Of a stretch of DNA of 64,000 bases, positions 1-64,000 are shown piece after piece; the stretch's first letter is position 1, and each line of letters opens with the position of its first letter. The stretch is taken from the NCBI RefSeq assembly GCF_041075285.1, contig NZ_CP163512.1:2666001-2730000 (forward strand). The letters run 5' to 3'. The DNA comes from Providencia rettgeri (GTDB lineage: Bacteria; Pseudomonadota; Gammaproteobacteria; Enterobacterales; Enterobacteriaceae). The notes below the pieces were generated by a model. That model was not told the origin of the DNA. It worked only from the letters and a program-made list of their open reading frames with translations, and did not search any database. The position numbers were made by a program, and so were the translations under genes.

Positions 1-1209
1 AGGATCATCTTCGGTACGGATGATTTCGATAACCTCATCAATGTTTAAATAAGCAATTAATAAACCGTCTAAAATATGTAAACGTCTTAATACTTTCTCT
101 AAACGATGATTCAAGCGGTTGCGCACAGTTTGGCGGCGATAAGTTATCCACTCGGTTAGAATTTCAACCAAGCCTTTCACCGCAGGGCGGTTATCTAAGC
201 CAATCATATTGAGGTTAACGCGGTAGCTTCTTTCTAAATCGGTTGTCGCAAATAAGTGCGTCATCACCTGTTCAAGATCAACTCGATTACTGCGGGGAAC
301 AATCACTAAACGCGTTGGATTTTCATGGTCAGATTCATCTCGTAAATCATCTACCATTGGCAGTTTCTTCGCTCGCATTTGGCTGGCGATTTGCTCGAGA
401 ACCTTAGCCCCAGAAACCTGATGAGGTAATGCCGTAATCACTGCATTACCGTCTTCTTTTTCCCATACAGCACGCATACGCACAGAACCACGACCGTTTT
501 GATAAATTTTACGAATATCATCACGGGAAGAGATAATCTCGGCTTCCGTTGGGAAATCGGGCCCCGGAATATACCCCATGATCTCATCGAGGTTCAGGGT
601 CGGTTTTTCCAGTAATGCGACTAACGCATCTGCCACTTCACGGGCGTTATGTGGTGGGATATCCGTTGCCATCCCAACCGCAATCCCCGTTGTCCCATTT
701 AACAAAATATTTGGCAAACGCGCAGGTAACATTTTCGGCTCGTTCATCGTGCCATCAAAGTTCGGAACCCAATCAACGGTACCGTGGCCTAACTCACTGA
801 GAAGAACCTCTGCGTATTTAGATAGACGTGATTCGGTATAACGCATTGCGGCGAACGATTTTGGATCATCGGGTGCCCCCCAGTTTCCTTGCCCATCCAC
901 TAATGGATAACGATAAGAAAATGGTTGAGCCATTAAGACCATGGCTTCATAACACGCACTATCACCGTGTGGGTGATATTTACCTAATACGTCACCAACC
1001 GTTCTCGCTGACTTTTTATATTTTGCGCTATTGCTTAAGCCAAGTTCTGACATTGCATACACAATACGACGCTGAACGGGTTTTAGCCCATCACCAATAA
1101 ATGGTAGCGCCCTATCCATGATGACGTACATCGAATAGTTTAGATAAGCGCTTTCAGTAAAGGCATGAAGCGGTAAACGCTCCACACCATCATGAGTAAT
1201 TTCACTCAT
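1..1209 (-). CDS. parC: DNA topoisomerase IV subunit A, N-terminal part (cut by window edge)
   Basis: ParC is the DNA-cleaving and rejoining subunit of topoisomerase IV, which unlinks daughter chromosomes; it works as a ParC2ParE2 tetramer in the cytoplasm. The first 403 codons are present, starting at the ATG at 1209, and the frame stays open to base 1. The catalytic tyrosine lies in AMRYTE, and the quinolone-contact segment [15 protein letters not shown] carries Ser84 and Glu88 (E. coli Ser80 and Glu84), the susceptible forms. The breakage-reunion domain is full so far; the C-terminal beta-pinwheel lies outside the window. parE ends 34 bp upstream on the same strand, so the two are probably co-transcribed. 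Identity is certain from near-continuous similarity to the E. coli protein. Confidence 0.98.
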
Positions 1210-1243
1210 TCAATTCGTTCCTTACTCTTTTTATCGCAGGATG

Positions 1244-3181
<1,938 letters not shown>

Positions 3182-3226
3182 TCAGTGAGTTACTGGTGAT
3201 AATAACAGTGTTCATGCGTTTTAGCA

Positions 3227-3808
3227 CTATTTCTCTACCAATTGAAGAAAATGGACAATTTGAGAAAAGTAAGCGTCAAAACCGATAAAGGCATGATTAC
3301 CGTCAGGTTCCACAGTCTGTTTACACTTTGAAAGATAGGTAACAGCTTCGCGATAATCAAGTACTTCATCGCCCATTTGTTGTAACAGCCAAATTCGATG
3401 CGGTGCTGAAAGTTGCTCGATATACAGTGATTTCAACTCATCAATATGTTTTGGCTCCAGAACATAGTGTTCATGGGTATAGGGATTAGTATTGTCACCC
3501 AAATAATCTTTCAGCAAATCAAACGGGCGTACAGCAGGGTTTACCACCACTGCCGGGAGTTGATAACGCTCAGAAAACCAAATCGAAAAATAACCGCCTA
3601 GAGATGAGCCTACCAAACCAATATGATCATGTCGATGTTGTTGAATAAGGTCATCCAACATCGCTTCGGCTTGTGCTGGGAAATTAGGCAGTTGCGGCAC
3701 AATCATATTGATATGTGGATGATTGGCTTCAATCCATTGCTTTAAGCTATTAGCCTTAGCCGATAACGGCGAGCTATTAAAACCATGAATGTAGAGTAAC
3801 GTGGCCAT
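3227..3808 (-). CDS. yqiA: YqiA-type small alpha/beta-hydrolase (esterase)
   Basis: This 193-residue protein matches the YqiA/UPF0227 esterase family. It has no signal peptide, so it is cytosolic. The N-terminus LLYIHGFNSSP holds the oxyanion-hole HGF motif, VGSSLGGY is the nucleophile elbow with the catalytic serine, and DGNHAF near the C-terminus supplies the likely catalytic histidine. E. coli YqiA has esterase activity on short acyl substrates, but its natural substrate is unknown. The ATG at 3808 is 6 bp after the cpdA stop, and parE follows, so cpdA-yqiA-parE is probably one transcript; the E. coli order is the same. Confidence 0.93.
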   Translation of the reverse strand: MATLLYIHGFNSSPLSAKANSLKQWIEANHPHINMIVPQLPNFPAQAEAMLDDLIQQHRHDHIGLVGSSLGGYFSIWFSERYQLPAVVVNPAVRPFDLLKDYLGDNTNPYTHEHYVLEPKHIDELKSLYIEQLSAPHRIWLLQQMGDEVLDYREAVTYLSKCKQTVEPDGNHAFIGFDAYFSQIVHFLQLVEK

Positions 3809-3814
3809 CGTGAA

Positions 3815-4654
3815 TTAATAACCGTCTGAGTCTAGATCAGGGCTAAATTCACGTGTATCTAAGCGATGTACCGTGGTTGTGACATGCCTTTGCCCTTTTT
3901 CATTGACGCTTAATTCGAGATATCGCCAACCTGGCGCCACCGTATCTAAAGCAAAATTCGTACAATGGGGCTTAAATTGCACACAAGTTGATGGTGTCGC
4001 CAGTAAACGAATGCCGTGCCAATTTTCATCCATTTCCTGATGAATGTGCCCACAGAGCATCGCTTTCACATTCGGATAGTCTTTCAAATAGTCGGCTAGG
4101 ATATGCGAATTTCTTAAACTGTGTTGATCGAGCCATGTACAACCTGACGGTAGGGGATGATGGTGAAGCATCACTAATGTTGTGCGTTGCGGCTCAGCAT
4201 CTAAACAGGCTTTCATCCATTCTAACTGTTGCTCAGAAAGCTCCCCATGAGGCACGTCTTGCAATTGGCTATCAAGCATAAGAATTTGCCACTCTTTGCC
4301 GATTAAAATTTGTTTCGCACTCGAAATTCCAGCCACTCGCAGACTTTCGACCATTGCGGGTGGATAATCATGATTTCCGGGGAGCCAAACACAAGGGGCA
4401 GGAATACGTTCAATGCCTTTTGCAAAATGTTGATAAGCCTGCGGTGATTGGTCTTGAACCAAATCCCCTGTTGCAACAATCAGGTCAATCGGGAGATTTT
4501 GCGCTGCAATCGCGTCAAGTACAGCCTGATAGCTTCGATAGGTATTCACACCTAATAAGGTGTTTTCTGTATCAGCAAACAGATGCGTATCAGTAACCTG
4601 TAAAATTCTCACAACATTAGAGTGCTTTGCAGTCACTTCAAGCTGGCTATCCAA
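3815..4654 (-). CDS. cpdA: 3',5'-cyclic-AMP phosphodiesterase CpdA
   Basis: CpdA hydrolyses cAMP to AMP and lowers CRP-cAMP signalling. The 279-residue protein has the calcineurin-like metallophosphoesterase signature: DTHLF (Asp22, His24), GDLVQD, GNHD, LHHHPLP and CGHIHQE. The start codon appears to be TTG at 4654: it is preceded by an AAAAGGAAG ribosome site at good spacing, and the predicted N-terminus MDSQL parallels MESLL in E. coli. No ATG lies between the TTG and the catalytic DTHLF motif. In E. coli yqiB lies between cpdA and nudF; here that interval holds ERIC-like repeats and no yqiB frame. Confidence 0.95.
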   Translation of the reverse strand: MDSQLEVTAKHSNVVRILQVTDTHLFADTENTLLGVNTYRSYQAVLDAIAAQNLPIDLIVATGDLVQDQSPQAYQHFAKGIERIPAPCVWLPGNHDYPPAMVESLRVAGISSAKQILIGKEWQILMLDSQLQDVPHGELSEQQLEWMKACLDAEPQRTTLVMLHHHPLPSGCTWLDQHSLRNSHILADYLKDYPNVKAMLCGHIHQEMDENWHGIRLLATPSTCVQFKPHCTNFALDTVAPGWRYLELSVNEKGQRHVTTTVHRLDTREFSPDLDSDGY

Positions 4655-4788
4655 AAGTCTTCCTTTTCCGTAAAATTGTTTATGCTCTAATCTATTCTAT
4701 TCGTTAAAACTATACAAAATCTCAACAGGATTTGCAGCTTGTTGTAAAATTTTGTTTGATGACTTTCTAAGTCATTCTCTGAATTACG

Positions 4789-4887
4789 CTAAATAATTCA
4801 AGTTGCAAGCAGGCGGCAATCGAAGCCATCCCAAGGAGCATACATAAGTATGTGACTTGGGTGGCGAAGTGAAGCCAACACACTTGC
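4789..4887. repeat. ERIC/IRU-like repeat, copy A (right end lost)
   Basis: The sequence carries hallmarks of enterobacterial intergenic repeats: CTAAATAATTCAAGTTGC at the left, GGAGCATACATAAGTATGTG in the centre and a conserved right half. It is base-for-base the same as copy B (4989-5103) up to CACTTGC at 4887, where it diverges into unrelated sequence, so about 16 bp of the right end is missing. It lies just upstream of cpdA and downstream of nudF, in the place where E. coli has yqiB. Confidence 0.85.
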
Positions 4888-4940
4888 GCTGACTTTATCG
4901 CGCTATGTCTTCACCCCTAACTCGCTCTTTTCCATTCTCT

Positions 4941-4990
4941 GAATTACTCTTCTATTCACTGAATTACTCTTCTATTCACTGAATTACTCT
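4941..4990. repeat. 20-bp tandem repeat, 2.5 copies, abutting an ERIC copy
   Basis: The unit GAATTACTCTTCTATTCACT occurs at 4941-4960 and 4961-4980, followed by a half unit (GAATTACTCT) that runs into ERIC copy B. A similar stretch, TCTCTGAATTACGCT, precedes copy A at about 4776. The duplication therefore involves the flank shared by the two ERIC copies and probably records slippage or unequal exchange between them. Confidence 0.85.
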
Positions 4991-5103
4991 AAATAATTCA
5001 AGTTGCAAGCAGGCGGCAATCGAAGCCATCCCAAGGAGCATACATAAGTATGTGACTTGGGTGGCGAAGTGAAGCCAACACACTTGCAGCTTGAAGTATG
5101 ACG
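4989..5103. repeat. ERIC/IRU-like repeat, copy B (complete)
   Basis: This full-length ~115-bp copy begins CTAAATAATTCAAGTTGC and ends GCTTGAAGTATGACG, matching the recalled ends of the ERIC/IRU consensus. Left and right ends are partly complementary, so a transcript could fold into a long hairpin. It lies 74 bp downstream of the nudF stop and is transcribed, if at all, as the nudF 3' untranslated region or as the cpdA leader. Confidence 0.88.
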
Positions 5104-5176
5104 AGTAATTGGAGTATGACGAATAATTAATTCAATATCTGCTAATCAGCACACACTTCACTAGATTAATTGTTAT

Positions 5177-5815
5177 TTAAAACAGTTTCATCCATTTTTC
5201 ATTAAGTTTTTGATAATTGAGCTGTAAATATTGGATAGCAATCACTGTTGCTGCGTTATCAATGGTGCCGTTTTCTACCCATTGATAAGCCTGTTCTCGG
5301 CTGACAACGTGCACTTTGATATCTTCATTTTCTGAGGCTAAACCGTGAATACCTTTTGCTTGGCTGCTATCTACCTCACCGATAAACACGTGCATGCGTT
5401 CGGTCGTACCGCCGGGACTTGAAAGGTAGCTAATGGCTTTTTCTACATGGCGGATCTCAAGACCAGCTTCTTCCATTGCTTCACGGCGAATAACCTCTTC
5501 AGGGGATTCATTTTGTTCAATCATTCCTGCTACCGCTTCGAGTAACCATGGGGTTTCGCTGGTTTCAATCGCTGGAAAACGAATTTGTTCTATTAGCACG
5601 ATATTATCGGTTTGCGGATCATAGGGTAAAACGACCCCTGCGTGACCACGTTCAAACACCTCACGACGAATTTCATTACTCCATCCACCTGCAAACAGTC
5701 GGTGGCGAAATCGGTACTCAATCATTTGAAAAAAACCGTTAAATAATTTACGCTTGGATATAATTTCAACATCGTTTTTGCCAAATGTAATTGGTTGTTC
5801 TATTTTATTTGTCAT
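5177..5815 (-). CDS. nudF: ADP-ribose pyrophosphatase NudF (Nudix hydrolase)
   Basis: NudF cleaves ADP-ribose to AMP and ribose 5-phosphate and may influence glycogen synthesis through ADP-sugars. The Nudix box G-x5-E-x7-REUxEExGU is intact at about residues 97-119 (GMIEQNESPEEVIRREAMEE). The protein is 212 residues from the preferred ATG at 5815, which has GGAG six bases upstream; an ATG six codons earlier (5833) is in frame but has a weaker ribosome site. E. coli NudF is 209 residues. The gene is divergent from tolC, as in E. coli. Confidence 0.95.
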   Translation of the reverse strand: MTNKIEQPITFGKNDVEIISKRKLFNGFFQMIEYRFRHRLFAGGWSNEIRREVFERGHAGVVLPYDPQTDNIVLIEQIRFPAIETSETPWLLEAVAGMIEQNESPEEVIRREAMEEAGLEIRHVEKAISYLSSPGGTTERMHVFIGEVDSSQAKGIHGLASENEDIKVHVVSREQAYQWVENGTIDNAATVIAIQYLQLNYQKLNEKWMKLF

Positions 5816-6124
5816 TGCATTCTCCAAACCCATTAATTTCCATCTTAAGGAAATAATTGTGGATTAAAACTGTTTTTAAGGTTTTTTAATCTTAGATGAA
5901 GTAATGTTTAGTAAAATTGAGACAAAATGGCACAAAAGGCTACCGTTAATCCAAACGAACCTCTGCTACAATAAGCGCCATTATTCACATTTAAGGACAC
6001 AATAGGGTCTGTTTTTTACTGATTGTCTCTAAAGCGCCTATTTTTATATCGATCGCCTAAATTAGGCATGGTACGTTTTAGGCAACAGGCTCAACATAAT
6101 TTGCTGTTTAATCAAGGAATCAAA

Positions 6125-7516
6125 ATGAAGAAACTGCTTCCCCTTTTAATTACGATGAGTTTTGTGGGTCTCAGTACCAATAGCTATGCAGACGATTTAC
6201 TGCAGGTTTACCAAAAATCGAAAGAAAGTAACCCTGAGTTAAGAAAATCACTAGCTGAACGTAATCAAGCTTTTGAAAAGATTAATGAAGCTCGCAGCCC
6301 TCTCTTACCTCAACTGGGTTTAGGCGCGGGAGCTAGCTATGGTAGTGGTTACCGTGATGCAAATAATACTGAAAGTACGGGGTTGAATGCATCACTGAAA
6401 TTAACTCAAACTGTTTTTGATATGTCGAAATGGCGTCAACTGACGATCCAAGAGAAAACAGCGGGTATTTCTGATGTGACTTATCAAACCAGCCAGCAGC
6501 AATTAATTTTAGATACGGCAACCGCTTATTTTAACGTTTTAAAAGCCATTGATGCCTTATCTTATATTGAAGCGAATAAAGAAGCAGTTTATCGTCAATT
6601 AGACCAAGTTACTCAACGCTTTAACGTTGGTCTTGTTGCGATTACTGATGTTCAAAACGCCCGTGCAAACTATGATAGTGTTATCGCTCAAGAAGTTGCA
6701 GGTCGTAACGATTTAGAAAATGCGATTGAAAAACTGCGTCAAGTTAGCGGTGTGTACTATAGCCAACTGGCGTCTTTAAATATTGACCGCTTCAAAACCA
6801 ATGAGCTGGGCGATATCAACGCTATCTTAAAAGAAGCGGAACAACGTAACCTTAGTCTGTTAAGTGCACGTTTAGCCCAAGATGTTTCTCGGGAAAATAT
6901 CCGTTTAGCCGAAACGGGTCATATGCCAACCGTAAACCTTGATGCATCAACTACGGTAACCAATACCTATAACCATGGTAGTGGCTACAACAACCGATTA
7001 ACAGGTTCAGGTGCAAGTAATAGCTATAACGGGCAGAACAGCATTGGCTTAAACTTAAGCATTCCGTTATACACGGGTGGTGCAACTAGCTCTCAAGTTG
7101 AACAAGCACAATATGGCTTCCAAAGTGCAAGTGAGCAATTGGAAAGCGTATACCGTAACGTGGTTCAGTTAGTTCGTTCATCATTTAACAACGTTTCTTC
7201 GTCAATCAGTAGCATCAATGCATACAAACAAGTGGTTGTATCTGCACAGAGTTCATTAGATGCAATGGAAGCGGGTTACCAAGTCGGTACTCGTACAATT
7301 GTTGACGTCTTAACCGCTACTACAGCGTTGTACCAAGCGAAACAAAATCTGTCTAACGCGCGTTATGATTATATGATTAACCAGTTGAATATTGAATTTG
7401 CTCGCGGCACGTTAAACGAAGACGACATCGCACGTTTAAATGCGAACTTAGGTAAAGAAATTTCAACTCAGCCAAGCAGCATTATTCGTAATACAGATGC
7501 CCCTAAAATTAAATAA
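6125..7516 (+). CDS. tolC: Outer-membrane efflux channel TolC
   Basis: TolC forms the trimeric outer-membrane and periplasmic exit duct used by AcrAB-type pumps and type I secretion. The 463-residue protein has a 22-residue signal peptide ending SYA, then the duplicated OEP repeats rich in coiled-coil helices, and an asparagine- and serine-rich insertion around residues 275-310. The ATG at 6125 follows CAAGGA at good spacing and starts a classical signal peptide; an upstream in-frame start at 6023 would bury that peptide. E. coli TolC has a longer C-terminal tail. A hairpin terminator follows at 7547. ygiB and ygiC lie downstream on the same strand, as in E. coli. Confidence 0.97.
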   Translation: MKKLLPLLITMSFVGLSTNSYADDLLQVYQKSKESNPELRKSLAERNQAFEKINEARSPLLPQLGLGAGASYGSGYRDANNTESTGLNASLKLTQTVFDMSKWRQLTIQEKTAGISDVTYQTSQQQLILDTATAYFNVLKAIDALSYIEANKEAVYRQLDQVTQRFNVGLVAITDVQNARANYDSVIAQEVAGRNDLENAIEKLRQVSGVYYSQLASLNIDRFKTNELGDINAILKEAEQRNLSLLSARLAQDVSRENIRLAETGHMPTVNLDASTTVTNTYNHGSGYNNRLTGSGASNSYNGQNSIGLNLSIPLYTGGATSSQVEQAQYGFQSASEQLESVYRNVVQLVRSSFNNVSSSISSINAYKQVVVSAQSSLDAMEAGYQVGTRTIVDVLTATTALYQAKQNLSNARYDYMINQLNIEFARGTLNEDDIARLNANLGKEISTQPSSIIRNTDAPKIK

Positions 7517-7546
7517 TTTGTTCCTTTAGTTTTAGGTAATTCAATG

Positions 7547-7573
7547 ACCCGCTGCTTTGGCGGGTTATTTTTT
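7547..7573 (+). terminator. Rho-independent terminator of tolC
   Basis: ACCCGC and GCGGGT form a stem around a seven-base loop, followed by TATTTTTT. It begins 31 bp after the tolC stop and suggests that ygiBC have their own promoter. Confidence 0.85.
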
Positions 7574-7915
7574 GTTACGACACCAAGAAAATCGCTTAAA
7601 TCACTCATTTTGATCGAATTGGCTCAGTTACACCCGTTTTAGCGCGCCTCATCCATAAAATTCAGTCAATTCTCACTTTAGTTGTTATCCGCTAGATTAA
7701 AAAACAAACTATAATTAATTAATTGATATTCAATGAAAATATTCACTTTTTATTCTCATTTTATTCAGACATATCTTTAAAAAGAGAAGAAAGTTACAAA
7801 AATGATAATTTCAATCTATTTCCGCTATATTTCTGCTTTAATTTTCAGCGTTTATCCCCTATCCTAGAGATAACCTATCAAACATCTTACTTAAATTTTA
7901 TTCAGGGTAATTACC
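7574..7915. other. tolC-ygiB intergenic region, no gene seen
   Basis: This stretch of about 340 bp is AT-rich after 7680. A 73-codon frame from 7723 overlaps the ygiB start, has no resemblance to a known protein and no clear ribosome site, so I do not call it. The ygiB promoter should lie here, but no single box pair stands out. Confidence 0.5.
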
Positions 7916-8620
7916 ATGACCATGAAGCGTACCAAAGATATTAATCAAAACGCCTTCCGCAAGTCTTGGCGCTCATACCGTTTAGCGCCAGTCGCTGTTG
8001 CAGTCAGTGCAGTATTTATGCTTTCTGCCTGTGAAGAAAGCGATGAAACGGTATCTCTGTATACCAATGCACAAGATTGTAGCCAAGCAAACCCATCTCA
8101 AGCGGAACAATGTACACTTGCTTACAACAATGCATTACAAGAAGCGGCAAAAACTGCGCCTAAATATGCAACACAAGCAGACTGTGTTGCTGAATTTGGT
8201 GAGTCTATGTGTACTCAAGCCCCTGCTCAAGCGGGTCTGGCTGGGACTAGCTCAACCAACGGCGAGCAAACTGCACAAGCGCAAAACAGCGGCGGTAGCA
8301 TGTGGATGCCATTAATGATGGGCTACATGATGGGACGAATGATGGGGGGCAGCGCAGCTTCTCAACCACTGTTTAGTTCAAAAAACCCAGCTAGCCCTGC
8401 AAACGGTAAGTTTGTCGATGCATCAGGTAAAAGCTATGGTCCTGCGGTTGCTGGCGGTCGTTCAATGAGCGTACCAAAAACCGCAATGGCACCTAAGCCA
8501 CCGACTACATCAACGGTGACTCGTGGTGGTTTTGGTGACACCGTAAATAAACAAGCGATGGCACAGCGTTCGTCTTCATCTGCAAAATCAACCTCTTCTT
8601 CCCGTTCTATGGGTGGTTGA
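7916..8620 (+). CDS. ygiB: YgiB family protein (DUF1190)
   Basis: This 234-residue protein is a clear YgiB (UPF0441/DUF1190) homologue; the function is not established. A hydrophobic segment at residues 24-39 ends FMLSACEES, which resembles a lipobox, so it may be an envelope lipoprotein despite the long basic N-terminus. A methionine- and glycine-rich stretch ([17 protein letters not shown]) and a serine-rich C-terminus ending RSMGG are family traits. Two ATGs lie two codons apart (7916, 7922); AGGG in front suits the first, but E. coli starts at the equivalent of the second. ygiC begins 6 bp downstream, so the two form an operon. Confidence 0.92.
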
Positions 8621-8626
8621 TAAGTA

Positions 8627-9790
8627 ATGAAACGAGTTCCGATTGTTGAGCGCCCAAATTGGCGCGAAAAAGCTGCTGAGTTTGGTTTCGAATTTCATAC
8701 CATGTACGGCGAGCCGTACTGGTCTGAAGATGCCTATTATCAATTCACAATGGCACAGATCGAAGAGATTGAAGATGCAACCGCTGAATTGCATCAAATG
8801 TGCCTAAAAGTGGTTGAACGTGTTATTGAAAGTGACGAATTATTGGCCCGCTTTCAAATCCCTAAGCACTGCTGGGAATTTGTTCGCAGTTCATGGAAAA
8901 GTGAGCAACCTTCATTGTATTCAAGGCTCGACCTTGCCTACGATGGTGTCAATCCGCCAAAGTTACTGGAAAACAATGCTGACACACCAACCTCTTTATA
9001 TGAATCAGCCTTCTTCCAATGGATCTGGTTAGAAGATCAAATTGAGGCGGGTAAACTACCGGAAAATGCCGATCAATTTAATAGCATTCAAGAACAATTG
9101 ATTGAGCGCTTTACCCAGCTTAAAGATCAATACGGTTTCCGTCTGCTACACATGTCTTGTTGCCGTGACACAGAAGAAGACCGTGGCACAGTGCAATATT
9201 TACAAGACTGTGCCAATGAAGCAGGCGTTGCCACTGAGTTTTTATATATTGATGAAATCGGTTTAGGTGAAAGAGGTGAATTCACAGATACACAAGATCA
9301 GGTTATCAGTAATCTGTTTAAGCTGTATCCATGGGAATTTATGCTGCGTGAAATTTTCTCCACCAAGTTACAAGATGCTGGCGTTCGCTGGTTAGAGCCT
9401 GCATGGAAGAGCATTATTTCAAACAAAGCATTGCTACCGATGTTATGGGAAATGTTCCCTGACCATCCAAACCTACTGCCAGCCTATTTTGCCGATGGTA
9501 AAACGCAGCCAGAACTCGATAAATACGTAATCAAACCGCTGTTTTCCCGAGAGGGCGCGAACATCCGTATTATTGAAAATGGCAAAGAAATTGCCGCTGC
9601 GGATGGTCCATACGGTGAAGAAGGTATGATTATTCAACAATTCCATCCACTTCCTCAATTCGACGGTAACTATACCTTAGTCGGAAGTTGGTTGGTGAAT
9701 GATCAACCTGCGGGGATTTGTATTCGTGAAGATAAAGAACTGATCACTCAAGATCTGTCTCGTTTTTATCCACACACCATCATTGACTGA
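8627..9790 (+). CDS. ygiC: YgiC, glutathionylspermidine-synthase-like ATP-grasp protein
   Basis: The 387-residue protein matches YgiC over its length. It belongs to the family of the synthetase domain of glutathionylspermidine synthase (ATP-grasp C-N ligases). Visible motifs include [25 protein letters not shown] and [13 protein letters not shown], which line the nucleotide and metal site. The substrates of YgiC are unknown, and it lacks the amidase domain of Gss. It shares a transcript with ygiB, and the pairing is conserved in E. coli. A terminator follows at 9810. Confidence 0.93.
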
Positions 9791-9809
9791 TCCCATACAG
9801 TCAATCGCC

Positions 9810-9844
9810 AAAGCCCAATCAATTGATTTTGTTTGGGCTTTTTT
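9810..9844 (+). terminator. Rho-independent terminator of ygiBC
   Basis: AAAGCCCAA pairs with TTTGGGCTT, followed by TTTT, 20 bp after the ygiC stop. Confidence 0.85.
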
Positions 9845-9910
9845 ATCTATTAAAAAATATAGCAACCTGAATTCCCCCCTGCGATTTACTCGAAATATGA
9901 TAAAAACGCT

Positions 9911-10027
9911 CCTCTAAATCGTTCAGGTTGTAACTAGGCAGCAAGCGAGGCAATTCTAAGGAGCAGACATCAGTATATGACTTAGATGGCAGAGTGAAAC
10001 TAACAAAGTTACAGCCTGAAATATGAC
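9911..10027. repeat. ERIC-like repeat, second sequence type, copy C
   Basis: It starts CCTCTAAATCGTTCAGGTTG and ends CAGCCTGAAATATGACA. The central GGAGCAGACATCAGTATATG is an ERIC core variant different from that of copies A and B. Copy D follows after a short spacer in which ATGACAAAGACGCTCCTC is repeated, so the pair looks like a tandem duplication. Confidence 0.8.
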
Positions 10028-10055
10028 AAAGACGCTCCTCTATGACAAAGACGCT

Positions 10056-10173
10056 CCTCTAAATAGTTCAGGTTGTAACTAGGCAGCAAGCGAGGCAATT
10101 CTAAGGAGCATACATCAGTATGTGACTTAGATTGCAGAGTGAAGCTAACAACGTTACAGCCTGAAATATGACG
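10056..10173. repeat. ERIC-like repeat, second sequence type, copy D (supplies the ygiD 3' end)
   Basis: This copy is nearly the same as copy C, with core GGAGCATACATCAGTATGTG, and ends CAGCCTGAAATATGACG. Its right end reads into ygiD on the minus strand: the last codons and the TAA stop at 10154-10156 lie inside the repeat. Confidence 0.85.
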
Positions 10174-10984
10174 AGGAGATTTCGCCGACAACGACTGACA
10201 TCATACTCAATGACGCAGAAACAATCCCTTCAATTGGCGTATTGACCCCTTCTTCACCATCCCAAGTGCCTAATATGGGTAAAAGCGGTAAATAATGCTC
10301 TGGCGATGGGTTTGATAATTTGCCATCTTCCCGTTCTAGCCCTTTGGTCAACGGGTGAGGGATTTCATGGCTTTGCAAGTTGTCATACACAAATTGCTCA
10401 AAAGATGCAGCCCACGGATAAGGCTCAGCTTGTGAGTTTTGCCAGTTCATCGCTCGTAAATTGTGTACCACATTACCGCTTCCCATAATCAGTATCCCTT
10501 GTTCCCTTAAAATAGACAGTTTTTTGCCTAGTTCATGGTGCCAAGTCGCAGGTTTTGTGCCATCAATACTTAGCTGGATCACCGGAATATTGGCTTCTGG
10601 GTACATACGCACTAAAATTTCCCATGTTCCATGATCAAGCCCCCACTCTTCTTTATCAAGATAAACTGGTTCTGGCGCTAATAAATCAGCAACCTGCCGG
10701 GCTAGTTCAGGTGAGCCCGGTGCTGGATATTCAATTTGGTATAGTGCTTCTGGGAATCCGCCAAAATCGTGAATGGTTTTCGGTTTTAACATGGAGGTTA
10801 CCGCAGTCCCGCGAGTATACCAGTGTGCTGAAATCACCAATATCGCTTTTGGCCTAGGTAAGGTTTTGCCGAGTTGTTCCCACGCTTTTGTATAAGGATT
10901 GTCCTCAATAGCATTCATTGGGCTACCATGACCTATAAAAATTGCTGGGATCTTGTTATTTACGACTGAAGTATTTACCGACAT
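10154..10984 (-). CDS. ygiD: YgiD, extradiol (4,5-DOPA) dioxygenase family protein
   Basis: YgiD belongs to the LigB-type class III extradiol dioxygenases; the E. coli protein has been shown to open the ring of L-DOPA, and its natural substrate is uncertain. Metal-binding histidines are visible in GHGSPMN, SAHWYTRG and GSGNVVHN. The protein is 276 residues from the ATG at 10984. The conserved region ends at SLSMMSVVVG, where E. coli YgiD stops; the extra EISSSYFRL tail is encoded by the end of ERIC-like copy D. The domain itself looks intact, so activity may be kept. Confidence 0.93.
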   Translation of the reverse strand: MSVNTSVVNNKIPAIFIGHGSPMNAIEDNPYTKAWEQLGKTLPRPKAILVISAHWYTRGTAVTSMLKPKTIHDFGGFPEALYQIEYPAPGSPELARQVADLLAPEPVYLDKEEWGLDHGTWEILVRMYPEANIPVIQLSIDGTKPATWHHELGKKLSILREQGILIMGSGNVVHNLRAMNWQNSQAEPYPWAASFEQFVYDNLQSHEIPHPLTKGLEREDGKLSNPSPEHYLPLLPILGTWDGEEGVNTPIEGIVSASLSMMSVVVGEISSSYFRL

Positions 10985-11084
10985 GATGATTTCAACTCCA
11001 ACTCAATTAGCTACGACTTATAGCATACGCTTTTAAATAAAAATCACAGTAAGCTAATTATGAGTATGATCATCAAATAAATTG

Positions 11085-11118
11085 AAAAGGCCACGAGGTG
11101 TGCAACTCAGTGGCCTTA
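11085..11118 (-). terminator. Rho-independent terminator of ribB
   Basis: On the minus strand AAGGCCAC pairs with GTGGCCTT around a 15-base loop, followed by TTCAATTT. It lies about 110 bp after the ribB stop, before ygiD. Confidence 0.7.
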
Positions 11119-11230
11119 ATGCAATTCTATATGCTTAACGTACTATCAATAACTTAAATAATTTAGCTGAAGTTAGCCTACCAATATTTAAGTTTAAAAA
11201 AACAAACTTTTCCTCGAAAGAGGACTAAGG

Positions 11231-11884
11231 TTAGCTGGCTTTCTTTTCCTGCTGCAAACGATACTGTACTAAATCCTCGATAGTCACAACCGTCAACCCG
11301 TGCTGCTTACCAAAAGCAGCCACTTCTGGTGTACGTGCCATTGAGCCATCATCGTTAGTCAATTCACAGAGCACACCAGCTGGCTTAAACCCTGCTAATA
11401 AGGCTAAATCGATAGTCGCTTCAGTATGACCACGACGTGCTAAGACACCGCCCTCACGAGCACGTAATGGGAAGACGTGACCAGGGTGATTAAGGTCTGC
11501 TGGCACTGCGTCATCCGCAATCGCTGCGCGAATAGTCGTGATGCGATCTGCGGCAGAAACCCCTGTGGTTACGCCATTTGCCGCTTCAATTGTCACAGTA
11601 AAACCGGTTTGATTTTGGCTGGTATTATTTTCCACCATCATTGGCAATTCCAGTTTTTTGCGACGCTCTTCTGTGATACACAAACACACAATGCCACTGC
11701 TGTAGCGAATGGTAAATGCCATTTGCTCTACAGTCATGGTTTCAGCAGCAAAAACTAAGTCACCTTCATTCTCACGATCTTCATCGTCCAGAACAAGGAC
11801 ACCTTTACCTTGGCGCAAGGCCTCGATAGCTTTTTCAACACGTTCGATTGGATTACCGAATTCGGAAAGTAGCGTATGATCCAT
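11231..11884 (-). CDS. ribB: 3,4-dihydroxy-2-butanone 4-phosphate synthase
   Basis: RibB converts ribulose 5-phosphate into formate and 3,4-dihydroxy-2-butanone 4-phosphate, the four-carbon precursor of riboflavin. The 217-residue protein matches E. coli RibB throughout, with the acidic loop [10 protein letters not shown] near residue 34, GHVFPLRA, and [10 protein letters not shown] with the catalytic histidine. There is no fused GTP cyclohydrolase II domain. Start ATG at 11884 follows AAGAGG. An FMN riboswitch lies about 165 bp upstream in the leader, so expression should fall when FMN is plentiful. Confidence 0.97.
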
Positions 11885-12049
11885 GGTAAAAAACCTCTTA
11901 AATAGTTATTAACTAGTTACCAGAATCAAGGCAGTCTTAGGAGTACGAGAAATGATGAATAAATAAATTACCTATAAGTGGCAACCTACCTACTCAGGTA
12001 TGCAGAACATCTCTGTGCAATACCGCACAAGCATGCAGATACAGTTAAT

Positions 12050-12193
12050 TCTCTCCCATCCGGACTATAACCGTCGGCTCCAGATTCACACTGGATCTGC
12101 TGACCTTTACCACCGAAATGATAAAGCGCTCGCGGGCTTCATGCGCGTTGCATGTTACCGCCGGTGGGGACTTTCACCCCGCCCTGAGATAAA
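12050..12193 (-). promoter_or_regulatory. FMN riboswitch (RFN element) of ribB
   Basis: On the minus strand the element opens CAGGGCGGGGTGAAAGTCCCC and closes AGTCCGGATGGGAGAGA, with ACCGGCGGTAA, AGCCCGCGAGC, GGTCAGCAGATCC and GGAGCCGACGGTTATAG between them; these are the conserved RFN boxes in order. FMN binding should switch off ribB. Between the aptamer and ribB no hairpin with a strong U tract is obvious, so control by masking the ribosome site is possible, but this is an inference. Confidence 0.95.
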
Positions 12194-12326
12194 CGCGATC
12201 AATATAACGCCAATAATTCAACTACGCAACGATGATATTCAAAACTGGCGAGCCACTCACACTTTTAGACAAAAAATATGAATAAAAACTTAGTGTTACC
12301 AACACTCTTTTTTCACCTTTTAATTT

Positions 12327-12748
12327 CTCTAAATAATTCCCGTTGTCGCTAGGCGGCGAAATTGAGTCAGCCTTAGGAGCATACAAAAGCAGGTGACTAA
12401 GGTGGCGAAATAAAGCCAACAACGCGACAGCGTGAAGTATGACGGCTAGATGGTACTTTTCCCTAAATAGGTGCTTTTCTCTAAATAATTCCCGTTGTCG
12501 CTAGGTGGCGAAATTGAGTCAGCCTTAGGAGCATACAAAAGCAGGTGACTAAGGTGACGAAATAAAGCCAACAACGCGACAGCGGGAAGTATGACGTCTA
12601 GATGGTACTTTTCTCTAAATAGGTACTTTTCTCTAAATAATTCCCGTTGTCGCTAGGCGGCGAAATTGAGTCAGCCTTAGGAGCATACAAAAGCAGGTGA
12701 CTAAGGTGACGAAATAAAGCCAACAACGCGACAGCGTGAAGTATGACG
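12327..12748. repeat. Three tandem ERIC-like repeats, third sequence type (copies E, F, G)
   Basis: Copies begin CTCTAAATAATTCCCGTTGT at about 12327, 12479 and 12632 and end GACAGCGTGAAGTATGACG (GGGAAG in copy F). The cores read GGAGCATACAAAAGCAGGTG. The spacers are also alike (CTAGATGGTACTTTTC, CTAAATAGGT), so the period is about 152 bp and the block is a true tandem array of ERIC unit plus spacer. It lies between the ribB leader and ubiK; no gene is present between 12194 and 12826. Confidence 0.88.
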
Positions 12749-12826
12749 AGAAAAGGGGTTTATTACCGCAACAAGAGCTATTACACTACCCCTAACTCAT
12801 TTCTTTGAAAATTTAAGGACCCGTGA

Positions 12827-13093
12827 ATGCTCGATCCGAAAAAACTTGAACAGGTTGCTCGCCAAATTCAAGGCGCATTACCGCAAGGCGTACGTGATTT
12901 AGGTGAAGATTTTGATAAAAAGCTGCGTTCACTATTACAATCACAGCTGGGTAAATTAGACTTAGTCAGTCGTGAAGAGTTTGATATTCAAACTCAAGTC
13001 TTATTACGTACCCGTGAAAAATTAGCCAAAATGGAACAACGCATCAGTGCGCTTGAAGCCAAACTAAATACCGAAGAAAAAGCAGCAGAGTAA
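12827..13093 (+). CDS. ubiK: Ubiquinone biosynthesis accessory factor UbiK
   Basis: UbiK (formerly YqiC) is a small membrane-associated coiled-coil protein that supports aerobic ubiquinone synthesis with UbiJ. The 88-residue sequence matches E. coli YqiC: amphipathic N-terminal helix ([14 protein letters not shown]), central [21 protein letters not shown], and a C-terminal coiled coil ([22 protein letters not shown]). Start ATG at 12827 follows TTTAAGGA. It has its own terminator and stands alone between the ERIC array and the hicAB remnant. Confidence 0.95.
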
Positions 13094-13100
13094 CCGAATA

Positions 13101-13131
13101 GTGACGCCCTAATTGGCGTCACATTTTTATT
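13101..13131 (+). terminator. Rho-independent terminator of ubiK
   Basis: A perfect eight-pair stem, GTGACGCC and GGCGTCAC, around CTAATT, followed by ATTTTTATT. Confidence 0.9.
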
Positions 13132-13167
13132 GATTAGACACTCACTCTGGTTCCAATAACTGGATGA

Positions 13168-13471
13168 TTACTGGTTTTTAGAGATATTATGTGCGGCTGT
13201 CGCTGTAGTTAAATAAGCGTCTAAGCGACTAGGATAACGTAACGTAAATGGCTTCACCGTATCTTCTTCTTTAACTGCCGGTACACCTTCCTCATTACAA
13301 CTTGCAATATACTCATCGAGTGATGATTTTGCCTTCTTTTTCCCTTCAATACTATCGGAAAAAAAATCCCCCCCCACTTACATCCAAAAGCTGGTCACGA
13401 AAGGCTTTAATGTCTACTTTATAGGTAACAGAAGCAGGATGCTCATTAATCGCGCCTTTATCCATTACCAT
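13168..13471 (-). pseudogene. Decayed HicB-type antitoxin gene with frameshift
   Basis: On the minus strand two frames join across a run of eight G and eight T. The first reads from 13471 (MDKGAINEHPASVTYKVDIK, then FRDQLLDVSG); the second continues DFFSDSIEGKKKAKSSLDEY to ISKNQ at 13168. The pattern (small beta-rich N-terminus, FFSDSIEG, SLDEYIASCNEEG, then a basic FTLRYPSRLDAYL ribbon-helix-helix start) is that of HicB antitoxins with an RHH tail. The RHH domain stops after its first helix, so DNA binding should be lost. The residues MDKGAIN at the start resemble the C-terminal part of HicA, suggesting the two genes are fused by a deletion. Family assignment is from recalled patterns, not a search. 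Confidence 0.6.
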
Positions 13472-13580
13472 TTTTAATTTTGTCGTCGAGATGATTGATT
13501 AAACTAGCCACATTATCCCATCTGATGGTCGATTTAGGTGGAATAATCAGTATATCAACCATCGTTTTACCGTGCTTTGC
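13458..13580 (-). pseudogene. HicA-type mRNA-interferase toxin remnant
   Basis: Read on the minus strand, codons from 13580 give KHGKTMVDI, then PPKSTIRWDNVASLINHLDD, then KIKNGNG and a stop at 13458. Known HicA proteins begin with a KHRKTL-like segment followed by IRWxxIxSLL and a G-NGSR turn, so this is the first half of a HicA-like toxin. The part with the catalytic histidine (usually in a FHRPH-type motif) is missing, and no start codon lies in frame upstream because TAG precedes it. The remnant runs into the hicB remnant in another frame. It cannot make an active toxin. Assignment rests on pattern recall. Confidence 0.55.
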
Positions 13581-13648
13581 CCCCTACGCCCTGATTTTGA
13601 TGCTTGTCTATTCCATGACATCAGTTGCTATTCAAATTATCTGGATAT

Positions 13649-13686
13649 TAAAAAACCCAGCTTCGGCAGATCAGCAAAGCTGGGTT
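13649..13686 (-). terminator. Rho-independent terminator of hldE
   Basis: On the minus strand AACCCAGCTT pairs with AAGCTGGGTT, followed by TTTTTAATA. It starts about 35 bp after the hldE stop. Confidence 0.88.
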
Positions 13687-13721
13687 ATCGACAATTAATA
13701 AGCTAATCAGTGATTAGTTAA

Positions 13722-15149
13722 TCAACTGGTTTTCATAATATTTTTAATGATATTTGTCGTTGAAATACCATCTTCAAAATTTAGCACTTTCACTTCACCG
13801 CCCGCAGCCCAAACCTCTGCGCTGCCTGCAATCTCTTCGGGACGATAATCACCACCTTTGACAAGTATATCTGGCAAGATCTCAGCAATTAAACGTTGCG
13901 GTGTATCTTCTTCAAAAGCGACGACCCAATCCACTGCACCTAATGCACCTAAAACGGTCATGCGCTGTTCTAATGGGTTGACTGGACGTGTTTCACCTTT
14001 AAGGCGGCGAGTCGATGCATCACTATTTACGGCGACAATCAGTCTATCACCCAGTTTACGCGCATTGGCTAAATATGAAACATGCCCTGCATGTAGAATA
14101 TCAAAGCAGCCGTTGGTCATCACCACACGCTCACCACGTTGCCTTGCATCGGCAACAGCCTGTTTGAGTTCACTCTCTGTCATCACCCCAAAGCCCGTAT
14201 CCGCACGACCACGAATAGCATTTTCCAATTCGATAGGGGAAACGGTGGATGTTCCTAGTTTACCGACAACAACCCCCGCCGCTGCATTCGCTAATGCACA
14301 GGCTTCATGTAATGGGCGACCGGAAGCTATTGATGCCGCTAATACACCAATCACGGTATCACCTGCACCGGTGACATCAAACACCTCTTGTGCTTGCGTA
14401 GGTAAATGCAATGGGGCTTCATCACGACGGATCAGACTCATGCCTTGCTCTGAACGCGTAATCAATAGGGCCTTTAACTCCAAGGAATTGAGTAACGCCA
14501 TGCCCTTTTCTTCAACCTCTTGATTGTTCTTGCAAGGTCCAACAATGGCTTCAAATTCAGACATATTTGGCGTCAATAATGTTGCACCACGGTAGCGATC
14601 GAAATTATTCCCTTTCGGATCAATCAGCACAGGTACACCCGCTTTATTGGCTAACGCAATCATTTTTTCAACATGTGTTAATGCGCCTTTTGCATAGTCA
14701 GATAACACTAACGCTCCAATATGCGGCAAAGCTTGCTCAATACGCTCTAGAACCGGAGCCACATCAACATTGTCGAAACCTTCTTCAAAATCAAGGCGGA
14801 TCAGTTGCTGGTTACGAGATAACACACGTAATTTTGTAATGGTTGGGTGTGTCGGGATCGCCACAAAATCACAACGAACCTGTACCGCATTTAAATTTTT
14901 CGTTAAGGCTTTCGCAGCATCGTCAATCCCCGTTAACCCCACAAGGCGGGAGTTTGCACCCAATGATGCAATATTCATCGCAACGTTAGCGGCACCACCA
15001 GGGCGCTCTTCTACCATCGTTACTTTCACAACAGGCACTGGGGCTTCAGGGGAAATACGGTTTGCAGGGCCATGCCAATAACGGTCTAACATCACGTCAC
15101 CAACCACCAGCACACCGGCTTTTTTGTAATCCGGAAGAGTTACTTTCAT
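13722..15149 (-). CDS. hldE: Bifunctional heptose-7-P kinase / heptose-1-P adenylyltransferase
   Basis: HldE performs two steps in making ADP-L-glycero-D-manno-heptose for the lipopolysaccharide inner core. The N-terminal ribokinase-type kinase (about residues 1-318) shows [16 protein letters not shown], and the anion-hole motif DVTGAGDTV. The C-terminal nucleotidyltransferase (about 340-475) has [16 protein letters not shown] with the HxGH motif and a late STTNIIK. At 475 residues it is close to the E. coli length. The ATG at 15149 follows GGAGTGCAGG. glnE lies 90 bp upstream on the same strand, as in E. coli. Confidence 0.97.
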
Positions 15150-15239
15150 CCTGCACTCCAGTTTTAAAAAGGAAATTTGATCATAATTAGCGAAATATTA
15201 GCATATTGCGCTACTTAGCTAAATAAAATACGTTTGAGC

Positions 15240-18086
15240 TTATTTGCCTAACCATTTTTGCCAACTGGCTAACACTTGCTCTCGTTGCATAGCAAACTGG
15301 TTGATATCCACACGGCTCGGTAATGACTGCAAAGCAAGATGATGCAATTCATTGCGCATGGTGACATAAGCTTGGGTTAATACGTTAGCTTCTTCTTCAG
15401 ACATAAAATCATACTGAGCCATGAGCTCAAAAATACGCACATTGTCTGACCAACGCGTTAACGCCTCGTTTTGTGAGGCAAAACGCAATACCAAATATTG
15501 TGCAATAAACTCAATATCAGTGATCCCTCCAGGATCCGCCTTTAAATCGAACTCATTGGCTTGATGGCTACCTAAATGCTGGTGCATTTTCACTCGCATA
15601 TCCCGCACTTGCTGTTGCAATGTATGCGCCTCTCTCGGCAAACAGAGTGTTTCATGGCGAATTCGGGTAAATTGCTGCTGTAATTCAGCACCACCAAACA
15701 CCATCCGCGCACGAATAAGCGCTTGGTGCTCCCATGTCCAAGCATCGTTTTTTTGGTAGTCATCAAAGGATTGGATCGTACTGACTAACATCCCTGATTC
15801 CCCTGATGGCCTTAAACGCGCATCCACTTCGTACAAAACCCCTGATGCTGTACGGGTACTAAATATGTGAATAATGCGCTGCGCAACACGCAAATAAAAC
15901 TGCCTTGCATCAATTGAACGCTCACCATTGGTGACCACATTTAATGGGCAATCAAACAGAAAAACCAAATCTAAATCAGAGCTATAGCCTAACTCCCATC
16001 CCCCTAACTTACCGTAGCCTATCACGGCAAAACCATATTGTTTGCTATCGCTTTGCGCTAAGTGGGTAGGTTCACCGTAGCGTTTCACCATTTTTTGCCA
16101 TGCTTGATGAACAACCGCATCAATAATTGCTTCTGCAAGATAGGTTAAGTGGTCGCTAACTTTCATTACTGGCAACACACCAGAAATATCTTCCGCCGCA
16201 ATGCGTAATAATTGTGCTTGTTTAAATTGGCGTAACGCTTCCAGTTGTTGTTCTTCATCCTCTTCAGGCACACGCAGCAAATATTGGCGCAATTCGTCGC
16301 GGTAAGCCGTTAATGGAAGTGGTTGATAGAGAGATTGCGGGTCAAGAAGTTCATCGAGAAGTAAAGGGTGGCGAGATAACTGCTCAGCAATCATGGGTGA
16401 AGCTGCGCACAAGCGTATAACGTGGGTGAGCACATCATCAAATTCAAGCATTAACTCAAGGTAGGTGGTTCTACTGACAATGCTAAGCAATAGGGGTGTT
16501 ATACGATCAAGCACTTGCCCTGCATCGTCACGCTCACCAATTTTTGCCAGTAATTTAGGCATTAATTCATCAAGAACATCGCGCCCTCGCGGCCCAATCG
16601 TCCGTTTATTTAAGTCATGACGGAACATTAAAATGCCATGAATGATCCGCTGCGCAATCTCTTCGTTTTTTGAGGGTAAATAAACGGCAAGTTCTTCTTT
16701 GGACAGATCGCTTTGCCACAATGTGATGTAAATTTCATCAAAAGCATCAGCATCTTCACTATCATCATCCTGTCCGATTTGCTCGGTAAAGATTTGGTGA
16801 ACCGCCGCCATTTTTTGGCTTAGAACGGGGTAAAAATCCGCCCAATCTGTAAAATTCATTCCCCAAGCTAAGCGCGCTCGGTTAAGTGCATCATCCGGTA
16901 ACGTTTGAGTTTGTTGATCATCAATGCTTTGCAGTAAATTTTCCACTCTGCGTAAGAAAATATAGCTATCTTGCAAGATATCGACCTGTTCATTTGGCAA
17001 TAACGCTAATTCGCGGATCCCTTGAAACGTAGTCAACAAGGATTGTGATTGTAAAACCGGCTCGCGCCCACCACGGATCAGTTGAAAAACTTGGGAAATA
17101 AACTCGATTTCACGGATCCCCCCGGCACCCAGTTTGATATTATCGACCAGACCACGACGGCGAACCTCACGCTCTATCATATTTTTCATATTGCGCAGCG
17201 ATTGGATCACACTGAAATCAATATAGCGGCGATAGACAAATGGACGCAGCAATTTCCGTAAGCTTTCTGCGTAATGTAGGCTATCAGGCCCCATAATCCG
17301 TGCTTTAACCATTGCATAGCGTTCCCAATCGCGCCCTTGCTCTTGGTAATAATCTTCTAGCGCCGAAAAGCTGAAGACCAGTGGACCACTATCGCCAAAA
17401 GGACGCAAACGCATATCGACACGGTAAACAAAACCGTGAACAGTGACCTGATCGAGCATACGAATAAGCTTTTGCCCTAAACGGGTAAAAAATTGGGCGT
17501 TATCCAGTTCTTTGCGACCACCTTGCGTCGCCCCGTTTTCAGGATAAGCAAAAATGAGGTCAATATCTGAGGAGAAATTCAGCTCTCGCCCCCCAAGTTT
17601 CCCCATTCCTAGCACCAATAATGGCTGTGGCTTTCCTTCATAATTACAAGGAGTTCCCCACTGCTGGCTATATTCCCGATACAGCCAATCCCTTGCCGCC
17701 ACAATTAAGGTTTCCGCTAACACACTCAACTGGTAAATAGTGTCTTGTTGCGAACAGACCGCCAAAACTTGCATCCACGTACAGCGCACCAATATTTGAT
17801 GGCGAAAAATACGAAGCACCCGCATTAAATCATCTTCGCTGGAAACAGGTGAAATCCTTTCCGCTAGCCAAGTTGCATAGTGTTGCCACTCATCAGCCTT
17901 AGGAGGGTTGACACGGATATCTAATAGAAATTGCGAATGTGCCAGAACCTGTTTAAGGGCAAAATCACTAAAAGAGAGCACTTGAACTTCATCTTCACTC
18001 AATGGCAATAAATCTGGTGCTTGCCCAGCTAACTGATTTAAAACACGTTCTTTTTGGGCTTGCAGTAAATCGGGCAGTGGATGCAT
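15240..18086 (-). CDS. glnE: Bifunctional glutamine synthetase adenylyltransferase/deadenylase
   Basis: GlnE adds or removes AMP on glutamine synthetase in response to glutamine and PII, tuning nitrogen assimilation. The 948-residue protein has the two expected nucleotidyltransferase-like domains: N-terminal deadenylase with [20 protein letters not shown], and C-terminal adenylyltransferase with [20 protein letters not shown], each followed by a VDxRLRP motif. Start ATG at 18086 is preceded by AGGA ten bases upstream. The CTAG-flanked element at 18099 begins 13 bp before the start, so the leader and any promoter must lie in that element or beyond it in ygiF. Confidence 0.97.
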
Positions 18087-18098
18087 GTTATTCGTATC

Positions 18099-18362
18099 CT
18101 AGGGGCTGTTGACCTTTGTGGATTTTTATCGCTAAAAAAGGTCAAAAAGCAACCCAAAAATTGATAAATATGTAAATCAAACTAACTGACGATTATTTGA
18201 ATGAAATCCGCTGTTTAAACGCAGCCCTATGGGCTTGATTAAAGCGCGTTTCACCCATTTGGCACTACATTGAGGTTCGCCAAGTGCACTAGGCGAACCT
18301 CCCCTTGCCTAACATAGCGCTAATTCGAATAAGAACCGCTATTAAAGATAAACAGCCTCTAG
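18099..18362. mobile_element. MITE-like element, ~256 bp, flanked by CTAG
   Basis: The ends GGGCTGTTGACCTTT (18103 on) and, inverted, AGGCTGTTTATCTTT (to 18358) match at 12 of 15 positions. Both ends are bounded by CTAG (18099-18102 and 18359-18362), which looks like a 4-bp target duplication of the type made by some IS5-family transposases. No reading frame of useful length lies inside, so it is non-autonomous. It contains a hairpin (GGTTCGCC and GGCGAACC, about 18273-18300). The left end is 13 bp from glnE and the right CTAG contains the TAG stop of ygiF. A shortened relative is at 22664. Confidence 0.75.
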
Positions 18363-19321
18363 TGGTCTTCTTGGTAAGTTAACGCACTTAACCACTGAAT
18401 AAAGGCCAGCTTACATTTTAGCCATTGGCTGCTATAACAAAACTCATCCGCACTAATCGCTTCATTAGCAATATCTAAACGTAATTGGTCTAATGGCGTG
18501 TCATGAATAAAATGTGGTGCTGAGTTTTGATAATGCACTAAAAATGCTTGAACAAAACGCAGAAATTCCACAAAGCCTTGGCGAGCGTCCTTTTCCCCAG
18601 CCAGCCAATATATTTCATGTTGCTGACACAAGAGTTGCATATGCGTCAGTGATTTTTCAATTGGCTGCTGCTCATAATCAAACAGTGTATCAGGGCGGGT
18701 CAATAGCGAGTTAGCGGGTGAAAGCAGTGAATATCCTCGAGCTGCTTTACTGAGGGATGAGAGAGACAGCCCATCAATATCTGCAAATTTTTTCGCTAAG
18801 TTAAGCACATCAGCAATAAAGCCTTTTTTGAGTTCTAATTCAAACTCTTGGATCGGCAAATCCTTTGCTCCTGCGGATATTTCACCTTGATCAAGTACCA
18901 CTTCAATCTCACTATCTTCAAAAGCCACTAACCATTTTTCACGGGTAAAATTAGTGCTAAACAGCACACTGAGATCTGATTGTAATGCAGCAATATCTGT
19001 ACCTTCAGGCCAGATTTCCGCAGGAAACGCCGCGAGGTTAAGCTCTGGAGAGTCAATATCCACATTGTATTCCGGACGCTGATGCAAACCACTAATTGCC
19101 TGACCCGCCGTTTTCATCGTCATTTCATAGTGCCCATCGCAACCACGAATGCGCAGCCCCATGTCCCATTGACGTAGTTGCTTTTGTGGCGTGTCAAAAT
19201 AAATATTGGTTAACTTCGTTGGCGCACTATACTGGTGGGGCAATGTCGATATACTCTGACGAACAGCCTCTATGGCATCACTTTTAGCGGCTAATTTGAG
19301 TTCAACCTCGACGTGGCTCAT
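18359..19321 (-). CDS. ygiF: YgiF-type inorganic triphosphatase, CYTH domain with shortened CHAD domain
   Basis: YgiF hydrolyses inorganic triphosphate. The CYTH tunnel domain is complete (about 1-200): the signature VEVELKL (ExExK form), LTNIYFDTPQ, MGLRIRG, YEMTMK, LHQRPEYN and LSSLSKAARGYSLL are all visible. The following CHAD helical region, which makes E. coli YgiF 433 residues long, stops here at residue 320 after WLSALTYQEDH. The TAG stop is the CTAG that flanks the mobile element at 18362, so about 110 C-terminal residues were probably lost on insertion. CYTH catalysis may survive. Start ATG at 19321. It is divergent from ygiM and upstream of glnE, as in E. coli. Confidence 0.9.
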   Translation of the reverse strand: MSHVEVELKLAAKSDAIEAVRQSISTLPHQYSAPTKLTNIYFDTPQKQLRQWDMGLRIRGCDGHYEMTMKTAGQAISGLHQRPEYNVDIDSPELNLAAFPAEIWPEGTDIAALQSDLSVLFSTNFTREKWLVAFEDSEIEVVLDQGEISAGAKDLPIQEFELELKKGFIADVLNLAKKFADIDGLSLSSLSKAARGYSLLSPANSLLTRPDTLFDYEQQPIEKSLTHMQLLCQQHEIYWLAGEKDARQGFVEFLRFVQAFLVHYQNSAPHFIHDTPLDQLRLDIANEAISADEFCYSSQWLKCKLAFIQWLSALTYQEDH

Positions 19322-19601
19322 ACATATCCTTATTTAATAATTTCACTGCCCTCATCTTACCCCAAACCAGCGATGCTGAGAAAAGAAACTGTATTGAAAT
19401 CAAAAATTCTCTCGACCTGATTTCTTTTAGAGAGTTATCTTGAAAAAAGAGTAAAAATAAGCGTAATTTAGACAGTTAGGATAGTTCTCATTATCCTTTA
19501 GAGTACCAAAACATCCGTGTTTAGGGTTTGCACCCTGCCACTTTACTTATTAGTATTCAATGCATATCACATTCATTCACCACCAAAAGACTGAAAATAC
19601 C

Positions 19602-20216
19602 ATGCGAAAAATTCCATTATTATTAATTTCAATCATGGGGCTGGGCCTTTCCTTAAACACACAAGCAGCAGAAAAACGTTATGTTTCAGATGATTTATCG
19701 ACATATGTCCATAGCGGTCCTAGCATAAAATATCGTATCGTAGGCACTCTCAACGCAGGGGAGGAAGTTGAACTGATTTCGACTGACAATAAATTCGCCC
19801 AAGTGCGTGATGACAAAGGTAGAACGGTTTGGCTCCCCGTTGATCAAATCAGCGATAAGCCAAGCATGAAAACACGCATTCCAGAACTGGAAGCAGAAAA
19901 CCAAAAACTCCGCCAACAGTTAGATAATATCGACAGCACATGGAACACGCGAACCGCTGATATGCAGCAGAAAGTCGCTGATAACGACAATATCGTTCGT
20001 CAGCTGAAAGCGGAAAATGAAAAATTAAAAAATGAATTAATCAAGTCTGGCAAAAAGCTCGAAATTGCAGAAGTAAACCTTGACGACCGTCGTCGTGAAT
20101 TGATTTTACAATGGTTTATGTACGGTGGTGGCGTTGCTGGAGCAGGCTTAATTCTCGGTTTAATTTTACCGCACCTTATTCCTCGTCGTAAAAAACGTAA
20201 CGATGGTTGGATGTAA
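19602..20216 (+). CDS. ygiM: YgiM, SH3-domain membrane protein
   Basis: This 204-residue protein matches the YgiM family (TIGR04211). It has a signal peptide to about residue 22 (LNTQAA), a bacterial SH3 domain at about 25-90 (RYVSDDLSTYVHSGPSIKYR, GTLNAGEEVEL), a coiled coil at about 95-165, and a C-terminal transmembrane helix (ILQWFMYGGGVAGAGLILGL) ending in basic RRKKR. The function is unknown. The frame is open from 19560, but the ATG at 19602 begins a proper signal peptide and agrees with E. coli. cca starts 16 bp downstream, so the two are co-transcribed. Confidence 0.93.
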   Translation: MRKIPLLLISIMGLGLSLNTQAAEKRYVSDDLSTYVHSGPSIKYRIVGTLNAGEEVELISTDNKFAQVRDDKGRTVWLPVDQISDKPSMKTRIPELEAENQKLRQQLDNIDSTWNTRTADMQQKVADNDNIVRQLKAENEKLKNELIKSGKKLEIAEVNLDDRRRELILQWFMYGGGVAGAGLILGLILPHLIPRRKKRNDGWM

Positions 20217-20231
20217 TTTAAGGTTATTACG

Positions 20232-21476
20232 ATGAAAGTATACCTCGTCGGTGGTGCTGTCCGTGATCAACTTCTTGGACTCCCTATCTCTGATAGGGAT
20301 TTTGTGGTGGTTGGTGCAACACCTGAAGCCATGCTTGCAGAAGGTTTTCAACAGGTTGGGAAAGATTTTCCCGTTTTTTTGCACCCGAAAACCCATGAAG
20401 AATATGCTTTAGCCCGAACTGAACGGAAAATTGGGGCTGGCTATACTGGTTTTAGTTGCTACAGTGCACCAGATGTCACTATCGAAGATGACTTATTGCG
20501 TCGGGATCTCACCATTAATGCCATCGCACAAAGTGATTCAGGGGAAATTGTCGACCCGTTCAACGGGGTAGATGACCTCGAAAAACGGGTTTTGCGCCAT
20601 GTTTCTGATGCGTTCACTGAAGATCCTTTACGCGTTTTACGGGTCGCACGTTTTGCCGCCCGCTATTTCGCACTCGGTTTCACTATCGCCCCTGAAACTC
20701 TAAAGCTAATGCAGTCGATGGCGACGACGGGGGAGTTGTCGCACTTAACGGCAGAGCGCGTTTGGGTTGAAACCGAAAAAGCCCTCAAATCGAATGCGCC
20801 ACACATTTATTTCGATGTTTTGCGACAATGTGGTGCACTTGCGGTGTTATTTCCTGAAATTGATAATTTATTTGGTATTCCAGCCCCTGAAAAATGGCAC
20901 CCCGAAATCGATACAGGGATCCATACTTTAATGGTAATGAAAGTCATTGCCACCTTGTCTGATGATGTAAACATTCGCTTTGCAGCCCTTTGCCATGATC
21001 TCGGAAAAGCCCTTACACCTCGTGATATTTGGCCAAGTCACCCTCAACATGGGGAAGCGGGCATTGCGCTCATTGAACAGCTTTGTGCTCGCCTTAGAGT
21101 ACCAACCGATGCGCGAGATTTAGCCCGCTTAGCCGCGCGATATCACGATAAGATCCACATTATCAACAGATTATCAGCACATGATTTAGTGGCTATTTTT
21201 GATGGTTTAGATAGCTGGCGCAAGCCCGAGCGTATTGTACAACTCAGTTTGATCAGCGAAGCGGATGCTAGAGGACGACTAGGCCTCGAACAGCAAGCCT
21301 ATCCTCAAGGAGAATTCCTCCGCGAAGCATTTACTATTGCACAAGAGGTAAAGGTAAAACCGATTGTTGAGCAAGGGTTTAAAGGACCTGAAATTCGCCA
21401 AGAACTGACGCGCCAACGCATTGCGCACATTGCCAATTGGCAGCAACAACAGCAAATTCTTAAGATGAACCTATAA
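20232..21476 (+). CDS. cca: Multifunctional CCA tRNA nucleotidyltransferase
   Basis: Cca adds or repairs the 3' CCA end of tRNAs without a template. The 414-residue protein has the class II signature [22 protein letters not shown] with the metal-binding DRD, the nucleotide-selecting [10 protein letters not shown] and [16 protein letters not shown], and a C-terminal HD phosphohydrolase domain ([17 protein letters not shown]) that gives phosphatase and phosphodiesterase activity in E. coli. Start ATG at 20232 follows AAGG. The convergent folB follows directly; E. coli has bacA between the two, which is missing here. Confidence 0.97.
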
Positions 21477-21487
21477 AGATAAATGAT

Positions 21488-21518
21488 ACTGGCGGTAAAA
21501 CGCCGCCAGTAGCTTTTT
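21488..21518 (+). terminator. Rho-independent terminator of ygiM-cca
   Basis: ACTGGCGG pairs with CCGCCAGT, followed by AGCTTTTT; it touches the folB stop on the other strand and may serve both genes. Confidence 0.8.
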
Positions 21519-21876
21519 ACGCGGTTTTTGTGCCTCTTTCGATCACAACACCGACTTGATGAGCTCGCGCGACTGCGCCAGGCTTAGCGACTTTAATACG
21601 CACCCATGGGCTATTGAATTTTGTCATTAAAAGTTGAGCGACTTCTTCAGCCACGCGCTCAACTAAACCAAATTTATTGGTTTCTAAATGGGTTATAAGG
21701 GTTTGGCTGACTTGCGCATAATCTAAACAGTGTTCTACATTATCGCTCAAAGACGCGCGTTTGTTATCCCATCCCATTTCGATATCGAGCACTAATTTCT
21801 GCTCAATAGTTTGTTCCCAGTCATATACACCAATCGTGGTGATGACTGATAATTGTTCAATAAATACGATATCCAT
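21517..21876 (-). CDS. folB: Dihydroneopterin aldolase
   Basis: FolB cleaves 7,8-dihydroneopterin to 6-hydroxymethyl-dihydropterin in folate synthesis. The 119-residue protein begins MDIVFIEQLSVITTIGVYDW, as in E. coli, and has LVERVAEEVA and VRIKVAKPGAVARA around the active-site lysine and glutamate. I use the ATG at 21876; a GTG one codon earlier (21879) is in frame but has no counterpart in E. coli. It is divergent from plsY. Confidence 0.96.
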   Translation of the reverse strand: MDIVFIEQLSVITTIGVYDWEQTIEQKLVLDIEMGWDNKRASLSDNVEHCLDYAQVSQTLITHLETNKFGLVERVAEEVAQLLMTKFNSPWVRIKVAKPGAVARAHQVGVVIERGTKTA

Positions 21877-21983
21877 CACGTCATTTTCTCGTTTATGTAC
21901 TGAATTAATACCACTTCAGCAAAAATATGCGTATTATCCAAGACTGAAGTGAATATATGGCCTCAACCGTTTTGGAGTTAGCT

Positions 21984-22640
21984 ATGAGTGCAACCGCGCT
22001 TGGCATGATAATCTTCGCTTACCTTTGTGGATCAGTTTCCAGTGCGATACTGATCTGCCGTATAGCGAGACTACCCGATCCCCGTCAACACGGCTCTGGT
22101 AATCCCGGTGCAACTAACGTCTTACGTGTCGGAGGTAAAGCTGCCGCTGCCGCCGTTCTCATTTGCGACGTTTTAAAGGGGATGATCCCTGTTTGGCTGG
22201 CTTACTATCTCAATGTGCCACCATTCTATCTTGGCTTTGTCGCAATTGCAGCCTGCCTTGGGCATATTTATCCTGTTTTCTTTCACTTTAAAGGCGGAAA
22301 AGGGGTAGCAACTGCATTTGGTTCTATTGCGGCTATTGGTTGGGATCTCTCGGGATTGGTTGCAGGAACTTGGTTACTCACTGTCCTACTTAGTGGTTAT
22401 TCGTCGTTAGGGGCGATTGTGAGTGCATTATTAGCACCATTTTATGTCTGGTGGTTTAAACCTGAGTTTACCTTCCCTGTCGCCATGCTGTCTTGCTTAG
22501 TATTAGTTCGCCATCACGGCAATATTCAACGCCTATGGCGCGGGCAAGAAAGCCGCATCTGGCAAAAATTGAAAAATAAAAAGCAAAAAACCAATAAAGA
22601 AATCGCCCAAGAAGCCAAAGAGCAAGAACTAGACGACTAG
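21984..22640 (+). CDS. plsY: Acyl-phosphate:glycerol-3-phosphate acyltransferase
   Basis: PlsY transfers an acyl group from acyl-phosphate to glycerol 3-phosphate, the first step of phospholipid synthesis in the inner membrane. The 218-residue protein has about five membrane segments and the conserved loops [33 protein letters not shown] and RHHGNIQRL. The C-terminus is lysine- and glutamate-rich and somewhat longer than in E. coli. The ATG at 21984 has GGAG seven bases upstream; an in-frame start at 21957 is less likely. Divergent from folB. Confidence 0.96.
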
Positions 22641-22663
22641 GCATTAGTTTCCCTTTGCCTAAG

Positions 22664-22775
22664 GGCTGTTTATCTTTCAGCCAACTGATTTTTACCGCTA
22701 AAAAAGGTCAAGAAACAACCAAAAAAATGGATAAATGACTCCGTCGTGCTAACGGACTATTTGAATCAACATTCA
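22664..22775. mobile_element. Truncated copy of the GGCTGTT-ended MITE-like element
   Basis: CTAAGGGCTGTTTATCTTT at 22660-22678 resembles both ends of the element at 18099, and the inner part (TTTTTACCGCTAAAAAAGGTCA, ATTTGAATC, ATTAAAGATC) follows the same order with internal deletions. The right terminal repeat is missing. It lies between plsY and the following terminator and carries no reading frame. Confidence 0.6.
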
Positions 22776-22792
22776 CCATTAAAGATCCCAAA

Positions 22793-22817
22793 AAGAGCTG
22801 ACCTTCAGCTCTTTTTT
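22793..22817 (+). terminator. Rho-independent terminator downstream of plsY
   Basis: AAGAGCTGA and TCAGCTCTT form a nine-pair stem with a two-base loop in the drawn pairing (in practice slightly wider), followed by a T run. The region 22818-23047 is AT-rich and must hold the aer promoter; no clear box pair was assigned. Confidence 0.8.
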
Positions 22818-23047
22818 ATGCCCTAATACTTGCTAAAAGTTTCCTAAAAAACACGCTAAAAATAACAGCAGCGTAAAATCCCTTCTTAAAACTGTACTAA
22901 TAGTAATTTGTGCTGTTGTTACATTTTCGCTACGACCAGCGCACACTTTTAAAAAAAAGTTAATTTATTGCAAATCCATTACTAAGGAATATTTAAAACC
23001 TGTCGACTATATAAAAGGAAAATTAAACAATAATAATGGTATTTATC

Positions 23048-24580
23048 ATGAGCAGAACTCCTTATATCACTCAAAATGAACATATCTTAGACGAAGATAT
23101 CACACTAATGACCACAAGCGACCTACAAGGAAACATTGTTCATGCTAATGATTTCTTTGTACAAGTGAGTGGTTATGAATTAGATGAATTATTAACACGT
23201 CCACATAATATTATTCGTCATCCTGATATGCCCAAACAAGCATTCGCTGATATGTGGGCAACCCTGAAAAAAGGAGAGCCGTGGACAGGAATTGTCAAAA
23301 ATAGACGTAAAAATGGCGACCATTATTGGGTTAGAGCCAATATTATCCCCATGGAGCGCAAAGGTGTTATTACGGGCTATATGTCGATTAGGACTCGTGC
23401 TACTCGCCAAGAAATCGCCGCTGTCGAACCCCTATATGCCGCTATGAATGAAAATAGGAGCAAACAAAAAATATTCAAAGGGATTGTGCTTTCCAAAAAA
23501 TGGCCTTTTCATCTATCAACCCTCTCAACACGTTGGCGAATTCGTCTTATCACAAGCCTGCTATTTATCTTCTGGATGGTGATGGCAAGTTTGACTGGAT
23601 TACAAACCCTTCCTTTACTTATCATGTGCTTATGTACATTTATCACACTGTTGCTAGGGAACGTTGTCCTTGAACGAATTTTGGCAACACCTCTTGAAAA
23701 CATTATGGCTCAAGCACTTAGTATCGCCCGTGGTAATCGCCATAGTGTCAATCACCTGAATCGTACTGACGAAATTGGCCAGCTATTGCGTTCCGTCGGA
23801 CAACTCGGCTTAGTTTGTCGTTGGTTGATAAAAGATGTGTCAGAACAAGTAGATAACGTCCGTAAAGGTAGTTTGTCGTTGGTCGCTGATTGCAACGAAC
23901 TGGATACACACACATTGCGCACTGTAGGGTATATGCAACAAACCGTAGCGACAATGAATCAAATGGCTGTTTCGGTGAAAATGAACGCCGACAACACCAT
24001 TCAAGTTGACCAACTCTCGAATGCAACCAGTGAAACCGCAGTGAGTGGTGGTGCGATGATGGAGGCGGTCGTCGGCACCATGGATGAAATTGTTCACAGT
24101 ACCAGTAAGATCAATTCAATCACCGATGTTATTAAAGATATTGCTTTTCAAACCAATATATTAGCATTAAATGCCGCAGTAGAAGCCGCCCGAGCAGGGG
24201 AGCAAGGTAAAGGATTTGCGGTGGTGGCGAATGAGGTTCGCAGTCTAGCAAGCCGAAGTGCCAGTGCCGTCAATGATATTCGTGAACTGATTAATGATTG
24301 CGAAAAAAAGGTAAATTCAGGGAAAAATCAGGTACATACTGCGGGGGACACAATGAAAAATATCGTCGACCAAGTGCAAAATGTCACCCAACTAATAACC
24401 CATATCAGCCAAGCAACCTCCGAACAAGCTGCGGGTATCTCTGATATCACTCAAGCGGTAAGTGAATTAGAAACCATCACACAACAAAGCACACTGTTAG
24501 TTGAACAGAGTACAGAAACATCCAATATGGTGAAAGACCGGGCTATGCGACTGGAAGATGCCGTGCTTATTTTACATTGA
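23048..24580 (+). CDS. aer: Aerotaxis receptor Aer
   Basis: Aer senses cellular redox state through FAD bound to its PAS domain and signals to CheA and CheW to steer motility. The 510-residue protein follows E. coli Aer: N-terminal PAS (about 10-120, with [27 protein letters not shown] and [18 protein letters not shown]), a paired hydrophobic membrane anchor at about 165-205, HAMP-like region, and a methyl-accepting signalling domain with the hairpin tip [29 protein letters not shown]. It ends [10 protein letters not shown] as in E. coli. The ATG at 23048 gives [11 protein letters not shown]; an upstream start at 23036 is less likely. The methylation helices are shorter than in classical MCPs. 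Confidence 0.95.
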
Positions 24581-24598
24581 TTTTTGACGCAATGTTAA

Positions 24599-24785
24599 AG
24601 GGCTGATATTAAAACAGCCCTGAGGTTGTTGACAAAGTGGGATAAAAGCGTGGTTTTTCCCACTTTGTGTTATCAGCCGAAAATCAATATATTGATTTTC
24701 CTTGTTTATTTTCAAAACCAATCCAACCTGCCGCCAAACATGTTATGTTTGTCAGCAGTCTGAGGGCTGATATTAAAACAGCCCT
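24599..24785. mobile_element. ~141-bp hairpin-rich element flanked by a duplicated terminator hairpin (locus 1)
   Basis: The element (24622-24762) runs from GAGGTTGTTGACAAAG to GTCAGCAGTCTG. Its ends are imperfect inverted repeats (11 of 15). Inside are three consecutive palindromes: ACAAAGTGGGA with TCCCACTTTGT, GAAAATCAATATATTGATTTTC (split at its centre), and CAAACAT with ATGTTTG. The same 23-bp hairpin, AGGGCTG...CAGCCCT, stands on both sides at 24599-24621 and 24763-24785 as a direct repeat; it is the aer terminator. The second locus is at 60545-60732 with a different duplicated hairpin. Confidence 0.8.
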
Positions 24786-24805
24786 TTATTTTCATGATGA
24801 TAACG

Positions 24806-25825
24806 CTATTTTTTTAATGGCGGTAACTCTGCTAATGGCCAACGTGGGCGCACTGTCACACCTAAACCCGTGGTTGTACCACCTTTCAAGCGAATGAGCC
24901 CGGCAAGGGCAATCATCGCGCCATTATCCGTGCAAAATTCAGGTCGTGCGTAAAACACGTCTCCGCCCCGCTGCTTCAGTACCTCATCCATTTTGGCGCG
25001 AAGAGCGCGGTTAGCACTCACGCCGCCTGCCATAACAAGGCGTTTAAAGCCGGTTTGCTCAAGTGCACGTTTACATTTGATCGCCAATGTATCAACAACA
25101 GCATCTTCAAACGCACGGGCAATATCAGCACGAGTTTGTTCATCATTTGCATTTTCACGAATAGTATTCGCAGCAAAGGTTTTTAGCCCTGAAAAACTGA
25201 AATCTAAACCCGGTCTATCTGTCATTGGTCTTGGAAAAACAAAACGCCCTGGGGTGCCCTGTTGCGCCATGCGAGATAAAACTGGGCCACCGGGGTAGTC
25301 CAATCCTAACAATTTTGCTGTTTTGTCAAACGCTTCCCCTGCGGCATCATCAATGGATTCCCCTAATAATTGGTATTCGCCAATCCCTGTCACACTGATC
25401 AATTGCGTATGACCACCAGAAACCAGCAATGCAACGAATGGAAATTCGGGACTTTTTTCTTCCAACATAGGCGCCAATAAATGCCCTTCCATGTGATGAA
25501 CTGCCACCGCGGGCACATTCCAAGCGAATGCCAACGAACGCCCAACGGTTGCACCAACCATCAATGCACCCACTAGGCCAGGGCCCGCGGTATAAGCGAC
25601 CGCATCAATATCTTCACTGGTTAAATTCGCTTCTTTTAGTGCCGCTTGAATCAATGGCACCGTTTTACGAATATGGTCACGAGACGCCAATTCAGGCACC
25701 ACACCGCCGTAATCAGCATGGACTTTAATTTGGCTATATAATTGATTAGCTAACAAGCCAAGCTCGTCGTCATAAATTGCGATACCCGTTTCATCGCAAG
25801 AAGTTTCGATACCTAAAACACGCAT
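24806..25825 (-). CDS. tsaD: tRNA N6-threonylcarbamoyladenosine transferase TsaD
   Basis: TsaD, with TsaB and TsaE, transfers the threonylcarbamoyl group to A37 of ANN-decoding tRNAs, an essential modification. The 339-residue protein has the ASKHA fold motifs [10 protein letters not shown] and VSGGHTQL, the metal-binding [26 protein letters not shown], and [12 protein letters not shown]. It ends [22 protein letters not shown]. It is divergent from rpsU, as in E. coli. The ATG at 25825 starts the E. coli-like MRVLGIETS. Confidence 0.97.
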
Positions 25826-25877
25826 TGCACTACCCTTGTTTATTTCATAGACGCAAGTCTATCACTATTTTCAATCT

Positions 25878-25995
25878 ATACCCCAAATAATTCGAGTGCT
25901 AGGTAAGCGACAAGGGAAAATATCCCGATGAGCGTACAAAAGTAAGTGATTCGAGTCACTAAGCGCGGTCAACACCTCTGCAACTTGAAAAATTG
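25878..25995. repeat. ERIC-like repeat, diverged copy H
   Basis: It starts TACCCCAAATAATTCGAGTG and ends CTCTGCAACTTGAAAAAT, with core TGAGCGTACAAAAGTAAGTG. It is the most diverged copy in the window. It lies between the divergent tsaD and rpsU genes, upstream of the rpsU promoter. Confidence 0.7.
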
Positions 25996-26028
25996 CGCGC
26001 GTATCGCGTAATTTATGTTGCCAAAAGG

Positions 26029-26057
26029 CTGACTTTCCTTGCTGTATAGTCTATAAT
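26029..26057 (+). promoter_or_regulatory. Candidate sigma70 promoter of the rpsU-dnaG-rpoD operon
   Basis: CTGACT and a perfect TATAAT are separated by 17 bp. The distance to rpsU (about 215 bp) leaves a long leader; other promoters may exist. Confidence 0.5.
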
Positions 26058-26225
26058 CAGTCCCCTGTAATAAAAATTTCGTGTGGCTAATTCTCATTAT
26101 CGTCTGGATTTGTTTGCTTTTTCATCGTATGAGCAAAAAATCAGGTGATCTTGTGTGATTCAATTTTATACGGCACTTTACAAACCCGTACTCATTGAAG
26201 TAAAATTCCGCACCATTTTAAATGA

Positions 26226-26495
<270 letters not shown>

Positions 26496-26602
26496 TTGAT
26501 TGCGGTATTTAGCCGCATTCATGACAGACGATAGCTAATACAAGAATTAAGTGACTTTTATTGTGATTTTGTTCTTGTAGTAGTCGTAGCTAAGCAGTTA
26601 AA

Positions 26603-26632
26603 GGCCGTGCTTTCCCAAAGGAAGCGCGGCTT
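26603..26632 (+). terminator. Leaky terminator/attenuator between rpsU and dnaG
   Basis: GCCGTGCTTTCC pairs with GGAAGCGCGGC, closed by CAAA, followed by a short TTATTAT. In E. coli an internal terminator at this place keeps dnaG expression far below rpsU; the same role is inferred here. Confidence 0.7.
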
Positions 26633-26665
26633 ATTATCGTTCATCAACAGGCGAAAAAGAGGCTT

Positions 26666-28411
26666 ATGGCTGGACGAATTCCGCGTTCATTTATCAATGA
26701 CTTGTTAGCGAGAACCGACATCATTGATTTAGTCGATGCAAAAGTCCCGTTAAAAAAACAGGGTAAAAACCATCACGCTTGCTGTCCGTTCCATAATGAA
26801 AAAACCCCTTCTTTTACTGTTAACGGTGAAAGGCAGTTTTATTATTGTTTTGGTTGTGGTGCCCACGGTAACGCTATCGACTTTTTGATGAATTACGACA
26901 AACTCGATTTTGTCGAAGCTATTGAAGAGCTTGCTGCATTACATGGCCTTGATGTCCCTTATGAAAAAGGAACAGGTGCAAGCCAAATAGAATTACATCA
27001 ACGGCAAAACTTGTATCAGTTGATGGAGAAGATTAACCAGTTTTACTGCGCTGCCTTAAATCATCCTTCGGCAAATAAAGCCAAAGATTATTTAAGCCAA
27101 CGTGGTTTGAGCGCAGAAATTATTGAGCATTTTTCCATTGGTTTCGCCCCTGCGGGTTGGGATAATTTGCTCAAGAAATTCGCAGTAAACCCCGAAAGTC
27201 GCAAACAGCTTGATGATGCAGGCATGTTAGTGACCAATGATAATGGCCGTGTCTATGACCGCTTTAGAGAGCGAGTTATGTTTCCCATTCGGGATAGACG
27301 AGGTCGCGTTATTGCCTTCGGTGGGCGTGTATTGGGTGATGCTTTACCCAAATATTTGAACTCACCAGAAACAGATATTTTCCATAAAGGCCGCCAATTG
27401 TTTGGTCTTTATGAAGCAACACAAAACAGTAGTGAATTAGCAAAGCTATTAGTTGTCGAAGGCTATATGGATGTGGTGGCATTGGCTCAGTTTGGCATCC
27501 GCTATGCGGTAGCTTCACTGGGTACTTCAACCACCTCAGAACATATTCAGTTACTTTACCGTTCTACGGATACCGTTATTTGTTGCTACGACGGAGACCG
27601 AGCTGGTCGAGAAGCGGCATGGCGAGCATTAGAAACCGCCCTGCCTTATTTAACTGATGGTCGCCAACTGCGCTTTATGTTTTTACCTGATGGGGAAGAC
27701 CCTGACTCACTGGTACGTAAAGAAGGTAAAGACGCCTTTGAGCAGCGCATGCAAACGGCACAAACCTTGTCAGGTTTTTTATTTGATTCACTCGTACCAC
27801 AAGTTGATTTAACCACCCAAGAAGGGAAAGCAAAATTTAGCAAACTTGCTATCCCTTTGATTAAGCAGATACCGGGTGAAACTCTGCGCCTTTATATGGC
27901 GCAAGAGCTAGGAAATTTTATTGGTATACCGGATATTTCTCAGGTTCTTGCTATTATTGATAGAGAGAATACCGAGCAAGTTAGTTATCAGGCACCAAAA
28001 CTAAAACCCACAACAATGCGAATTCTTATCGCACTGTTAGTGCAAAATCCGAACTTTTCGGAACTTGTTCCCTCATTAGAGGGAATTGCCCATATCCAAA
28101 TGCCGGGGCTTTCTCTATTTCAGGAATTGGTCGATGTATGCCGTTCCACCCCCGGAATGACGACTGGGCAGTTGCTAGAGCGTTATCGAGATAATAATTT
28201 TTCGAAACAGCTTGAAAAACTGGCAACGTGGAACGATATAGAAATAGAGGAGATAGCGGAAAATACTTTTATAGATGCCTTAAATCATCTATTTAATAGT
28301 GCACTCAGCGAACGTTTCGACTACTTAATGGCGAAAGCTCGCACACAAAGTCTGACCCCGCAGGAGCGCGAAGAGGTGCACTTAATTACGCTATCACGAG
28401 TAAAAACCTAA
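26666..28411 (+). CDS. dnaG: DNA primase
   Basis: DnaG makes the RNA primers for DNA replication. The 581-residue protein has the N-terminal CHC2 zinc-binding domain (CCPFHNEKTPSFTV, YCFGCGAHGNAIDF), the catalytic core with the TOPRIM motifs (VVEGYMDVVAL and CYDGDRAGREAA), and a C-terminal helicase-binding domain. Start ATG at 26666 with GAGG upstream. It follows rpsU after the attenuator and precedes rpoD, as in E. coli. Confidence 0.98.
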   Translation: MAGRIPRSFINDLLARTDIIDLVDAKVPLKKQGKNHHACCPFHNEKTPSFTVNGERQFYYCFGCGAHGNAIDFLMNYDKLDFVEAIEELAALHGLDVPYEKGTGASQIELHQRQNLYQLMEKINQFYCAALNHPSANKAKDYLSQRGLSAEIIEHFSIGFAPAGWDNLLKKFAVNPESRKQLDDAGMLVTNDNGRVYDRFRERVMFPIRDRRGRVIAFGGRVLGDALPKYLNSPETDIFHKGRQLFGLYEATQNSSELAKLLVVEGYMDVVALAQFGIRYAVASLGTSTTSEHIQLLYRSTDTVICCYDGDRAGREAAWRALETALPYLTDGRQLRFMFLPDGEDPDSLVRKEGKDAFEQRMQTAQTLSGFLFDSLVPQVDLTTQEGKAKFSKLAIPLIKQIPGETLRLYMAQELGNFIGIPDISQVLAIIDRENTEQVSYQAPKLKPTTMRILIALLVQNPNFSELVPSLEGIAHIQMPGLSLFQELVDVCRSTPGMTTGQLLERYRDNNFSKQLEKLATWNDIEIEEIAENTFIDALNHLFNSALSERFDYLMAKARTQSLTPQEREEVHLITLSRVKT

Positions 28412-28600
28412 TACAAAACCAAAACAGAATTAGTATATAAAACGGCTTAAGTGCCGCTAAACACAAGGCAGATGCCTGTAAAATGCTGCGAAAATAAAGG
28501 GCGTAGCAAATAATAAATATATCCCTTTGTATGTTCTTGTTGGCCGAATGTTTCGCCGACCGACACCAATCTAAATACTCAGAAGTGTGGATACCGTCTT

Positions 28601-30454
28601 ATGGAGCAAAACCCGCAGTCGCAGCTTAAGCTACTCGTCACCAAGGGTAAAGAGCAAGGTTACTTAACCTATGCTGAGGTCAACGACCATCTGCCGGAAG
28701 ATATCGTCGATTCAGATCAGATTGAAGATATCATACAGATGATTAATGACATGGGCATCCAGGTCATGGAAGAAGCACCTGATGCCGATGATTTAATTTT
28801 GGCTGAGAATACTTCCGATACGGATGAAGATGCAGCAGAAGCTGCTGCACAAGTTTTATCCAGTGTTGAAAGTGAAATTGGCCGTACCACTGATCCCGTT
28901 CGCATGTATATGCGTGAAATGGGTACTGTTGAGCTTCTCACCCGTGAAGGTGAAATCGACATCGCAAAACGTATTGAGGATGGTATTAATCAGGTTCAGT
29001 GCTCTGTTGCTGAATACCCTGAGGCTATCACGTATCTTCTTGAGCAATATGACCGTGTTGAAGCAGGTGAAAGCCGTTTATCAGACTTGATTACTGGCTT
29101 TGTTGATCCTAACGCGGAAGAAGATCTTGCCCCTACTGCCACCCACGTCGGCTCTGAATTACCTCAAGAAGAGCTCGATAAAGACGATGATGAAGATGAA
29201 GACGATGAAGACGTCGATGACAGCGATAGCGATGACGATAACAGCATCGATCCTGAATTAGCACGCCAAAAATTCGCTGATCTTCGTGAGCAGTATGAAA
29301 GCACGCGTCAACATATCAAACAATATGGACGTAGCGATGCGAAAACCACCGCTGCAATTGAACAGCTTTCCGAAGTGTTCAAAGAGTTCCGTTTAGTACC
29401 AAAACAATTTGACTATCTGGTCAACAATATGCGTGAAATGATGGATCGCGTTCGCTTGCAAGAACGTACTATCATGAAACTGTGTGTTGAGCAGTGCAAA
29501 ATGCCGAAGAAAAACTTCATCACCTTATTCAGCGGTAATGAAACCAGTGAGACTTGGTTAACTGCGGCAAAAGCAATGAACAAGCCTTGGTCTGAAAAGC
29601 TGCTTGAAGTTGAAGAAGAAATTCTGCGTTGCCTGCAAAGACTGCGTCAAATTGAAGAGGAAACTGGCCTGACAATTGAACAGGTTAAAGATATCAACCG
29701 TCGTATGTCTATCGGTGAAGCGAAAGCTCGTCGTGCGAAAAAAGAGATGGTTGAAGCGAACTTACGTCTGGTTATTTCTATCGCGAAGAAATACACCAAC
29801 CGTGGTCTGCAATTCCTTGACCTGATCCAAGAAGGTAACATCGGGCTGATGAAAGCGGTTGATAAGTTTGAATATCGCCGTGGTTATAAGTTCTCAACTT
29901 ATGCAACATGGTGGATCCGTCAGGCTATCACGCGTTCAATCGCCGACCAAGCTCGTACTATTCGTATTCCGGTTCATATGATTGAGACTATCAATAAATT
30001 GAACCGTATCTCTCGTCAAATGCTGCAAGAAATGGGTCGTGAACCATCGCCAGAAGAGCTGGCAGAACGCATGCTGATGCCGGAAGATAAAATACGTAAG
30101 GTCCTGAAGATTGCGAAAGAGCCAATCTCAATGGAAACCCCTATCGGTGATGATGAAGATTCACATTTAGGCGATTTTATTGAAGATACAACTTTAGAGC
30201 TGCCTTTAGACTCAGCAACGTCAGAAAGCTTACGTTCTGCAACTCACGAAGTGTTAGCCGGCTTGACGGCACGTGAAGCGAAAGTACTGCGTATGCGTTT
30301 TGGTATCGACATGAATACTGACCATACTCTTGAAGAGGTTGGTAAGCAGTTTGATGTTACCCGTGAACGTATTCGTCAGATTGAAGCGAAAGCACTGCGT
30401 AAACTGCGTCACCCAAGTCGTTCTGAAGTGCTGCGCAGTTTCCTTGACGAATAA
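28601..30454 (+). CDS. rpoD: RNA polymerase primary sigma factor RpoD (sigma70)
   Basis: Sigma70 directs RNA polymerase to housekeeping promoters. The 617-residue protein has region 1.1 (1-80), region 1.2 with [20 protein letters not shown], a non-conserved region carrying a very acidic stretch around residues 190-215, regions 2.1-2.4 ([20 protein letters not shown]), region 3, and region 4 with the helix-turn-helix ([20 protein letters not shown]). It ends [12 protein letters not shown]. The 189-bp gap after dnaG shows no gene; in E. coli the heat-shock promoter lies in the end of dnaG. A strong terminator follows. Confidence 0.98.
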
Positions 30455-30475
30455 TCATTCATTATTCAAATAAAC

Positions 30476-30507
30476 AAAAACACCTGCCTTGGCAGGTGTT
30501 TTTTTAT
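30476..30507 (+). terminator. Rho-independent terminator of rpoD
   Basis: AACACCTGCC pairs with GGCAGGTGTT around TT, followed by six or more T. It could also end the convergent MFS gene, since an A run stands on the other side. Confidence 0.92.
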
Positions 30508-30512
30508 GTATG

Positions 30513-31973
30513 CTATTTCGCTATTTTATATTTTAGCATTAAGCATAACGTAGCCATAATCGCGATTGCCCCGCCAAACATCGCCACATTAAACCCAGAA
30601 GCGAAAGCTGAACGCGTTAGCTGTTCAATTAGCAGCGATGGCATCGGTGCCGAGCGATGAATAAAATGTTCGATTTCTTGTGGAGAAAACAGACTATTCA
30701 GCCTGTCATCATGAAGTAATTGGCTCACTGCACGGTGTGTCATTAATGTTCCAAGCAATGCGATCCCCAATGTCATTCCCGTCTGCCGTAACGCATTCAT
30801 CATCGCAGAGGCGATACCTGAATAGGCTCGCTCAACACTGGCCATCACCAAAGCACCAATGGCAGGTGTCGAAATCCCCATTCCAGCGCCTAGAACAAAT
30901 AATATGATGGCAATTGGTAAATAATGGGTTTCAGAATTTACCAGCGTAAACAGCAATGAAGCGCACGCGATTAAAATAAACCCAACAATCATGAGATTGC
31001 GCACACTTAATAAGCGAGATAATTGACCAAATGAAAATGAGAATATCGCCATCGCGATAAACTCTGGCGCCATACGGAGACCTGCATCAAAAGCCCCCCA
31101 TCCTTGACCCTTTTGTAAAAATAGGGCAATAAAAAATACATTGCTGTAGGTCGCAAAGCCGAGCGCAAAAGATGCCATATTATATTGAAAGAAAAAAGGA
31201 TTCTTTTTAAATAGAAATAAAGGTAATAACGGTTTTTCAACCCGTGTTTCTAGCCATATAAAGGCTAAAGCCGTTATTAGAAAAATAATTAGAGCCCCCT
31301 GCGTTAAATAATTTCCCCATCCTTTATCCCCTGCTTCAATTAAAGCAAAAGTCACACTCCCTAATGCCACAATACTCAATAATTGCCCTAATGGGTCAAA
31401 AGCGGCCTTATCAGCATCAGCACTTTCATCTATGCCAATCCATCCTAATAATAAGGTCAGTAAACCAATTGGAATATTCATTAAAAATATGGTCGTCCAA
31501 TCGAAAGTGTCAACCAAAAATCCCCCTAATATTGGGCCAATGATCAGCGAAAGTGCACTCACGGCCGACCAAATTCCAATGATCCTGATCCGCTCAATAT
31601 CATTGCTGAACGCTTGTGTAATGATTGAAAGTGCACCAGGGATCAATGCCGCGGCAGCTATACCTTGAATAATGCGCCCAATGATTAATAACTGTGACGA
31701 GGTCGAAAATGCACAAATTACAGAACCTAACGTGAAAATAACTATCCCTATTAACCACACTTTTTTGCGCCCATATCGATCACTGAATGGACCAACAGAG
31801 AGGATCAATGCCGATAGGCACAATGCGTAAGCGTCAATAATCCACTGTAGCATTGAGAGACTCGCCCCCAGAGATCCACCAATGGCAGGGAGCGCTACAT
31901 TCACGATGCTGATATCCAATGTCGCCATAAAGGTGCCTAAACACACGGCAAGGATCAAAAATAACCGTCTCAT
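30513..31973 (-). CDS. DHA2-family MFS drug efflux transporter
   Basis: This 486-residue protein has about 14 membrane segments and the EmrB/QacA (DHA2) signatures: TLDISIVNVALPAI in helix 1, LSVGPFSDRYGRKKVW (motif A) and GPILGGFLVD (motif C). It should export toxic cationic or hydrophobic compounds by proton antiport; the substrate is unknown. I place the start at the ATG at 31973 (MRRLFLILAV), with GAGG eight bases upstream. The frame can be read to 32033, but that part is the promoter and operator. It is convergent with rpoD and has no adjoining repressor gene. EmrB partners with an EmrA adaptor, which is absent here. Confidence 0.88.
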   Translation of the reverse strand: MRRLFLILAVCLGTFMATLDISIVNVALPAIGGSLGASLSMLQWIIDAYALCLSALILSVGPFSDRYGRKKVWLIGIVIFTLGSVICAFSTSSQLLIIGRIIQGIAAAALIPGALSIITQAFSNDIERIRIIGIWSAVSALSLIIGPILGGFLVDTFDWTTIFLMNIPIGLLTLLLGWIGIDESADADKAAFDPLGQLLSIVALGSVTFALIEAGDKGWGNYLTQGALIIFLITALAFIWLETRVEKPLLPLFLFKKNPFFFQYNMASFALGFATYSNVFFIALFLQKGQGWGAFDAGLRMAPEFIAMAIFSFSFGQLSRLLSVRNLMIVGFILIACASLLFTLVNSETHYLPIAIILFVLGAGMGISTPAIGALVMASVERAYSGIASAMMNALRQTGMTLGIALLGTLMTHRAVSQLLHDDRLNSLFSPQEIEHFIHRSAPMPSLLIEQLTRSAFASGFNVAMFGGAIAIMATLCLMLKYKIAK

Positions 31974-32004
31974 TTCATCTACCTCATCTTTGATTATTGG
32001 CAAC

Positions 32005-32033
32005 ATGATAGTATGCGACCGACCGACGGTCAA
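32005..32033 (-). promoter_or_regulatory. Promoter of the DHA2 exporter with TetR-like operator in the spacer
   Basis: On the minus strand TTGACC (32033-32028) and TATCAT (32010-32005) are separated by 17 bp, five of six matches for each box. The spacer and the -35 overlap hold the palindrome GACCGACCGACGGTC (32017-32031, arms GACCG and CGGTC), typical of TetR-family operators. A repressor bound here would exclude RNA polymerase. The predicted transcription start is about 25 bp before the ATG at 31973. Confidence 0.75.
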
Positions 32034-32095
32034 TTAGAAATGAGAATGAATATCATTAAAAATAGTCAGTGAGTTTCGTATTCCCCATATAAAAA

Positions 32096-32112
32096 ACGGC
32101 TTCATCAGCCGT
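32096..32112 (-). terminator. Rho-independent terminator of the SnoaL-like gene
   Basis: On the minus strand ACGGCT and AGCCGT pair around GATGA, followed by TTTTTATA; it lies 23 bp after the stop at 32135. Confidence 0.85.
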
Positions 32113-32134
32113 CGTAAATTAATAAAAAGGAAAA

Positions 32135-32533
32135 CTAATTATGTGAAACGGGAGTTTCATGCAAATATTCCCAGTAGCATTGACCATCAACGACTTGAAT
32201 ACAAACTGTTGATATCCTCACCGTTATTTTCCCTTCATTTTCCTGTCGTTCCTGGTATTGGAGCCAACATCGGTCGCCAGCTTCAAATAATGGAATAACC
32301 TCATCTGTCTTCGTTAGGAATGTAGGTTTTGCACCTACATTTTGGCTAAATAGCCCTGTGACTTCAGCTAAACCAATCCGCTGCCCACCGATTGTGACCA
32401 TTTTAAAGTTTTGAGAAAAATAGGCTAATAATGGGGCGACACTTTTATCCCCATTGCGACCGGTAAAAACATCTTCAATTAATACATGTATATCGATAAC
32501 ACTTTGCAGTGCCTTTTGCATTAAATCACGCAT
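32135..32533 (-). CDS. SnoaL/NTF2-like small protein
   Basis: A 132-residue soluble protein without a signal peptide. The pattern of an N-terminal helix (ALQSVIDIHVLIEDVF), a loop (FSQNFKMVTIGG) and alternating strands with aromatic residues (CWLQYQERQ, ITVRISTVCIQVV, CYWEYLHETPV) fits the cone-shaped NTF2/SnoaL fold, often a small-molecule enzyme or binding protein. I do not recognise the exact family. It starts directly after the upstream MFS stop (TAA then ATG), so the two are translationally coupled and probably act on the same compound. Confidence 0.6.
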   Translation of the reverse strand: MRDLMQKALQSVIDIHVLIEDVFTGRNGDKSVAPLLAYFSQNFKMVTIGGQRIGLAEVTGLFSQNVGAKPTFLTKTDEVIPLFEAGDRCWLQYQERQENEGKITVRISTVCIQVVDGQCYWEYLHETPVSHN

Positions 32534-33865
32534 TTATTTTTCCTTATTTACTGAAATTAATGAAAATAATCCAAGGATCGCAGCCACTAAAAACGTATAT
32601 TGATAACTGAATAATTCATTCGAAAATGGCATTAAGCTAAAAATAGAAATTAAGACAACTGCACCAACGCTAAAAGCCACTTGGCGGTTGATATTCCACA
32701 GCACGCTACCTTGAAGTAAATCTTTATCTTTAAAATCCATCAATGCGCTGATTTGTGCTATGTTTGCACTTAGCCCTCCTCCCATGCCCATTAATAAATA
32801 TGCCATGACCAATAAACTTAATTGCGTTGAACTTGACACCCAATAAAGTAAAAATATCCCCAAGCTATGCAGCAAAATACCAAGAGTAAATAAGTATTTT
32901 TTCCCTATACGGAAATAGAGCCGCCCACCGGAAACCATCGAGATAACAGCACCCGCGGCATATAACATCATAAATAAGCCCGTTTGCCCCGCATTAAAGC
33001 CTAAATTAGTTTGTAAGTTAAAAATATTCAGCAAATTTACCCCAGTAAAAATACCGGGCACCGCGTAATAAACAATAAAGGCATTACGTAGATTGCTATT
33101 TTTTAATAACTGAAAATTTAAAATAGGTTCACGGCATTTTTTGGCATAGTTTAGGTAAAAAACAAACACCACAACCGCACTCAAAAAACAGATAAGCGCC
33201 AATACAATATTGTGATAATCGTTATAAAGCGAAAACGAGAATAATAAGCAAAGTAAACTTATACTCACCATAATTAACCCTAAAATATCAGGTTTTTCCC
33301 GTGAGATTTTCCCATCATTCTGTATCCAGACCCAAGCAAGTACCGCCGTTAATAAAGAAAACGGTAAATTAGCATAAAAAACCCAATGCCAAGACCATGA
33401 ATCAATAATTAAGCCGCCAAGCGCTGGTGAAAAGGCAGGTGCAATAAGCGCTACGGTCATAATTAATGTTGATATACGCTGACGATCATTATTAGGGAAT
33501 AATGCAAAAACGAGCGCTTGTCCCACAGGAATTAATAATCCCCCCGCCATCCCTTGAATAAAGCGCCAAAAAATTAAGCTATAAATAGATTGGCTTGAAC
33601 CGCTTAACCACACAGCGAGAGTAAAGAGCAGCATTGAATAACACAGTAATTTTTGGTTACCGAGTCGCCCAGCGCTCCACTGACTCATTGGCATGGCCAA
33701 CACGAGTCCTAAAATATACGCATTGGCGACCCAAGCCACCTGCGATTGACTCGCCGAAAATGACGAGGCGATATCGGGCAGCGCAATGGCAGACATAAAA
33801 ATATTAATACAATCAATGAAAAAACCGAGTAAGAACACGGTCGCAATTTTGTAGCGATAAGACAT
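32534..33865 (-). CDS. MFS transporter (drug or metabolite exporter)
   Basis: The 443-residue protein has 12-14 predicted membrane segments and MFS features: FIDCINIFMSAIALPDI in helix 1, MSQWSAGRLGNQKLL (motif A-like), and PAFSPALGGLIID (motif C of antiporters). This makes it a proton-coupled exporter of unknown substrate. The ATG at 33865 follows CGGAGGGG; a longer reading to 34003 would overlap the divergent LysR gene. The divergent LysR-type regulator and the coupled SnoaL-like gene suggest a small detoxification operon induced by the exported compound. Confidence 0.85.
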   Translation of the reverse strand: MSYRYKIATVFLLGFFIDCINIFMSAIALPDIASSFSASQSQVAWVANAYILGLVLAMPMSQWSAGRLGNQKLLCYSMLLFTLAVWLSGSSQSIYSLIFWRFIQGMAGGLLIPVGQALVFALFPNNDRQRISTLIMTVALIAPAFSPALGGLIIDSWSWHWVFYANLPFSLLTAVLAWVWIQNDGKISREKPDILGLIMVSISLLCLLFSFSLYNDYHNIVLALICFLSAVVVFVFYLNYAKKCREPILNFQLLKNSNLRNAFIVYYAVPGIFTGVNLLNIFNLQTNLGFNAGQTGLFMMLYAAGAVISMVSGGRLYFRIGKKYLFTLGILLHSLGIFLLYWVSSSTQLSLLVMAYLLMGMGGGLSANIAQISALMDFKDKDLLQGSVLWNINRQVAFSVGAVVLISIFSLMPFSNELFSYQYTFLVAAILGLFSLISVNKEK

Positions 33866-33929
33866 AAAACCCCTCCGGCGACAAAGAGTAAGGATTAGTG
33901 CTTTCTTTGTCGATGCAAGAGAAGTAAAC

Positions 33930-33956
33930 TTATTGTTTAATAAAACAGAACAATAA
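33930..33956. promoter_or_regulatory. Inverted repeat between LysR gene and MFS operon (candidate LTTR site)
   Basis: TTATTGTT and AACAATAA form a perfect eight-base inverted repeat with an 11-base gap, eight bases upstream of the LysR start codon. The form (T, 11-base-type spacing, A) suits a LysR-type site serving autoregulation and control of the divergent MFS promoter. Confidence 0.6.
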
Positions 33957-33964
33957 ATTTCATT

Positions 33965-34858
33965 ATGCAAAGAAATCTCAAAAAAATTATTAGCTTTCTT
34001 CAAGTCGTAGATTCAGGCTCTTTTACCAAGGCTGCCGATATTCTAGGACTTAGCCGTTCAATGGTCAGTGTGGATATCAAACAATTAGAAACTGAGTTGA
34101 ATGTGAGTTTATTAACGAGAAATACCCGCAATATCGCCCTCACCGAGGTTGGGAAACACTTTTACGAAGACTTTAAACATATTCAAAGACAAATTGATGA
34201 GGCCTTTGAAAAAAGCCAAAATTTAGGCACTAATCTTTCCGGCTTATTGCGTTTTTCATCAACCAGTGAATTTGGTCAACGTTTTATTCTCCCATTACTT
34301 CCTGAATTTTGTCGCCTTTATCCTAAGTTAAAATTACAGTACTCTGTTAATTCCTCTCTCGATGATTTAATTACTGAAAAATTGGATGTGTCCATTCGCC
34401 TTGGTAATTTAAAAAGTTCATCACTTAAAATGAAAAAACTGGGTGAATATAATATTTACTTGGTTGCCAGCCCTGAGTTTATTCAAAAAAAACCAATTAA
34501 TCAGGTCGCTGATCTTGCACACGTACCTTGGGTCTGTCATTCACTGCTAAATTGGCAAGATACACAATATTTTATGCAAAATAGCCAAGGTGAAAAATTC
34601 AGCATCCCCTCAGTGACAAGCCAATATGAGTCCAATTCAGCGGCAGTGATCCAGCAAATGGTGTTGGCATCTTTAGGTGTCGCTATTTGCCCAGCTTGGT
34701 TAGTCGATGAAGATATAAAAGAAAAACGTTTAGTTCGCGTGCTTCCTGACTACCATTTACCCAAGCAAAATATTCAATTACTTTACCCAAACACCTCTGT
34801 TTTACCCGCCAAAACACGTACTTTTATTGATTACTTGGTTGATAAATTGATTGTTTAA
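33965..34858 (+). CDS. LysR-family transcriptional regulator
   Basis: The 297-residue protein has an N-terminal winged helix-turn-helix (about 5-62: FLQVVDSGSFTKAADILGLS, then RSMVSVDIKQLETELNVSLL) and a C-terminal periplasmic-binding-type effector domain (about 92-295) of the CrgA/PBP2 type. It is divergent from the MFS/SnoaL-like operon with 99 bp between the starts, the usual arrangement for a LysR activator and its target. Ligand unknown. Confidence 0.9.
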   Translation: MQRNLKKIISFLQVVDSGSFTKAADILGLSRSMVSVDIKQLETELNVSLLTRNTRNIALTEVGKHFYEDFKHIQRQIDEAFEKSQNLGTNLSGLLRFSSTSEFGQRFILPLLPEFCRLYPKLKLQYSVNSSLDDLITEKLDVSIRLGNLKSSSLKMKKLGEYNIYLVASPEFIQKKPINQVADLAHVPWVCHSLLNWQDTQYFMQNSQGEKFSIPSVTSQYESNSAAVIQQMVLASLGVAICPAWLVDEDIKEKRLVRVLPDYHLPKQNIQLLYPNTSVLPAKTRTFIDYLVDKLIV

Positions 34859-34945
34859 ATAATCTATTACAACAAATAATTGACTCATTGGATAATCAAA
34901 AAATGACGCATAATCTGTATGCCATCCATGGCATAATCACCGACA

Positions 34946-35245
34946 TTATTTCTTCGATGCTAAATAATCCTGTAACGTTCCTTCTGGTTTTTTCTTGCAA
35001 AACTCAACAATTTGAGGAACTTCTGTAATACTCTTTTCGGTCAAAGCAACATAATCGCCACCTTTAAATTGCGTATCTTGATTTGTTACCCATAATGCAA
35101 CGGGAGCCCAACTTTGAGGATCTAAGTTAATAAATTGCTGGCATGTCATATTTTCAGGTGTGACAGTACTTTTCACCTCAGCCATTGAATTAAATGAAAT
35201 AGCAGAGATTGCAAATAATACACTAGACATAATAATTTTTTTCAT
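34946..35245 (-). CDS. hdeB: HdeB-like periplasmic acid-stress chaperone
   Basis: HdeA and HdeB bind unfolding proteins in the periplasm at low pH. The 99-residue precursor has a signal peptide ending near SMA (residue 22), then MTCQQFINLDPQSWAPVALWV, FKGGDYVALTE, and IVEFCKKKPEG. Cys35 and Cys83 are placed to form the single disulfide of the family, and the sequence pattern is closer to HdeB than HdeA. No hdeA or hdeD partner is in the window. Start ATG at 35245. It is likely monocistronic. Confidence 0.85.
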   Translation of the reverse strand: MKKIIMSSVLFAISAISFNSMAEVKSTVTPENMTCQQFINLDPQSWAPVALWVTNQDTQFKGGDYVALTEKSITEVPQIVEFCKKKPEGTLQDYLASKK

Positions 35246-35687
35246 TATAAACCTCGTCGAAAAAATAAAATTATATAATTATACCGCAAGATATTATTAT
35301 CATAATATTTATATGGAGCATACAATCTAATTTTGATAGTTTAATTAGTACGATATAAAAAAGATTTAAAAAATAAATAAAAAATAGAAGTTAACAGAGT
35401 ACACTTTATTCAATCATCATATTATGAATAAATAACTTTATTAAAACCCTACCAATAATGAGTAATTATCAATATATCATAATAACTTAACTTGCATTTG
35501 CACATGGATTTCCATGAGTTAATTAACAAAAAAATGAATAAATCAAAGAGACCAAGATTACAACGATAAAGTAAATAAACGTCTTTTACCAATCAGAATA
35601 TTTTCAAAGTTTATAACTGAATAACAAAGGCTGGTGTATTAGACGTAGAAGCTCATTACTTTTATTAACAAGATAAAAAAGAAACTA
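35246..35687. other. AT-rich intergenic region, no gene seen
   Basis: About 440 bp of very AT-rich DNA between hdeB and the binding-protein gene. No frame with a ribosome site and protein-like composition was found on either strand. It should hold the hdeB promoter. Confidence 0.5.
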
Positions 35688-35722
35688 AATTTTGTGCTAG
35701 CGATGCTGGCTAACACAAAATT
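35688..35722 (-). terminator. Rho-independent terminator of the siderophore-binding-protein gene
   Basis: AATTTTGTG with TAGC pairs with GCTA and CACAAAATT across a short loop, and the minus strand continues into a T-rich tract. It lies 16 bp after the stop at 35738. Confidence 0.8.
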
Positions 35723-35737
35723 AAACGTGACAATAGC

Positions 35738-36838
35738 TTATAGTGTCACCCAAAACACACCATCTGATTGCAATTGGGTAAACTGCTTTTGGAAGTCAAC
35801 TAAGTTTTGCTCAGGATTTAACGTACTAAATGTCTCGGGGTGCATAAATTTTGCCATCGCTTCAATGGCAAATATGTTCATCGGGCTATTATAAAAGTTA
35901 TGGTAAATGGCCATTACCCGCTTTTCCTTAACCGACGTTAATGAAGAGATCCCCTGCCTATCCACTAATACAGCCAGTTGCTTCTTAGCATCTGACTTAT
36001 TTGCACGATATCCTAGGCTGACCGCAATGGAGCGGCGATTGAAGTTGTGCCAATCTGCTCCTGTTAAGAAATAAAACTCAGGATTTAATGTAATAATATT
36101 CTCAATAGAACTTTCAGCCCCCTTTGCCGGGAAACTATCTCCAACAAGGTTATTTCCTCCAGCTAATGACGCTAAAACACCATAACCTGATCGCCCATAA
36201 AGCTGGCAGCAGTTGTCGGCAAATAGACCTGCGTTGGCTTCAATTAACACGGAAGGGAATGGCGGGATCAGTTGGGCGCTTATTGCGTTAAGTTTTTCTT
36301 GGTAAAGTGTGGCAAACTGAGTGGCTCTTTCTTGCGTACCTAATAGTTTCCCTAATAATAAAATACTTTTTGGGGTATTTTTCACAATATCCATGCGAAA
36401 ATCGATAAATACCACTTGGATCCCCGCGGCTTCAAGCTGCGGCAACATTTGACTATCACGCATCGCACCATAGTTGGCTTTATGCATGATGATCACTTCA
36501 GGAGCCAACTCAATCAGTTTTTCCACTGGCAACCCTGCTTCACGGGTTTTCTTTAGCGTTGGAATTTTGGCGAGTTCTGGCAATACTGTAAAATATGCCT
36601 CTTTTAGGTCAGGCGCATACTGGGTTAACGAATCACTCCACCCTGTAATGCGAGAAATCCCCGTTTTACCCGCAGCAATATCTATCGGCAAAATATCACG
36701 GCTATCCACTAAAAAAAGTTTTTCGACAGGAAGATTAACCGTCACCTCACGACCTTGTAAATCGGTGATCACTGTTGGTGTTTTCGCCTGCCCCCAAAAG
36801 CTTAGTAAGCATAGTAATCCTGTGAGAAATAATTTCAT
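35738..36838 (-). CDS. Periplasmic siderophore/cobalamin-type binding protein (Peripla_BP_2)
   Basis: The 366-residue protein has a cleavable signal peptide (about residues 1-18, LLCLLSFWGQA) and the class III binding-protein fold typical of FecB/BtuF: PTVITDLQGREVTVNLPVEK at the start, LAPEVIIMHKANYG, and ENIITLNPEFYFLTGADWH in the C-lobe. It should deliver a ferric siderophore or similar ligand to an inner-membrane FecCD-type permease, but no such permease or ATPase is in the window. It lies 87 bp downstream of the iutA-like gene on the same strand and is probably co-transcribed under Fur. Not FhuD-like in length. Confidence 0.82.
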   Translation of the reverse strand: MKLFLTGLLCLLSFWGQAKTPTVITDLQGREVTVNLPVEKLFLVDSRDILPIDIAAGKTGISRITGWSDSLTQYAPDLKEAYFTVLPELAKIPTLKKTREAGLPVEKLIELAPEVIIMHKANYGAMRDSQMLPQLEAAGIQVVFIDFRMDIVKNTPKSILLLGKLLGTQERATQFATLYQEKLNAISAQLIPPFPSVLIEANAGLFADNCCQLYGRSGYGVLASLAGGNNLVGDSFPAKGAESSIENIITLNPEFYFLTGADWHNFNRRSIAVSLGYRANKSDAKKQLAVLVDRQGISSLTSVKEKRVMAIYHNFYNSPMNIFAIEAMAKFMHPETFSTLNPEQNLVDFQKQFTQLQSDGVFWVTL

Positions 36839-36925
36839 GGGATATCATCTACCTTAATTTTAAACGAATTCGGTATGAATAAAGCCACTATTACGTGGCT
36901 TTGTCTCATCGGCTAATACAACAAA

Positions 36926-39127
36926 TTAGAATGTCACGCTGTAATTAAGCGCAAAGGTTCTGCCACGACCTTTGTAGTCATACAGGTCTGCCGCACCGTA
37001 TTTGGGGCTGTATAAATTCTGTGCTCGCTGTCCCCAAATGGTGGAGTAGTTTTTATCCAGTAAGTTTTCAACAGCAAAGCTCACTTTACCCACTGGAAGC
37101 ATGTAACTACCTAATAAATCAACGGTATTATAACCATCCAGTTTTTTACCCGCAGCATCTGTTAGGTCAAATGTTTGCTGGCTCTGTAAACGCAGTGACC
37201 AATCATTCGGCTCCCACCCCACATAAACGTTAACTTTCGATGGGCTTGCAAAGTCAACACTCCATTTTTCCCAGTGTCCATCGACTTTGGTTTCTGACTT
37301 TTGCAGGTTAAAGTTACTCCCTACGTTCCAGTCTGAATCGTCAAAGAAGTAATCAATGGCCCCTTCTACCCCATAAATGCGGCGTTTGTCGGTCTTCATA
37401 TAGATGGTCATGTCATCTTTATTAATACCGTAGCTTCTATCAGATAAGGAATAGTAAGTGGCAACTTGGGTACGCAAGTTCTCACCAGTGTAACGCCAAC
37501 CTAATTCAAAGGAGTTAACCTTAATCCCTTTAACTTTAGTATCGTTAATATTAACGCTTTTTTTCAGGTGATAATGACCATTAGCATCTGGGGTCTTTGC
37601 ATAATCACCTGTGCCATAATATTTAGCAATGTCAGGAATTTCAAAGCCTTGAGAGAAATTAAACCAGGTTTGTTGCTCTTCCGTTAGGTTAACTAATAGC
37701 CCTGCATTAAACAGTAAATTGTTATAATCTGTTTTCCCACCAGGCACCGCATCTGCAGATTTTCCCTTGCCGTTCGCAATGGCTTCTTGCTGTGCATAGC
37801 CAACAAAATCATCCACTTTATTTTCCGTATATTGGTACCGTACACCACCGCTTAAGGTGAACATCGGCGTGATGTCATAGCTGCTTTGTAAGAATGTCGC
37901 CATGTTCGTGGTGGTATAACTTGGATAACGGCCTATTTGGAACGCTTTGGTAAGATCCATTCCCCCTGATTGTTTCGCGCGCTCCAAATCAAAAAACATT
38001 TGGTTTGCACGAAATTGTTCATGCTCCGCATCCACACCATAAGTTAACGTCAGTTCATCAAGGGGTTGGCTATTAAATGTCAGCTTAGTGCCATAGAAAT
38101 TGGTTTTTTGATCTGATGAACTGATACTCGTCACATCGTTGTCTGTGAGAGTTGGGAATGGGTAATATTTTTGTGATTCATCACGGTAGTAAGCCTGCGC
38201 AACAAAATCTTGCCCAAACATATCGGCATTTGAATATTGCAAATTAAGCAGGTTACGCTCTGTTCCCGGTAAACGATCTGAACTTAATTTACCACTGTTA
38301 TAAGCCTTCCCCTCCCCCTTCACCGCAGAAAAATCTTTTCCTAAATACAGGCCGTGCTTACCGTCGGATTCACTTTTATAGTGCTGATAAGTTGCTTGAA
38401 CCTGCTGTGTTTCATTAACTTTGATTGTCCCTGATGCCATCACATCAAGACGATCGGAAAATTGTAACCCTGTTTGGGTATTATCAATATTAATCGCATC
38501 ACCTTTGCCATCATACCAACCACCATAACGTTGGTACGCTACAGCAACACGACCATGTGCATTTTCATTGCCTCCACTTACCGCCGCAGCGACATTTTCA
38601 TCGTGATCTTTACCGTTATTAAAACCTGTTTTTCCACCTAATTGCAGGGAAACTTGTTTTTCTTCTTGGCCTTTTTTCGTCACAATATTAATTAAACCAC
38701 CGCTACTGCCCCCACCGTACATCGCCGTTGCGCCCGAAATAACTTCAATGTGGTTAATATTAAACGGATCAATAGAATCTAATTGGCGACTATCACTACG
38801 AGAGGAATTGAGGCGTACTCCATCGACCATCACTATCATTGAGCGTCCACGCATATTCATGCCATAGTTTGTACGCCCTTGGCCACTCACGCTCATACCG
38901 GGAATTAACTGAGATAAAATATCTTTTAACTCTTTTCCACCTTCTGCCTGTTGCTCAATTTCAGCGTTGTCAATCACCCAGGTGGTTTGCGCCATTTCTG
39001 AAACCGTTTTATAACCGCGAGTTGCAGAAACAGTGATTTTTTCTTCTTTGTTATCGGTGGCAAACACCGAGGGAGAAATAAAAGGCAACAAGCAAGGGGA
39101 AAGCATAAAAAGATGTTTTATTTTCAT
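36926..39127 (-). CDS. iutA: TonB-dependent ferric-aerobactin-type receptor (IutA-like)
   Basis: The 733-residue outer-membrane receptor closely follows recalled IutA of ColV plasmids: TonB box region EEKITVSATR, plug motifs QTTWVIDNAEIEQQAEGGKE, LIPGMSVSGQGRTNYGMNMR and VDGVRLNSSRSDSRQLDSID, and a barrel ending GRGRTFALNYSVTF with terminal phenylalanine. A signal peptide covers residues 1-23. The start is the ATG at 39127; an open frame to 39184 lacks a signal-peptide-like start. Ligand is probably aerobactin or a related hydroxamate-citrate siderophore; no aerobactin synthesis genes (iucABCD) are present, so the receptor probably scavenges foreign siderophores. Fur-like boxes lie upstream. 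Confidence 0.9.
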   Translation of the reverse strand: MKIKHLFMLSPCLLPFISPSVFATDNKEEKITVSATRGYKTVSEMAQTTWVIDNAEIEQQAEGGKELKDILSQLIPGMSVSGQGRTNYGMNMRGRSMIVMVDGVRLNSSRSDSRQLDSIDPFNINHIEVISGATAMYGGGSSGGLINIVTKKGQEEKQVSLQLGGKTGFNNGKDHDENVAAAVSGGNENAHGRVAVAYQRYGGWYDGKGDAINIDNTQTGLQFSDRLDVMASGTIKVNETQQVQATYQHYKSESDGKHGLYLGKDFSAVKGEGKAYNSGKLSSDRLPGTERNLLNLQYSNADMFGQDFVAQAYYRDESQKYYPFPTLTDNDVTSISSSDQKTNFYGTKLTFNSQPLDELTLTYGVDAEHEQFRANQMFFDLERAKQSGGMDLTKAFQIGRYPSYTTTNMATFLQSSYDITPMFTLSGGVRYQYTENKVDDFVGYAQQEAIANGKGKSADAVPGGKTDYNNLLFNAGLLVNLTEEQQTWFNFSQGFEIPDIAKYYGTGDYAKTPDANGHYHLKKSVNINDTKVKGIKVNSFELGWRYTGENLRTQVATYYSLSDRSYGINKDDMTIYMKTDKRRIYGVEGAIDYFFDDSDWNVGSNFNLQKSETKVDGHWEKWSVDFASPSKVNVYVGWEPNDWSLRLQSQQTFDLTDAAGKKLDGYNTVDLLGSYMLPVGKVSFAVENLLDKNYSTIWGQRAQNLYSPKYGAADLYDYKGRGRTFALNYSVTF

Positions 39128-39144
39128 TCGGTCAAAACCTTTAA

Positions 39145-39283
39145 ATATCATTATTAATACTATTGTTATCAGCGCCAAAACCAATAACGAGACATGACTA
39201 AATCATCGCGAACTATATCGATGAAAAATTATTCGCAATAGTAACTGATAATCATGTTAGATATAAGAATTATTATCATTATA
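39145..39283 (-). promoter_or_regulatory. iutA upstream region with candidate Fur boxes
   Basis: The minus-strand 19-mer TATAATGATAATAATTCTT at 39283-39265 matches the Fur consensus at 15 of 19 positions. A weaker candidate, GATAACAATAGTATTAATA, starts at 39170 and overlaps an AT-rich stretch 18 bp from the start codon. The arrangement suggests iron repression by Fur. Confidence 0.6.
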
Positions 39284-39299
39284 TTGTAAAATAAAAGAA

Positions 39300-39967
39300 T
39301 ATTTGTGTTAGGTCTGATTTATGCGTATTAATACGTAGAATTGAAGACAATTATTTATTTTCATGCTTTGTCGTTAAGGTTGTGGCGGATCAATAGGGCT
39401 GTGCCCCACGTTATTAAACTAATACGCCGCAGGCCTTGCCCTTTCTGTAACCTCAGTAATAGCACGACTAATAAGATGGTTTCCCTGCCCTTTGCCAAAA
39501 ACAAGAAATAAGTTGGATTTGACCAATATTATTGGAATTAAATTTCGGATAGTTATTCTATTGTAAAAAAGGATGTCTATTTGGAATAGCATTTCAGATT
39601 TAAATGTTTTATTAATTATAAAAACTTTGCTTTAGAAACTCGTGCGATGAAAAGAGAAAGTTGCATATTGAAATTTTAAATGGGTTAGCAACACACCAAT
39701 AAGATTTTTAGTGAATTAAACAATAAACAAAATACGTTATTTCCAGTTCGTTTATTTTTAATATAATAAATTAATCAATATAATTTCTTTCAATAAAAAC
39801 GGTAACTTCTTTTTTATTGAAAAATCAGCAAGATAAGTTGCCCCTCAAAATATACGATACTGGTTATCGTCCAAATATGAATGACTTGTTTGATATCGTT
39901 GTCTGCATCATCCGAGCCTTAAATTTGCCAGAAAGCGTCTCATCATGCTTACTTGTTTAACCGCTGT
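39300..39967. other. Intergenic region with an unrecognised coding-like remnant
   Basis: Most of the stretch is AT-rich without a gene. Between about 39370 and 39510 base composition is more balanced, and the minus strand reads FGKGQGNHLISRAITEVTER followed by ARPAAY and a stop; the frame is open upstream only to about 39575, without a start. I cannot assign it. It may be the fragment of a gene lost here. The nearby ATP-binding gene ends at 39968. Confidence 0.35.
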
Positions 39968-40597
39968 CTATAATGTGGCGGTAATTGTACTGTCTAAAGT
40001 CATAACTGATGTACATACCTTTTCAAGTAACGCCTTGTTATGGCTAAAAATAATCATCCCTAACGGGCGTTCTTCAGACAGTTGAATAAGCTGTTGCCAG
40101 ATATTCTTTTGTAAGTGTGCATCCAATTGGGCGGTAATTTCATCGGCGATTAAAATTTGTGTTCGTGGGTCAAGGGCTCGTAATAAGGCGATCCGCGCCA
40201 ATTCTCCCCCAGATAACTCGTTTGGCCGCCGCGCTAACCATTGCGGTTGAATGGAAAACCGTTCTAACCAATCTGCATCGGGTTGCCATGCATCGCGTAA
40301 GCTCGCGCCTACGGAGCGGTAAGGGTTAAAGCTTTTTTCAGGGTGCTGAGGAACAAGCTGGATTGGGCAATAACCTTGTTTCGGGAGGTGTTTTCCTGCA
40401 AATAAAATAGTGCCACCTGTGGGGACTTGCCACTGGGCTAAAACCCGGCCAAGGGTTGTTTTACCAAAACCACTGGGGGCAGAGATACCAAGGCGCTCAT
40501 TAGGTGCCAGGGAAAAATCAAAGTCTTGCCACAGGACTTTTCCCCCTTGCTCAATGCGTAGGTTTTTAACCACTAAAATCGGTTCGATATTACTCAT
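39968..40597 (-). CDS. ABC importer ATP-binding protein (NikE-like)
   Basis: A 209-residue ATPase of the oligopeptide/nickel importer family: Walker A SAPSGFGKTTL, signature LSGGELARIALLRAL, Walker B ILIADEITAQLD. The Walker A motif reads GFGKTT with SAPS in front, normal for NikE/DppF-type proteins. The start is the ATG at 40597, overlapping the stop of the upstream ATPase by four bases (ATGA); the frame is open to 40651 but that part lies in the other gene. It is the last gene of a binding protein, two permeases, two ATPases operon. Nickel as the substrate is inferred from the urease genes next door. Confidence 0.85.
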   Translation of the reverse strand: MSNIEPILVVKNLRIEQGGKVLWQDFDFSLAPNERLGISAPSGFGKTTLGRVLAQWQVPTGGTILFAGKHLPKQGYCPIQLVPQHPEKSFNPYRSVGASLRDAWQPDADWLERFSIQPQWLARRPNELSGGELARIALLRALDPRTQILIADEITAQLDAHLQKNIWQQLIQLSEERPLGMIIFSHNKALLEKVCTSVMTLDSTITATL

Positions 40598-41370
40598 TTC
40601 ATTGCCATAAATTGATGTTCTGGCAATGCATTCCATAAGGATTGCAGCCATGTTCCCCCGCCACCTTGCTTTAAAGTTTGGCTACTCAATACCTCTTCTA
40701 GCGCACCATTACGCAGTAACGCGATGCGGTCAGCAAAGCGTACCGCCATCGATAAATCGTGAGTAACCCATAAAATTCCGCGTCCATCACGGCAAAGGGA
40801 TTTCATATTCTCAAGCAATTGCAACGCATGTTCATCATCCAACCAAGACGAAATTTCATCCGCTAGGATATATTCTGCTCGTGATAACGTGGCACTGCTG
40901 GCTAATACCCGCTTTGCCATGCCGCCTGACAGTTGGCTAGGATAGCGACTCACCAAACTTTCTTGCAAATTATATTGTTGAAGATGGCGCGCCACATCAT
41001 GCATTTTAATGTGCTGACCACTCAGTACTGCCGCCCGCTCAAGCTGAGGGCCTATTTGAATTAAGGGATTTAGCGCACTAACGCCTTGAGGGATATAGCA
41101 TAAAGCGTTACCACGGTGCTGTGGTTTGTTTTTCTCCGTCAGCGCATTACCATTTAGCCGGATGTCCCCTTGGCAACGCATATTATCCGGTAGCAAGCCA
41201 AGAACACTTTGTAATAACAAGCTTTTTCCTTCTCCGCTTCCTCCCACCAGCGCCACCATTTCCCCCGGCTGAACATCAAGGGTAATATCTTGCAGTAACG
41301 GTGACCATTGTTTGCGACCTAACCAACGAAATTTCGCTACATCAATCGTGAGGTTCTCTAAACTCAACAT
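40594..41370 (-). CDS. ABC importer ATP-binding protein (NikD-like)
   Basis: The 258-residue ATPase has Walker A GGSGEGKSLL, signature LSGGMAKRVL, and Walker B EYILADEISSWLD, followed by the switch histidine in VTHDLS. It pairs with the NikE-like protein to power the transporter. The ATG at 41370 follows AAGGGGGC and overlaps the end of the upstream permease gene by seven bases; the upstream alternative at 41388 is less likely. Operon order and lengths equal those of nikABCDE and of the yntABCDE nickel system described beside Yersinia urease. Confidence 0.85.
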   Translation of the reverse strand: MLSLENLTIDVAKFRWLGRKQWSPLLQDITLDVQPGEMVALVGGSGEGKSLLLQSVLGLLPDNMRCQGDIRLNGNALTEKNKPQHRGNALCYIPQGVSALNPLIQIGPQLERAAVLSGQHIKMHDVARHLQQYNLQESLVSRYPSQLSGGMAKRVLASSATLSRAEYILADEISSWLDDEHALQLLENMKSLCRDGRGILWVTHDLSMAVRFADRIALLRNGALEEVLSSQTLKQGGGGTWLQSLWNALPEHQFMAMK

Positions 41371-42176
41371 GTTGCCCCCTTCAGCCACAGTTGAGCGGCG
41401 GCTTTTGCAAACTGGTCAAATAATAATACCAACCCCATCAGGGCAACACCGGGGAAAACCACTAACCACCATGCCCCAGTACTGAGATAGCGTAATGCAT
41501 CAGACAATAAAATGCCTAAAGATGGTTCATGTGGCGATAAGCCAAATCCGAGAAAACTCAGTGCCGCACTATGGAGTACCGCATGCGGAAACATCAATAA
41601 AGTGCCTACCATCCACTGCGGTAGGATCATCGGTAAATAATGGTAACGCCAGCGGTAAATTGCACTATTGCCAATTCGTTGGGACAACATAATGTAATCT
41701 GCTTGCTTCAATCTCAGTAGCTCGGCACGCAAAATAAGGGTCAGTTTAGGCCAATGGGTAAGGGCGACGGCCCAGATCACCCCCATTTTTCCACCGCCTA
41801 ACGTAAAGCAAATCAATACCAGCAGCAAAAGATGCGGCAATGCCAATAGCGCATCGATCACACCGCGCACAGCGTAATCCATTACTTTACTCACGGAAGA
41901 TAACCCCGCCATCACCAAGGCAATAAAGCCACTGGATATCGCAGCAATCAAGCCAATTTGTAAGCTGGTCGCCACCCCCTGAAACGTTCTGTCGAAAAGG
42001 TCACGGCCTAAATTATCTGTGCCAAATAAGTGTGCCCAAGAGGGGGCAAGCCGCCTATCTAACAGGTTCATCTCAATATCCATTGATGACAACCACACGG
42101 CATAACCCGCTAAAATAACCAATAAGGTGAGCGAGATGATTAATTTAATTAAGGCGCGATTCGGGTTGTAAGTCAT
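41364..42176 (-). CDS. ABC importer permease (NikC/DppC-like)
   Basis: The 270-residue inner-membrane protein has about five or six membrane helices. The N-terminal part carries HLFGTDNLGRDLFDRTFQG, the conserved motif before the DppC-type core, and the cytoplasmic EAA-type loop RAELLRLKQADYIMLSQRIG docks the ATPase. It overlaps both neighbours by a few bases, showing translational coupling. Together with the NikB-like protein it forms the pore for nickel or a metal chelate. Confidence 0.86.
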   Translation of the reverse strand: MTYNPNRALIKLIISLTLLVILAGYAVWLSSMDIEMNLLDRRLAPSWAHLFGTDNLGRDLFDRTFQGVATSLQIGLIAAISSGFIALVMAGLSSVSKVMDYAVRGVIDALLALPHLLLLVLICFTLGGGKMGVIWAVALTHWPKLTLILRAELLRLKQADYIMLSQRIGNSAIYRWRYHYLPMILPQWMVGTLLMFPHAVLHSAALSFLGFGLSPHEPSLGILLSDALRYLSTGAWWLVVFPGVALMGLVLLFDQFAKAAAQLWLKGATC

Positions 42177-43141
42177 GCGTCTCTCATCACTCCCTTGTTC
42201 ACCTTTTTCAGTAAGGTATCAGCGATAGTGTTACTGAAAAAAATCAAGGTGGCACACAGCATCACAATGCCCATCAACAATGGTATATCTCCCCGCAACC
42301 CTGCATCAATCGTCGCTTGCCCCAGCCCTGGATACGCAAACACTTTTTCCGCAAGTAGCGCCCCACTAAGCAACTCCCCGACAGACGCAAATTGCAAACA
42401 AATGGCCGGGGTAATGGCATGTTTAAGCACATGAAAACCTATCATCGACCAACCTTTATCCCCCTGCGCTTGGGCGTAATGAATAAATTCGCTATTCATG
42501 ACTTCCATCACTTTTGCACGAGTGTGCAGGGCAATATTCCCCACCCCCAGCATTCCTAATGCGATCACTGGTAATATAAGATGGTGGAGTTTTTGGGACA
42601 ATGTGGCTGTATCTTCATCTAAACCAATCGGCCATGCGCAGCAAATCGGCGCCCATTGCAATGATACAGCAAATAATGAAAGCAGCAGTAATCCAACCCA
42701 GAAAACCGGGATAGATGCTAAAAGATAACTGAGGGTTGAAATAAGTTTATCTGGCCAGCGGTTGAGATAACGCCCCGCCACTAAGCCTAGCGCAAAACCC
42801 ACTATCCCCGAAAAAAGCCAAGAACAGATAAGCAGCGCTAACGAGGGAACAAGACGATCCGCTATCACTTGTACAACAGGGGTGTTGTACAACATGGAAT
42901 AGCCCATATCCCCTTGTAATATTTGTGAAAACCAGCGCCAAAATTGCACCCATAGAGGCTGGTCAAGCCCCCACCGAGCCGCAATCAATGCATACTGTTC
43001 AGGGGGGACATGCAATAAATCATTACCAATATAGGCTTTTATTGGGTCGATGGGTGAGTAGCTTAACAGGATAAAGATCCCCGCTGCCGTCACGGTCAAC
43101 AAACAGATAAAACGCAATAAAAGCCCGAGTGCGGTTCGCAT
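42173..43141 (-). CDS. ABC importer permease (NikB/DppB-like)
   Basis: The 322-residue protein has about six membrane helices, the N-terminal SPIDPIKAYIGNDL and LDQPLWVQFWRWFSQILQGD characteristic of DppB-type permeases, and the EAA loop HTRAKVMEVMNSEFIHYAQA. The start is the ATG at 43141, which overlaps the stop of the binding-protein gene (TAATG). Partner of the NikC-like permease. Confidence 0.87.
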   Translation of the reverse strand: MRTALGLLLRFICLLTVTAAGIFILLSYSPIDPIKAYIGNDLLHVPPEQYALIAARWGLDQPLWVQFWRWFSQILQGDMGYSMLYNTPVVQVIADRLVPSLALLICSWLFSGIVGFALGLVAGRYLNRWPDKLISTLSYLLASIPVFWVGLLLLSLFAVSLQWAPICCAWPIGLDEDTATLSQKLHHLILPVIALGMLGVGNIALHTRAKVMEVMNSEFIHYAQAQGDKGWSMIGFHVLKHAITPAICLQFASVGELLSGALLAEKVFAYPGLGQATIDAGLRGDIPLLMGIVMLCATLIFFSNTIADTLLKKVNKGVMRDA

Positions 43142-44718
43142 TACTGGCAGGTCCATGCCCATTCATCAACATTATTTAATACTGACCAAGAGCCGTGAAT
43201 TTCTGGCGCGCTGGTGCCTAAATCCACACAGTTATTCAATAAATAAATATGCTGCAAATTCATTAACCAAGCCCAAGCTGCATCCCCTTTAATGCCTACC
43301 CCTGTTGTGCCATTCCAATCCACTTTTTGCCATAATGGGATAGCTGCATCTTGGTCTGGTTGGCGTAATGCTTCCTCAATTAATTCATCTACCGCCGCAT
43401 TCTGATAATAACCAGGGTTATAGAAACCCACTCCTGCGGCTTTGCTACTGTAATTATGGACAATTTCCATTGGGTCTAAGCTGCCCCAGCCAAACAAAGT
43501 AGGATTGGCATGCATATGGCGCTCAACAGTTTCCCAACTGCCTGACTTTAAATCCATTTCAATACCAATAGGTTTTAAGCTTGAGCGTATAGCTTGGGCT
43601 AAATCACGGCGCGTGGTATCGCCACTGGCATACCATAGCGTCAATTTTGCCACTTTACCGTCTTTTTCACGCAAGCCATCTTTATTCAGTTTCCAGCCGG
43701 CCTCTTCTAAAATAGCTTTCGCTTTTTCAATATCGCCATCTTTAAAGGCTGAATCAGGGTTATTCCACGGTAACCCAGCTACGCCGGTATAAGCGGGGAC
43801 AGCAAAACCTTCAAGCACAGATGCCGCTAATAATTTACGGTCAAAAGCGTAGTTAATTGCCTTACGTACCGCAATATCAGAGGTAATATCATTCCCCACA
43901 GGGTTACCCTGCGCATCTTTTCCTCCCGCAGGTGGGATAGGGAAAGAGATACCGCGATTTTCTACGCTATAACGCTCCACTAATTTCATATTGTTGACAT
44001 TATTAGCATTGGCAGCCACGGCTGCCGGAATACGGACAATTTCCAATTGGTTACTTTGCGCCGCAGCAAATGCTGCATCTTCATCAAGGAAGACGAAAAC
44101 CATTTTATTGAAGTCATTTTTCGGTCCGGCATAGTATGGGTTTTGCTCAACAATTAATTGTTGCCCCGGCTGAAAAGCCACTAAGCGATATGGTCCCGCG
44201 CCAATGGGGTTATGTGCATAGGTTTTTGCATCGTATTTATCCGCACAAACAATCCCTAAAGAGCCCAACACATTAATAAAGGTACTTTGCGGGGAAGATA
44301 AGGTCATTTTGACGGTTAATGGGTCGATTTCCTCTGCTTTTGCAAAGTTCCCCATATCCACTTTTCCCCCGCTTGCAGCGGCATTATTGTAGGTAAACAC
44401 CACATCTTTTGCGGTTAACGGTGAACCATCTGAAAATTTTAAGCCTTTTTTTAGTGTTAATGTCCACTCCTTCCCATCGGCATTATGTTGGTAGTTTTCC
44501 AGCATGTAGCTGTGCCATGAAAGGTCGGCTTTTTGTTTGAGTAATGGGCTGTGTAACAGAAGATAACTGCCATGGCTCCACCCGAGCATCGGGTCAAAAC
44601 CTTCGGTAGGTTCGGCACCAATGGCTAGACGTAATGTTTGTGAGTGAGCCGGTTCTGCGGCTTGTGATGATAATGTCAGTCCCATTAAACACATGGCCGC
44701 GATCATTTTTTTAATCAT
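43141..44718 (-). CDS. ABC importer substrate-binding protein (NikA/YntA-like, SBP family 5)
   Basis: The 525-residue periplasmic protein has a signal peptide ending SSQAA (residue 21) and the SBP_bac_5 fold: LRLAIGAEPTEGFDPMLGWS, KFSDGSPLTAKDVVFTYNNA, NPIGAGPYRLVAF, and AVRKAINYAFDRKLL. The two terminal-half cysteines and a histidine-poor site leave the ligand open; nickel or a nickel chelate is inferred from the adjoining ureR and urease genes and from the family (NikA, YntA, CntA). A peptide substrate is the main alternative. Start ATG at 44718 with AGGGATG upstream. First gene of the operon. Confidence 0.85.
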   Translation of the reverse strand: MIKKMIAAMCLMGLTLSSQAAEPAHSQTLRLAIGAEPTEGFDPMLGWSHGSYLLLHSPLLKQKADLSWHSYMLENYQHNADGKEWTLTLKKGLKFSDGSPLTAKDVVFTYNNAAASGGKVDMGNFAKAEEIDPLTVKMTLSSPQSTFINVLGSLGIVCADKYDAKTYAHNPIGAGPYRLVAFQPGQQLIVEQNPYYAGPKNDFNKMVFVFLDEDAAFAAAQSNQLEIVRIPAAVAANANNVNNMKLVERYSVENRGISFPIPPAGGKDAQGNPVGNDITSDIAVRKAINYAFDRKLLAASVLEGFAVPAYTGVAGLPWNNPDSAFKDGDIEKAKAILEEAGWKLNKDGLREKDGKVAKLTLWYASGDTTRRDLAQAIRSSLKPIGIEMDLKSGSWETVERHMHANPTLFGWGSLDPMEIVHNYSSKAAGVGFYNPGYYQNAAVDELIEEALRQPDQDAAIPLWQKVDWNGTTGVGIKGDAAWAWLMNLQHIYLLNNCVDLGTSAPEIHGSWSVLNNVDEWAWTCQ

Positions 44719-44966
44719 ACATCCCTCGATAGTGTGGTTTTATTTTTATCACTGAATAAAAATGAAACATCATCAGGCAGTTAATAGTTTTGATGACGAT
44801 TAATTGCCGCTATTGGTGAGATATTCACTGTGCGTAGAGTAGCAAGGTTTAGTTATATTAAATTTTAAACTACTCTTTCTAGGTGCTATATCAATAGAAC
44901 TTCAAATTTAATGAATAATTGGTAAAAACTCAGCCTCTCTTTGATTTGTCTTAATAAATCAAAAAG

Positions 44967-45860
44967 TCAATTCTGCTCTTTCGCTTTTTTATCAAATTCA
45001 GTGGGCATTGCATTTGAGGATAAATCGGTAATAAAAGACGGGTCATTAGAGCGTCTTGATTGCAGCCGAAATTGCGATGGCGTCATGGCGTATTTTTTCT
45101 TAAATACATCGCAGAAATAGGCATTACTACCAAACCCACAACGGTGGCTAATTTGAAACACAGAATAATTTGAAAACGTTAAATAATTCAGTGCCATGCC
45201 CATTCTCACATCCAATAATAATTGGCGGAACGATACCCCTTCTCGGCTAAGGTGCCTACGCAAAGTGGATGGCGTAGTAAATAATGCCTTCGCCACATCC
45301 TCTAAATGCCATTTTTTCTGGGGTTCTTGGGTAATTAAATGGGTAATGGCTTGGTTTTTCGGCTCATCATAGTTAAAACGAAAAATATTGAGAATATCCA
45401 CGCCCGCTTGGTATATCGCCATTAAAATAAAGTACAGGCTTTGCTTCATTAACAATGCTTCTTGGGACTGGCTTTGTTTTTTTAATGGCAAGCATTGTTG
45501 AAGTAAACTGAAATTATCGCTAACTGTTTCAGGGGTTATCACATGAAACGCGGGAATATGACTTGTCAGTGGCGCCCCTGACTTCATCAGTGTTTTTAAT
45601 AATAAGAAAACGGATTCTAATTCGGGATCCGTAATCGATAATGTATGCAACTCAATCGATTGATTATGTGCGCATTCAATATTGCATGAAATTTGGCTGT
45701 ATTTTGGCATAATTAATGTCAAACCAGACTGAATATCAATGGATTGGCCATTAATCACTATATTCCCTTTCGCCCCTTGTAGCATGGCTATCATTGCGCT
45801 TTCAATGTAAAACGCTTTTAACACCATTTGGCTTGATGAAAGAAAATATTTATATTCCAT
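44967..45860 (-). CDS. ureR: AraC-family urease regulator (UreR-like)
   Basis: UreR activates urease transcription when urea is present and also controls its own gene. The 297-residue protein has an N-terminal ligand-sensing cupin-like half and a C-terminal pair of helix-turn-helices (about 180-275: [58 protein letters not shown]). It is divergent from ureD with 439 bp between, just as described for ureR of Proteus and Providencia. The nickel-importer operon follows in the same direction after a 248-bp gap. The assignment is from context and family; the MEYK start is consistent with the known protein. Confidence 0.85.
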
Positions 45861-46299
45861 AATCTCAATAAACTTTGGTCAAAGTCAGAAATCATCCGCT
45901 AGAAAAAGCGGGCTGATAGGCAAACAGAAATACAGCTATTCAGATAAATAGCAACTAATCATGCCAGTTGATAGCTTCTGCAAGCTCGCTTGAATGCGGC
46001 TCAGAATATAGTCCTGTTAAGCTAAAATCGCAATATAGAGATCCGTTCATTTTTTACTGTTATTTTATGCATTGTGCGTTTTTCTAAATAAAATGCTATT
46101 TAATTGAAAGGTAATTTTCGATACAAGGTGTAAAATCGCGCGGCAGAAGAATACAAAGCTAAACCCGTTATCGTAGATAATTATTTTTTTGTGTTCATTC
46201 ACACCCTACCCTACTTGCATAGCTTATACTGGCTAAAACCTAAACCGTTTGGTAAAGGATTAGCGCGTATTATTCATTGCCTGATTTGCAGGAGAAAGT
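45861..46299. promoter_or_regulatory. ureR-ureD divergent regulatory region
   Basis: This 439-bp gene-free stretch holds both divergent promoters. TGCTATTTAATTG at about 46092-46104 and TTATTTTATGCATTG at about 46059-46073 resemble the ATTG-ended UreR sites recalled from the literature. It is AT-rich, which in related species makes it a target of H-NS silencing. The ureD ribosome site is GCAGGAGAAAG. Confidence 0.5.
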
Positions 46300-47136
46300 A
46301 TGTCTGAGTTTTCAGGATCAGGTTGGTTAGCTGAAATCTTTTTACGCTATGAACTCAAACGGGGTGTCACGCGCCTAACCGATAAGCACCATATCGGTCC
46401 TTTAATGGTGCAAAGGCCATTTTACCCTGAGCAAGGAGTTGCTCACACCTATTTACTTCACCCCCCAGGTGGTGTGGTGGGTGGAGATAAGCTACTGATT
46501 AATATTGACGTGCAGCCAAACGCGCATTCACTGATCACCACCCCTGGTGCCAGCAAATTTTATCGAAGTGCAGGCGGCGTCGCACATCAAATACAGAATT
46601 TAACCGTCGCCGCCGATGGTTTTTTAGAATGGCTACCCCAAGAAAATATTTTTTTCCCTGATGCGCAGGTTCGCCTCGAAACTCATATCCGAGTCGCCGC
46701 GTCGTCAAAATTTATCGGTTGGGAAATACAGTGCTTAGGTCGTCCTGTTTTAGGAGAGTGGTTTGACAATGGCGATATACGTGGGCGCTTTAATTTTTAT
46801 ATTGATAATACACTCACGCTCACTGAATCCCTATTTATCGATGGCACACAGAAACAATCAGCCGTCATGGGAGAGTTTCCAATGATGGGATCGATGTATA
46901 TTTACCCGGCTAATGATGAATTAAAAGCGCAAATTCAACAGTATTTCAATACGTTTTTACCCCCAACAGAGAGCCCTATTGAGTATGGGGTAACGGATGT
47001 GGATGGCATTTTAGTATTGCGATTATTAGGGACTCAAACTGAGCCGATGATGGCTTGCTTTGCCCATATTTGGCAAACCACTCGGCAGTATTGGCTAGGT
47101 TATTGCCCTGAACTTCCCCGCATTTGGGCAACATAA
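46300..47136 (+). CDS. ureD: Urease accessory protein UreD
   Basis: UreD binds the UreABC apoenzyme with UreF and UreG and helps route nickel to the active site. The 278-residue protein shows [27 protein letters not shown] spacing ([20 protein letters not shown]), [14 protein letters not shown], and [11 protein letters not shown], all UreD hallmarks. The ATG at 46300 follows CAGGAGAAAG. First gene of ureDABCEFG, the order used in enteric bacteria. Transcribed away from ureR. Confidence 0.96.
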
Positions 47137-47158
47137 ATTTTTCGTTTTAGGAGCAAAA

Positions 47159-47461
47159 ATGGAACTCACCCCAAGAGAAAAAGACAAGTTATTGCTTTTT
47201 ACCGCAGGCCTTGTTGCTGAAAGGCGCTTAGCTCGTGGATTAAAACTGAATTATCCTGAAGCTGTTGCCCTGATAAGCTGCGCCATTATGGAAGGAGCAC
47301 GCGATGGGAAAACTGTCGCCCAATTAATGAACGAAGGCAGAACGGTGCTCAGTGCAGATCAAGTCATGGAAGGCGTGCCTGAAATGATCAAAGACATTCA
47401 AGTGGAATGCACATTCCCTGATGGTACAAAACTGGTATCCATTCACGACCCAATTGTATAG
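47159..47461 (+). CDS. ureA: Urease gamma subunit
   Basis: UreA is the 100-residue gamma subunit of the (UreABC)3 urease trimer. It starts [20 protein letters not shown] and carries [15 protein letters not shown] and [20 protein letters not shown], as in Klebsiella. It lies 22 bp after ureD with AGGAG before its start. Confidence 0.98.
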
Positions 47462-47469
47462 GTGGCAAT

Positions 47470-47793
47470 ATGATCCCCGGTGAAATTAAAGTCAATCAGG
47501 CGTTAGGTGACATCGAGCTGAACGCGGGTCGTGAAACCAAAACCATTCAAGTGGCGAATCATGGTGATAGACCGATCCAAGTCGGTTCCCATTACCATTT
47601 TTATGAAGTGAATGACTTCCTGAAATTTGAACGCGACGGCACGCTCGGTTTTCGTTTAAACATCCCTGCGGGCATGGCGGTACGTTTTGAACCCGGTCAA
47701 AGCCGCACTGTTGAGTTGGTGGCATTTAGTGGTAAACGGGAAATTTACGGTTTCCATGGCAAAGTCATGGGTAAATTAGAGAGTGAGAAATAA
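47470..47793 (+). CDS. ureB: Urease beta subunit
   Basis: UreB is the small beta subunit (107 residues). Typical family segments [40 protein letters not shown] and [20 protein letters not shown] are present. It starts 8 bp after ureA and ends 2 bp before ureC, so the structural genes are tightly coupled. Unlike the Helicobacter arrangement, UreA and UreB are separate polypeptides. Confidence 0.98.
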
Positions 47794-47795
47794 CC

Positions 47796-49499
47796 ATGAA
47801 GACAATCTCACGGCAAGCGTATGCTGATATGTTTGGTCCAACTCAAGGGGATCGCGTACGTTTAGCGGATACAGAACTGTTTTTGGAAATAGAAAAAGAC
47901 TTCACCACTTATGGGGAAGAAGTCAAATTTGGCGGCGGCAAAGTGATTCGCGACGGTATGGGTCAAAGCCAAGTGACCAGCGACCAATGCGTCGATGTGC
48001 TGATCACCAATGCCATTATTTTAGACCATTGGGGGATCGTCAAAGCAGATATTGGCATCAAAAATGGCCGTATCGCGGGGATTGGTAAAGCGGGTAACCC
48101 TGACGTACAACCGAATGTCGATATCGTGATTGGTCCCGGAACGGAAGTGGTCGCGGGTGAAGGAAAAATTGTCACCGCTGGAGGTGTCGATACCCACATC
48201 CACTTTATTTGCCCACAACAAGCCGAAGAAGGGTTAGTTTCTGGGATCACCACCTTTATTGGCGGTGGAACAGGTCCAGTTGCTGGTACTAACGCCACCA
48301 CGGTCACTCCCGGTATTTGGAATATGTACCGCATGTTAGAGGCCGTGGATGAACTGCCCATTAACGTGGGGCTATTTGGTAAAGGGTGTGTTAGCCAGCC
48401 CGAAGCCATTCGTGAACAAATTACCGCAGGGGCGATTGGCCTAAAAATTCACGAAGACTGGGGGGCAACCCCGATGGCGATCCACAACTGCTTGAATGTC
48501 GCCGATGAAATGGACGTGCAAGTAGCCATCCACTCCGACACGCTAAACGAAGGCGGCTTCTACGAAGAAACAGTAAAAGCCATCGCGGGACGTGTGATCC
48601 ACGTGTTCCACACAGAAGGTGCAGGTGGTGGCCATGCCCCTGACGTGATCAAATCCGTTGGGGAGCCCAATATTTTACCGGCCTCGACTAACCCAACAAT
48701 GCCATACACCATCAATACAGTGGACGAACATCTGGATATGTTGATGGTGTGCCATCACCTTGACCCATCAATTCCTGAAGATGTGGCTTTTGCTGAATCG
48801 CGCATTCGTCGTGAGACCATTGCCGCAGAAGATATTCTGCATGACATGGGCGCAATTTCCGTTATGTCCTCAGATTCCCAAGCCATGGGACGCGTGGGCG
48901 AAGTGATTATGCGCACATGGCAATGTGCCCATAAAATGAAATTGCAGCGCGGTACGATGGCTGGTGATACCCCAGACAGTGACAATAACCGCATTAAACG
49001 TTATGTCGCGAAATATACCATCAACCCAGCCTTAGCCCATGGTATTGCTCATGAAGTTGGGTCGATAGAGAAAGGTAAATTAGCGGATATTGTCCTATGG
49101 GATCCGGCCTTTTTTGGTATCAAACCAGCACTTATCATAAAAGGTGGCCTTGTGGCCTATGCGCCAATGGGGGATATCAACGCGGCAATTCCAACACCTC
49201 AGCCTGTACACTACCGCCCTATGTTTGGCGCACTAGGTAAAGCTAAATACCAGACGTCGATGATTTTTATGTCAAAAGCAGGAATCGATGCTGGCGTCCC
49301 CGAAAAGCTTGGCTTACAAAGCTTAATTGGTCGTGTTGAAGGTTGCCGTAATATTAGCAAGGCATCCATGATCCACAATAGCTATGTGCCACATATTGAG
49401 CTCGACCCTCAAACCTATATTGTGAAGGCCGATGGCGTTCCATTGGTATGTGAGCCAGCCACTGAGTTGCCAATGGCACAACGTTACTTTTTATTCTGA
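47796..49499 (+). CDS. ureC: Urease alpha subunit (catalytic)
   Basis: UreC holds the dinuclear nickel site that hydrolyses urea to ammonia and carbamate. At 567 residues it equals the Klebsiella protein and aligns without an obvious gap, which puts His134 and His136 in [11 protein letters not shown], the carbamylated Lys217 in [10 protein letters not shown], His246 in IHSDTLNE, His272 in [13 protein letters not shown], the flap histidine in [16 protein letters not shown] (His320 by alignment) and Asp360 in SSDSQAMGR. All catalytic residues appear intact, so an active urease is expected. Confidence 0.99.
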
Positions 49500-49518
49500 C
49501 CCCATTAAGAACCAGAAA

Positions 49519-49995
49519 ATGAAAAAATTTATTAAAGTTGTTTCACCAGAACAGCCGGTAGAAACTGCATTATCTTTGTGCTTAACCATGGATGAGCGCA
49601 CTAAAAGCCGTTTAAAAGTCACCTTAAGTGATGGGCAAGACGCAGGGTTATTTTTACCCCGTGGTACCATTTTAAAAGAAGGGGATCTTTTAGCGACAGA
49701 AGACGGTGAACTGGTCACGGTGATCGCCGCAAAAGAGCAAGTTTCCACCGTTTACAGCGACGATCCTCTATTACTGGCACGGGTTTGCTACCACTTAGGT
49801 AACCGCCATGTGCCTTTGCAAATTGAAGCAGGCTGGTGCCGTTATTTTCACGATCATGTTTTAGATGATATGGCGCGTGGATTAGGCGCAACCGTCTGCG
49901 TGGGTTTGGAAAAATATCAACCTGAACCGGGGGCATACGGCGGATCATCGGGGGGACATCACCATCATCATCACCACGATGATCACCATCACTAA
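49519..49995 (+). CDS. ureE: Urease nickel metallochaperone UreE
   Basis: UreE binds nickel and passes it to UreG for insertion into urease. The 158-residue protein has an N-terminal peptide-binding domain and a metal-binding domain with CYHLGNRHVPLQIEAGWCRY, including the central conserved histidine in GNRH. The C-terminus is a histidine-rich tail with seven His, two Asp and three His, probably a nickel store. The ATG at 49519 follows ureC by 19 bp; an open frame from 49432 lies inside ureC and is not the start. Confidence 0.97.
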   Translation: MKKFIKVVSPEQPVETALSLCLTMDERTKSRLKVTLSDGQDAGLFLPRGTILKEGDLLATEDGELVTVIAAKEQVSTVYSDDPLLLARVCYHLGNRHVPLQIEAGWCRYFHDHVLDDMARGLGATVCVGLEKYQPEPGAYGGSSGGHHHHHHHDDHHH

Positions 49996-50016
49996 TCAGA
50001 TCTTGGGAGTGTATCG

Positions 50017-50682
50017 ATGTTAGCGGATTTGCGTTTATACCAATTAGTCAGCCCATCCTTACCAGTGGGGTCATTTACTTATTCCCAAGGGTTGGAATGG
50101 GCAATAGAAAAAGGCTGGGTGACGACACCCGAAACCCTTGCTAGCTGGCTAACGGCACAAATGACTCACGCAATCGCAACATTGGAACTCCCTGTTCTAC
50201 GCCAAATTCACGCCAATCTTTCACGTTCCGATTGGCAGCAAGTGGCTTATTGGTGTGACTTTATGATTGCCAGCCGTGAAACCAAGGAACTTCGCCAAGA
50301 GGAGCGCCAGCGAGGCATTGCATTTGCCCGCTTACTACCCCAACTGTCAATTGAGCTTGATGCCACGACATTAGCGTGCGTAAAAAAAACACAATTAATG
50401 GCTTTTGCCCTTGCCGCCACTCATTGGGATATTGACCTTGAAAAGCTGTGCACGGCTTACACTTGGGGCTGGCTAGAAAACACCGTGATGTCTGGCGTGA
50501 AACTTATCCCACTGGGTCAAAGTGCGGGGCAGCATATTTTGTTTACCCTTGCCGAATACGTTCCTGAAATTGTGGCGCAATCAGCCACGCGCTCAGTGGA
50601 GGATATCGGTAGTTTTACACCTGCACAAATCATTGCCAGCAGTCGGCATGAAACCCAATACACTCGACTTTTTCGTTCATGA
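50017..50682 (+). CDS. ureF: Urease accessory protein UreF
   Basis: UreF joins UreD and UreG in the urease activation complex and helps ensure correct GTP-dependent nickel delivery. The 221-residue all-helical protein shows [35 protein letters not shown], and [20 protein letters not shown], all family hallmarks. Starts 21 bp after ureE with TTGGGAG upstream. Confidence 0.96.
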
Positions 50683-50693
50683 GAAAATAGACA

Positions 50694-51311
50694 ATGCAAG
50701 AATATAACCAACCCCTGCGAATTGGTGTCGGTGGCCCTGTTGGTTCAGGAAAAACCGCCCTATTAGAAGTGTTATGTAAAGCGATGCGTGATACCTACCA
50801 AATTGCCGTCGTAACCAATGATATTTACACCCAAGAAGATGCCAAAATCCTCACTCGTGCCGAGGCATTAGACGCCGACCGCATTATCGGGGTTGAAACG
50901 GGCGGCTGCCCACACACAGCTATTCGTGAAGATGCATCCATGAATCTTGCGGCTGTTGAAGAGCTGGCGATGCGCCACAAAAATCTGGATATCGTGTTTG
51001 TGGAAAGTGGCGGCGATAACCTGAGCGCCACATTCAGCCCAGAGCTGGCGGACTTAACCATTTATGTGATTGACGTGGCGGAAGGGGAAAAAATCCCCCG
51101 TAAAGGCGGCCCGGGTATTACCCATTCCGATTTACTGGTGATCAATAAAATCGACCTCGCGCCGTATGTAGGAGCATCACTGGAGGTGATGGAAGCCGAT
51201 ACCGCCAGAATGCGCCCAGTAAAACCCTATGTTTTTACTAACTTAAAGAAACAAGTGGGTTTGGAAACTATTATCGAGTTTATTATCGATAAAGGCATGT
51301 TGAGGCGTTAG
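50694..51311 (+). CDS. ureG: Urease accessory GTPase UreG
   Basis: UreG is a SIMIBI-class GTPase that dimerises around nickel and powers its insertion into urease. The 205-residue protein has the P-loop [13 protein letters not shown], the metal-binding Cys-Pro-His motif in [26 protein letters not shown], and the guanine-specificity motif NKIDLAP. It begins 11 bp after ureF. It closes the ure operon; no further nickel gene follows on this strand. Confidence 0.98.
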
Positions 51312-51325
51312 CCCCCCTCCCTGCC

Positions 51326-51392
51326 GTGTAGGTTTTCAAATAGGTGTGTGCTCTTCCCACAAATAGGATGCCTCCATGATGAAAACCTACAC
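51326..51392. repeat. Inverted repeat between ureG and the T6SS-linked operon (possible bidirectional terminator)
   Basis: GTGTAGGTTTTCA (51326-51338) and TGAAAACCTACAC (51380-51392) are perfectly complementary 13-base arms around 41 bp. It lies between convergent genes. No strong T run follows either arm, so it could be a weak terminator or the trace of a boundary of the inserted T6SS module. Confidence 0.6.
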
Positions 51393-51406
51393 TGCTGCTG
51401 TAAAAA

Positions 51407-52537
51407 CTATGCAATATTCTGCAATTGCTGTAATAAGTACCTATTTTTATCACCATATACAATGAGCTGATGATGAGGAGACTCACAAACCAGCGACAGC
51501 GCCACTACATGACGCGCTATGCCTCCTTGGCCTAATAATGCGTCAATGTCATAAAAATGTTCAGATAACTGTGTTATCCCCTGCCTCGCATAGTTTTCGA
51601 CAAATTTTCCTTTCTCATTATCCCTCACGCCACAGTGCCAAACCCCGACTAGCTGCTCACCAGAAGATTGAAAGTCACACTGTGCAGCCAATGCTTCAGA
51701 GAAAGTGTCTCTATCCGTAGAAATTGGCCTCAATAATTTGGCTTTAACCGGAGTTCCTAGGGGGTGATAAATGCATTGTGGCGCTAATAATAAACTGCCA
51801 GCTTCTTCACTCGCTGATGGCGCTAACTGAAAAGCTAAGACAGCGTACAATTCTGAGTTAAAGGTATTATCGTATAATGTTAAAAACCATTCACTGAATG
51901 AGTCATAAGGCAATTTTTCAATTGATTTAATCGGTAGTAATAGGCGAGAAGCAGCTTGTTGGATGTACTCCTGCCAATCCTCATTATCATTTTCAGCTTG
52001 CCAATATAAGGTGATATCCTGATTGAGACGGTATTGATGGTAATACGCAGCGATGGGCTCTAATAATTGTTGAACTACCTTTTCTTGTTTTTCCCAGACA
52101 GAAAGTGATTTCAATGAATTAAGTGCTAACCGGTTATCTTTATTCGGGAGGTGTGGGGTTAACTTCAGTCTGCTTTGCTGGCTTTCATCAAGTTGTGTTA
52201 ATCGAAAATGCGTTAATACCCCAACATGTTTTCCCGCCCAACTACGCCATTTACGCTTTGTCTGCTCCAATATTTCACTAGAATACTTACATTTATAATA
52301 GGTTACTGTCTCAATGAAATAACAGACTAAGAAAATTAACAATACAGGGCTGCCAGTGAATAAGATCATGGTCACTGTGTTATCTGCGGTATCAGGCAGT
52401 AGTTCACTCGATAATAAATAAATACCAATGCTAAAGCCGATCCCCCCCGCGATAATCATGCAAAATAGCCAGAGGCTCCATCGTGGTGTTTGATACTCTA
52501 GAGGGTTTTCTAGGGAAGGCATTTTCCAACTCATCAT
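51407..52537 (-). CDS. Unrecognised two-TM protein encoded with the PAAR gene
   Basis: I do not recognise this 376-residue protein. It has two membrane helices near the N-terminus (about 20-43 and 54-80), leaving a short loop and a large C-terminal part, probably cytosolic, of about 290 residues with mixed alpha/beta composition. The start overlaps the stop of the PAAR gene by four bases (ATGA), so it belongs to the vgrG-effector-immunity-PAAR transcript as its last gene. The position suggests a role in loading or in immunity, but this is an inference. Neither an adaptor family (DUF4123, DUF1795, DUF2169) nor a toxin motif is visible. Confidence 0.75.
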   Translation of the reverse strand: MMSWKMPSLENPLEYQTPRWSLWLFCMIIAGGIGFSIGIYLLSSELLPDTADNTVTMILFTGSPVLLIFLVCYFIETVTYYKCKYSSEILEQTKRKWRSWAGKHVGVLTHFRLTQLDESQQSRLKLTPHLPNKDNRLALNSLKSLSVWEKQEKVVQQLLEPIAAYYHQYRLNQDITLYWQAENDNEDWQEYIQQAASRLLLPIKSIEKLPYDSFSEWFLTLYDNTFNSELYAVLAFQLAPSASEEAGSLLLAPQCIYHPLGTPVKAKLLRPISTDRDTFSEALAAQCDFQSSGEQLVGVWHCGVRDNEKGKFVENYARQGITQLSEHFYDIDALLGQGGIARHVVALSLVCESPHHQLIVYGDKNRYLLQQLQNIA

Positions 52538-52797
52538 GATTGTTCACCTGATGATGATAAGCTGGCAATTAACCTACAGCCACATTCGGTGTAAAAACCA
52601 TTAAGTGCCACTTGACGCCCTGAGATCATAATACGTGTTGAGCCGGGTAAAATGGCATTGGTACCATGCCCTTTTTTTGGACAATTGACCTTATCCCCCA
52701 CTAATGCAATGGGCTTACCATACATCACAGACCCCGATGCAGAAATCACTTCTCCACCATGTGTTGTTTTGTCTCCTAAGCGAACAAGCGCTCTCAT
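52534..52797 (-). CDS. PAAR-domain spike-tip protein
   Basis: PAAR proteins cap the VgrG spike of the type VI secretion system and may carry effectors. The 87-residue protein is a bare PAAR domain: RALVRLGDKTTHGGEVISAS, VALVGD-type GKPIALVGDKVNCPKKGHG, ILPGSTRIMISGRQVALNGF, and CGCRL near the end. Histidine and cysteine residues could bind the tip metal. There is no C-terminal toxin extension, so it is probably the tip that carries the VgrG/PLD cargo. It overlaps the following gene and lies 12 bp after the nearest Sel1 gene. Confidence 0.9.
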   Translation of the reverse strand: MRALVRLGDKTTHGGEVISASGSVMYGKPIALVGDKVNCPKKGHGTNAILPGSTRIMISGRQVALNGFYTECGCRLIASLSSSGEQS

Positions 52798-52809
52798 TTT
52801 AAATTCCTC

Positions 52810-53814
52810 TTATTGGTTATCACATTGTTTTTTATATTCAAAAGTACCATCCCATTTAGGAAGCTCGGCGGGCGGGAGAGGAACAATTTTATCGATATCG
52901 GGGAATTTGGCTGTTTCGTCAGTGGCATCCATTTCTTTGATAATAGCAGCATAACGGACTGAGCGCTCGGAATCTGGCTTAACTTTAAGATAGTCAAAAT
53001 CTTTTGGTGTGGTCATAGGGTTGAATGCTTCACTTAGAGTCGAAGCTGCATGTCGATACCCATTTTTTGTTGATAATTGATAATATGTTAAAGCACGATT
53101 AAAATCCTCTTCTACATTTCTTAAATAACTTGCTAATCGATATGCGGCCTCTCCATTCCCTTGTTGAGCGGCACAATCTAACATTTTTTTGCCTATTTCG
53201 GGTCGATAGGCAGGGTTATCGTTATCTGATAAGCGTTGAGCAATAAAAATCTTCCCAATAACATACTGCCCCTCAGGGCTGCCTAAATCGGCCGCTTGGC
53301 GAAAATACGCTAACGCTTTGGTGCGATCCGCAATTACCCCATAGCCAGTATCTAAGTAATGCCCCATCTGGTAATAACCGTAACTGATGTTCAATTGTGC
53401 CATTTTTTGCAGAATATCCCAGACCTCTTGGGCAGGGCCTTTCCCCTCGATTGGCGGCACTTTACCATAACTGATTAAGTTGCTGAGGTTCAGCATCGCT
53501 TTAGGATGATTTCGCTCGGCAGCTTGACGATAAAGTTCACCTATTTTGGCGTAATCCCGCTGGTATTTATTCACTTTTTCTAGCTCTCGAGCTTGCTTAA
53601 ACCAAATATCCGCTTGCGGATCAACAGCGGGCAAGGTGTCCTTTTCATACACACAGGTAAAGGTTAAATCGGGCGCTGTTTTTGGGAGCGGTAGCGCTGC
53701 CTTTTTATCTGTCGGGTTGCAAGCACTTAGCATCAGCGTACTAAGAACCAACATACCACACGTTAAGATATTACGAGCAACGGATTGAGGATGAGATAAA
53801 AAGGGCAAAGTCAT
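52810..53814 (-). CDS. Sel1-repeat lipoprotein, candidate Tle5 immunity protein (copy 1)
   Basis: The 334-residue precursor has a lipobox LMLSAC with Cys32 as the lipidation site and Asn next to it, suggesting outer-membrane sorting. The body is made of Sel1/TPR-like helical repeats (YAKIGELYRQAAERNHPKAM, TKALAYFRQAADLGSPEGQY, AAQQGNGEAAYRLASYL). Sel1-type lipoproteins next to PldB (Tle5b) in Pseudomonas act as its immunity proteins, and the same job is inferred here. The N-terminal half is almost the same as copy 2, but from about residue 170 it is nearly the same as copy 3, so it looks like a recombinant. The C-terminus ends KKQCDNQ. Confidence 0.85.
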   Translation of the reverse strand: MTLPFLSHPQSVARNILTCGMLVLSTLMLSACNPTDKKAALPLPKTAPDLTFTCVYEKDTLPAVDPQADIWFKQARELEKVNKYQRDYAKIGELYRQAAERNHPKAMLNLSNLISYGKVPPIEGKGPAQEVWDILQKMAQLNISYGYYQMGHYLDTGYGVIADRTKALAYFRQAADLGSPEGQYVIGKIFIAQRLSDNDNPAYRPEIGKKMLDCAAQQGNGEAAYRLASYLRNVEEDFNRALTYYQLSTKNGYRHAASTLSEAFNPMTTPKDFDYLKVKPDSERSVRYAAIIKEMDATDETAKFPDIDKIVPLPPAELPKWDGTFEYKKQCDNQ

Positions 53815-53819
53815 TATCG

Positions 53820-54821
53820 TTATTGCTCCGCAGCCTGTTGTTTATATTCAAAGGTGCCATCCCATTCAGGCAACTCAGCGGGGGGAAGCGGAACGATTTT
53901 GTCAATATCGGGGAAGCGAGCATCGGGATTATTTCTAATTTCCAGTCTAATAGCATTATAACGCGCAGAACGTTCTGGATCTGCTTTTACTGGTAGGTAG
54001 AAAGGAGAACTTTCCTTTACACCAGGCTTGAAAGCATTTTCTAATGTTGATGCGGCAGGTCTATAGCCGTTTTTAGCGGCCAGTTGATAATATGCTAGCA
54101 TAATATCAACTTTTTTTTCGACGTTAAATGAATAGCTCGCTAACCGGTTGGCAGCCTCCCCATGACCTTGTTGGGCGGCGCAATCTAACATTTTTTTGCC
54201 AATCTCAGGGCGATAGGCAGGGTTATCATTATCTGATAAGCGTTGAGCAATAAAAATCCTCCCGATGACATATTGGGCTTCAGGGCTGCCTAAATCTGCA
54301 GCTTGGCGAAAATACGCTAACGCTTTGGTGCGATCCGCTATCACCCCATAGCCAGTATCTAAATAATGCCCCATCTGGTAATAACCGTAACTGATATTCA
54401 ATTGTGCCATTTTTTGCAGAATATCCCATACCTCTTGGGCAGGGCCTTTCCCCTCGATTGGCGGCACTTTACCATAACTGATTAAGTTGCTGAGGTTCAG
54501 CATCGCTTTAGGATGGTTTCGCTCGGCAGCTTGACGATAAAGCTCACCTATTTTGGCGTAATCTCGTTGATACTTATTCACTTTTTCCAGCTCACGGGCT
54601 TGCTTAAACCAAATATCCGCTTCGGGGTCAACGGGGGGCAAGGTGTCCTTTTCATACACACAGGTAAAGGTTAAATCGGGGACTGTTTTTGGGAGCGGTA
54701 GCGCTGCCTTTTTATCTGTCGGGTTGCAAGCACTTAGCATCAGCGTACTAAGAACCAACATACCGCACGTTAAGATATTACGAGCAACGGATTGAGGATG
54801 AGATAAAAAGGGCAAAGTCAT
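53820..54821 (-). CDS. Sel1-repeat lipoprotein, candidate Tle5 immunity protein (copy 2)
   Basis: A 333-residue paralogue of copy 1 with the same N-terminal signal and lipobox (Cys32). Its Sel1 repeats match copies 1 and 3 through about residue 225, then the last third differs (NVEKKVDIMLAYYQLAAKNG, PGVKESSPFYLPVKADPERS), before a shared end PAELPEWDGTFEYKQQAAEQ. The unique region may set binding specificity for a different effector variant. Starts 5 bp after copy 3 ends. Confidence 0.85.
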   Translation of the reverse strand: MTLPFLSHPQSVARNILTCGMLVLSTLMLSACNPTDKKAALPLPKTVPDLTFTCVYEKDTLPPVDPEADIWFKQARELEKVNKYQRDYAKIGELYRQAAERNHPKAMLNLSNLISYGKVPPIEGKGPAQEVWDILQKMAQLNISYGYYQMGHYLDTGYGVIADRTKALAYFRQAADLGSPEAQYVIGRIFIAQRLSDNDNPAYRPEIGKKMLDCAAQQGHGEAANRLASYSFNVEKKVDIMLAYYQLAAKNGYRPAASTLENAFKPGVKESSPFYLPVKADPERSARYNAIRLEIRNNPDARFPDIDKIVPLPPAELPEWDGTFEYKQQAAEQ

Positions 54822-54826
54822 TATCG

Positions 54827-55792
54827 TTATTGCTCCGCAGCCTGTTGTTTATATTCAAAAGTACCATCCCATTCAGGAAGCTCGGCGGGCGGGAGAGGAA
54901 CAATTTTATCGATATCGGGGAATTTGGCTGTTTCGTCAGTGGCATCCATTTCTTTGATAATAGCAGCATAACGGACTGAGCGCTCGGAATCTGGCTTAAC
55001 TTTAAGATAGTCAAAATCTTTTGGTGTGGTCATAGGGTTGAATGCTTCACTTAGAGTCGAAGCTGCATGTCGATACCCATTTTTTGTTGATAATTGATAA
55101 TATGTTAAAGCACGATTAAAATCCTCTTCTACATTTCTTAAATAACTTGCTAATCGATATGCGGCCTCTCCATTCCCTTGTTGAGCGGCACAATCTAACA
55201 TTTTTTTGCCTATTTCGGGTCGATAGGCAGGGTTATCGTTATCTGATAAACGTTGAGAAACAAAAATATCCCCAATAACATATTGCGCTTCTGGGCTGCC
55301 TAAATCGGCCGCTTGGCGAAAATATGCTAACGCTTTGGTGCGATCCGCAATCACCCCATATCCGATATCAAAATAGTGCCCCATTTGGTAATAACCGTAA
55401 CTGATATTCAGTTGTGCCATGTGTTGTAGAATATCCCATACCTCTTGGGCGGGGCCTTTCCCCTCGATTGGCGGCACTTTGCCATAGCTAATTAAGTTAC
55501 TTAAGTTCAGCATCGCTTTAGGATGATTTCGCTCGGCAGCTTGACGATAAAGTTCACCTATTTTGGCGTAATCTCTTTGATATTTATTCACTTTTTCTAG
55601 CTCTCGAGCTTGCTTAAACCAAACGTCTGCTTCGGGGTCAATAGGGGGCAAGGTGTCTTTTTCATACACACAGGTAAAGGTTAAATCGGGGACTGTTTTT
55701 TGAGTCATCATGGTCTCTTTTTCTTCTATAGGCTTGCAGCTAACCACTAGGACTAAGCTACAAATCATTAAGCCGTATTTAATTAGTGTCAT
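54827..55792 (-). CDS. Sel1-repeat lipoprotein, candidate Tle5 immunity protein (copy 3)
   Basis: A 321-residue paralogue lying next to the effector gene. Its N-terminus differs from copies 1 and 2: a different signal peptide with lipobox LVVSC (Cys19). The Sel1-repeat body matches the others, and its last third is nearly the same as that of copy 1. Being adjacent to the effector (3 bp after its stop), it is the best candidate for the cognate immunity protein, with copies 1 and 2 as derived. Confidence 0.87.
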   Translation of the reverse strand: MTLIKYGLMICSLVLVVSCKPIEEKETMMTQKTVPDLTFTCVYEKDTLPPIDPEADVWFKQARELEKVNKYQRDYAKIGELYRQAAERNHPKAMLNLSNLISYGKVPPIEGKGPAQEVWDILQHMAQLNISYGYYQMGHYFDIGYGVIADRTKALAYFRQAADLGSPEAQYVIGDIFVSQRLSDNDNPAYRPEIGKKMLDCAAQQGNGEAAYRLASYLRNVEEDFNRALTYYQLSTKNGYRHAASTLSEAFNPMTTPKDFDYLKVKPDSERSVRYAAIIKEMDATDETAKFPDIDKIVPLPPAELPEWDGTFEYKQQAAEQ

Positions 55793-55795
55793 AAG

Positions 55796-57707
55796 TTAAT
55801 CCGAATTTTGTAACCCGATGGTTTTATCCTCAAAAGGGATCAGTGCGCCTTGGGGCAATTTTTTATCTTTTTTAAAACCGAAATTGTCATCTATTCTTTT
55901 TTTCCAATCTTTAAATTCCGTTGTTAAATCACTAAAAACACTCCCCGTCCCCTTATGCAACCCCCACAGTTTTTCTCTCAGCGGTTTGACAATGGGGGCA
56001 CTATCTGTATCTTGCAGGATCACCGCTATCTCGCTATCAAATGCCATACTGCGTAAGTTAATATTGGCGGAGCCTTGAATTAAAAAGGTGTCATCCACCA
56101 AGGTTAATTTACTGTGCACATACACAGATTGCCACTGGTTCGAATCTGGGGAAACTAGCGTACAGATGATACGTTTAAACCCCTCAATGTTTTCTTCTTG
56201 AATATCGTTAGGCTCCACCACATCGACAGGAGCAAATACTCTGCCATTTTGCGTCGCCGCCATCACATTATCCACCGTGTCTCGATAGGATGCGTATTCT
56301 CGCATCAAATCACGGCGCCCTAAGGTTTCCAGCATTTTGTAGGTTTGATAACCGCCCACATGATTAGAGTCACCAATCTCAGCCTTGGCGGTTGAATTCG
56401 TCACCACAAATAAATAAAACGGTGGGAGTTCCTGCCCTTGCAGTTTAGGGTCCGTTGCTGCGGCTTGTGCAAACGCTTTATTCCGCGCTTCGACCATGTC
56501 ACGCAAACTCGTCCCTATGGATGAAAGGCGAAAATACTGGTTTTCAAAATAGATATAATTACGTGCATGTTTAATCCCATGGTCATAAGACGTCAAAATA
56601 TCGTATTCATCATATTCGGGTTGGGTGCGACAAATTTTGCCCGCAGTGGGTACTAGCGGGTTTTCGGCTAAAAAACGATAACGTTCATTGAGGGTATTCC
56701 GATGTTCAGGTGTTGGCGTATAGTGACACCGTAGAAGCGCTTTACGTTGTTCCGTAAGCTGAATACCCTCGCTATGGCGAGTAAAAAAACCTTCTGTTCC
56801 TTTCCAAGCCGTCACAAAATTATCATTCAGATCGCACAGAACCTCACCATAAATGCAGTTAGATGTATCTTGCCACGCTGTCGGCCCATCACGGCCTAAC
56901 CATGATTGATTTTCATATCGTGTTATGCTGTGTTTATTGTCATCCCAATATTGGGAATGCATGTTATGCCCCATGACAAACCCTATTGCTAACTCAGGAG
57001 CTTCATAGTCAATTAACACCGCTTTTTGGTGATGTGTTGGCACCAAGGCAAGGGCTACCGCACGTAAACTCGCCTCAATATCATCACTGCCAAATTGGTG
57101 TTTGGTTAACTCGGCAACTTTCGTTAAGCGAGAGGTGGGGTTATTGATCGCCATTGAACGGGGACGTACTGACAAATTGTCAATAAGGTGATTTTCAGCG
57201 CGGTGCAACCAGTCTTTATCAAATTGATATTGCTTTTCGGACTCGTAACCTAATTTAGCACCTGCCGCGATAGCCTTTTCTCTTGGGAGTTCAACTTTTT
57301 GCCTTGGCGTAAAATGGGGGGATGAGCGCCAACCGGGTAAACTGGTTTCCCCTAAATTGCCGAGCTCATCAAACCACACAAGCACGCGAACTTTAACGCC
57401 TTCATTGGCCTTTTCGGGCATCAAGGTTACGTTCAAAATACATGGAGGGCTGAAAACCCCAAGTAATAATCTCAATGCTTTTTTTCGCTTTTCGAATCGC
57501 TTCCGCCACGGCGGCAAAGGTTTGTTGCCCATTCACCAAAGGTGCATATACAAACAAGCTCATCGGGTATTTTGTTTTCTCAGGTATCCAACTCGGTGTC
57601 GCATAAGCCCCCATGCAACTAGATACAGGGATATCAATCATCGGCGGCGTCGCGGAGACTGGCGGTTCAATACCAAAGGGAAAACGTGCCCAATTGCCAA
57701 TTGACAT
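55796..57707 (-). pseudogene. Type VI phospholipase-D effector (Tle5-like), split by a frameshift
   Basis: The gene reads in two frames. The N-terminal frame runs from the ATG at 57707 (MSIGNWARFPFGIEPPVSAT) through AEAIRKAKKSIEIITWGFQP to a stop at 57402; the second frame, open from 57532 to 55796, continues PEKANEGVKVRVLVWFDELG. The frames must join around 57405-57435. The joined protein would be about 636 residues. Both HKD motifs of the PLD superfamily are intact in the second frame: HQKAVLID and HSKLTLVD, the latter followed by GSANINLRSMAFDSE. Tle5 enzymes degrade membrane phospholipids (phosphatidylethanolamine for Pseudomonas PldA/PldB) in target cells. It lies between vgrG and the Sel1 genes. 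As read, no full-length product is made; a sequencing error or programmed slippage is possible. Confidence 0.8.
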
Positions 57708-57708
57708 A

Positions 57709-60405
57709 TTAGTTATCCTTTCTAAATGCAGTTAAAAATTGCGCGAGATTTTCACCCCATGCATTGCCTATCCGTGTGCTCTCTCGGTCTTGGCTTGGTG
57801 CACTGGTTCTAAACCCCAGATTGGCAGGTGGGATATCTTTTTCTTCTTCATCAACTGGAGATGGGATTGTGATGTCATAGCGATCGCCACTGAGCAAATA
57901 TAATTGATAACGCTCTGTGGAGATTTTATGGTCAAGTTCAATATTCCCCGCCGCATCACTGACGCCTTTCAAAATCAGCGCGCCATCGGCATACAATTCG
58001 TATGGCTCAAATGCCCGTACTTTCATTGGGCTTTGTGGGGAGGCACTTAATTGAAAACGTAAGGTTTGTTTTGGTAGCGATTGCGGAAATTGTGGGTGTG
58101 TGACATCCATCGATTGTGGGCCATCCACTACCCAATTCGTCGCTTTAACCGTTTGATTGCCCGGACTGCCGTATTCGATTTGGCCGTCTTTTAAACGGAT
58201 ATATGCGCCGCCGCAGGTCAGTAATAGTTCATCTTTAGCAGCGATAATGGTTTTCCCACCCGTGCTGGTGACGGTCAAATCTTTTAGGGACGTTAAGTGC
58301 ATTTCATCACTTTGTGCTTGCACTTCAACCTTGCCTTTGGCTGCAAACGCTTTAATTCCCTTGCTTTGAGCAAAGACACTCACCCCTTGCCCAGCGGCTA
58401 AGGTGATATTTTTACCCACTGAAATATCCCCCTGCTTTTGGGCGGTGAATGTGAGGTTTTCACCGCTGTTCGCTTGCACCGTCTTCGGGGATGTCAGCGC
58501 GATGCCTGCGGGGGCACTGAGCAATATCGCTGCATGTTGTAATTCATTGATAGACTGCGTTAATAAGGCTTGCTGAGCGGTTAAATCTGCAAGTTCTGCT
58601 TTAGCCACTTCAGCGGCTTCTCGCAATGATCCCACTAAATTCAGGGCATCCTCTAATTGCTGTTTAGCTTCGCGCATATCAAGCTGCTCAGACGCCGCTT
58701 TTGTCCGTAAATCCGTACTAATAAACAACCCTTTACCTGCGCGAATAGCCCCCCAACTGTCAGTACGCAACTCAAAGCCGTCACCGCGTTTTTCTCGCCC
58801 TTGATTGACTAAGTGCCCCAAGTTAAGTTGTGATTTGCCGCCATATTCTGTGCTGAGCTTGATGTGTTCTTGCCCGCGCAGATCTTCCATGCGCAGCTTA
58901 TTATTCGTCGGCGTACGAATAACGTTGCGGGTACGATTACGCTGAGTGATAAGGTCAGGGCGAAGAGAGTCATGCAACGCATGGGCGATATACGGGCGGT
59001 CTGGGTCGCCGCCATGAAAGGCTATCGCCACTTCCGTCCCTTGAATTAACGGGAAATGCATCCCATAGGTGTCCCCCGCATACGGTTTAGCAAGGCGCAC
59101 CGGCATGCTTTCGTAGCCTGTCTCTTTTTTATCAAGGTCAGCATCAAACTTCACCCAATAAAAACCGTGTTCGTCTTGGTTGGCATAAATATCATTATCC
59201 ACCACGCTGGTGACCCGCGCCATCAAGGTACCCGCCATCACGGGGCGCGGCTTGAGCGCTGGCCGCCAACACAGGGCTTCGGTGTATGGTACCGCCTCAA
59301 ACTTGATGACTAATGCGCTACTACGACTCGCCGAAAAGTGTAAGTGACTAAGGACAATTTGCGATTGAAAATCTGTTGGCAACGTGGATGTTGCGCTCTC
59401 TTCGGTGATTGTCAGTACGCTTAATGGTACGAGTGTGGGGGAATTACTTTTGCCCTTTAATTGGATTTGGCGCACCAAAAATCGTTCATGATCTAAGCGT
59501 GACCAAAAATGGGCTGTTTCAGTTTCTGGGTGGTATTTATCACCACGTTCAACATGGCGGGGACGGTAATGGTACACATCCCCATAATTAATTTTATCGT
59601 CATCACCACGACTGACATCCGATTCAATAGATTTTAAGGTTAACATCGCTTGGCGATGGTCATAGTCTTTGGCGGTAACGCTTTTTTCGACAATTTGCTG
59701 ATGGGCTGATAGCCCCCAAACGCTTTCTACGCCTCCATCGAACATCCCTGAAGGGCTATTGAAGGGTAACTTGGCACCATAAATATAAGCACGCTGACTA
59801 TCGCCAAAGTGCACAACTTCCGTTTTGGTGTCTGGCTGCAAAGCAAATGAATAAAAAATCCCGACTTCACTGAGAATGCGTTCAATAAATTGCCAGTCAC
59901 TTTCATTGATTTGGTTGAGTTGTTCCCGCTTGGGGTACTTACGCTGTAAATGAAACTCAAACTGCCAACCGTACAATTGATGCTCACGTAAAATGCTTTC
60001 AACCACTTGTGGTACCGATTTATTGAGAAAAAAGCGGTGGGAACGCATTTGATTGCGCAACAGCGCGACAAAAGGCTCAATAACAATTTGGTATAGCGCT
60101 TCGTCCCGCGAGCCTGAAAGTCGCTCAAAGTGAGTGATCACGCCATGCACGCGTTTATGTGGCTCAGTGATAGTGGCAAGTCGCATAAGTGGGATCGTTG
60201 GTGATGAAAAAGACAACGTTGCTGTACGACGCAAAAACTGCCCAGCTTGCAAGTTCAATTGAGGGGAAGTAAAGGTAACTTGATAACGATAGGTTTCACT
60301 GATGGCTTCACTGCCAGTAAAAGACTCTACATCAAGCTCCGTAGTGCAGTCAGCCACGGCAAGTTGGTAACGGTTATGGATGACTTTCCCTTTCATCAAA
60401 CTCAT
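57709..60405 (-). CDS. vgrG: Type VI secretion spike protein VgrG
   Basis: VgrG trimers form the T6SS spike that is fired into target cells with effectors attached. The 898-residue protein has the gp27-like part (about 1-370: SETYRYQVTFTSPQLNLQAG, RVHGVITHFERL, LLREHQ-type ILREHQLYGWQFEF, QINESDWQFIERILSE), the gp5-like OB and beta-helix part (AFHGGDPDRPYIAHALHD), and DUF2345 (about 560-770). A C-terminal domain of about 130 residues beyond DUF2345 may dock the effector. The ATG at 60405 follows GAGGG. The effector gene starts one base after its stop. No T6SS core genes are in the window, so this is an orphan cargo module. Confidence 0.95.
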   Translation of the reverse strand: MSLMKGKVIHNRYQLAVADCTTELDVESFTGSEAISETYRYQVTFTSPQLNLQAGQFLRRTATLSFSSPTIPLMRLATITEPHKRVHGVITHFERLSGSRDEALYQIVIEPFVALLRNQMRSHRFFLNKSVPQVVESILREHQLYGWQFEFHLQRKYPKREQLNQINESDWQFIERILSEVGIFYSFALQPDTKTEVVHFGDSQRAYIYGAKLPFNSPSGMFDGGVESVWGLSAHQQIVEKSVTAKDYDHRQAMLTLKSIESDVSRGDDDKINYGDVYHYRPRHVERGDKYHPETETAHFWSRLDHERFLVRQIQLKGKSNSPTLVPLSVLTITEESATSTLPTDFQSQIVLSHLHFSASRSSALVIKFEAVPYTEALCWRPALKPRPVMAGTLMARVTSVVDNDIYANQDEHGFYWVKFDADLDKKETGYESMPVRLAKPYAGDTYGMHFPLIQGTEVAIAFHGGDPDRPYIAHALHDSLRPDLITQRNRTRNVIRTPTNNKLRMEDLRGQEHIKLSTEYGGKSQLNLGHLVNQGREKRGDGFELRTDSWGAIRAGKGLFISTDLRTKAASEQLDMREAKQQLEDALNLVGSLREAAEVAKAELADLTAQQALLTQSINELQHAAILLSAPAGIALTSPKTVQANSGENLTFTAQKQGDISVGKNITLAAGQGVSVFAQSKGIKAFAAKGKVEVQAQSDEMHLTSLKDLTVTSTGGKTIIAAKDELLLTCGGAYIRLKDGQIEYGSPGNQTVKATNWVVDGPQSMDVTHPQFPQSLPKQTLRFQLSASPQSPMKVRAFEPYELYADGALILKGVSDAAGNIELDHKISTERYQLYLLSGDRYDITIPSPVDEEEKDIPPANLGFRTSAPSQDRESTRIGNAWGENLAQFLTAFRKDN

Positions 60406-60544
60406 AGTGTTTCCCTCAGCAAAACACAATATATATCCAATATTACAAATATATAAGGATAAAAAACCAATTGATTTGCGTTAGGTTAACATTTATTTTT
60501 TATTGGAAAAATACAGAATCATCCTCAATGTGACTGTGAGCAAA

Positions 60545-60732
60545 AAAATAAGGGCAAAGGCCCTTATTGAGGTTGTTGACAAAGCGGGGAAAAGCGTGGT
60601 TTTTCCCACTTTGTGTTATCAGGTGAAAATCAATATATTGATTTTCCTTGTTTATTTTCAAAACCTATCCAACCTGCCGCCAAACATGTTATGTTTGTCA
60701 GCAGTCTGAAAATAAGGGCAAAGGCCCTTATT
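60545..60732. mobile_element. ~140-bp hairpin-rich element flanked by a duplicated terminator hairpin (locus 2)
   Basis: The element (60569-60708) is nearly the same as that at 24622-24762, starting GAGGTTGTTGACAAAGCGG and ending GTCAGCAGTCTG, with the same three palindromes. Here a different hairpin, AATAAGGGC...GCCCTTATT, is repeated on both sides at 60547-60568 and 60711-60732 as a direct repeat of about 24 bp including flanking A residues. It lies between vgrG and hypE; the right copy is placed to end hypE transcription on the minus strand. Confidence 0.8.
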
Positions 60733-60823
60733 TATCAATAATTGAATTAAAAATGGTGTTTCGTCGATAACGTCTATTGCAACGCGCAGTTGCCCTTCTT
60801 ATTTGTCAAACCAATAAACAACA

Positions 60824-61849
60824 TCAACAAATTCGCGGTAATGGTTCGCTGTGCGGTAGATCCAACAGCCTTGAAGTGCCAAAAATCCCCACCAGTTTTA
60901 CCTGCTTATTGTCTGTCACGCAGCCAATGGTTGCGGCATTTTTACCGAGTGGATGGCTACGCAATGCGGCAAGCACTGCGCTTTCTGCTTCAGGTTTTAC
61001 CACGATAACCAATTTGCCCTCGTTGGCAAAATTTAATGGTTCAAGACCGAGTAATTCGCATACGCCCCTAACCGCAGACGCAACGGGTAAATCCGCCTCG
61101 TTGATAGCCATTCCGCAGCCGCTCGCCTGTGCGAATTCATGCAAAATCGCCGTCACTCCGCCACGTGTGGCATCCCGTAATGCACGCACGCCGTCAATAT
61201 TACGCAGTGGTTCAATCAACGGTGCCAATACTGCGCAATCGCTGCTGAGCTGCGCTTCTAAACCAAGTTGCTCACGTAAGTTTAGGATAGTCGCCCCGTG
61301 ATCACCCAAGGTGCCGCTAACGATCACCTTATCACCCGCTTGGATTTGCTGAGCGCCCCAACTGATCTCACTTGGGATCACGCCGATTCCCGCTGTGTTG
61401 ATAAACACTTTGTCTGCGGCCCCACGCTGCACCACTTTGGTGTCACCTGTGACAATCTCTACCCCAGCAGCAGCTGCGGTTGTGGCCATCGATTCGACAA
61501 TGGTAGCAAGTTCGGCTAACGAAAAGCCTTCTTCTAAAATAAACCCGCAAGACAAATATTTCGGTACTGCACCACTGACGGCAACGTCATTTACTGTGCC
61601 ACAAACCGCTAATTTGCCAATATTTCCACCTGGGAAAAAAATCGGGTCTATCACATAACTGTCGGTACTGAATGCAAGGCGATCCCCTAAAGAGGTGAGT
61701 TCCGCCAGCGAAAGACGCGCTTGGTCTTCCCGCTCGTTAAGCGCTTGGTTGGCAAATGCCTTTAAAAATAGCTGTTCGATTAACTGTTGCATGGCTTGCC
61801 CACCACTGCCGTGAGCCATCAATACCACATTGTTCGCATCATTGCTCAT
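60824..61849 (-). CDS. hypE: Hydrogenase maturation protein HypE
   Basis: HypE dehydrates a carbamoyl group on its C-terminal cysteine to a thiocyanate, giving the CN ligands of the NiFe hydrogenase active site. The 341-residue protein has the AIR-synthase-type ATP-binding fold (MAHGSGGQAMQQLIEQ, FSTDSYVIDPIFFPGGNIG, SGTLGDHGATI, LRDATRGGVTAILHEF) and ends PRIC with the needed cysteine. It follows hypD with the ATG one base after its stop (61850). Hydrogenase structural genes and hypF are outside the window. Confidence 0.97.
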   Translation of the reverse strand: MSNDANNVVLMAHGSGGQAMQQLIEQLFLKAFANQALNEREDQARLSLAELTSLGDRLAFSTDSYVIDPIFFPGGNIGKLAVCGTVNDVAVSGAVPKYLSCGFILEEGFSLAELATIVESMATTAAAAGVEIVTGDTKVVQRGAADKVFINTAGIGVIPSEISWGAQQIQAGDKVIVSGTLGDHGATILNLREQLGLEAQLSSDCAVLAPLIEPLRNIDGVRALRDATRGGVTAILHEFAQASGCGMAINEADLPVASAVRGVCELLGLEPLNFANEGKLVIVVKPEAESAVLAALRSHPLGKNAATIGCVTDNKQVKLVGIFGTSRLLDLPHSEPLPRIC

Positions 61850-62962
61850 CTATGCCTCCCGACGATATTGATAATAAGCCGCACACGCCCCCTCCGATGA
61901 TACCATCAAGGCACCAAAGGCGGTTTGCGGTGTACAGCGAGTACCAAATAATGGGCATTCATTTGGTTTGCAGCGCCCGGTTAGCACATCACCACATCTT
62001 GCTTGTGGATCATCCGCCACTTGGTGAGGTTGCACGTGAAACCGGCGTTCGGCATCAAAGGAGTGGTAAGCGGCGCTGAGTTGTACACCTGAGCCTGCTA
62101 TTTCCCCTAAACCGCGCCATTCGCTGGTTGCTTTTAACTCAAACACTTCCGCTAATGCCTTGAGTGCCAAGCTGTTACCTTGGTCAGCCACAATGCGCTT
62201 ATATTGGTTTTCTACCTCACAACGCCCTTGCGCTATTTGGCTAACGAGCATGGATAAAGACTGTAAAATATCTAACGGCTCAAAACCTGTCACTACCAAC
62301 GGTTTGTGGAAGTCTTCGGTAATAAATTGGTAAGGCTGTGCCCCTATTACCATACTGACATGTCCTGGTGCTAAAAACCCGTCGATACGCACATCCGGCT
62401 GTTCTAATAGGCTTTTTAACGTTGGGATGATGGTAATGTGTTGGCAAAATACCGTGAAATTGTTCAGTTGGCGGTGCTTGGCTTGTTGCAAGGTAATAGC
62501 CGTACTCGGCATGGTGGTTTCAAACCCCAAACCAAAGAAAACGATTTGTTTATCCGGTTGTTGCTCTGCTATCGCGAGAGCATCTAAGGGGGAATAGACA
62601 ATCCGCACATCAGCCCCACGGCGTTTTGCATCAAGCAAGGAGCCCTTTTTGCCAGGAACACGCATTGCATCGCCGTAAGTACAAAAAATCACATTGGGTT
62701 GCTCGGCAATTTCAATGCAACCATCAATACGCCCCATTGGCAACACACAAACAGGGCAACCTGGTCCATGGACAAATTCGATTTCTGGCGGTAAAAGCTG
62801 GTCAATACCAAATTTAAAAATAGCGTGGGTGTGCCCGCCACACACTTCCATTAACTGTAATGGGCGCTGCTTAGCCCGTGGAATTTCATTCACACGTTGG
62901 CGAATATTCGCCAATAAGACGTTAGCTAAAGCAGGGTCGCGAAACTCATCGACATACTGCAT
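61850..62962 (-). CDS. hypD: Hydrogenase maturation protein HypD
   Basis: HypD is the [4Fe-4S] scaffold on which the Fe(CN)2CO unit of NiFe hydrogenases is assembled with HypC. The 370-residue protein has [34 protein letters not shown], and the cysteine-rich C-terminal [15 protein letters not shown] for the cluster. It matches E. coli HypD closely, including [16 protein letters not shown] use the ATG at 62962 ([10 protein letters not shown]) with GGGGACAACAG upstream; an in-frame start at 62977 is less similar to E. coli. It overlaps hypC by 17 bp. Confidence 0.97.
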
Positions 62963-63242
62963 CTGTTGTCCCCGCATTTAACCCGCTGAAATCACCGACC
63001 TCATGGTCAAGTTGGCTCATTGCCGCCAAGGCATCTAATGTCAACCGCGCTTCTTCTTCATTGATAATGCTCATGGCAAAACCGACATGAACAAGCACCC
63101 ATTGGCCTAATAATTCCGAGGTTTCCCCTTCACAAATCAGACCAATGTTGACGTCCCGTTTGACACCACAAACATCCACTTGTGCCAGTTGGTGAATATC
63201 CTCACCTACTGCAACAATTTTTCCTGGAATGCCTAGGCACAT
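62946..63242 (-). CDS. hypC: Hydrogenase maturation chaperone HypC
   Basis: HypC is the small chaperone that binds HypD and the hydrogenase large-subunit precursor through its N-terminal cysteine. The 98-residue protein begins [15 protein letters not shown] with Cys2 in place and carries [20 protein letters not shown]. The ATG at 63242 is required by the family, since Cys2 must follow the start; the open frame to 63350 lies in hypB. It overlaps hypB by 10 bp and hypD by 17 bp. It could also be a HybG-type paralogue, but the hypBCDE order favours HypC. Confidence 0.96.
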
Positions 63243-64000
63243 AGCTGAGTCTCCAGCCATGCTAGCCATGCGTCCATACCATCGCCTTGCGTTGCAGAAA
63301 CTTTGATCACTTGGATGTTTGGATTGACTTGTTTGGCATTGGCAATACAAGCGTCTACATCAAAATGCAGGTATGGCAATAAGTCGATTTTATTCAGTAA
63401 CATAATGTCTGCCGCTGCAAACATATGCGGGTATTTTAACGGTTTGTCTTCCCCTTCGGTCACTGACAACACCGCAACTTTGTGGCGCTCACCTAAATCG
63501 AAGCTCGCAGGACAAACTAGGTTTCCCACATTTTCAATAAATAACAAGCTGTTATCATCTAAACCTAAGCGGGAAACCGCATCGTGCACCATCTGTGCAT
63601 CCAAATGGCAACCTTTCCCCGTATTCACTTGGATAGCGGGTACGCCCGTTTCACGAATGCGCTGGGCATCGTTGGTGGTTTGCTGATCCCCTTCTACCAC
63701 TGCGCAATTAATTTTATCGCGCAGACGCAGCAAGGTTTCCGTCAATAAGGTGGTTTTCCCAGAGCCAGGACTGGAAACAAGGTTTAACGCTAAAATGTTC
63801 TTTTCTGTAAATGCTTGGCGATTATGTTCCGCTAGATGGTTGTTTTTATCTAACACATCCATCTCAATTTGCAGCATGCGTTTTTGGCTGATCCCCGGTG
63901 CATGCGTGCCCGCCTCTCCATGACCGTAGTCTAGATCATGGTGCTCCCCCGCGGGTTTGAAGCTATTTTCAGCCATTGCATACACGTGTTTATGCTTATG
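63233..64000 (-). CDS. hypB: Hydrogenase nickel-incorporation GTPase HypB (N-terminus outside window)
   Basis: HypB is a GTPase that inserts nickel into hydrogenase large subunits with HypA. The 255 residues present begin with a histidine- and lysine-containing HKHKH at the window edge, then the conserved [17 protein letters not shown], the P-loop [11 protein letters not shown], the metal-binding [10 protein letters not shown] and [12 protein letters not shown] (Cys and His of the G-domain nickel/zinc site), and NKIDLLPY for guanine specificity. The N-terminal CxxCxC nickel-binding motif of E. coli HypB, if present, lies beyond base 64000. hypC overlaps its end. Confidence 0.96.

What the first reader, a model, noticed from the sequence alone, without database searches (positions are those of the whole stretch)
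24599..24785. Small hairpin-rich element inserted at a terminator, with the whole 23-bp hairpin duplicated
At this locus a 141-bp element (24622-24762) with imperfect inverted ends GAGGTTGTTGACAAA and CAGACTGCTGACAAA sits between two identical copies of the aer terminator hairpin (AGGGCTG...CAGCCCT). At 60545-60732 an almost identical element sits between two copies of a different hairpin (AAGGGC...GCCCTT). Two independent sites, each with its own duplicated hairpin, argue for insertion beside intrinsic terminators with a 23-24 bp target duplication. Such length is unusual; from memory, long duplications of this order are known for the IS1202 group, so a related transposase could act in trans. 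Targeting terminators spares genes. Each element also adds three palindromes, which could fold as RNA.
Basis: partly seen in the sequence, partly recalled or inferred. Interest (0 to 1): 0.82.

Follow-up and report, generated by a model that had tools for sequence, protein, structure and literature searches.

The report
Mobile element that duplicates terminator hairpins
A 140-bp mobile DNA element without genes of its own has spread through Providencia genomes by inserting at the foot of hairpins at gene ends and leaving a copy of the whole hairpin on both sides, so that the amount of DNA it duplicates seems to be set by the hairpin and not by the enzyme.

Summary
The window's genome holds at least 66 two-ended copies of the ~140-bp element; 55 of 66 lie between two copies of the site's own hairpin, 29 exact, against 0 of 800 mispaired flanks. 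At six sites element-free relatives have the hairpin once. The duplication is not a fixed 23-24 bp: it runs 18-32 bp, is centred on the site's best hairpin in 54 of 55, and correlates with hairpin length (r=0.61; permutation p<=5e-5). The IS1202 link fails. Tips, subterminal hairpins and target match full-length IS1182-family insertion sequences, which also duplicate a whole hairpin (12 of 16 with both ends). So it is best read as an IS1182-type MITE moved in trans. The IS1182 member studied in most detail, IS1272, deletes its target hairpin; whole-hairpin duplication by attack at the hairpin's 5' feet was drawn only as a hypothetical branch (PMC5678879). These data look like that branch. The chemistry is inferred, and no intact transposase was found in this genome with PF13751.

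The parts
24599..24621 (.). left copy of the duplicated 23-bp hairpin (site 1)
   Evidence: the hairpin occurs once in the element-free relative G012
24622..24762 (+). 141-bp element, site 1 (left tip GAGGTTGTTGACAAA, right tip reverse complement CAGACTGCTGACAAA)
24633..24667 (+). left subterminal hairpin of the element
   Evidence: 5 pairs with changes on both sides in 22 distinct sequences
24679..24700 (.). central palindrome, nearly invariant
   Evidence: 8 of 9 pairs never vary; role unknown
24735..24751 (+). right subterminal hairpin of the element
   Evidence: 89.5% of cells paired, one pair with changes on both sides
24763..24785 (.). right copy of the duplicated 23-bp hairpin (site 1)
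60545..60568 (.). left copy of the duplicated 24-bp hairpin (site 2)
60569..60708 (+). 140-bp element, site 2
60709..60732 (.). right copy of the duplicated 24-bp hairpin (site 2)

Best explanation
The element is a MITE moved in trans by an IS1182-family transposase. Shown by sequence: it sits at the foot of a hairpin, mostly at gene 3' ends; the whole hairpin is present once in empty sites and twice around the element; the duplicated length varies and correlates with hairpin length; full-length IS1182-family elements with matching tips do the same. [quoted passage not shown] gap repair then copies the hairpin on both sides, so the stagger is read off the target. Inferred consequence: each outer T- or A-rich tract keeps a hairpin beside it, so termination is probably kept for both neighbours, and the upstream gene's 3' UTR grows by one hairpin and one element.
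For: 55 of 66 two-ended copies have the hairpin repeat, 0 of 800 mispaired controls. Empty sites with one hairpin at six sites; at L002 the left and right matches of the empty site overlap by 20 bp in 3 of 3 genomes, the length of the repeat there. Best hairpin centred on the repeat in 54 of 55; r=0.61 with hairpin length, r=0.55 for the 29 exact repeats. Repeat starts with A in 50 and ends with T in 53 of 54. Of 66 copies 35 lie between convergent and 0 between divergent open frames. 22 of 24 recognised copies in other Providencia genomes agree. IS1182-family elements: 12 of 16 with both ends have the same hairpin on both sides; transposases identified. Element tips: 14 of 15 and 15 of 15 bases occur at the same position in the IS ends I listed.
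Against: 11 of 66 copies have no clear repeat, and 4 of 16 IS copies have two different hairpins, explained only by assumed decay or recombination. The correlation is moderate: repeat minus hairpin length has sd 3.5, no smaller than the sd of the repeat lengths (3.2), because my automatic hairpin measure is noisy (sd 4.4). No intact transposase found in this genome (PF13751, 1 decayed match), so action in trans is inferred. The orientation bias (33 against 11) needs a cue beyond a symmetric hairpin. Another IS1182-family member is listed with a 4-bp duplication (ISPse1, PMC3281130, table passage), so this is not a trait of the whole family. No biochemistry.
Confidence: 0.72

Rival explanations
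1. An ordinary transposase with a long, roughly fixed stagger (as in the long-duplication IS1202 group) that prefers dyad-symmetric sequence; the hairpin fills the stagger because terminators are about that long.
For: Repeat lengths cluster (mean 22.5, sd 3.2). Duplications of 16-28 bp exist in the IS1202 group (PMC10132070, section 18 read).
Against: Lengths reach 32 bp and correlate with hairpin length; none of 20000 permutations fits as well. Matching IS elements carry IS1182, not IS1202, transposases, and the tips are not TGT/ACA.
Confidence: 0.12
2. Same products, but the hairpin is met on single-stranded DNA (lagging strand) or at a transcribing terminator, with repair or replication making the second copy, rather than on a double-stranded cruciform.
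For: Orientation bias relative to the T-rich tract, 33 against 11 with 10 ties, and 18 against 7 relative to co-directional genes; two cases in which one hairpin copy has its loop inverted (L015; L121, by eye).
Against: The bias is partial: at the aer-tsaD hairpin G006 holds the element in the opposite orientation. Loop inversion could also arise later.
Confidence: 0.25
3. The hairpins belong to the element or arose independently on each side.
For: 11 of 66 copies have no clear repeat, some with two unlike hairpins.
Against: Hairpins differ between sites but agree within a site; element-free relatives have the same hairpin once.
Confidence: 0.02
4. The element is kept mainly as a functional RNA in 3' UTRs (stability or regulation), mobility being incidental.
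For: Stable predicted fold of the window locus, RNA z -6.7, DNA z -7.5, flanking hairpins included; covarying left stem; position at gene ends.
Against: No Rfam match at either site; IS ends have a varying hairpin in the same position; many copies are decayed.
Confidence: 0.07

Closest known systems
IS1272 and TnSha1 (IS1182 family, Staphylococcus; PMC5678879, PMC4923244)
   Same: Same transposase family; targets chosen as stem-loops, often terminators, without a shared sequence.
   Different: There the stem-loop is deleted or replaced and no target duplication is made; here the whole stem-loop is duplicated. PMC5678879 draws whole-stem-loop duplication (pathway b) as a possibility without data for it.
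IS1182-family elements on Providencia, Salmonella, Klebsiella and Vibrio plasmids and in Serratia and Paludifilum (L117-L124, L228, L237)
   Same: Matching tips, subterminal hairpins, hairpin target and, in 12 of 16 copies with both ends, whole-hairpin duplication.
   Different: About 1.6 kb with a transposase gene; the window's element is 140 bp without one.
IS1202 family, long-duplication group (PMC10132070)
   Same: Unusually long target duplications (16-28 bp).
   Different: Different transposase and tips; that paper found no common target for the long-duplication group.
Bacterial MITEs and REP-type repeats in general (recalled; PMC10969869 and PMC3733652 seen in passages)
   Same: Short, non-coding, palindromic, many copies between genes.
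   Different: In the passages seen, none is tied to IS1182 or to duplication of a whole terminator hairpin.

Membership tests
MITE | short non-coding element with terminal inverted repeats in many copies | tested here: met
   66 two-ended copies, 59 of 66 of 139-142 bp; tips identical at 10 of 15 positions
MITE | target duplication and empty sites | tested here: met
   55 of 66; six sites with empty relatives
MITE | ends shared with an autonomous element | tested here: met
   14 of 15 and 15 of 15 tip bases seen at the same position in IS1182-type ends; mobilisation itself not shown
IS1182 family (for the full-length partners) | IS1182 transposase | tested here: met
   5 of 5 scanned above the NF033551 cut-off, with PF13751 and PF05598
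IS1182 family, IS1272 mode | target stem-loop replaced, no target duplication | tested here: not met
   hairpin duplicated, not lost
IS1202 family | outer ends 5'-TGT and ACA-3' | tested here: not met
   tips are GAG and CAG; the defining feature is taken from the abstract of PMC10132070
IS1202 family | IS1202-type transposase acting in trans | tested here: inconclusive
   four PF00665 (rve) matches in this genome, not classified further
group IIC intron (recalled to insert at terminators) | group II ribozyme RNA | tested here: not met
   no Rfam gathering match at either site

The most novel reading that the evidence does not exclude
In this branch of the IS1182 family the size of the target duplication is not a property of the transposase: the enzyme recognises an extruded hairpin and strand-transfers at its two 5' feet, acting on the target somewhat like a junction-cutting enzyme, so that the duplication equals the hairpin over at least 18-32 bp. 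The hairpin deletion of IS1272 and this hairpin duplication may then be two outcomes (3' foot and 5' foot) of one structure-reading mechanism.
Probability: 0.6. Interest if true: 0.8.

Novelty: new variant of a known kind. Interest (0 to 1): 0.66.

Why it matters
Target duplication length is normally near-constant and helps to define a transposase family. Here it varies with the target's secondary structure, giving dozens of natural footprints per genome of a transposase that seems to read DNA shape. It supplies natural examples for a branch that was drawn only as a hypothesis in 2017 and makes it testable with designed hairpins. It also suggests how an element can reach high copy number with little harm: by duplicating the hairpin where it lands it would leave a terminator on each side.

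Tried and rejected
IS1202 link: rejected on tips and on the transposase family of the matching IS elements. The PF13751 lead gave one decayed match in this genome, near a stretch where an IS1182-type left end and the start of its transposase run into the right end of the element (L102:1985-2202). Its two flanking hairpins differ, so it was not counted as an insertion. More distant PF13751 matches in G010, G027 and G035 were not used in any count. Compensated changes between the two hairpin copies: 2 compensated pairs among 39 differences, while 26 lose a pair in one copy, so no case is made for selection on the duplicated stems. In the pair count for the element one of five measures (further pair types, 14 against 14.1 shuffled) shows nothing. 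The E. coli collection and the phage collection gave no match. Literature: (of 10 searches) turned up no description of this element or of whole-hairpin duplication by an IS1182 member in titles, abstract starts and the passages read. The library is open-access only and ISfinder/TnPedia were not available, so this is no proof that it is unpublished. PMC4438569 was opened (passages) and had nothing on targets.

Selections and misses. The 66 copies are those with both ends within 2 mismatches and 60-200 bp apart; 27 right and 34 left end matches stayed unpaired, and nine of these stretches (L159-L167) were fetched but not analysed. The listing was cut (101 places counted). One search scored 40 of 133 candidates. 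In one search, 4 of 28 copies had unrecognised ends; two of the 22 positives (L079, L080) look like the same site in two genomes. In one search, of 23 other genomes 3 were not resolved and one intergenic region (429 nt) was not printed in full. In one search one G005 site (L004) has a different hairpin. In one search, 4 of 20 IS loci lacked one or both ends. Hairpin site 2 of the window has no empty-site test: its left neighbour was not found beside hypE in the relatives (by eye). Neighbouring genes are longest open frames, not annotated genes.

Full report
What is there. At 24599-24785 and 60545-60732 two near-identical elements (141 and 140 bp) each lie between two identical copies of a local hairpin. 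The hairpins differ between the sites. Site 2 lies between the start of a vgrG-like gene and the end of a gene with AIR-synthase-type domains, which I read as hypE. The genome is of the same genus as G021, whose contig lengths are those of Providencia burhodogranariea DSM 19968; I take it as Providencia.

How general it is. A search of the window's own genome scored 40 of 133 candidates and listed 40 near-full-length matches at 94-100% identity. Listing both ends with up to 2 mismatches gave 66 two-ended copies. One rule for direct repeats against both ends of 66, 29 without a difference. The same rule of 800 pairs of flanks from different copies. A separate test finds a stem of score 6 or more against both ends in 43 of 66, against 12 of 1320 random points for one side. 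In other Providencia genomes 22 of 24 copies with recognised ends have the repeat. Related elements in Klebsiella aerogenes, K. pneumoniae and P. alcalifaciens records have similar hairpins on both sides (by eye); the Proteus match was not followed to its right end.

Empty sites. At the aer-tsaD site G012 has the hairpin once and no element. 17 further genomes have element-free intergenic regions of 66-168 nt (by eye). G006 has an element at the same hairpin in the opposite orientation, with its own duplication. At five more sites of this genome relatives carry the hairpin once: three genomes at L002, two at L021, two at L004, one at L003 (G012 holds the element there too) and two at an older, one-ended copy near 2359252. 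At L002 the left and right matches overlap by 20 bp in 3 of 3 genomes, equal to the repeat there.

The duplication and the hairpin. In 54 of 55 cases the best hairpin of the rejoined site, sought without reference to the repeat, is centred on it. Repeat lengths run 18-32 bp (mean 22.5, sd 3.2) and correlate with the hairpin measured to its outermost G:C pair (Pearson 0.61, Spearman 0.67; 0.55 for the 29 exact repeats). None of 20000 permutations fits as well. The left edge lies 1-3 nt outside the outermost G:C pair in 44 of 54 and the right edge in 42 of 54. The first base is A in 50 and the last T in 53 of 54. 50 of 55 repeats have 6 or more consecutive stem pairs against 19 of 3174 flank windows. 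Against: the difference between repeat and hairpin length still has sd 3.5, so the fit is loose with my automatic hairpin measure. This supports a stagger set by the structure but does not prove it.

Where it lands. Of 66 copies the neighbouring open frames are convergent in 35, both along the element in 18, both against it in 7, divergent in none; in 6 one side was not called. A T-rich tract (4 or more of 6) lies right of the repeat in 39 of 54, an A-rich tract left in 19, both in 12, neither in 8. The richer tract is on the element's right in 33 and on its left in 11, 10 ties (p=0.0013). So the targets are mostly terminator-like, with a partial orientation bias that a symmetric hairpin alone does not explain. 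PMC9208149 (passages) reports that IS1182 copies are over-represented between convergent genes, which fits.

The partner. One stretch of this genome runs from a tip CAGACTGCTGACAAAG and the start of an IS1182-type transposase into the right end of the element. Searching with that start led to IS1182-annotated genes in Providencia, Salmonella, Klebsiella and Vibrio plasmid records and to relatives in P. burhodogranariea, Serratia, Izhakiella, Edaphovirga, Klebsiella and the Gram-positive Paludifilum, among 12 loci. 5 of 5 transposases scanned are IS1182 by NF033551 with DDE-type Pfam domains. Of 20 loci, 16 have both ends. By eye all 16 have a hairpin against both ends; in 12 it is the same hairpin (L118, L119, L120, L121, L123, L124, L228, L230, L231, L233, L237, L238; L238 with differences, L121 with its loop inverted) and in 4 different ones (L117, L122, L229, L235). 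IS ends and element ends share the layout target hairpin, short tip of about 11-13 nt, subterminal hairpin (by eye). In the element's left stem 5 pairs change on both sides; for the whole structure 23 cells do, against 6.1 in shuffles and at most 5 in slid controls.

Mechanism. [quoted passage not shown] gap repair would copy both and give this product. PMC5678879 (Discussion, first part, and passages read) draws this as pathway b, beside its own data in which IS1272 replaces the stem-loop. PMC4923244 (passages read) likewise reports partial deletion of the hairpin and no duplication. The present data are what pathway b predicts. Which DNA form is attacked is open.

Limits. No intact transposase of this kind was found in this genome with PF13751 (1 decayed match), so the mover is inferred from relatives. 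11 of 66 copies show no clear repeat. ISPse1, another IS1182-family member, is listed with a 4-bp duplication (PMC3281130, passages), so the family is mixed. Terminator function is predicted; the simple scan does not call the first hairpin. Novelty is judged against a partial literature.

Noticed in passing
L102:1985-2202 (own genome C1:1427484-1427701): An IS1182-type left end and transposase start run directly into the right end of the 140-bp element, with different hairpins on the two sides; perhaps a recombination product between an IS and a MITE. A decayed C-terminal transposase piece lies about 1.2 kb further on.
   Followed up: partly
L015 (own genome) and L121 (Salmonella plasmid IS), flanking hairpins: The two hairpin copies agree except that the loop is inverted in one (for L015; L121 by eye), which may be a trace of the insertion mechanism or of later hairpin inversion.
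   Followed up: no
G006 aer-tsaD site (L169) and G011 hypE site (L211): Other species hold the same kind of element at the same two gene-end regions as the window; in G006 in the opposite orientation at the same hairpin, suggesting repeated independent use of favoured hairpins.
   Followed up: partly
L240:4912-4957 and L241:2493-2531: A second short repeat (about 35-50 bp matches) recurs at several places in G006 and G012 in the hit lists.
   Followed up: no
L089, L090, L093 (records of the plasmid collection): Klebsiella records labelled as plasmids carry housekeeping genes such as gyrB or kdsA around the related element, so these copies are probably chromosomal.
   Followed up: no
window 47946-48231 (-) and 12044-12195 (-): Rfam matches: 5' ureB sRNA (118.7 bits) and an FMN riboswitch (109.7 bits).
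   Followed up: no
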